DNA from: Emcibacter sp.
GTDB lineage: Bacteria; Pseudomonadota; Alphaproteobacteria; Sphingomonadales; Emcibacteraceae
NCBI GenBank assembly: GCA_026982375.1
Contig: JALSHF010000018.1
Coordinates: 1-32,961 of the forward strand
Direction: 5' to 3'
DNA: 32,961 nt
The notes beneath the pieces are model-generated. The model was not told the origin of the DNA and searched no databases. It saw only the letters and a list, made by a program, of their open reading frames with translations. How positions within the stretch are numbered: the stretch's first letter is position 1; the number at the start of each line of letters is the position of its first letter. The translations under genes were made by a program, and so were the position numbers. Of the stretch, positions 1 through 32,961 are shown in pieces.

Positions 1-743
1 TGAATGTGCAGTTCGCGGTTAAGGATGATGTGGTCTATCTGATTGAGGTCAACCCCCGGGCCAGCCGAACGGTGCCCTTTGTCGCCAAAGCCATTGGCGC
101 GCCAATCGCCAAATATGCGGCCCGTATCATGGCAGGGGAAAAAATATCCGCCTTCACCTTCCCGTCAGCCACACCGAATCATGTGGCGATAAAAGAAGTC
201 GTCTTGCCCTTTAACCGGTTTCCGGGCGTTGATGTCCTTCTCGGCCCTGAAATGCGTTCTACGGGGGAGGTCATGGGACTGGATGATACTTTTGCCAAGG
301 CTTTTCTGAAATCGCAGATTGCGGCGGGCACGCATCTGCCCCTCGCCGGAACAGTCTTTATTTCCGTTAAAAACAGCGACAAACAAAAAATGGCTGAACC
401 TGCCCGGATCCTGCTGGAGATGGGCTATACCGTGGTCGCGACTGGCGGGACGGCTGAATATCTGCAAAATGAAGGGCTGAACGTCCAGCGTATGAACAAA
501 GTTCTGGAAGGGCGGCCCCATATTGTCGATGCCATAAAAAACAAAGGCATTCAATTGATCTTCAACACAACGGAAGGCAGCCAGTCCATTACCGACAGCT
601 ATCAGCTTCGGCGCACGGCATTAACCCATAATATTCCCTATTATACCACCACAAGGGGAGCTATTTCAGCCATGGAGGCCATAAAAGTCTTGAAATCCAG
701 CTCACTTGAAGTTAAACCCCTTCAGTCTTATGTGTTTGAGTAA
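1..743 (+). CDS. carB: Carbamoyl-phosphate synthase large subunit, C-terminal part (5' truncated by window edge)
   Basis: Frame opens at the edge as (M)[32 protein letters not shown], the conserved CarB motif, followed by an MGS-like C-terminal domain ([12 protein letters not shown]). Confidence 0.96.
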
Positions 744-834
744 AGATTTTTCATAAAATGACAATGATGCGTTTATATTTTATAATAGGATAAAATATAT
801 TCTTCATTGCGGTGTTAAAAATAGAAAATATTAC

Positions 835-1311
835 ATGATGGTCGAAAAAGTACCAATGACAGCAGAAGGTCACCAAAGACTGGAAGCAGAATTAAAAAAT
901 TTAAAGCATGTGCAGCGCCCGGCTGTTATTAAAGCCATTGAAGAAGCGCGCGCCCACGGCGACCTGTCTGAGAATGCGGAATATCATGCGGCCAAAGAAC
1001 AACAAGGCTTTATCGAATCCCGAATTCAGGATTTTGAAGGCAAGGTAAGCCGCTCGGAAGTCTTTGACCCCAAGGAGCTTTCCGGAGATACCGTGTTATT
1101 TTCAGCGACAGTCAGCCTGACAGACGAAGATGACAAAACCGTCAAATACCAAATTGTCGGTGTCGATGAAGCTGATGTTTCCAATGGAAAGATATCCTTC
1201 ATTTCCCCCATTGGCCGCGCCTTGATCGGGCGCCGGATCGGAGATGAAGTTGAGGTCAAAACCCCCATGGGCGAAACTTATTATGAAATTACAAATATAG
1301 AATTCATATAG
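835..1311 (+). CDS. greA: Transcription elongation factor GreA
   Basis: 158 aa; [39 protein letters not shown] and [18 protein letters not shown] are GreA signatures. Confidence 0.96.
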
Positions 1312-1370
1312 AGCGTTTTGCGCTTGGCCACGATTTGCGCTTGGCGACGACCCGCTGATTGCTTTTAAAG

Positions 1371-1862
1371 CTATTCCTCAACATTGCCCACAGGAACCCC
1401 GTGAAGTTTTTTGGCACAGCGAATGCTCAAAGATGTTTTCACGCTGTCTACATTGGGGGCCGGCGTTAATTTTGTGGTCAGAAAATTTTGAAATTGCGCC
1501 AGATCCCGAGCGACGATCTTCAAGATAAAATCAATTTCGCCATTTAACATATAAGTTTCCCGGACAAGCGGCCATTCTGCCACCCGTTCCTCAAAGGCCT
1601 TTAAATCACTTTCCGCCTGACTATGCAGACCAACCATGGCGAAAACCGTTAATCCAAAACCCATTGATTCGGCGTTAAGTTCCGCATGATAACCTTGAAT
1701 GTATCCCGCCTCTTCCAATGCCCGAACCCGCCTCAGGCAGGGCGGTGCGGTAATGCCCACTTTTTCAGCCAATTCAACATTGGTAATTCGGCCATCATTC
1801 TGGAGGTTCTCTAAAATTTTACAGTCAATATCATCCAACTTAACGCGATGCATTCTGTTCAT
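1371..1862 (-). CDS. Lrp/AsnC family transcriptional regulator
   Basis: LDDIDCKILENLQNDGRITNVELAEKVGITAPPCLRRVRALEEAGYIQGY: typical AsnC HTH, followed by a RAM-like ligand domain. Confidence 0.93.
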   Translation of the reverse strand: MNRMHRVKLDDIDCKILENLQNDGRITNVELAEKVGITAPPCLRRVRALEEAGYIQGYHAELNAESMGFGLTVFAMVGLHSQAESDLKAFEERVAEWPLVRETYMLNGEIDFILKIVARDLAQFQNFLTTKLTPAPNVDSVKTSLSIRCAKKLHGVPVGNVEE

Positions 1863-2244
1863 TCCTCGTGATTAAATCTATTTTTCATGGCAACCTGCAA
1901 ATAGCTGCTCCCCTGTTAATATTCCAAAATCAAGGTTGAAACAATATTTCCCAGATTGATTATATTATATTATATATTCATATTTTTGCATAATAAAATA
2001 TAATTTTATGAGATTATGACTTTCATTCTATGATTATTTTACAGAATTATGGTTAATGGATTACAGGATTATGGTTAACGAAAAAGCCGATAAAAACTGA
2101 TCTTTTAACTGGCTTTTCGCTGAAAAAAAGGCTACCGTTACCACCATAGATATACGCGGCATAACGACGTTGAATAATCAAAAAAAATCCCTGTTTTAAG
2201 CAGGGTTTATTTGTTGGGGGCAAAGTTTATTTATTGGGGAAAGG

Positions 2245-4572
2245 ATGAATGTGCAAAAAAGAGCTCAGTTTGACGATAGAATTCGCAATCTGATTGCGCT
2301 TGCGCAGGATGGCTCTGAGCATAGTCGAACCCTGTTATTCTCTCATATCAGCGATCTTTTCCTTCAACAAAGACCGCTGGCATCCCCCGTTCAGGAAAGG
2401 ATGTTGGTTGAGATATTAAAAGAGCTCCTCAATCAAGTCACTTTATCCGCGCGTCAGGAAATTGCCGCCGCCCTTTGTGCCTTAACCAGCCCGCCGGAAC
2501 AGCTCATTAATATTTTATGCGAGGATGTCGTAGAAGTATCTGGCCCCATATTGGAAAAAGCAATCCTGCCCGATGAAAAACTTATTCATTTAATCCGTTA
2601 CGGCACAGAACAACATAGAATTCATATTTCCCGGCGCTTTGGACTTTCGCCTTTTGTACGCCATGAACTTGAAAAGGCCTTTCAGGAATCCCAAAGCTCA
2701 AAATTAAAATATAGCTTAAATGAACTTGATAAACTTTCGGAAGACCATGTTCCGCATATAGACGAAGAAACCACCGCTAATATTCTTGAACTATTGCGGG
2801 CCCAAAAAATTCACAGCCAAAAAAGTCACGGCCAGAAAATTCACAATAGTTATCCTGAAATATCACCCGAAAGACCTACAGATGAAATGCCTGCTCCTGA
2901 GGAATCCGTACAGGGAACGGCTTTTACCAACATATCAGAGCCCGAAGACCAAAAAGAAATTACAAAAACTCCAGAGGAAAATCTGGCCGGCGCAAAAGGC
3001 ACGACTGACGATTCCGCACCAATTCCGGATTCCGGACATACGCCGCAGCAGCAGGCACCATATCAAGACCAAAATAATATTTTCCAGAAGACTATTGTGG
3101 CCAATGACGCTGTGCCGCCTCCGAAAGAAGACAGCCAGTATAGCAGGAAAAAATTTGGAGAAAATATCAGCGAGAATACCCCGCGCCATATACAGCCGCG
3201 CAGCATCATCCATATGAATGATGCTACTTCAGACCTTGCCGATGATATCTGCCAACAGGTTCAGGATACCCGCAATGAAACCGACAAGCAACGAGACCTC
3301 GTGCGGTCCGTCGCCGACTGGTTCTGGGAAATCGACCGGACTGGATTGATCAGCTTTGTATCAGAAGAAGCCCTGAGTGCATTTGGCTGCAGCGGCCCAA
3401 CCCTTATCGGCGTAAATTTTATATCCCTATGCAGGTTGCCCGAGCCACTTGAGGCCCCCAATGTGCGTGACATGTCGATCACGGGCAATGATGAAAATAT
3501 CAAACAGGAAACTTTCGACTTCTTATTTGAACGAAGATCATCATTTCGGGACAGACCTTTTTATATTACCAGCCAGGATGACAAGGAAACGCTTTGGCTT
3601 ATCAGCGCCATTGCCGTATTTGATATTCATACCGGACGTTTCACTGGTTTCCGGGGCAGCGCACGTTCGGCCCTCAATGACCAGCAACCTTTCCCGGCCA
3701 TCATGCCAGACGCCCAAAATATACAGGAAAATATCCTGGAAAAATATGTGACAGCACAAACATATAAGGCTAAAGACGCCTTAGGAGAAGAAGCAGCGGC
3801 GCTCAAGGCCTATGATGATGAAATTGCCACAGAACTGCTCCAGAATATATCTCACGAATTCAGAACACCTTTAAACGCCATAATAGGTTTTTCGGAAATG
3901 ATCGATATGGAAGCATGGGGGCCTGTAAACGAGCAATATCACAAGAATACGAAAAATATCCTTACCGCTGCCGGGCATTTAAAAGAAGCGGTCAATGATG
4001 TATTGGATTCCGCCAAGCTCGAAGCGGGACTCATGCCGTTCGATCCTGAGTCATTCTCTCTAAAATCGGTTTTAAAGAATAGTCAGGAAAATGTTAAAAA
4101 CCTTGCGGAGGAACATCAGGTAGAGTTTCTGGACAACAGCAATAATATTGATGTCATTCTTTATAATGACAAACAAAGCGTAGAGCTGTGCCTGACCAAA
4201 ATTCTCTCCAGCATTATCAAAAGAGCGTCGGGCGGTGAGGTCATCAGACCGTCAGTTCTGATCAATAGCAATGCGCAGGTTAGAATCGAAATACCGATTC
4301 TTGGCTCAAGAATCAATGAAGAAAATGCCAAAAAAATGTTCGAAAAAGTTAAAACCGAACCGGATGAGCCAGTAGATTCTCCAAAAAATGACCCAAAAAA
4401 TAACATGGAATATGCCCCTAAAATATCATCCGGCTTTGGATTACATGTGGCAAAGAGTCTGGCAAATATGATTGGCGGCAACATTTCTGTTCATAAATCG
4501 CAAGGTTATGTCACCCATTTGGCCCTTACCCTCAGCAATCACGAACCAGCCTCGCAAGCCCCGAATTCATAA
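2245..4572 (+). CDS. DUF2336-like / PAS / HisKA sensor protein with degenerate ATPase domain
   Basis: 775 aa; helical N-terminus resembling DUF2336, low-complexity linker, PAS-like region (SVADWFWEIDRTGLISFVSEEA), H-box NISHEFRTPLNAIIGFSEMI; C-terminal HATPase-like region lacks canonical N and G1 boxes. Confidence 0.82.
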   Translation: MNVQKRAQFDDRIRNLIALAQDGSEHSRTLLFSHISDLFLQQRPLASPVQERMLVEILKELLNQVTLSARQEIAAALCALTSPPEQLINILCEDVVEVSGPILEKAILPDEKLIHLIRYGTEQHRIHISRRFGLSPFVRHELEKAFQESQSSKLKYSLNELDKLSEDHVPHIDEETTANILELLRAQKIHSQKSHGQKIHNSYPEISPERPTDEMPAPEESVQGTAFTNISEPEDQKEITKTPEENLAGAKGTTDDSAPIPDSGHTPQQQAPYQDQNNIFQKTIVANDAVPPPKEDSQYSRKKFGENISENTPRHIQPRSIIHMNDATSDLADDICQQVQDTRNETDKQRDLVRSVADWFWEIDRTGLISFVSEEALSAFGCSGPTLIGVNFISLCRLPEPLEAPNVRDMSITGNDENIKQETFDFLFERRSSFRDRPFYITSQDDKETLWLISAIAVFDIHTGRFTGFRGSARSALNDQQPFPAIMPDAQNIQENILEKYVTAQTYKAKDALGEEAAALKAYDDEIATELLQNISHEFRTPLNAIIGFSEMIDMEAWGPVNEQYHKNTKNILTAAGHLKEAVNDVLDSAKLEAGLMPFDPESFSLKSVLKNSQENVKNLAEEHQVEFLDNSNNIDVILYNDKQSVELCLTKILSSIIKRASGGEVIRPSVLINSNAQVRIEIPILGSRINEENAKKMFEKVKTEPDEPVDSPKNDPKNNMEYAPKISSGFGLHVAKSLANMIGGNISVHKSQGYVTHLALTLSNHEPASQAPNS

Positions 4573-4579
4573 AGATTTC

Positions 4580-4618
4580 ATAGAGGTTTCCCTGTATTTC
4601 ATTCTTTGAAACTTCTAT
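4580..4618 (+). other. Inverted repeat downstream of the sensor gene
   Basis: ATAGAGGTTTC (4580-4590) and GAAACTTCTAT (4608-4618): 11-bp stem with one G-U pair and a 17-nt loop, 8 nt after the stop codon; no T-tract follows. Confidence 0.45.
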
Positions 4619-4763
4619 ATAAGCATTTCCCATAAATAGCTTTATAGACGAATGAGTAAAATTTTAGCTAAATTTTATGACAAATTCCTGAAAAATATAC
4701 TTAAATATATATTAATATTTTCCTGATAACCAATTGTAATCAAATAAGAATTTCTGAAAAACG

Positions 4764-4778
4764 TTAACCTTTTGTTCA
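4764..4778 (+). promoter_or_regulatory. Candidate CtrA-type box upstream of the first flp pilin gene
   Basis: TTAA-CCTTTTG-TTCA: 7/8 match to TTAA-N7-TTAA, about 76 bp upstream of the flp ATG. Confidence 0.4.
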
Positions 4779-4854
4779 TAATTTTCCTGCATATTAGGCT
4801 CACAACTTTGGCATTGAACAATAATTTAACCAAGCACATTTTGGAGATTTAGAA

Positions 4855-5019
4855 ATGAGAAAATTTTTTACACAACTACGCAAGTCAGAAAAAGGCGCAA
4901 CGGCTATTGAATATGGTCTGATTGCCGCATTGATCGCCGTGGTCGCTATCGGCGCGATGACAAGTGTTGGTACGTCACTGACAGCAAAGTTCACGACTAT
5001 TAACAGCAGCCTGCAATAG
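4855..5019 (+). CDS. flp: Flp/Fap-type pilin (54 aa), too short for the supplied ORF track
   Basis: Translated by eye: MRKFFTQLRKSEKGATAIEYGLIAALIAVVAIGAMTSVGTSLTAKFTTINSSLQ*; prepilin site KG|ATAIEYGL; purine-rich sequence (GGAGATTTAGAA) before the ATG. Confidence 0.95.
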   Translation: MRKFFTQLRKSEKGATAIEYGLIAALIAVVAIGAMTSVGTSLTAKFTTINSSLQ

Positions 5020-5056
5020 ACGGCTTCCCTGTTTTTATAAATTATGAATTATACAT

Positions 5057-5096
5057 AGAAGCTCTGGATGAATTTTCCAGGGCTTCTATTTTTTTT
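5057..5096 (+). terminator. Intrinsic terminator between the two pilin genes
   Basis: AGAAGCTCTGGA - TGAATTT - TCCAGGGCTTCT: 12-bp stem with one G-U pair, followed by A and eight T residues. Confidence 0.88.
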
Positions 5097-5119
5097 ATTC
5101 TTAAGCAACGGGGCAAGCA

Positions 5120-5305
5120 ATGAAAAATAAAATTCTCAAGAAATTATATGTAAGCGAAGCAGGAGCAACAGCCATTGAATATGGTCTGATCATGGCGTTA
5201 GTCGTCATTGCATCTGTGGGGGCTTTAACCACCATGAGCGATACTATCGTTTTAAGCTTGCAGGATACCTCCTCAAGAGTATCAGATGCCATGGAAGAAA
5301 ATTAG
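5120..5305 (+). CDS. flp: Second Flp-type pilin (61 aa)
   Basis: MKNKILKKLYVSEAG|ATAIEYGLIMALVVIASVGALTTM... with Flp prepilin processing motif. Confidence 0.92.
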   Translation: MKNKILKKLYVSEAGATAIEYGLIMALVVIASVGALTTMSDTIVLSLQDTSSRVSDAMEEN

Positions 5306-5430
5306 GCCATATCTAACTTTCTTTCGGCGCTAATATGAAGCACAAAAAATATTATAGTTAACGGAAAAAACATCTTTTTTATATATTTTCTCACTGAACC
5401 AATAGAAAAATAAAAATCGGAACCACCGTT

Positions 5431-5961
5431 TTGTTAACGATAATAATACTGATTACATTCTCCTTGATTATGTTATGGGCAGCCTATTCTGACCTGACAC
5501 GTTATCTTTTGCCAAACAAGCTATGTCTGGCAGCCGCCGCGCTTTATCCCATATTTTTGCTGGCGACTTACGTGGATGGTGACGGCATGCCCCTGCATGA
5601 TATTTTAATGTCTATTGTCATTGCCCTCGTCATTTTTGCCGTTTGCGCCGGATTTTTTGCCCTGAATATCATGGGCGGCGGGGATGTAAAATTAATTCCG
5701 ATCGTGGCCTTATGGGCTGGCAGCACGCATGTTTTACCCTATTTATTCATCACTTCTCTGGTTGGCGGCCTCATTGCTATGACTATAATCATCATAAATC
5801 GCATAAATAGGTCAAAATATTACAAATCTTCAGAAAATATAAACCTCTACGTGGCAGAAAAGAAGATAAGTGCAGTCCCTTATGGAATTGGCATCGCCCT
5901 TGGCGGTCTTTTTGTCGCGTATCAGTTGTTTGCCGGACTTAATGAGACAATGGGCATTTAA
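5431..5961 (+). CDS. cpaA: Type IV prepilin (A24) peptidase CpaA/TadV
   Basis: AAYSDLTRYLLPNKL and NIMGGGDVKLIPIVALWAG (GxGD protease motif); multiple hydrophobic segments; TTG start as in the ORF track. Confidence 0.93.
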   Translation: MLTIIILITFSLIMLWAAYSDLTRYLLPNKLCLAAAALYPIFLLATYVDGDGMPLHDILMSIVIALVIFAVCAGFFALNIMGGGDVKLIPIVALWAGSTHVLPYLFITSLVGGLIAMTIIIINRINRSKYYKSSENINLYVAEKKISAVPYGIGIALGGLFVAYQLFAGLNETMGI

Positions 5962-6025
5962 TGAAGCAAGAGGCATTCATAGCCTGAGGCGACAATCACA
6001 GGGTTTCAGAACAAGGATAGTATAA

Positions 6026-7006
6026 ATGAATTTTAATATAAAAAGCATCGTTCTTATCGGGGTCGCACTGGTTGTCGCCGGCATCACGGCTGTGCTTGCG
6101 CGAAGCCTCATCACCGCGCCAGAGCCAACAGCTACCGGCTCACAGATTGTTGAAAAAGTTGTGGATTCCAAGATGAAAATCCTGGTGGCTGCAATCAATA
6201 TGCCGGTAGGGCACTTCATTAAACCTGATGATCTCGTCTGGCAGTCCTGGCCAGATGAAACCGTACATGAAAGCTACGTTCAGCAAGAGTCTAACATAAC
6301 ATTAGACTCTTTCAACGGGGCCGTCGTAAGATCCGCAACATCCTCTGGGGAACCTATTTTAGAGAATCGTATGGTGAAGCCCGGCAACAGGGGCTTTATG
6401 GCAGCGGTTCTGCCCGCAGGAAAGCGCGCTATTTCCATAAGAATTACCGCAACCACTGGCAATGCGGGTTTTATATTTCCCGGCGACAGGGTTGATATCC
6501 TGCTGACCCATCAAGTGGCCATAAAGGATAAAACTCGCAAAAAAGCCAGCATTAGTGAAACAATACTCCACAATGTTCGAATATTAGCTATTAATCAACG
6601 CACGAATAATCCAACCCATACCCCGGCTATTGGACAAACTGCCACATTGGAAGTCACGCCAAAAGAAGCCGAAGCCATTTCACTCGCAAAGAATATTGGC
6701 GAATTATCATTGATCCTGAGAAGTTTAGGGACAGAGGACACAAAGGATGTGCAAACCGTCACATGGGACAGTGATGTCAGCCATCAAATTTCCGCTGGTT
6801 CCTCTGGCGGCGGCGCAGGCAACAATGCCTCCGTGGAAGTTTTCCGTGGCGGCGTAAAAGATACCCAAAAATTCAGCTTCAATCAGCTCATGAAGCAAGC
6901 TTTAAACGCCAATAACAACTCTGGATCAAATTCTGGGTCAAATTCTGGGTCAAATTCTGGGCAAAATGAAACTAATGACGATGGATCAGAGGAAACAGAC
7001 CAATGA
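6026..7006 (+). CDS. cpaB: Flp pilus assembly protein CpaB/RcpC
   Basis: SAF-like region (ILVAAINMPVGHFIKPDDLVWQSWP), PGNRGFMAAVLPAGKRAISIRI, PGDRVDILLTH; position in Tad operon. Confidence 0.93.
   Translation: MNFNIKSIVLIGVALVVAGITAVLARSLITAPEPTATGSQIVEKVVDSKMKILVAAINMPVGHFIKPDDLVWQSWPDETVHESYVQQESNITLDSFNGAVVRSATSSGEPILENRMVKPGNRGFMAAVLPAGKRAISIRITATTGNAGFIFPGDRVDILLTHQVAIKDKTRKKASISETILHNVRILAINQRTNNPTHTPAIGQTATLEVTPKEAEAISLAKNIGELSLILRSLGTEDTKDVQTVTWDSDVSHQISAGSSGGGAGNNASVEVFRGGVKDTQKFSFNQLMKQALNANNNSGSNSGSNSGSNSGQNETNDDGSEETDQ
6920..6967 (+). repeat. 12-bp tandem repeat, 4 copies, in the 3' end of cpaB
   Basis: TCTGGATCAAAT / TCTGGGTCAAAT / TCTGGGTCAAAT / TCTGGGCAAAAT; encodes an SGSN-type linker. 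Confidence 0.95.
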
Positions 7007-8460
7007 TAAACCCCCCTTTTAACATAACATCAAGCCCCCTGATAAAATGGGTGAAACGCGCGATTGTCATGGCTCTGGCCCTACCTGTTTTATCATTTTC
7101 TATGGCGAATACGGCTGTCAGCAAAGAGGCCGTCCGGCAAAATATAGAAGTTGGCAAAGGCACGCTCATACGCTTTAAGGAACCTGTCCATAATGTTTTT
7201 ATTGCCAATTCAGAAATAGCAGACCTTCAAATAAAGTCGCCTACCCTTGTCTATATTTATGGTAAAGCCCAGGGCGAGACCAACCTCTATGCGGTTACTA
7301 ATGATGACCGCGTTGTTTATGAAGGCACGATCGCGGTCAATCATAATCTCGGCAGCTTGGAATCAGCCCTCAAACACGTCATTCCAGGGGCGAATATTCA
7401 GGTCAAATCCTATGAGGGTTTACTGCTGTTAACCGGAAATGTAGATAACCCGGAAGAGGCCGAAGATGCACGCCGCATGGCAGAAGATTTCATTGGCAAA
7501 GGTAAAACGATCATCAACAAACTGCAAATAGCGACACCCGTTCAGGTTAACCTGCGGGTGAGGATCGCCGAAATTGGTCGCGATACCAGAAAACAACTTG
7601 GCTTTAACTGGGAAAATCTACTTGCCAGCGGCAGTACGGCTGTCGGCATGATACAGGGCGCGAATGTTTTTAACCTCGTTCCAGATCCCACAGGCCTTAC
7701 CAATAATCTGCTCAGAGAATTTGCCGTTCAAGGCCGGGGGGTAAACAGTCTGTTCAGTGGATTTAGGGCTGGAAACCTTGATATCAACTTCATTATTGAT
7801 GCCCTTGAAACCGAAGGCGTATTATCTGTTCTTGCGGAACCTAATCTGACCACCCAATCCGGTGAATCTGCAAACTTCCTCGCGGGCGGCGAATATCCGG
7901 TACCGACCCTTGATCAGAACGGACGCGTGGTTATTGAGTTTAAGGAATTCGGCATTTCTCTCGAATTTACGCCGGTGGTCTTAAACAATGGCCGGATTAA
8001 CATGGAGATCAAGCCTGAGGTTAGTCAACTGTCTTCAAACGGGGCGATCTCGTTACAGGGGTTCAATATTCCCGCGTTGAGTACGCGCCGGGTTGAAACC
8101 ACTATAGAACTTGGTTCCGGTCAAAGTTTTGCCATCGCGGGACTGCTTCAAAACAGCGTTACCCATGATCTGGAAAAATTCCCGTGGCTGGGGGATATCC
8201 CCATCCTTGGCACTCTTTTCAGATCCAGTCAATTCAGGCGTCAGGAAACTGAACTGGTCATCATCGTAACGCCCTATATCGTAGAGCCTCATAATGGCGG
8301 TGACATGCCGTTGCCCACAGATGGGCTGGAAATACCAAATGATTATGAACGCTATATCAAGGGTCAGTCATATGCCACGAGAAAGCCGAATATGCCCGCC
8401 CCTGTGCAGGGCAAAAAAGGGCAAAAACTAAATAATGCCGCCGGCTTCATTCTGGATTAA
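7003..8460 (+). CDS. cpaC: Tad outer-membrane secretin CpaC/RcpA
   Basis: N-terminal BON-like region followed by secretin domain: VLAEPNLTTQSGESANFLAGGEYPVP, KFPWLGDIPILGTLFRSSQFRRQETELVIIVTPYIVEP. Confidence 0.95.
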   Translation: MINPPFNITSSPLIKWVKRAIVMALALPVLSFSMANTAVSKEAVRQNIEVGKGTLIRFKEPVHNVFIANSEIADLQIKSPTLVYIYGKAQGETNLYAVTNDDRVVYEGTIAVNHNLGSLESALKHVIPGANIQVKSYEGLLLLTGNVDNPEEAEDARRMAEDFIGKGKTIINKLQIATPVQVNLRVRIAEIGRDTRKQLGFNWENLLASGSTAVGMIQGANVFNLVPDPTGLTNNLLREFAVQGRGVNSLFSGFRAGNLDINFIIDALETEGVLSVLAEPNLTTQSGESANFLAGGEYPVPTLDQNGRVVIEFKEFGISLEFTPVVLNNGRINMEIKPEVSQLSSNGAISLQGFNIPALSTRRVETTIELGSGQSFAIAGLLQNSVTHDLEKFPWLGDIPILGTLFRSSQFRRQETELVIIVTPYIVEPHNGGDMPLPTDGLEIPNDYERYIKGQSYATRKPNMPAPVQGKKGQKLNNAAGFILD

Positions 8461-8471
8461 GGGATACAAAA

Positions 8472-9158
8472 ATGGAAGTAACAATGATAAAAAAAATTAA
8501 GAATTTCATTTCCGGCCATATCTCTATTTTGGCCTCTGTTATGATAAGCCTGATACTGGCTGGCTGTAGCGGTGCCACAAATTATATGGATAGCGACTCC
8601 CATAAACGCAATGAAGTTGAAATGGTCAGAATCCCCTTTACCGTCACTTTTGAAACGGGCAGCCCTAATCTGTCCGGCGAGATGACAGAAGAGCTGGACA
8701 TATTCATGATGAAAAGCAATGTATCTTACGGCGATGAACTGAGCATGGATTTTCCTTTGCAGCGGGACGGAAAACTGTCCAAACAAAATGAAACCAGGCT
8801 TGCGTCAATGTCCGCATTGCTCAAGAAACGTGGCCTGCGGCTGTCGCCTGATATTACGCCTTATGGCCTGAGCCCCAGAGAGAATCAAGCCCGGTTACTG
8901 ATTTCACGCTATGTGGTGACACCGCCGCGCTGCGGAGACTGGTCACAGCCCTCCAACAAAAATTACGGGAATAGCAGTTTGCTGAATCTGGGTTGCGCCA
9001 ATCAGGCAAATTTGGGGCTTATGGTGGCCAATCCCCGTGATTTGATCATTGGCACAAACAACGGGTCGCCTGATGCAGAAAAATCTGCGAAGGCCGTCAA
9101 TACTTACAGAACGAAAAAACCTGCCAACGGCACATCAAACGCATCCAAAGCTAAATAA
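8472..9158 (+). CDS. cpaD: CpaD-family pilus biogenesis lipoprotein
   Basis: Lipobox ILAGC after signal segment; RYVVTPPRCGDWSQPSNKNYGNSSLLNLGCANQANLGLMVANPRDLI is CpaD-like. Confidence 0.9.
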   Translation: MEVTMIKKIKNFISGHISILASVMISLILAGCSGATNYMDSDSHKRNEVEMVRIPFTVTFETGSPNLSGEMTEELDIFMMKSNVSYGDELSMDFPLQRDGKLSKQNETRLASMSALLKKRGLRLSPDITPYGLSPRENQARLLISRYVVTPPRCGDWSQPSNKNYGNSSLLNLGCANQANLGLMVANPRDLIIGTNNGSPDAEKSAKAVNTYRTKKPANGTSNASKAK

Positions 9159-9176
9159 TAGTAACGGGAATAGAAT

Positions 9177-10415
9177 ATGAGCATCGCATCACTGCTAAAA
9201 AAAGATGAATCCGTCACAGATGAATTCGAGGCCTATGTCTGTGATGATGACACAACACAGGCCTTGGTTCCCGTTTTGAATGAACGGGACTGGGATCCTT
9301 CTTTGGTAAAAAAGGGGGGTATTGAAAATGCCATTAGAACGCTGGCAACGGCAGCATCACCGAAATTTTTATTTGTTGATTTGTCCAAATCAGACTCCCC
9401 CATGGATGATATGAACGCCCTTGCCGAAGTCTGTCAGCTTGGCACGATGGTGATTGCTATCGGCAAAGAAAATGACATTGACCTTTACCGGGATTTAATC
9501 AACTCAGGCGTGCAGGAATATCTGGTCAAACCCGTAACCACAGATCAGTTAAGGGAATGCATTCTGGTCGCAGAAAATGCCCTGCGCATGGCAAATGAGA
9601 ATACCGAAACAACGGTGGAGAAGAAATCGGACAAACTTGTGGCTGTTGTCGGCATAAGAGGCGGCGTTGGGGCCAGCACAATTGTCAGTAGCTGCGCATG
9701 GGTCATCGCCAATGAAATGAAACAGAATACCGCTATTCTTGATATGGATATCTATTTTGGTACAGATGCTTTGACATTTGATCTGGAGCCGGGGCGCGGA
9801 TTATGTGATGCCCTTGAGAACCCGAGCCGGATTGATGGGCTATTCATTGAGCGGGCCATGATTCGCCAAGGCGAAAATCTATCGATTCTGGGATCAGAGG
9901 CGTCCCTGAACGATCCAACCTATACTGATCCTGCCGCTATGAGCCACTTGATTTCGGAATTAAAACATAATTTCAATTATGTGATTATGGATCTTCCGCG
10001 AAATATGGCCGCAGAATATCCATTAATGTTGTCAGAAGCAGATGAAATCATCCTCGTATCTGACCTTACGCTGCCAGCGGCCCGTGATGTTATCCGCTTT
10101 TTGGCATTATGCAAAACCATCGCGCCTGAGACAACCGTTAAGATTGTCCTGAACAAGGTCGCGGGCGCGGGCATGGTTGAAGTAGACAAGAAAGATTTTG
10201 AAGCCTCAATAGAGCGTAGCGTAGATTGGGAAATTCCTTTTGATCCAAAATTAATGGTTCAAGCTTCAAGAGCGGGAAAGCCTTTACCGCAAGCTGCCAA
10301 AATGAGTAAAATAGTTAAAGTTCTTACCGCTATCAGCGCGGATATTACCGGGGATAATATGGCTGAAGAAAAGAACTCATTTTGGAAAAAAATAACTTCA
10401 GGACCCAAAAAATAA
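9177..10415 (+). CDS. cpaE: CpaE/TadZ pilus-positioning ATPase
   Basis: Receiver-like N-terminal domain followed by a MinD/ParA-like domain with atypical Walker A (RGGVGASTIVSS) and DMDIYFGTDALTFDLEPGRGL. Confidence 0.92.
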   Translation: MSIASLLKKDESVTDEFEAYVCDDDTTQALVPVLNERDWDPSLVKKGGIENAIRTLATAASPKFLFVDLSKSDSPMDDMNALAEVCQLGTMVIAIGKENDIDLYRDLINSGVQEYLVKPVTTDQLRECILVAENALRMANENTETTVEKKSDKLVAVVGIRGGVGASTIVSSCAWVIANEMKQNTAILDMDIYFGTDALTFDLEPGRGLCDALENPSRIDGLFIERAMIRQGENLSILGSEASLNDPTYTDPAAMSHLISELKHNFNYVIMDLPRNMAAEYPLMLSEADEIILVSDLTLPAARDVIRFLALCKTIAPETTVKIVLNKVAGAGMVEVDKKDFEASIERSVDWEIPFDPKLMVQASRAGKPLPQAAKMSKIVKVLTAISADITGDNMAEEKNSFWKKITSGPKK

Positions 10416-10455
10416 ATACCTGCATTCAGTTAATATAGTGAAATCGTGAGAAAAT

Positions 10456-12204
10456 ATGAAACCGGCGTTTGGAAGAAAATCTAGCCAAGATGGGAAGGCA
10501 ACCCTGATAGCAAAAAAAGTGGCAAAACCTGCTGCTTTTGGCAAGGGTCACCTGTCCTCAGCACCTGAAACGCCTAAAACAGCTTCGGGCGCGGCGCGTA
10601 ATATTGTCTTATCTAATGCCAATATGGTTGATAAGGCGTATGAGCTTATCGAATCCGTCATGCTGGAACAAATGGATCCCAAACATGCGCGCGAAATGGA
10701 TCGCAATGAAGTTACGGACTTTATAGAAAACCTCATTGACGAAGAAACCGGCAAACATCGTATGGACTTGAACGACCTTGAGCGCCGGGATCTCGTCACA
10801 GTGCTGTTGAACGATCTGTTAACCTCTGAGAGTAGCGACAAAAAGAAAAATGCGGATGAGAATTCCGGCGGGGAAGAAGACGTTAATGTTGTTCGCAACC
10901 ATAAACATGCGCAAAAGCAAGTAAACGAACAAAAACATCAGGTTAGCCAAGATAGCATCATGGATGCAAAGGATCGCTTGCAACCCTTGCTACTTGAATA
11001 TATTGATGCATCCGCCGCCAATGAAATGGACCGATCCGAGCTTGCAGAACAAGTAAGCGAAGCCGTCAATGAACTGATGGTGCAAGAAAAAATCAACCTG
11101 AATTTGCGCGAGCAGCGCGACCTGGTCAATATGCTGCTCCATGATATGCTTGGCCTCGGCCCTCTGGAGCCTCTTTTAGGGAATGAGGAAATTACCGAAA
11201 TTATGGTCAATGGCCCCAAGCAGGTTTACATTGAAAAAGCTGGCAAGCTTATACTTTCTGATGTGACATTCCGGGACAATCAGCATCTGATGAATATCTG
11301 CACACGGATTGTCACCGCCGTCGGCCGCCGGGTTGATGAATCCACACCGCTTTGTGATGCCCGCCTCATGGACGGCAGCCGCGTGAATATTGTCATTCCG
11401 CCGCTTGCCCTTGATGGCCCGTCAATATCAATCCGGAAATTTGCCAAACAGAAAATCACGCTGGATCATATGATCGACTGGAAAAGTATGTCACACAACA
11501 TGGGGACGGTCTTAAAAATTGCCGGGGCCTGTCGTTTGAACATTCTTATCTCGGGTGGAACGGGTTCAGGTAAAACAACCATGCTGAACGCTTTGTCCCG
11601 CATGGTTGACGTCGGCGAACGGGTGGTGACAATTGAGGATACCGCCGAACTGCAAATGCAGCAGCCCCATGTGGTACGGCTCGAAACACGGCCCGCAAAT
11701 CTTGAGGGCAAAGGTGAAATCAGTATGCGGGATCTCGTAAAGAACGCCCTGCGTATGCGTCCAGACCGAATTATTCTGGGAGAGGTGCGCGGCGCAGAAG
11801 CCTTTGACGTGCTGCAGGCCATGAATACGGGCCATGATGGATCAATGTGTACCCTTCATGCCAATAACCCGCGCGAAGCCCTGACCCGTATGGAAAATAT
11901 GATCGGCATGGCTGATTTGAAGTTGCCTCAGAAAGCTGTCCGAGAACAGATCGCAGGGGCCGTCGATCTTGTCGTGCAGGTTTCAAGAATGCGGGATGGC
12001 GGGCGGCGCTGTGCGGCCATTACAGAAATTGTCGGCATGGAAGGCGACATTATCACCACGCAAGATCTGTTTATTTATGAGTTTACCGGAGAAGATGCGG
12101 ATGGAAACCTGGAGGGCCGTTTCAAGTCCATGGGTGTCCGTCCGTATTTTGCGGAAAAAGCCGCTTACTTTGGTTTGGACAAAGCTTTGATGGAGGCCTT
12201 ATAG
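10456..12204 (+). CDS. cpaF: CpaF/TadA secretion ATPase with extended N-terminus
   Basis: [41 protein letters not shown] (Walker A), [42 protein letters not shown]. Confidence 0.96.
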
Positions 12205-12211
12205 GAATAAA

Positions 12212-13195
12212 ATGGACGTTACAAACCCAACCATAGTCACCATTGGAATCTTCGCTTGCGTTTTTATCATACTCGCCAGCCTAACCGCCGCGTCAGGCGC
12301 ATTTGGCCAAAACAACAAGATTATTGGCAAAAAGCTTAACAAAATCAGAATCCGGCACGGCAAAGATAAAATGCTGGCAAAAGAACAGGCCAAGAAGAAT
12401 CTTTTTGTAAAAAAAGAAGTTTCCCTCTTCGATCGCTTCATTCCAAAACCCGCAGAGCTCAGGCAACGCCTGGATAAAACCGGCAAGGACATCAGTTTCA
12501 AAAAATACATCATAGCCACGATTATAACGGCTGTTCTTTGTACAGTTTTGATCGAATTCGTCGGCGGGCTGTCCTTTCTGCCCTCATTGATGATTGGTAT
12601 TTTTCTCGGCCTCTTCATCCCCCATACCTATATTAACAGGGTGGTGAAAAACAGGCTTGCCAAATTTACCAAACAATTTCCAGAAGCCATTGACCTGATT
12701 GTACGCGGATTGCGCGCAGGCCTTCCCGTAACGGAATCAATCCATGCCGTGGCCCGGGAAATGCAAGACCCCATATCAACAGAGTTTTTAAAAATAACCG
12801 ACGAAATCAAGTTGGGAAAGACCATGGATGAAGCCTTGTGGGCAACGGCAAAACGTCTGGATACACCTGATTTTAAATTTTTTGTTATCAGCTTGTCCGT
12901 ACAGCAGGAAACCGGGGGCAATCTGGCAGAAACCCTTAGTAACCTGACAGAAATCCTTCGTGGAAGAACCAGATTAAAGCTTAAAATCAAAGCCATGATC
13001 TCGGAGGGCAAGGCAAGTGCCTATATCATCGGTTCCCTGCCGTTTCTTATGTGCGGTCTGCTTTCTGTGATGAATTATGAATATATGTCCGTCATGTTTA
13101 CCGATCCAATGGGACAGATGGCCCTCGCGGGGGCCGCTGTATGGATGGGCATCGGCGTCTTTATTCTGGCTCAAATGATAAATTTCGAGGCATAG
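12212..13195 (+). CDS. tadB: Tad inner-membrane platform protein TadB
   Basis: Type II secretion F domain: FPEAIDLIVRGLRAGLPVTESIHAVAREMQDPISTEF..., position after cpaF. Confidence 0.92.
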   Translation: MDVTNPTIVTIGIFACVFIILASLTAASGAFGQNNKIIGKKLNKIRIRHGKDKMLAKEQAKKNLFVKKEVSLFDRFIPKPAELRQRLDKTGKDISFKKYIIATIITAVLCTVLIEFVGGLSFLPSLMIGIFLGLFIPHTYINRVVKNRLAKFTKQFPEAIDLIVRGLRAGLPVTESIHAVAREMQDPISTEFLKITDEIKLGKTMDEALWATAKRLDTPDFKFFVISLSVQQETGGNLAETLSNLTEILRGRTRLKLKIKAMISEGKASAYIIGSLPFLMCGLLSVMNYEYMSVMFTDPMGQMALAGAAVWMGIGVFILAQMINFEA

Positions 13196-13198
13196 AAC

Positions 13199-14170
13199 AT
13201 GGAAGCTTACTTACCTAATGGAATTTCAGTAGAAGATGTCATTACCGTATTGGCCGCGATGTCCGCATTTCTGGTGGTTTTAGCCATCTGGACTAGCGGG
13301 CTTATCAAAGACCCCATGCACGGCCGGATTAAACATCTGCAAGGCCGCCGGCAAGACCTGAAACGGGGCTATACGGCGCCTGTCAAACGCAAATCACCAG
13401 TGAAAAGAGCATCCCATCTGGGCGCAATGCAAGTCATCGTGAACGGATTTAACCTCTTGAAAAATGAACAGGCCGAAAAATTCCGCCTAAAGCTTTTGCA
13501 GGCCGGGTATCGTTCAAAGGACGCTCTGGTATTTTTTATGTTCTTTAAATTGGTCTTGCCCATTCTTATTGGCATCGTCGCTGTTGTTCTTATTTATGGT
13601 GTCGGCATGTTTGATCTGGAGCCTATGATGAAAACGCTTGCCAGCGGTGGCTCGGTTCTTGTGGCGTCTATTTTGCCTGAAACAATTTTGAAAAATATTA
13701 CCATTAAACGCAATCTGGAAATGCAAAAGGCCTTGCCCGATGTGCTGGACTTGCTGGTGATTTGTGCGGAAGCCGGCCTAACTCTGGATTCAGCCTTACA
13801 TAGGGTCGTAAAAGAAATGGCCCAGACAGGGCCGGATCTGGCAGATGAACTTAGTTTGACCGCCATTGAGCTGGGTTTCCTGCCAGAACGCAAGCAAGCT
13901 TTGGCCAATCTGGCAGAACGCGTAACCTTGCCCGCCGTAAGATCCGTAACCGCGACCCTGATACAATCAGAAAAATACGGTACGCCCCTCGCCCAATCAT
14001 TAAGGGTATTATCCGCTGAATTCAGGAATGACCGCATGATGAAGGCAGAAGAAAAAGCGGCAAAACTTCCGGCAACAATGACCATTCCGCTTATCTTGTT
14101 TATTCTGCCAACATTATTTGTTGTATTGATAGGTCCCGCAGCCTGTCAAATTTCCAGTACCCTTGTTTAG
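13199..14170 (+). CDS. tadC: Tad inner-membrane platform protein TadC
   Basis: LPDVLDLLVICAEAGLTLDSALHRVVKEMAQTGPDLADEL, YGTPLAQSLRVLSAEFRNDRMMKAEEKAAKLPATMTIPLILFILPTLFVVLIGPA. Confidence 0.93.
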   Translation: MEAYLPNGISVEDVITVLAAMSAFLVVLAIWTSGLIKDPMHGRIKHLQGRRQDLKRGYTAPVKRKSPVKRASHLGAMQVIVNGFNLLKNEQAEKFRLKLLQAGYRSKDALVFFMFFKLVLPILIGIVAVVLIYGVGMFDLEPMMKTLASGGSVLVASILPETILKNITIKRNLEMQKALPDVLDLLVICAEAGLTLDSALHRVVKEMAQTGPDLADELSLTAIELGFLPERKQALANLAERVTLPAVRSVTATLIQSEKYGTPLAQSLRVLSAEFRNDRMMKAEEKAAKLPATMTIPLILFILPTLFVVLIGPAACQISSTLV

Positions 14171-14243
14171 GAATGGTACGAAATGAAAAAAAATGGCCGC
14201 AAGGAGAGTTGCTTAATAACCTTATTATTCAGGAGCTCTTAAG

Positions 14244-14879
14244 ATGAAAAACAACATCAGAAAAACGCCCTTAAGGAGATTTCTTAAGCGGCTAAGGCGC
14301 AACCAGACCGGCTCTACTCTTGTCGAGATGGCCTTTGTTCTGCCTGTGATTTCAATGGCCACAATCGGCACGTTAGAAGTCGGCGTAACCATGCTGAGCA
14401 CCACCATGCTCGAGGGCGCAATTTCAGAAGCATCCCGCGCCGGCATGACAGGTTATGCCGTAGATGGCAAGACACGCGAAGAATATATCAATGATCTTCT
14501 CGCCGAAAGAACCTTTGGCATGATTGATCTTACCAATCTCGTGATCAATCAAAGAGTTTATGAAGATTTTGCGGATGTGGGGATTCCCGAGCCTTATACT
14601 GATGTCAACGGCGACAATGTCTATAGCGCAGGTGTCGATAGCTACACTGATATGAACTGCAATGATCAGTGGGATTCAGAAGTCGGCACCGACGGCGTTG
14701 GCGGCCCAGGACAGATCGTCTTGTATGAGGCCATTTATGACGCCAATCTTATGACAGGATTTTTCTCAAGAATGGTGGGAGATGAAGACGGTAAAATCAG
14801 GCTGACCGCAAGTACCGTCATTCAAAACGAGCCCTATGGCACCCCTGATCCCAGCTGCGTAGCCGCTGTGAAAACTTAA
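14244..14879 (+). CDS. TadE-like pseudopilin with Asp/Asn-rich calcium-loop-like insert
   Basis: RRNQTGSTLVEMAFVLPVISMATIGTLEVGVTML pseudopilin motif; DVNGDNVYSAGVDSYTDMNCNDQWDSE insert. Confidence 0.85.
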   Translation: MKNNIRKTPLRRFLKRLRRNQTGSTLVEMAFVLPVISMATIGTLEVGVTMLSTTMLEGAISEASRAGMTGYAVDGKTREEYINDLLAERTFGMIDLTNLVINQRVYEDFADVGIPEPYTDVNGDNVYSAGVDSYTDMNCNDQWDSEVGTDGVGGPGQIVLYEAIYDANLMTGFFSRMVGDEDGKIRLTASTVIQNEPYGTPDPSCVAAVKT

Positions 14880-14890
14880 GGGGAAATATC

Positions 14891-15505
14891 ATGCTGATTA
14901 ATCTTAGAAAAATAATTATTCCGCGCTTCATCAGGAATTTGAAGAAATCAACCAAAGGCACTATTCTGATCGAATTTGCCTATATATTTCCGATCGCCCT
15001 GATTTTATTAATGGGCGGATTCGAAACTTTCAGGCTCTTGATGGCACACAGAAAAGCCAATACGACAGTCATGAGCGTCGGCAATCTGGTTTCTCAAAAT
15101 AAAAAGCTTGATAGTGCGGCCGTTCAAAATATATTCGACGCTGTTGAAAATATTATGAAACCGCTGGAATTGAGCGAAGATGGGCAAATATTTATGTCCT
15201 ACATAACAGGTACCGCTGGCGGAAATAACATAGACCTGCAATGTAAAGGTACCGCAAATGCCTCCCTCGCCAGTAAAATAGGTGCAGAAGGAGACGAGGC
15301 CGACTTAACCAGCATCCCAGGAAATTTTACCATAGAAGATACGGAAACCGTCGTAATTTCAGAAGTGGTTTACCGATATGAGCCTATGGTTATGAATCTT
15401 AGTGGATTGTTGCACAACACTATTTTTGCGCCCCACGACATCTATCATGTGTCCGTACAAAAACCACGCTACGCGACGATTGAGTTTAGCGAAGGCTGCC
15501 CATAA
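14891..15505 (+). CDS. TadE/TadF-like pseudopilin
   Basis: KKSTKGTILIEFAYIFPIALILLMGGFETFRLLMAHRKAN: type IV pseudopilin N-terminal motif. Confidence 0.84.
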   Translation: MLINLRKIIIPRFIRNLKKSTKGTILIEFAYIFPIALILLMGGFETFRLLMAHRKANTTVMSVGNLVSQNKKLDSAAVQNIFDAVENIMKPLELSEDGQIFMSYITGTAGGNNIDLQCKGTANASLASKIGAEGDEADLTSIPGNFTIEDTETVVISEVVYRYEPMVMNLSGLLHNTIFAPHDIYHVSVQKPRYATIEFSEGCP

Positions 15506-15629
15506 AGCACTGAAATAGCATAATTTTATCTATAAGTCATCCAGATGTCCTGAGTAACCGAAGTCACCGCGCTATCATTGTTTTCGCCTGCCCTATTGGT
15601 GAGCATACCCCCAATTAAATTCAAAATAG

Positions 15630-15644
15630 TTAACAAAGTGTTAA
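15630..15644 (+). promoter_or_regulatory. Candidate CtrA full site upstream of the second histidine kinase
   Basis: TTAA-CAAAGTG-TTAA: perfect TTAA-N7-TTAA, about 131 bp before the ATG at 15776. Confidence 0.55.
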
Positions 15645-15662
15645 TTTTTTAGTTGATTTGAC

Positions 15663-15683
15663 GAATCATATAGAGGATGATTC
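15663..15683 (+). promoter_or_regulatory. Perfect inverted repeat (possible operator) in the same promoter region
   Basis: GAATCAT-ATAGAGG-ATGATTC, 7-bp arms with 7-nt spacer. Confidence 0.4.
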
Positions 15684-15775
15684 ATCTAGTGATTTGAATC
15701 CATGGGAAAATCCCGCCCGGGTATAATTTGTTATTGGCGGAATTTGCAATATTAAGGACATAGCGTGTTCGTCAA

Positions 15776-16981
15776 ATGAATGTTTCGTTATTAAACCACC
15801 GTATCTCCAAACGGTTAAAAATATCAGACTTAAAAACATCTGACGCAGAAGCCTCCAGCCAAGAAACCTCTAGCTCTGAGGGATTTGGAAAAGATTTCGG
15901 GTTATTTGACTCAGTCTTCCATGAGGTCAGTACGGCCATCGTCATCATTTCTTGTACAGACAAAGATCTTCCCCCGGAAATTATGGACATAAATCATCAT
16001 TTTGAACTAATAACAGGTTATAATTTTGATGAAATACAGGGCCAGAGTTTATATAAATTCCTGATCGGCACACAATTTGAGGCCAATCGACATATCATTG
16101 AAAGAACAATAGAAAACCGTCAGGCGGCCATCCTTTCTTGCCCGTGGAAGAATAAGAATGGCCAAACTCTCGATATTGACATGACCATCCGACCCTTCAA
16201 TAGCCATGACGGCAAGTCCAAGTTCATCTGCGTCCTCCGAGAGAATAAGAACGAGAATAATGTTCGAAATGATGCCGCAAAAGAAACCAAGAAAAAACTT
16301 CTCGCCGCCATGCATCATAATTTTAAGACCCCCCTCAATGGTATTCTGGGATATTCCGAGGTCATTATGTCGGAAATGATGGGCCCCATTGGTCAGGAAT
16401 CTTACAAGAGTTACGCTCAGGATATTCATGGGGCCGGAAAAGACTTGCTGCAACTTATTGACAATCTTCTTGAGTTAAAAGAATTGGAGACGACCGAGTT
16501 CAAACTACAAGAAGAAACATTCCCGCCCGGCGGCATGATCGCAGAATGCCTGAGAAAAATATCTCCGTCTGCTGACAAAGGGAAGATACGTCTTTCAACG
16601 AACATCGAACCAGATTTTCCAGATATTTTCGGCGACAAATCCCGCCTTCAACAGGTCATTCACAGCCTTCTGACCAATGCGGTGAAATTTACCCCGCCCG
16701 GCGGTGAAATTCTCCTCACTGCGGTAAAAGATAAAAATGGCGCAGGCCTTATTAATTGTCAGGATAATGGGCAGGGCATGCCTTCACAACAATTGGCCAA
16801 AGCTTTTTGTCATGACACCCATCTGTCCGATATATACGCCGCCCCGACTGTTGGTATTGGGTTTGGCCTTTCCTATGTCAAACAGATTATAGAAAAACAC
16901 GGTGGTACAGTATCCATTATCAGTTCGGTCGGCAAAGGGACAACGGTAACCCTGTATCTGCCTGCTGAACGGCTTTGCTAG
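15776..16981 (+). CDS. PAS-domain sensor histidine kinase
   Basis: PAS (NHHFELITGYNFDEIQGQSLYKFLIG), H-box MHHNFKTPLNGILGYSEVI, N-box LQQVIHSLLTNAVKFTPPGG, G1 CQDNGQGMP, G2 GIGFGLSYVKQIIEKHGG. Confidence 0.93.
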   Translation: MNVSLLNHRISKRLKISDLKTSDAEASSQETSSSEGFGKDFGLFDSVFHEVSTAIVIISCTDKDLPPEIMDINHHFELITGYNFDEIQGQSLYKFLIGTQFEANRHIIERTIENRQAAILSCPWKNKNGQTLDIDMTIRPFNSHDGKSKFICVLRENKNENNVRNDAAKETKKKLLAAMHHNFKTPLNGILGYSEVIMSEMMGPIGQESYKSYAQDIHGAGKDLLQLIDNLLELKELETTEFKLQEETFPPGGMIAECLRKISPSADKGKIRLSTNIEPDFPDIFGDKSRLQQVIHSLLTNAVKFTPPGGEILLTAVKDKNGAGLINCQDNGQGMPSQQLAKAFCHDTHLSDIYAAPTVGIGFGLSYVKQIIEKHGGTVSIISSVGKGTTVTLYLPAERLC

Positions 16982-17097
16982 AGCATCATCAGACAATGAA
17001 AAACCCTCAAAATGAAATCTGATACTTGCTTTATACCGCCTTCACCCCATATAATTATCCATATATGACAAAGTAACCATAATCTTCAGGACAAGAC

Positions 17098-17403
17098 ATG
17101 AGTAATTCTCTGAATATCATTTCCGCAAATAACCTTCGCAGCGGTTTGAATGTTTATTTTACCCAAAATGAGGGCCAGAATGAGGGCCAGAATGAGGGAG
17201 AGACCCGTTGGAAAAGCGACAGCTCTTTGGCCACGGTCTATTCAGAAGATCAATTGGCCGGCGCATTCGAACGTGCAAAACAGGATATGGAAAATAATAT
17301 CGTTGTTGATTGTGTCATCGTCCCCGTTGATGACAACCACAATCCTGTTACAGTACGCGAAAAAATTCGCGCGGCGGGCCCATCTGTTAAATATGGAAAA
17401 TAA
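17098..17403 (+). CDS. Small DUF2849-like protein
   Basis: 101 aa; ANNLRSGLNVYFTQN ... TVREKIRAAGPSVKYGK resembles the DUF2849 family ends from memory. Confidence 0.6.
   Translation: MSNSLNIISANNLRSGLNVYFTQNEGQNEGQNEGETRWKSDSSLATVYSEDQLAGAFERAKQDMENNIVVDCVIVPVDDNHNPVTVREKIRAAGPSVKYGK
17167..17202 (+). repeat. 12-bp tandem repeat, 3 copies, in frame
   Basis: AATGAGGGCCAG / AATGAGGGCCAG / AATGAGGGAGAG, encoding NEGQ NEGQ NEGE. Confidence 0.95.
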
Positions 17404-17451
17404 ATCACCGCTAAGATTACAGGTCAGTCTATCGGCCTAAAGGACACAGAT

Positions 17452-18243
17452 ATGATCATATTGCAGATTTATGCCGACAACCCCCTCAGAAATTTTCACT
17501 ATCTGATCGCCTGCCCACAAACCCGTGATGCCATGGTGATCGACCCGCTTGACGTCGGCAAGTGCCTTGAGGCTGCTGCGGAGCAAGATTTAAAAATTAC
17601 CAAAATCCTCAACACCCATGAACATTGGGATCATATCGACGGCAATGAGGAAATGAGGGAAAAAACCGGTGCGAAGATATATGCCCATCATGGCGCGATG
17701 GAAAAAATTGGCAATGTTGATGTGGGGGTGCGCGCGCAAGACAGGCTGGCCATCGGCAGCTCGGTTATACTGAAAGCTCTGGATACGCCCGGACATACCA
17801 GCAGCCACCTGTGCCTGCTTTCTGAATCTGATCAGCCCGCACTTTTTTGCGGGGACACCCTATTCAATGCCGGGGCCGGAAATTGCCATAATGGCGGTAA
17901 CCCCGATGATTTATATGATACATTTTCTGAGCAACTGGACTTATTGCCTGACAATGTGCGGATATATCCGGGGCATGATTATATTATCAATAATCTGGAA
18001 TTCACGCTGGACCGGGAACCCGCTAATGAGGAAGCCCGAAAAATGTTGCAAAAACTGCGCGGCCAAGACCCCCATGATGCCTATATTACCACCATGGCTG
18101 ATGAACGCCGTATCAACAGTTTTTTCAGGTTGCGCAACCCTGACATCATTCAAAAATTACAAAATGAAAATGCCGAAATTTCTGACAAGCCGGCGCCGCG
18201 AGAAATATTCAAAGCCCTTAGGCAACTCAGGAATAACTGGTAA
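17452..18243 (+). CDS. gloB: Hydroxyacylglutathione hydrolase (glyoxalase II)-like metallo-beta-lactamase fold protein
   Basis: NTHEHWDHIDGN (HxHxDH), DTPGHTSSHLC, FCGDTLFNAGAGNC, YPGHDYIINNLEFTLDREPAN. Confidence 0.88.
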   Translation: MIILQIYADNPLRNFHYLIACPQTRDAMVIDPLDVGKCLEAAAEQDLKITKILNTHEHWDHIDGNEEMREKTGAKIYAHHGAMEKIGNVDVGVRAQDRLAIGSSVILKALDTPGHTSSHLCLLSESDQPALFCGDTLFNAGAGNCHNGGNPDDLYDTFSEQLDLLPDNVRIYPGHDYIINNLEFTLDREPANEEARKMLQKLRGQDPHDAYITTMADERRINSFFRLRNPDIIQKLQNENAEISDKPAPREIFKALRQLRNNW

Positions 18244-18276
18244 TCCAAATTTAAACTTACCTTAGAGGAAATACAC

Positions 18277-18576
18277 ATGAGTCTGGAAGACATCACAGCA
18301 ACCATTCGCGACAAAGCGCAATCAATGGACGCCAATGGGAAAAAAATCAAAATTGACTTGAAGGGTGATGGCACCGTCTTTATCGATGCAACGACATCGC
18401 CGCCAACCGTCACCAACGACGATCATGAGGCTGATGTCACGCTGATTATCAGTGAAGAAAATTTTGAAGGGCTCATGGATGGCTCCTTAAATCCTCAGAT
18501 GGCTTTTATGATGGGCAAGCTGAAAATTGACGGTGATATGGGCCTCGCTTTGAAAATGGGCGACCTTTTCAGTTAG
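18277..18576 (+). CDS. SCP2 sterol-binding domain protein
   Basis: 99 aa; VTLIISEENFEGLMDGSLNPQMAFMMGKLKIDGDMGLALKMGDLF is an SCP2 signature. Confidence 0.92.
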   Translation: MSLEDITATIRDKAQSMDANGKKIKIDLKGDGTVFIDATTSPPTVTNDDHEADVTLIISEENFEGLMDGSLNPQMAFMMGKLKIDGDMGLALKMGDLFS

Positions 18577-18590
18577 AGCATCCCGGTTGA

Positions 18591-19091
18591 TCAGGGCGCG
18601 ATTAACCCATGGGCCCGGCAAGCGGCGAGCAGGCTATTCAGGGCGGCGCGCGCTTCCACGTCTATAACGGTGCCCGCCGCTGCATCGCTAATGGCGGGCT
18701 GCTGCGGGCCGACGACCTGTTGACCTGAAACCTCAAGCTTTTGCGCTGTCACGACCCCTGTTTGCCACAGACCAGACCGAAATTGGGCCATAACTTCATC
18801 ATCCTTCAGCCAAAGTTGCAGACCTTCAAAAGGGGCGTGAAATTGCCAGACGCCGCCGATATATTGGGCAATCTTCCCGTCATGGCCCAGCCAGTCACCT
18901 GTGGCCACACTCGCCACAAGCCATAAACCACCCTCGGGAGGGGACACCGGCGGGCTGGCTAAACTGGCCGTTTCCACCGCTGTTTGCACCAAAGCATCGA
19001 GTATATTCAATGCCATATTATGCGTGACCTCTTTCTGGGACTGCGTAGAGATAATATAGGGCGTCATGAGCCGCGGTGTTTGATTAACCAT
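18591..19091 (-). CDS. DUF2793 family protein of GTA/phage tail cluster
   Basis: TPRLMTPYIISTQSQKEVTHNMALNILDALVQTAV ... PPEGGLWLVASVATGDWLGHDGKIAQYIGGVWQFHAPFEGLQLWL. Confidence 0.83.
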   Translation of the reverse strand: MVNQTPRLMTPYIISTQSQKEVTHNMALNILDALVQTAVETASLASPPVSPPEGGLWLVASVATGDWLGHDGKIAQYIGGVWQFHAPFEGLQLWLKDDEVMAQFRSGLWQTGVVTAQKLEVSGQQVVGPQQPAISDAAAGTVIDVEARAALNSLLAACRAHGLIAP

Positions 19092-19121
19092 TTTAGGGTT
19101 CCTTCTTAAAAAGTTATATAT

Positions 19122-21380
19122 TTACACGGATAGAATCAACGGCCAGCCACGGCCAATATTGTCACTGATTTGGAAAATTCGAACATCCAGAATTGCCTGC
19201 GCGGTGCCAAAATCCTCAATCTGGGATGATGCCGAATAAATCACTTCGGAAACATCACTGGTCAAAGTTCGAACCACCGCCCCGCCATTTAAAATTTCAA
19301 TATCATATCTTTCAAAATTCTCACCGAGCGGGACATCAGCATTATCCATCCAGTCCCCGCCCACACGGCTGCGCCTGATCCAGCTCAACGCCAGCGTACC
19401 GGCACCGTCCCGCAGCCCTTTTCCATGCACGGGCGAAAAAGGCTTCAAAACGGCGGCCCCGAAAACGCGGCTTATGGCAGGGGCATTTTCGACGCTTGCC
19501 CCCGCCGTCACAAGTTTGAAATGGTGACTAAGCCCAATATCAGAAGGATACATTGCCGCCATATTAACCGTTGCGCTGTTAAGCAAAACAAAGCTTTCTG
19601 ACAGGGTATGCTGAGTTATATGTCTTTCGGTCCCTCGCCGCCCCCTGAGCAATCCGGTCAATCGATAGGAGCCATCCGGCTCAAAGCTTGCCTGTTGAAA
19701 TTGAATAATCTCCCCGCCAACCCAGGCGATATTGGCACCATTCAAAACAGCCTCCGATGTTGCGCCAGATAATCCGTGATCCGGATTATCCAACCGGACA
19801 AATATCTCATTGCCATAATCCCAATAGGCGGCGGGCCCAACCGGCAATATATTTTCAACAATTCCGCTAATGGCATCCACATTGGCGTAATCCAACGGCG
19901 CATATGTTTGATCATTATCTCTTGATATGAACAGGCCCGCGCCGGGCCATTTCCCTGCCCCTGCGGCCACGGCCCAGAAAAAAACAGGTGATGTGACATT
20001 TTCACCCGTTATGGCCGGCATATCAAAATGAAAAAACACACTTTCTGCCAATTCCTCCACTTGTTGCGCCGGCACAGGGCCACTATCCGCTTGCGCAGAT
20101 CTTTCCAGACGAAGATTAGAGAATTTCACCGCCTGACATTGCACTCCCTCCGGCCCGATTTCTGTTTCTTGCAGCAAATAATCCTGCACCTGTGATTCGG
20201 ACGCCATCGTGACGATATCACCGGGCAAGAGGTCACCATATTTATGGGGCAAGGCAAAACTTATTGTTTCCCGGCCATACCAGGCAAGGTCAAGCTGTAT
20301 CTCGGAGGCGGTTTTTGCCTGACTTGATGATAAAACCAATGGCAGCCCGCTTTGACGGACAATGTCACTTGCCACATTTAATCTTCTGGCCCTTTGATGT
20401 CCGGTTTGATAATCCCGGCTGGGATCAATATAAGACAGGCCGATTTCCCGGGGCAGCTCCATATCCTGCTGGCGGGTTATGGTTATCTTGTCCGAAGGGC
20501 GCGCCCCCTGTGGGGATTGAACCAAATCATCAGGCAACACCACCGCCCCCGGCAATCGTCCCAGCTTTCGGAACAGCAGACCATTTTCCTGCTCTACCAC
20601 ATCAAATTGATAAACCCGCGCAAGCTCTTCTATGGCAGCTCTGGATTTCACAGGGCCAGAGATCAAATAACCACCGACCACCTGATTCAGGTCACTGGCA
20701 TCAAATATGGTAATATTTGACAGTTGGCAAATATCAGAAACAATAGCAGAAAGTAAAATTTCCCCGCCAGTATCCGCAATGACCTCAAAGGTCAGATTAG
20801 GAATACGGTTGGCATATTCACCCAACGCCAAATCCTCAAATACCACATAGGACAGATTGGCAAACCCGTTAACATTGCCCTGCCCTTCAAGGGCTTCAAT
20901 CATGGGGTCTGATTGTTGAAAGCCATCGCCCTGATAAATCCTCATTTCCCCGCCGACGGCTATTTTACCTGCGCCATCCCGCAACAGCTTGCCATCTGCC
21001 CAGACACGCCCCACATCTGAAATCTCGCGCCCGGACAGGGCCACGGCGAATGACGCGCTATAACTATATTCAATCGTCGTAACATTTTGCCTGCTGCCCT
21101 TGCCGCCGCTGCTTTCTGTTTTCTCATTTCGGGTTTCCTTCAAGCCCGAAGACCAGATCACATTGCCCGGCACTCTCATTGTCCCATAAATCCGGGAAAT
21201 CGGCTCGCCGTAAGCAGAGGTTTGAACGCTAAGGTCTTTCAACCGCCCGCCTTCGATTGTGCGGGAACTGGTGCCCCCGAAAATTGCCTGATCAACGCGT
21301 TGACCGATCAAACCACCAACAAGGCCGCCAATAGGCCCGCCAATGGCGGTTCCAACGACAGTAAGTACAACACTCGCCAT
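19122..21380 (-). CDS. GTA gp15-like host-specificity/tail tip protein (short form, no obvious TIM barrel)
   Basis: VGTAIGGPIGGLVGGLIGQRVDQAIFGGTSSRTIEGGRLKDLSVQTSAYGEPISRIYGTMRVPGNVIWSSGLKETRNE matches the gp15-like N-terminus; tail-tip region and GLLRGRRGTERHI motif follow directly; 752 aa. Confidence 0.85.
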   Translation of the reverse strand: MASVVLTVVGTAIGGPIGGLVGGLIGQRVDQAIFGGTSSRTIEGGRLKDLSVQTSAYGEPISRIYGTMRVPGNVIWSSGLKETRNEKTESSGGKGSRQNVTTIEYSYSASFAVALSGREISDVGRVWADGKLLRDGAGKIAVGGEMRIYQGDGFQQSDPMIEALEGQGNVNGFANLSYVVFEDLALGEYANRIPNLTFEVIADTGGEILLSAIVSDICQLSNITIFDASDLNQVVGGYLISGPVKSRAAIEELARVYQFDVVEQENGLLFRKLGRLPGAVVLPDDLVQSPQGARPSDKITITRQQDMELPREIGLSYIDPSRDYQTGHQRARRLNVASDIVRQSGLPLVLSSSQAKTASEIQLDLAWYGRETISFALPHKYGDLLPGDIVTMASESQVQDYLLQETEIGPEGVQCQAVKFSNLRLERSAQADSGPVPAQQVEELAESVFFHFDMPAITGENVTSPVFFWAVAAGAGKWPGAGLFISRDNDQTYAPLDYANVDAISGIVENILPVGPAAYWDYGNEIFVRLDNPDHGLSGATSEAVLNGANIAWVGGEIIQFQQASFEPDGSYRLTGLLRGRRGTERHITQHTLSESFVLLNSATVNMAAMYPSDIGLSHHFKLVTAGASVENAPAISRVFGAAVLKPFSPVHGKGLRDGAGTLALSWIRRSRVGGDWMDNADVPLGENFERYDIEILNGGAVVRTLTSDVSEVIYSASSQIEDFGTAQAILDVRIFQISDNIGRGWPLILSV

Positions 21381-21844
21381 TATATCATTCCTGTATTTTT
21401 TAATGAGAGACTTTGTGAAATCAGTTTAGAGGGGAAAGCATGAACCGAGGTTATTCTGGACCGCCAGACGTCGTCCAGCCCATGCTCAACCACCTTGCCA
21501 TATTTCTCACAAGCATGAATAATGCCGCGATCCGATATGATGGCAGCATGTTCCAGATATTTACCAAATTTCAGGATCAGAATATGACCCGCCGTCAGAT
21601 CATTTCTTGGGCAAGCCATAAAACCCGCCGCTATTGCCTGCCGGGAAATTGCGAATTTTTCAGGTATTTTTTTATAGTCTTTATGATCAAATCCCGTAAG
21701 CCCTATGGCTTTTGCCACATAGACGATCAAGCCTATGCAATCCAGACCATTGGCCGGATCGCGTCCCTGATGACGGAAAGATGACCCAACGCAGCTTCGC
21801 GCTATTGAAATTATCTTTTTTTGATGCAGATCGCATGTGGTCAT
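21380..21844 (-). CDS. GTA gp14-like NlpC/P60 cell-wall peptidase
   Basis: ARSCVGSSFRHQGRDPANGLDCIGLIVYVAKAIG (catalytic Cys), LEHAAIISDRGIIHACEKYGKVVEH (catalytic His); start/stop overlap with gp15-like gene. Confidence 0.9.
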   Translation of the reverse strand: MTTCDLHQKKIISIARSCVGSSFRHQGRDPANGLDCIGLIVYVAKAIGLTGFDHKDYKKIPEKFAISRQAIAAGFMACPRNDLTAGHILILKFGKYLEHAAIISDRGIIHACEKYGKVVEHGLDDVWRSRITSVHAFPSKLISQSLSLKNTGMI

Positions 21845-21884
21845 TTCAAAAAAACTTTGCTATCACTATTCAACAGAAAATAAA

Positions 21885-22604
21885 ATGGAGAAATTGTCGG
21901 CTATGGACATGAATGTTATCGGGTTGCATATTCACGAGTTAAGAAACCAATGCCGCTTTATCGAGGCAAGTGTGGATATTTTAAACCAGTCAATGGAAAA
22001 ACAAGCCTCTGTTGGCGTTTTTTTTGGTCTGCAAAATATCATGCTCGGGACAAATAATATTTCCCGCACCCTTTGGACACCGCGTAAAAAGGGGAAAGAA
22101 CGCGCCGCATCCTTACGGGAAACCCTTGGCCTTCCAGAGAAATACCCTTTGAATAATGAGAGTATTCTGTCACTTGTTGATCATGCTGATGAAGCCAGCG
22201 ATCAATGGATCAACCGATCCAAGGATAAGTATATCCTCTATGACTTCATTGGCGATATATCCGCAAGTCAGCATAAAGACGTTGAAACAAAAAATATTTT
22301 CCGGGCCTTTGATACAGCCACGAAAATATATACCTATCTTGGCACGAGCTTTAATCTTGAGGCCCTGTTAAAGGCACTGGCGGATGTGAGCAACCGGGTG
22401 AATCAGGTTCATATGCGCCTGTATCCTGACCAATGGAAAGAAGAGCCCGCCTCAAAAGAAGAAGAAAAGCCAGCATTAAAGAAAACAAGCCCGAAAAAAA
22501 CGGCGGCGAAGAAAACTACCCTAGTAAAACCGGCCCAAAAAAAACCGGCCCAAAAGAAATCGGCTGCAAAGAAAACGACCAAGAAGCCAGCCGCTAAAAA
22601 ATAA
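21885..22604 (+). CDS. Helical-domain protein with Lys/Ala/Pro-rich histone H1-like C-terminal tail
   Basis: ORF track start 21837; starts at 21885 (MEKLSAMDMN) or 21906 (MDMNVIG) are more plausible. Tail KKTSPKKTAAKKTTLVKPAQKKPAQKKSAAKKTTKKPAAKK. Confidence 0.75.
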   Translation: MEKLSAMDMNVIGLHIHELRNQCRFIEASVDILNQSMEKQASVGVFFGLQNIMLGTNNISRTLWTPRKKGKERAASLRETLGLPEKYPLNNESILSLVDHADEASDQWINRSKDKYILYDFIGDISASQHKDVETKNIFRAFDTATKIYTYLGTSFNLEALLKALADVSNRVNQVHMRLYPDQWKEEPASKEEEKPALKKTSPKKTAAKKTTLVKPAQKKPAQKKSAAKKTTKKPAAKK

Positions 22605-22609
22605 TCCCC

Positions 22610-23452
22610 TCATTTAAGGCCGGGATAGTTATAGAGGGAATCTGTCCCGGGTATGGCTATCTCGCCTTTAAAGTTTTCAAAATTCTGAAATTTATTTTTA
22701 CAGGTTGCCGATCGTTTATCGCAGCCCGCAGCGGCAAGAAACTGATCGCCAACCATTATGGGTTCGGGCGGCTGATCATATAAAATAAATTGCCCCCCCG
22801 TAAAAGTCTTTACTTCTGACATAATGCCGCTATTGCCGCCCCGAAGCCAGCGGACATAACCATAATCATACCATCCGCTCGCCTCTGGCTTGTTCACATC
22901 CGTAAAGCTGTCTCGGCCCAGAACTTCTGTCACGCTGCCGAGGGCTGTATATTTTTCCATATTAACATGACAATTATCAGTCCCCAGATCCGCGCGGCAT
23001 TCGGGCGAGTATAGATGCCCTATCACCTGCTGTAATTTCTGCGCAAGCCCCCTGATGTCAACGGTGAAATTTTGATCCTTCAATGTGAATTCCCCGAGCC
23101 AGCCATGACGGACAGAGATTTTTCCCATCGTCAAATCCTGCCAGTTCACCTGAAAAATTGAAATGCGGCTGTGATCCAGCAGCCCGGCGCGAATGTCTTT
23201 TTCTGACAGGCCATCCGAAGATAATATCGCCTGAACTTCCAGATTATCCACATTTAAACTGTTGGTGCTGCTTACCATAGAGGGCAGGAAACTATTAACC
23301 GGTGAAAAGGTAAGATTATCAAAATAGATTTCCCTGTCATGGGTGGTAAAGGCCAGCCGCACGCCGTCCCGGCGCGTTAATACCCAGCATGTGACCATTG
23401 AGGTAAGTTCGCCTGAAATATGGCTTTTCAATTGCGGAGAAATTTGTTTCAT
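22610..23452 (-). CDS. GTA gp13-like baseplate hub protein (DUF2163)
   Basis: TCWVLTRRDGVRLAFTTHDREIYFDNLTFSPVNSF; YSPECRADLGTDNCHV; AGCDKRSATCKNKFQNFENFKGEIAIPG. Confidence 0.93.
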   Translation of the reverse strand: MKQISPQLKSHISGELTSMVTCWVLTRRDGVRLAFTTHDREIYFDNLTFSPVNSFLPSMVSSTNSLNVDNLEVQAILSSDGLSEKDIRAGLLDHSRISIFQVNWQDLTMGKISVRHGWLGEFTLKDQNFTVDIRGLAQKLQQVIGHLYSPECRADLGTDNCHVNMEKYTALGSVTEVLGRDSFTDVNKPEASGWYDYGYVRWLRGGNSGIMSEVKTFTGGQFILYDQPPEPIMVGDQFLAAAGCDKRSATCKNKFQNFENFKGEIAIPGTDSLYNYPGLK

Positions 23453-25801
23453 TTAAACCCTTACCTCAATCAACGCAATGGATGGGATTTGTCCGGCCTG
23501 ATAGCTTTCTAAGGTTATCGGCAGGAAATCATCTGAAAAACGCACCGGAACATCAAATTCATATCCCGCCGTAATCACAGCTCCGTTCACGGGAGCCACC
23601 TCAAAAATGACAACACCGTTTGTCACATCCACCTGCCAGCCGGCGGCCTGCACCGCGCCATCAACGGCAATGAGTACCGTACCTATTACCGGTTTTCGGA
23701 TATCACGTATGTGCAGAACTCCCCCACTGTCATATGTTTTTGTCAATTGGAATGAGGCCGTGACGCCGTCTCCCGCGCCGATGGTTTGGTCGGTTGCCGC
23801 AATAGCCTCCATCGGGGCGCAGCTTTTAAAATCAAGCCAGTCCTTATAGCGAAAACCATAGGCCCGCCCGGCACGCGCCCGAAAAAAACCGATTAATTCG
23901 CCCAGGTCATTTTCCGATCTGAGGCCCAGACCAACATCATAAATATTTCGGGCCTGCGCCCATTCCTGATTGCGTTGTTCATGCCCCGAAGCCATCTCAA
24001 TCACAGTTGTCATAAATTGCGGCCCGCCGCTCGCACCGTAGCTGATGTCTTCCGGCAGCCTTACTTCGTGAAATCCTGTCATAATATTTTCCTGATTATT
24101 GGTGTAAATTACCCCGTCACGGACAATTTGCGGGTAGGCCCAGACAAAGATTTCTGCGTAATTATCCTGAAACCCAAGGTCCACGGCCCCAATGATATTG
24201 CGCCAATTTTCCAAAGTTTCCGGCAGCAGGTTAAAACCACCAAAATAATGGGTTTCTTCCCGGGGGTAGGCTAATGTTTGATCGATAATATCAATGGCGG
24301 CTTGGCGTTTTCCCCATTCCCCATTCAGGACAAAATCATAATCTTCCACCTGCAGGAAATCAAAAGCCGGCCATTGCCAATAAGATGATGGAAAATTAAC
24401 GACACCCGCGATGGGGGCATTATCATGCAGCACTTGCGGCGTGAAGAACAAAAGCCCCACGTTAGCCGAGGGATATTGAGCTTTCACCTGATCTTTTAAC
24501 CAAAGGGTTGATTGACCCAGTTTATCCCTGAGCCAGTTTAAATAATCCTGCTGATCCGGCGTGGCAATTTCAGTGGCCAGCAGATGTTTGGGCGGCACAG
24601 CATTGGTGGTTTCTGCCGTATAAAGCGCTGTGGTCACATCATCATAAATATGCGGCACGCCTTCCCCGTCCTCTGCAATCCACCACCAGGGCTCGCCGAC
24701 CTGATAATAATGATCCGCACCAACAAGCTCTATAATCTGTCCGAATGCCAGAAAAACATCCCGCAAATAATCAAGAGCGTCCTGATTGGTTGGTGCGACC
24801 AAACCGGAAGGCGGCACCCAGCCGGTTCGGGCCGGCGCGCCATCATGGGCTTTTTGCTGCCAGATTTCGGGGATATTTTCTGCAAAAACCTCATAGGACA
24901 GCGAGAATATAACTTTAAAGCCAAAATAATTGGCCAGTTCCAGAAAGTTTTTATGCCAGCTTATGGCCGCCTTGTTTAATTTTTCCTTGGTGGTATCAAT
25001 GATGAACCGGCCTTCTGCCCCATCCCAGCTCAAACTATAATAATGGCTCATCCCCACATAATGGTTGATCCAGCCGCTATAGCCCAGACGTATCATATTC
25101 CAGATCACCCGTTCCGGGGCAAGCGATGTGACATCATCATAGCCATTGGCAATACGCAGGTCATGACTTTGGACATAACCGTCCCCGACTTTCAAAGTCG
25201 ATGTGGGGCCACTGACGGTGATCTCGGAAATGGTGACCTGCGCGTCGACGGCGGCGGGCAAGGGGCCTGTGGTTGCACCGTCAAAAGCCGTTGGCACCAT
25301 ACTGATAAACATCCGGTCAATGTCTTTTGGATATACGGGGTCTGCCTCTAACGGATGCAGATAGCCGCCGGCAAGATCATCAAAATTCAACGTGATAATG
25401 GCATCGTCATTGCTGCCCACGGCATAATTCCACAGGCGGACATACCATGTGCGCGCAAGGCCATTCTGATCCCTGCCCTCTATGGTCAATGTGGGGCTAT
25501 GTAAAATATCCAGCGCCTTGACATTAACGGATTGCCAGCGGAAACTCAGCACGCTATGAGAATAATCCCTGTTGGTGGCATACTGATGAAAGGGATGATC
25601 AATAGTGTCCACCGTATCCCATATGAGACCGCATAAATCCTCATAGCGGTAAAATACAAGGTCAATGGCCAGGCTGTCATAGCCCGTCGTCACCATAGAG
25701 GCCATCATGGGACGGGGGAAATTAACCGTCCAGTAGCGGGGCGAAAATCTGCGGATATAACTGATTTGCGCCTGATCTTCCTGCGTTGCCAGCCAATACA
25801 T
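23453..25801 (-). CDS. Fusion: N-terminal TIM-barrel/tail-sheath-like region plus C-terminal GTA gp12-like DUF2460 domain
   Basis: 782 aa; last about 209 aa (MTGFHEVRLPEDISYGASGGPQFMTTVIEMASGHEQRNQEWAQARNIYDVGLGLRSENDLGELIGFFRARAGRAYGFRYKDWLDFKS) are DUF2460-like; central VGEPWWWIAEDG, VGLLFFTPQ, FDFLQVEDYDFV are TIM-barrel-like. Confidence 0.85.
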   Translation of the reverse strand: MYWLATQEDQAQISYIRRFSPRYWTVNFPRPMMASMVTTGYDSLAIDLVFYRYEDLCGLIWDTVDTIDHPFHQYATNRDYSHSVLSFRWQSVNVKALDILHSPTLTIEGRDQNGLARTWYVRLWNYAVGSNDDAIITLNFDDLAGGYLHPLEADPVYPKDIDRMFISMVPTAFDGATTGPLPAAVDAQVTISEITVSGPTSTLKVGDGYVQSHDLRIANGYDDVTSLAPERVIWNMIRLGYSGWINHYVGMSHYYSLSWDGAEGRFIIDTTKEKLNKAAISWHKNFLELANYFGFKVIFSLSYEVFAENIPEIWQQKAHDGAPARTGWVPPSGLVAPTNQDALDYLRDVFLAFGQIIELVGADHYYQVGEPWWWIAEDGEGVPHIYDDVTTALYTAETTNAVPPKHLLATEIATPDQQDYLNWLRDKLGQSTLWLKDQVKAQYPSANVGLLFFTPQVLHDNAPIAGVVNFPSSYWQWPAFDFLQVEDYDFVLNGEWGKRQAAIDIIDQTLAYPREETHYFGGFNLLPETLENWRNIIGAVDLGFQDNYAEIFVWAYPQIVRDGVIYTNNQENIMTGFHEVRLPEDISYGASGGPQFMTTVIEMASGHEQRNQEWAQARNIYDVGLGLRSENDLGELIGFFRARAGRAYGFRYKDWLDFKSCAPMEAIAATDQTIGAGDGVTASFQLTKTYDSGGVLHIRDIRKPVIGTVLIAVDGAVQAAGWQVDVTNGVVIFEVAPVNGAVITAGYEFDVPVRFSDDFLPITLESYQAGQIPSIALIEVRV

Positions 25802-26388
25802 TATAAATCCCTTTCGGCGCGGCCCATGGCCCGGCGCACAGCCACGGCGACCTGGCCTGCGCTGCGCCGTGACATATCATTGCCGCCGCCCTGATTGGTA
25901 ATATTTATGGTAATATTGGTCATTCTGTCCGAAGTCCTCTCGCTCTTCACACCCTGATTTGGGATAATGCGGCCCGGGTTTTCCGGTACGAATAACTCCG
26001 GCCCCCTTTCCCCCACCAGATAGGGCTGGCGCGCCCCGACCGTCCCGCCGCCTGCACGGCCAAAAAACGCGCTGGCAATATTGCCAATTGCCCCGCCAAT
26101 GCCGCTACTCTGGCCAAAAATACTGTTCAGGCCGGACTGGACGGCACTATTGGCAATGTCATTCAGCACCGATAAAGCCACCTGTTTCAGACTGGAAAAA
26201 TTAAGTTCTCCATTGCGGGCGAAATTTTCAAAAACCCGCGTCATGCCATCAGTCGTTCGCGCCGCCACATCCTCAAGCCCGCCAAAATCTTTCTCGATAT
26301 CCGCCAACTGCCCGCGCAAGTCCGCACTATCAGCCCTGATCTTCACGACCAGACTGTCTATAACTGTTTCTGTCATAATTTTTTCCAT
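25801..26388 (-). CDS. GTA gp11-like short tail tape measure protein
   Basis: 195 aa; VIDSLVVKIRADSADLRGQLADIEKDFGGL ... FGRAGGGTVGARQPYLVGERGPELFVPENPGRIIPN; stop overlaps the next start (TAATG). Confidence 0.87.
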   Translation of the reverse strand: MEKIMTETVIDSLVVKIRADSADLRGQLADIEKDFGGLEDVAARTTDGMTRVFENFARNGELNFSSLKQVALSVLNDIANSAVQSGLNSIFGQSSGIGGAIGNIASAFFGRAGGGTVGARQPYLVGERGPELFVPENPGRIIPNQGVKSERTSDRMTNITINITNQGGGNDMSRRSAGQVAVAVRRAMGRAERDL

Positions 26389-26457
26389 AAAAAAACCGCC
26401 GAGGGCAGGTCAAAATAAACTTCGCCTCTTATTTTTAAAGTTACCTTCTAGGGCAAT

Positions 26458-26838
26458 TCATATTATTATATCCCCTACTGCGGCGATAATACTCCTTGTA
26501 CTTCGAGAGGATCTTGCAGCTCTTAGTAATGGTATTAAAACAGCTGCCATATGCAGTAATTTTCCGGTTCTCGGATCCTTGATTTGCCTAAGCATATTTT
26601 CAATTGTGAGGTTTATCTGGTTTAATTCATTTTGAAGTTTAAGAACCTTTTCCCTGACTTCATCATGAGTGAGTTTGACATTATTAAATTCTACCCATAT
26701 CCTGCGACACTCCATTGATAGTTGCTCTGCCGTTCCTTTTTGTTCTGGATGATTATTAATGACGATATAACTCTGGCCGTTACCGTAACACAAATAATTT
26801 TCGACAGACGATTTGGTATGAATATTTGGTTGACGCAT
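26458..26838 (-). CDS. Hypothetical protein (126 aa), inserted in tail module
   Basis: Open frame with coiled region VREKVLKLQNELNQINLTIENMLRQIKDP; divergent from the downstream + strand gene; no family recognised. Confidence 0.55.
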   Translation of the reverse strand: MRQPNIHTKSSVENYLCYGNGQSYIVINNHPEQKGTAEQLSMECRRIWVEFNNVKLTHDEVREKVLKLQNELNQINLTIENMLRQIKDPRTGKLLHMAAVLIPLLRAARSSRSTRSIIAAVGDIII

Positions 26839-26931
26839 AGTAAATCTCCAAAATGTTGTTCAATAAAAATAATCGTATGTAATGAAAGAGGCCGTTTTGA
26901 TTTTAATAAATAATAATAGGGGATTAGGGTC

Positions 26932-28230
26932 ATGATATTCCGAAATTTAATACAAAAATTCCTAGCCCTCGGCACCGGAATTATACTGATCTTCGTAACC
27001 ATATTTATTGTTGTGGTCGTGCAGGAATATTACTGGGAAAATGACTATAACCGGATGAATCAGGAATTAGCTGAAGTGTCTAAATCCCTTGAAAGAGATA
27101 GCGCCGCAAGGAAACGTCAAGACGAAGAAATCCGGCAAGCTTCCAGAGAACGAGAACGGAAAAGCCGGCTATACCATATGTCACTTAGCACAGCTTTCAA
27201 AGAAGGCCGTTGCCCTGATTTTCTGGAACTTCTTGATTTTAAAATACCCCTAATGACCCCGGAAAGCCTTCTGCAAGCGGATCTTTATATGCGCGGCACA
27301 TGCGCAAAGCAGGACTTCTCCAAAGCCTTGGCAATTTATGACACTTCTTTACATTATATTTATGATGACAGCCCAAAAACCAATGCCCAACCTAAGATAT
27401 TATTGGCGGAATATTACGGTTATACCGCCCATATTAAATTTCGTCTGGCAACCCTTTATTGGCGCGGCCAAGGGGTTGCTGAAGACAGACAGAAAGCTCT
27501 GGAATTATCAAAAGAAGCCGCCCTTATATTGGCCCCGTGGTATGCTAAAGTAAAACACCGTGCCCCTGATCCCGATCTTGGCCCCACCAATGCATGGAGC
27601 ATGTCCGATGTGGATATTCTCGAAAATGTCACCTTTCATGGGACGGGGCCGTGGGATATGCCGGGGCCGCTTATCCAACAGATAAACTGGTTAAAAGAAA
27701 TTCACAAGGATGGCGCAAAGGCCTATCTTAAAATTGGTTTGCACCTCCTTAATGGCACGGGTGGATATGAACGAGACCCGGTGATAGCTTATGAATGGAT
27801 TTATATTGCCTCTCATTTTTATGACTATGGCCCGGCGCATTATGCCCGCGCCATGCTCATGCGTAACGAAGAATTTTATGAGAAAAGAAAGAAATTCTCC
27901 ATAGTTTCCATCGACTTCCGCCGATCCCATGACAATTTCTATGTCAAGATGAGGGCATATGGTCTATTACAAAATGCGGCTAAGTCCGCAGATACCCGCG
28001 CCGACAAAGAGCTTCTTCGTTTTCATCAACATGCCCCAGCCTATATAACCCAACAGCAGGATATTTATTTCTGGATGTTACGATTATATCAGCAGAATGA
28101 TCCTGATATCACAAAAGAGGGCCTGTCACATATCCGAAAAAACCTGGACAAATATCAGATTGATCTCATTGAAAAAAATATAAAAGAAAACCGTTTCCCT
28201 ACCTATCCCCTATTGCCCCCGAAAAAATAA
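26932..28230 (+). CDS. Membrane-anchored Sel1-like repeat protein
   Basis: 432 aa; N-terminal TM helix ALGTGIILIFVTIFIVVVVQ, then coiled coil and Sel1-like repeats (IKFRLATLYWRGQGVAEDRQKALELSKEAA; AYLKIGLHLLNGTGGYERDPVIAYEWIYIASHF). Confidence 0.78.
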   Translation: MIFRNLIQKFLALGTGIILIFVTIFIVVVVQEYYWENDYNRMNQELAEVSKSLERDSAARKRQDEEIRQASRERERKSRLYHMSLSTAFKEGRCPDFLELLDFKIPLMTPESLLQADLYMRGTCAKQDFSKALAIYDTSLHYIYDDSPKTNAQPKILLAEYYGYTAHIKFRLATLYWRGQGVAEDRQKALELSKEAALILAPWYAKVKHRAPDPDLGPTNAWSMSDVDILENVTFHGTGPWDMPGPLIQQINWLKEIHKDGAKAYLKIGLHLLNGTGGYERDPVIAYEWIYIASHFYDYGPAHYARAMLMRNEEFYEKRKKFSIVSIDFRRSHDNFYVKMRAYGLLQNAAKSADTRADKELLRFHQHAPAYITQQQDIYFWMLRLYQQNDPDITKEGLSHIRKNLDKYQIDLIEKNIKENRFPTYPLLPPKK

Positions 28231-28344
28231 AACATCTGGCATAGATCATCTCCATAATGAAATTAACCACTATAAGTCGTAACAGGGCAATTTAAAGGCA
28301 AAAAAGAGGTTGCAAAAAATGGGCCCCGCCATGCACAATTTAAT

Positions 28345-28638
28345 CTACCGCATGATATTGCTTAAGTTCATGAAAGATGTCACGGCGCGCCCGATCAGAA
28401 ACACGCCGGAATAGATCATGACATTGATCCAGTTCATATGGCCGTAGCCGCTACTGATATATTGCGCCAGCATGACCAAAAGCATGATAAGACCAATGGC
28501 CTGAAACAAATTGGCGCACAGCCTGACCCGCCGGAGAATTTTCTCGCGTTTGGGGCTGGTTTCTTCTTTAATACCGGCCTTGCGGTCGGCCACCCGCTCA
28601 CGCAGAGGTTTTCGGGATTTTGCATTTTTTTGTCTCAT
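28345..28638 (-). CDS. Small membrane protein, two predicted TM helices
   Basis: 97 aa; basic N-terminus, NLFQAIGLIMLLVMLAQYI and NVMIYSGVFLIGRAVTSFM; starts 9 bp after the gp10.1-like stop. Confidence 0.68.
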   Translation of the reverse strand: MRQKNAKSRKPLRERVADRKAGIKEETSPKREKILRRVRLCANLFQAIGLIMLLVMLAQYISSGYGHMNWINVMIYSGVFLIGRAVTSFMNLSNIMR

Positions 28639-28647
28639 GTCGTTACA

Positions 28648-28854
28648 TTACAATTTGGCAAGTCGAGTTACAAGATCATTTAACTCAGATCTTTTTAAAG
28701 GCGGCATATTATCCGAAAAGCCACAGCGTATTTTTTGCCAGCCTTTATAGGCGCACCAAAAGTCGGTCGGTGTCGCCCGCCAGAATTGATCCGGCGACCA
28801 GCCAAAATTAACGTAAGCTATTTCCCCATATCGCGACCAGTTGATCTTATCCAT
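28648..28854 (-). CDS. GTA gp10.1-like phage tail assembly chaperone (small)
   Basis: MDKINWSRYGEIAYVNFGWSPDQFWRATPTDFWCAYKGW; ATG overlaps the gp10 stop (ATGGATAA). ORF track start is 28878. Confidence 0.78.
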   Translation of the reverse strand: MDKINWSRYGEIAYVNFGWSPDQFWRATPTDFWCAYKGWQKIRCGFSDNMPPLKRSELNDLVTRLAKL

Positions 28855-29182
28855 CATCACCAGCATTGAGCCCCACAAGGCACAGGGTCAGCAGATCCCG
28901 AACCACCGGCGATACCTTCGCGACGCCCTCATTGAGCAGCAAGCTGCCCACATCTTCAAAATTCATCTGCTCTTCCATGGTGGCCCAGATAATAACGGTC
29001 ATTTCTTTAAAGCCAAAATCACCGTCCGCCGCCTTTACCGCAAGGCCAATGATACCGCCCAACCGCTCTTCAATATCCATGATCGCCTGAAATGTCGGTT
29101 TCAGGCGATATTCCGCGCCGGACAGCGTGATGATCACACTATTTCTAAAGGATTTATCGACAGCCTGATCAAACATTGACAA
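28847..29182 (-). CDS. GTA gp10 family protein
   Basis: ITLSGAEYRLKPTFQAIMDIEERLGGIIGLAVKAADGDFGFKEMTVIIWATM. Confidence 0.86.
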   Translation of the reverse strand: MSMFDQAVDKSFRNSVIITLSGAEYRLKPTFQAIMDIEERLGGIIGLAVKAADGDFGFKEMTVIIWATMEEQMNFEDVGSLLLNEGVAKVSPVVRDLLTLCLVGLNAGDDG

Positions 29183-29582
29183 AACTTACCATACCAGAAC
29201 TTTCCAGAGCGATACTATAGGTTCTCTCACCGTTGTAATCTCCGGAAAATTCCAGTGACGTCACCTGAAAGGCTCCGGAAAATTTATCGCCGCTTTCAAA
29301 GACGACCTCGTAATTATCGACGCTGCCTGCCAGAGCTTTCGCCTGCAAGTTGGCCTCACTGGCGGAATTGGTGAAAATGCCGCTGCCGCTCAGGGAAATT
29401 TGGCGAATGCCCGCGCCGGATAAAATTTCTCGCCAGCCGCCGGAAGTTTTATTGGTCACATCGACCGTCTCATTATTTATTCTGATGGATGTGGAGCGCA
29501 TGCCCCCCACCACAGTGAATATTTCGGGGCCGCCTCCGTCGCCAATTCTCAACAAAAAGGCGCGTCCTTTTTCTGCTGCCAT
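29169..29582 (-). CDS. Major tail protein (GTA gp9-like)
   Basis: KGRAFLLRIGDGGGPEIFTVVGGMRSTSIRINNETVDVTNKTSGGWREILSGAGIRQISLSGSGIFTNS. Confidence 0.9.
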   Translation of the reverse strand: MAAEKGRAFLLRIGDGGGPEIFTVVGGMRSTSIRINNETVDVTNKTSGGWREILSGAGIRQISLSGSGIFTNSASEANLQAKALAGSVDNYEVVFESGDKFSGAFQVTSLEFSGDYNGERTYSIALESSGMVSFVNV

Positions 29583-29642
29583 ATGCTTAAATCTCCTATT
29601 ATTAAGTTGTTTGGTTGTTAAATTATGTGATTAAATCATTTA

Positions 29643-30047
29643 TCAATTTTGTATACTGCTGCCGCGAAAGCGTAATATGCCGTGGCGCACGTCACCATTT
29701 TCATCAAAAAAATTCTCGAAAAAGATAAATTTCAACTCAATAAGCTGATGGCCCATCAGGGTTAAATCCTGACCCGCAAGCAAATCTGCGACCTTATCCG
29801 CCAGGATGCGTATTTGGCCCCCGCCCTTTTGTCCGGACCAGATATGAACATCTATTATATGCTCCTGACCCGAAAAATCCTTGGCCGACCAGTCATATGA
29901 GCTGCCTTCCCCAATGGTTATATAGGGCAAATTCTGGCCTTCCGGGGCGGGATCAAAGATACCGGAAATTTCCGCCATCAAAATACTGTCATTATTGAGC
30001 TTGTCATAGATCGCCTGCCACAGGCTTTGCGTTGCAAGTAACGTCAT
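29643..30047 (-). CDS. GTA gp8-like tail terminator (DUF3168)
   Basis: QSLWQAIYDKLNNDSILMAEISGIFDPAPEGQNLPYITIGEGSSYDWSAKDFSGQEHIIDVHIWSG. Confidence 0.87.
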   Translation of the reverse strand: MTLLATQSLWQAIYDKLNNDSILMAEISGIFDPAPEGQNLPYITIGEGSSYDWSAKDFSGQEHIIDVHIWSGQKGGGQIRILADKVADLLAGQDLTLMGHQLIELKFIFFENFFDENGDVRHGILRFRGSSIQN

Positions 30048-30098
30048 AGCTGATTTCTTTCAGAAAAAATGCGGGGGTTAAATATAGCTTGGATAAAA

Positions 30099-30413
30099 CT
30101 ATCCAATAAGGCCCGAGAAAGTCACCTTCACCTCTTCCACCGCCGGGGTAAGAAAAGGTCTGGCGGGCTGATTGATGGTGCCAAACTCCACAAATCTGGC
30201 ATAGGGTTTGTCCGTAAAAACCCGGATCTCCCCCTCCGGCGTCACCACACGATCGATGGAGCTGGCCAGGGGGCTGTTATTCTTACGGTTTTTCAAATTG
30301 GCATATACTCTCTTTCGCGCGCTGCTCACGATTTGATCCGCCATTTGCGCGATCATTCGCGCCAGTTTTTCTTCATAATCCACCGCCTTGTTTGTCAGTT
30401 GCAATGAAGCCAT
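30099..30413 (-). CDS. HK97-gp10-like head-tail protein
   Basis: QIVSSARKRVYANLKNRKNNSPLASSIDRVVTPEGEIRVFTDKPYARFVEFGTINQPARPFLTPAVEE. Confidence 0.85.
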   Translation of the reverse strand: MASLQLTNKAVDYEEKLARMIAQMADQIVSSARKRVYANLKNRKNNSPLASSIDRVVTPEGEIRVFTDKPYARFVEFGTINQPARPFLTPAVEEVKVTFSGLIG

Positions 30414-30730
30414 CAGGCCTGATCCTCCACAACGTCAAATTCAAGGATACGCTTGCGATTATCAGGATTGAGAAAACTGACCACGCGGTAGGCCTGCCCC
30501 TGCCACAAAATCCTTCGGGTAGCCAGTAATATGTCTTGATAGCGCAGCTGAATGTTATATTTCCCCACGAATTGATTTTGCCGCGCCGTAATTTCTGCGT
30601 CATTGGACGCCGCCTTGACATCGGCCCAGACGATGGCAATATCCTGCCAGTTTTGCAATTGTTCCCCCGCTGATATGGGCGTGAATAGCCGCTTCTGACA
30701 GGTGATTTTTTGATGCATTCTTCTTGTCAT
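30413..30730 (-). CDS. GTA gp7-like head closure/adaptor protein
   Basis: MTRRMHQKITCQKRLF...NWQDIAIVWADVKAASNDAEITARQNQFVGKYNIQLRYQDILLATRRILWQGQAYRVVSFLNPDNRKRILEF; start overlaps gp6 stop (TAATG). ORF track start is 30760. Confidence 0.83.
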   Translation of the reverse strand: MTRRMHQKITCQKRLFTPISAGEQLQNWQDIAIVWADVKAASNDAEITARQNQFVGKYNIQLRYQDILLATRRILWQGQAYRVVSFLNPDNRKRILEFDVVEDQA

Positions 30731-31284
30731 TACAGTGCCACCCGCCGGTAAGGCTGCCATAGGTTTTCGGCTATCTTCACCGCCTGATTGCCGGATAGCC
30801 CCCCATCATAGGCGGCGGCGACCCAATGAAGCAGTCCATGGCGGATATCATGGGGAACGTCATTTTTCCCCGCGCCAAATCCCGCCGTTACGATGACTTT
30901 TATGCCTTCAATATCCCGTTCAGGCGTTGGCCAATGATCGCCGACCCTGAGCAAAATCCTGGCCTGATAAGAGGTGCGGTCCAGAAGATATTTCTCCGGC
31001 AGAATCTCCTGAAATTCCTCCGCAATCCAGACCTCTATTCTATCCACAGATAAAATTGGCGAGAGGGGAATAGATATCACCTCCTCTGTCCAGTCATTAT
31101 AGGTTAGCTGCCATTGTTGCTGGATCAATTTTCGTCCGGTGAAAGTCTCGCAGGCCGCTGCGCCAGCCCGAATAAAACCCGCAATCATGGCATCTTCATC
31201 ATTATGCGAGATTTTCAAGAAATCCCGCACCTCGGGTAAACCAACGGCAAGAGTTTCTGCTTCTGAAATAAGCTGTATCATCAT
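30730..31284 (-). CDS. GTA gp6-like head-tail connector
   Basis: EVRDFLKISHNDEDAMIAGFIRAGAAACETFTGRKLIQQQWQLTYNDW... IKVIVTAGFGAGKNDVPHDIRHGLLHWVAAAYDG. Confidence 0.87.
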   Translation of the reverse strand: MMIQLISEAETLAVGLPEVRDFLKISHNDEDAMIAGFIRAGAAACETFTGRKLIQQQWQLTYNDWTEEVISIPLSPILSVDRIEVWIAEEFQEILPEKYLLDRTSYQARILLRVGDHWPTPERDIEGIKVIVTAGFGAGKNDVPHDIRHGLLHWVAAAYDGGLSGNQAVKIAENLWQPYRRVAL

Positions 31285-31574
31285 TTTTCTTCAACCCTGA
31301 TGGTTATGGACCGCTCATCGGTTCGGCCCTGATCTGTGGTAACCCTGTTGGTGAGCTGATATATTTTCCCGGGAATCCCCGACGCTACAAATACGCTGGC
31401 CTTGCCCGAAATCATGGGCGGGATTGTATCAATACTCAGATCATTGACGCTGCTCTGGGGCAGAATAAACCAGCTGCTCGCGGTGATCGCTTCACCGGTC
31501 AACAGATAGCTTGCCGACCAGTCGATGGCATAATCAATGACCGCATTGGGGTCTTTTAAATATTGCTCACTCAT
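31281..31574 (-). CDS. Small phage structural protein resembling fibre-tail adaptor proteins
   Basis: MSEQYLKDPNAVIDYAIDWSASYLLTGEAITASSWFILPQ ... TNRVTTDQGRTDERSITIRVEEK; ATGA overlaps with both neighbours. ORF track start is 31604. Confidence 0.65.
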   Translation of the reverse strand: MSEQYLKDPNAVIDYAIDWSASYLLTGEAITASSWFILPQSSVNDLSIDTIPPMISGKASVFVASGIPGKIYQLTNRVTTDQGRTDERSITIRVEEK

Positions 31575-31954
31575 AAGCTGGGGTCCGCGATTTCCACATC
31601 CCAAGTGCTTAGGGTAAGCGAGCTTCCAGACGTCAGGCCAAGGGACGTACTTGTCGTGACATAAAGCAAAATGCTGTTTGTCGTATCGAGCAAGGCCACA
31701 TGATCCGCCGTGCCTGTATTATCCACAATGATGCCTGCCTTTGCCGCCACCGCGACTTTTCGGCCGCTGACATCGCCGTTAGATATGGTGAAATCCGCAG
31801 GCGACATTGCCGCATCGGCGAGAAAATTCGCGCCGCCCACATTTGCGGCCGCATAATTTGCCGGCTCGCCCGCGCAAGCTGTCATAAGCGTGCATTTTGT
31901 CCTTATTTCATTCAGTGCCACATCAAGCACACTGTCGTCTACTTTCTTTCCCAT
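31571..31954 (-). CDS. Phage-type hypothetical structural protein
   Basis: 127 aa; VDDSVLDVALNEIRTKCTLMTACAGEPANYAAANVGGANFLADAAMSPADFTISNGDVSGRKVAVAAKAG...; coupled to neighbour. Confidence 0.65.
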   Translation of the reverse strand: MGKKVDDSVLDVALNEIRTKCTLMTACAGEPANYAAANVGGANFLADAAMSPADFTISNGDVSGRKVAVAAKAGIIVDNTGTADHVALLDTTNSILLYVTTSTSLGLTSGSSLTLSTWDVEIADPSL

Positions 31955-31965
31955 ATTTAAATCCT

Positions 31966-32961
31966 TTAATTTCGAGTGTTAATTGGGTATATTATTCTAG
32001 GCTCTCCCGAGCTGGAAATTGCCCTGTTTGCCCTCTCTGCCTTTTGCATTCTTAATGTGCTTGGCGTTACGTCAGCGGGGTCAAATAACGGTGCCACATC
32101 ACTGCTTAAGGCGTGTGTTGCCCTTTGTGCCACTAACGCAAAAAATTGATTAATAGCAACCTGATTTGATACAATAGTATGGCGAGAACTATTGACAATG
32201 GATGTAGCGCCTTGGGTCTGGGCAGGGCTATCGCTTGCGACTGCATGATCTGCAATGGCAACAAGCAACGCCTGACTTTGCGCAATTGTTACATTATCCA
32301 CCGTCTGCGTATGATCTGCGCGGTCAGCTGACATCGATTGCTGTTGTGATAATGCTGCATTATCCACCGTCTGCCCCGATATTGCGCCATTTACAACAAG
32401 CGTGGCACCGCCTCCCACCGCTTCCGGCGTTCCCGCTATGCCAAAGGCGGCGGGGTTCGATTGATTGTTATATTCTGTTGTGAGCCAGTCGGCCGACCTG
32501 TCAAGTCCGACACGAAACTCCGCTATATCCCCACGATAATCCTGCGAGCCATCGGCCCAGCCTCCAATTCTAAAAGAGCTGAACGGCCCTGCGCCTGATA
32601 GCGAACCGGTATTAGTTCCATCATCCGCTCCAAGTTCATCATTGATGTAAAGCCTTTGGTCAAGATTCGCCATACCCAATGCGAACCTGTTCCATGTCCC
32701 AATAACCATGGGGTTTACAAGGTTACTGTTTCTTGTTATTGGCCTTGCGCCGGTAGCATCCCGCCAAAAGACTCTTGTTTGCGGCGGAGTGGTGCGCTCC
32801 TCGTAAGGAAGAAACAGAAGATCATCTACCCCGCCCCATCCAAAAGCCGATGAATAATCATATGGCCACGCGCTTTTTTTGGCCCATAGAGATACGCCGA
32901 ACGGATAAGCAGTTGGCCTGTCAATAAGAGTCGTATTTCCGGTTACATTAAGATACGCACC
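31966..32961 (-). CDS. Fibre-like protein with LamG/concanavalin-like region and C-terminal approx. 22-aa repeats (5' end beyond window)
   Basis: Frame read upstream of the annotated Met as ...EERTTPPQTRVFWRDATGARPITRNSNLVNP; the stretch checked (to about 32810) has no stop. SSFRIGGWADGSQDYRGDIAEFRVGLDRSADWLTTEYNNQSNPAAF is LamG-like. Confidence 0.7.
   Translation of the reverse strand, partial: GAYLNVTGNTTLIDRPTAYPFGVSLWAKKSAWPYDYSSAFGWGGVDDLLFLPYEERTTPPQTRVFWRDATGARPITRNSNLVNPMVIGTWNRFALGMANLDQRLYINDELGADDGTNTGSLSGAGPFSSFRIGGWADGSQDYRGDIAEFRVGLDRSADWLTTEYNNQSNPAAFGIAGTPEAVGGGATLVVNGAISGQTVDNAALSQQQSMSADRADHTQTVDNVTIAQSQALLVAIADHAVASDSPAQTQGATSIVNSSRHTIVSNQVAINQFFALVAQRATHALSSDVAPLFDPADVTPSTLRMQKAERANRAISSSGEPRIIYPINTRN

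Follow-up and report, generated by a model that had tools for sequence, protein, structure and literature searches.

Tail gene cluster of the window

The window, i.e., the whole stretch of 32,961 nucleotides analyzed here, carries on its reverse strand a series of tail genes in the order adaptor, stopper, terminator, tube, short tape measure, Dit, hub, NlpC peptidase, and megatron. The terminator, neck, stopper, and adaptor genes (gp6-gp8 region) are found at 29643..31284 (−), the tail tube gene (gp9, by NCBIfam) at 29169..29582 (−), and the gene for a short tape-measure protein of 195 aa (gp11, by Pfam and NCBIfam) at 25801..26388 (−). The stop codon of gp11 overlaps the ATG of the next gene (TAATG), a single open frame at 23453..25801 (−) that encodes a fused protein of 782 aa, with NCTSP_N, an NCTSP TIM barrel, and Dit (DUF2460, gp12/Rcc01695 type). 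Next to it are the genes for the hub (gp13; 22610..23452, −; TIGR02218, PF09931, and PF09356), the NlpC/P60 peptidase (gp14; 21380..21844, −; Pfam and NCBIfam), and a 752-aa megatron with no barrel (gp15; 19122..21380, −; Pfam and alignment to the RcGTA megatron). The contig stops before the head genes; in a genome of the same genus, where the cluster lies on one contig (L043), the terminase, portal, protease, and capsid genes were found upstream, in the RcGTA order. With the head genes taken from that genome, the head-tail order is of the RcGTA type and closes at the 3' end with Dit, hub, peptidase, and megatron. Judged by its gene content, the locus thus forms the last, tail-encoding part of an RcGTA-type head-tail cluster. 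RcGTA (Rcc01695 Dit, Rcc01696 hub, Rcc01698 megatron) shares with the window the gene order from the packaging genes to the megatron, the short tape measure, a homologous Dit, the hub, the peptidase, and both ends of the megatron, and clusters of this kind are well documented in Sphingomonadales (PMC6821227; PMC9765227). The window differs from RcGTA in that its Dit has an N-terminal NCTSP module and an internal start, and its megatron is devoid of the peripheral/TIM region of about 560 aa.

A TIM barrel of the phage N4 sheath type is fused to Dit

Analysis of the 782-aa protein with Pfam detected NCTSP_N at residues 16-206 (25184..25756, −; PF23844, E 1.2e-85), corresponding to the N-terminal region of N4 gp65, a (β/α)8 barrel of the N4 gp64 type at residues 212-563 (24113..25168, −; PF23845, TIM-barrel_NCTSP, E 5.3e-110), and DUF2460 at residues 578-781 (PF09343, E 1.1e-82). 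The first two domains scored 286 and 368 bits against a curated cut-off of 27, which places them within the NCTSP families, and TIGR02217 scored 254 bits against the NCBIfam cut-off of 136.65, which places the protein in the Dit/Rcc01695 family. The C-terminus is occupied by DUF2460, and the long C-terminal sheath domains of the 1382-aa gp65 were not found. An AlphaFold2 model built from 64 sequences (pLDDT 91.9, pTM 0.76) contained a barrel of eight strands, at residues 215-220, 244-248, 296-302, 365-369, 447-453, 482-486, 517-520, and 550-553. The initial annotation had described this protein as a TIM-barrel-type region placed in front of DUF2460, and both the three Pfam families and the predicted barrel upheld this description, as opposed to an N-terminal half with no TIM fold. 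When the model was compared with known structures by Foldseek, N4 gp64 was the top match (rmsd 2.1 over about 300 columns), followed by N4 gp65, the R4C Dit (target-normalised TM 0.79, indicating a Dit fold), and then glycoside hydrolases. In agreement, the sequence comparison tied the protein to N4 gp64/gp65 and Dit.

The fusion is real and no artefact, since the same in-frame architecture recurs in 131 genomes and dN/dS is low, about 0.05-0.13, in all three domains wherever computable; a chance match, a misassembly, and a one-off fusion were ruled out on these grounds. At the level of sequence, purifying selection acts on the three domains. When the fused gene was compared with its nearest relative (L021), pS was 0.20-0.25 in NCTSP_N and the barrel and 0.40 in Dit and the megatron; this lower synonymous divergence of the N-terminal part hints at recombination inside the fused gene.

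The initial annotation had also proposed, as one of two options, that the barrel was relocated from gp15 to gp12. Both modules in question are TIM barrels, and the presence of one coincides with the absence of the other; however, the alignment of the NCTSP barrel with GTA_TIM profiles by hhalign gave a probability of only 0.4-0.6%, i.e., below 1%, so the two families have no detectable similarity, and the best structural match was N4 gp64. Moreover, NCTSP_N, a domain of N4-type sheath proteins, accompanies the barrel, and a comparison of NCTSP_N with the megatron region that precedes the barrel revealed no similarity. A relocation is therefore highly improbable. From both profiles and the model, the barrel is of the phage N4 gp64/gp65 sheath type, a family other than the megatron GTA_TIM. 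The non-contractile tail sheath of N4 (gp64:gp65) is made of the same NCTSP_N and TIM barrel families as the fused protein; in contrast to the window, the N4 module is on two separate proteins that are unjoined to Dit. In the N4 sequence (L095, 1523-5671 and 5704-6957), residues 374-416 of gp65 match positions 4-46 of the barrel profile and gp64 matches positions 60-347, so the sheath barrel of N4 appears, from this sequence match, to be divided between gp65 and gp64. The Acinetobacter siphophage Loki (LOKI_17, PHROG 6040) resembles the window in having NCTSP_N and the TIM barrel ahead of a tail-tip protein, but there the module is on another tail protein, which is the hub in the C-type clusters described below, and a separate Dit adjoins it.

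Three glutamates of the barrel, E304, E370, and E486, were invariant in 64 of 64 sequences; in the model, E370 comes directly after strand 4 and E486 is at the end of strand 6. Acids aligned to the conserved glutamates are also present in N4, Loki, and Nerthus. In the predicted structure, these residues fit a glycoside-hydrolase-like site with a putative activity, and their conservation may also be structural. The module could instead be a structural spacer or a glycan binder devoid of enzyme activity, as the published role of N4 gp64:gp65 is that of a sheath and receptor-binding complex (PMC12633501). The invariant acids, with the same reservation about a structural role, speak against this, as do the glycoside hydrolases that are the best PDB matches after the N4 and Dit chains, and we rate a non-enzymatic module a little below an even chance.

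The megatron of the cluster is barrel-less

The 752-aa gp15 aligned to residues 20-208 of the RcGTA megatron and then to residues 766-1296, and so the alignment skipped the 'peripheral' domain, which comprises residues 230-744 in the solved structure (PMC7296036). The gap between the N-terminal and central domains was about 27 aa, versus about 570 aa in megatrons with GTA_TIM, which leaves no TIM barrel between the two conserved halves. A profile search of the whole genome to which the window belongs gave no match to GTA_TIM (PF13547), and gp15 scored 566.9 bits with the NF048004 equivalog, under the cut-off of 800, thus falling outside the megatrons that contain GTA_TIM. The jump from about residue 208 to about residue 766 and the profile searches, which found the NCTSP-type barrel and DUF2460 in the 782-aa protein and no GTA_TIM in gp15, agree with the initial suspicion that gp15 had no barrel.

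Distribution of the tail-tip architectures

Among 61 genomes (that of the window and 60 relatives), the NCTSP barrel was present in 31 and GTA_TIM in none. When 251 genomes of the order, presumably Sphingomonadales in the GTDB sense, were searched, the NCTSP barrel was found in 132, DUF2460 in 134, and GTA_TIM over its cut-off in 0; in 131 of the 132 barrel genomes, DUF2460 followed the barrel in frame at a distance of 120 nt or less. At the level of the class (289 genomes), 29 genomes had GTA_TIM and 4 had the NCTSP barrel, with no genome having both. Outside these genomes, only one of 50,697 phage records, an unannotated fecal contig, matched the fused protein over 80% or more of its length, and IMG/VR contained at least 577 stretches encoding relatives of it. 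The loci that were read included 174 with barrel and Dit, some of them counted more than once, and 11 with barrel and hub. Many of the fusion-bearing 'viral' contigs of IMG/VR, 14-20 kb long (e.g., L099, L103, and L106), resemble GTA clusters more than phages.

Four architectures of the tail tip were distinguished. In architecture A, Dit and hub are stand-alone proteins and the megatron contains GTA_TIM; in B, that of the window, the barrel is on Dit and the megatron is short; in C, Dit is stand-alone, the barrel is on the hub, and the megatron is short (G044:C14, G055:C6, G217, G491:C47, and G527:C23, with siphophage Loki similar); and in D, Dit is stand-alone, the hub has an insert of about 190-216 aa, and the megatron one of about 410 aa (G019 and G369). 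Neither the hub nor the megatron inserts of the D type (L044 and L045 of G019; L264 of G369) matched a known barrel. By eye, these inserts look propeller-like and carbohydrate-binding-like, and G019 has two near-identical D clusters about 55 kb apart. In an unrooted tree of the tail-tip proteins, based on Dit, hub, and megatron parts with the barrels excluded, each of the four architectures formed one side of a single branch, with SH-aLRT values of 99-100. On sequence grounds, then, the barrel-Dit fusion is the standard state of GTA-like clusters across the order, rather than a peculiarity of this particular particle, as it had initially been taken to be. The other option that the initial annotation offered, acquisition of an unrelated barrel with loss of the gp15 one, was supported, the acquired barrel being of the NCTSP type; the gp15 barrel was presumably lost rather than never present, the order of gain and loss not being deducible from an unrooted tree. 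In genomes G044, G055, G491, and G527, a C cluster occurs in addition to a B cluster, and the C clusters of these genomes are therefore probably prophages.

A conserved internal start codon at the barrel/Dit joint

The methionine at 24082 that opens the DUF2460 part had been pointed out in the initial annotation and is indeed there; its conservation as a translation start had been missed. The internal start codon (24080..24082, −) is ATG in the window and ATG, GTG, or TTG in relatives, and it is preceded, at a distance of 7 nt, by a Shine-Dalgarno-like AGGA (24090..24093, −) that is conserved across the order. The predicted second product is a stand-alone Dit of 209 aa (23453..24082, −), in frame inside the fused gene. 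At this single codon, located immediately ahead of the Dit domain, 133 of 143 fused genes had a start codon (69 ATG, 61 GTG, and 3 TTG), versus a median frequency of 3% at 81 surrounding codons; as the sequences are related, these counts overstate their independence. When one-codon shifts were allowed, a start codon was found at the joint in 131 of 132 less redundant fused genes, and the remaining gene had a GTG with a Shine-Dalgarno-like stretch a few codons earlier. All the valines at this codon were encoded by GTG (61 of 61; background 54%), part of this purity being due to ATG-to-GTG being a one-step change, and all the leucines were encoded by TTG (background 13%). On a tree that excluded the joint, at least 27 switches among ATG, GTG, and TTG were counted, along with one apparent change to a non-start codon. 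Even within the genus, synonymous sites have come close to saturation (dS of at least 1.5 to most relatives), and Met, Val, and Leu interchange here only as start codons; the simplest reading is thus selection on the start function and not on the amino acid.

The pairing with the 16S tail upstream of the internal start averaged -8.1 kcal/mol, versus a median of -2.8 kcal/mol over 60 codons on each side, and the same measure at the hub gene's own start was weaker, at -6.2 kcal/mol. No such Shine-Dalgarno and start signal was observed at the NCTSP_N/barrel joint or at the barrel/hub joint of the C-type clusters. Compared with synonymous shuffles, the Shine-Dalgarno strength showed a mean z of -0.86, with 91% of genes in the expected direction, an excess that is modest because the local residues (QE/EE) themselves spell the motif. 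In addition, the stand-alone Dits of other clusters begin at the position that matches the internal start. A Shine-Dalgarno motif and a start codon are thus conserved together at a domain boundary above the codon-level expectation, as in a nested gene. This conserved pair of signals at the barrel/Dit joint, seen in the aligned genes, is put forward as new: no earlier description was found in the literature searched, which was without the 2017 paper on the 'ancient prophage' of the order.

The fused protein might be the sole product, with the internal signals a relic of a stand-alone gene and six barrels at the tail end. This would suit the frame, open through the joint in 131 of 131 in-frame cases, and the six-fold gp64:gp65 sheath of N4 (PMC12633501). 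A relic, however, would decay, whereas the codon remained ATG, GTG, or TTG through the many switches listed above, and the Shine-Dalgarno motif was kept, despite near-saturated synonymous sites. We regard a sole product as unlikely. An open frame across the joint in every one of these genes argues for a requirement for the fused product as well, and one gene making both barrel-Dit and Dit alone is the most likely interpretation of the sequences. Internal starts that yield a C-terminal domain on its own occur in the in-frame nested genes lambda C/Nu3 and cas8/cas11; the predicted nested product described here differs from theirs in that its effect would be to tune how many surface barrels a tail ring carries. 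In four genomes, G041 (L015), G009, G347, and G428, the barrel frame is broken by a stop or a frameshift and the Dit part is intact; the breaks may reflect sequencing errors, or a decaying barrel may be tolerated, given the separate start of Dit.

Proposed composition of the tail ring

In RcGTA, a Dit hexamer sits on a three-fold baseplate (PMC7296036), and R4C has six Dit versus three hub and three megatron subunits (PMC10276861). Odd and even Dit subunits contact the baseplate differently, and the Dit N-terminus is within that contact (PMC7296036; PMC10276861). A module of 570 aa on this N-terminus would lie near the site of the RcGTA peripheral domain, where not every ring position may have room for it, and the short Dit would fill those not taken by barrel-Dit. 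In the GTA of this order, the surface barrel is part of an N4-type sheath module (NCTSP_N plus TIM barrel) that extends the Dit ring protein at its N-terminus, and it is absent from the megatron. We propose that ribosomes would produce a long barrel-Dit plus a short Dit from the fused gene; that the Dit hexamer would mix both forms, perhaps 3+3 in alternation; that three barrels would then project over the three-fold baseplate, leaving the ring uncrowded; and that the barrel would probably bind or cut a surface glycan ahead of DNA delivery. As a joint claim, an N4-type barrel on Dit, a barrel-less megatron, two products, a mixed ring, and a glycan-facing barrel are together, in our judgment, quite probable.

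The A and C types should have three barrels per particle because the carrier proteins are trimeric, and we hypothesize by analogy that a 3+3 Dit ring would match that number. The stricter proposal of an alternating 3+3 hexamer, in which the internal start sets three barrels and gives differing odd and even subunits that settle the six-to-three mismatch, is tentative, and we would sooner doubt it than assume it. Should ribosomes use the internal start, the GTAs of the whole order would set their ring composition by translation within one gene, and the meeting of a six-fold tail with a three-fold baseplate would become open to a simple proteomic test. The presumed glycan-facing module of GTA-like tails is exchangeable, being on the megatron, Dit, or hub according to lineage and drawn from different barrel families, and hence what a tail tip displays is not readable from gp15 alone.

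Other genes at the locus

Between the hub and peptidase genes, on the opposite strand, there is a gene of 255 aa with a lysine-rich tail (21837-22604, +), and the search of Pfam and NCBIfam assigned it to no clear family. In several families of the order, the clusters have homologues (28-89% identity) at this very place and likewise inverted, and none was found in the large family f6. The gene is a candidate for a regulatory or accessory role in the cluster. A LamG-like gene (31966-32709, −) adjoins the adaptor region and shows 33-37% identity within the genus, versus about 50-80% for its neighbours. Finally, a 432-aa Sel1-repeat gene (26932-28230, +) lies on the opposite strand between the tape measure and tube genes, and it was found at the same place only in a close relative (L024).
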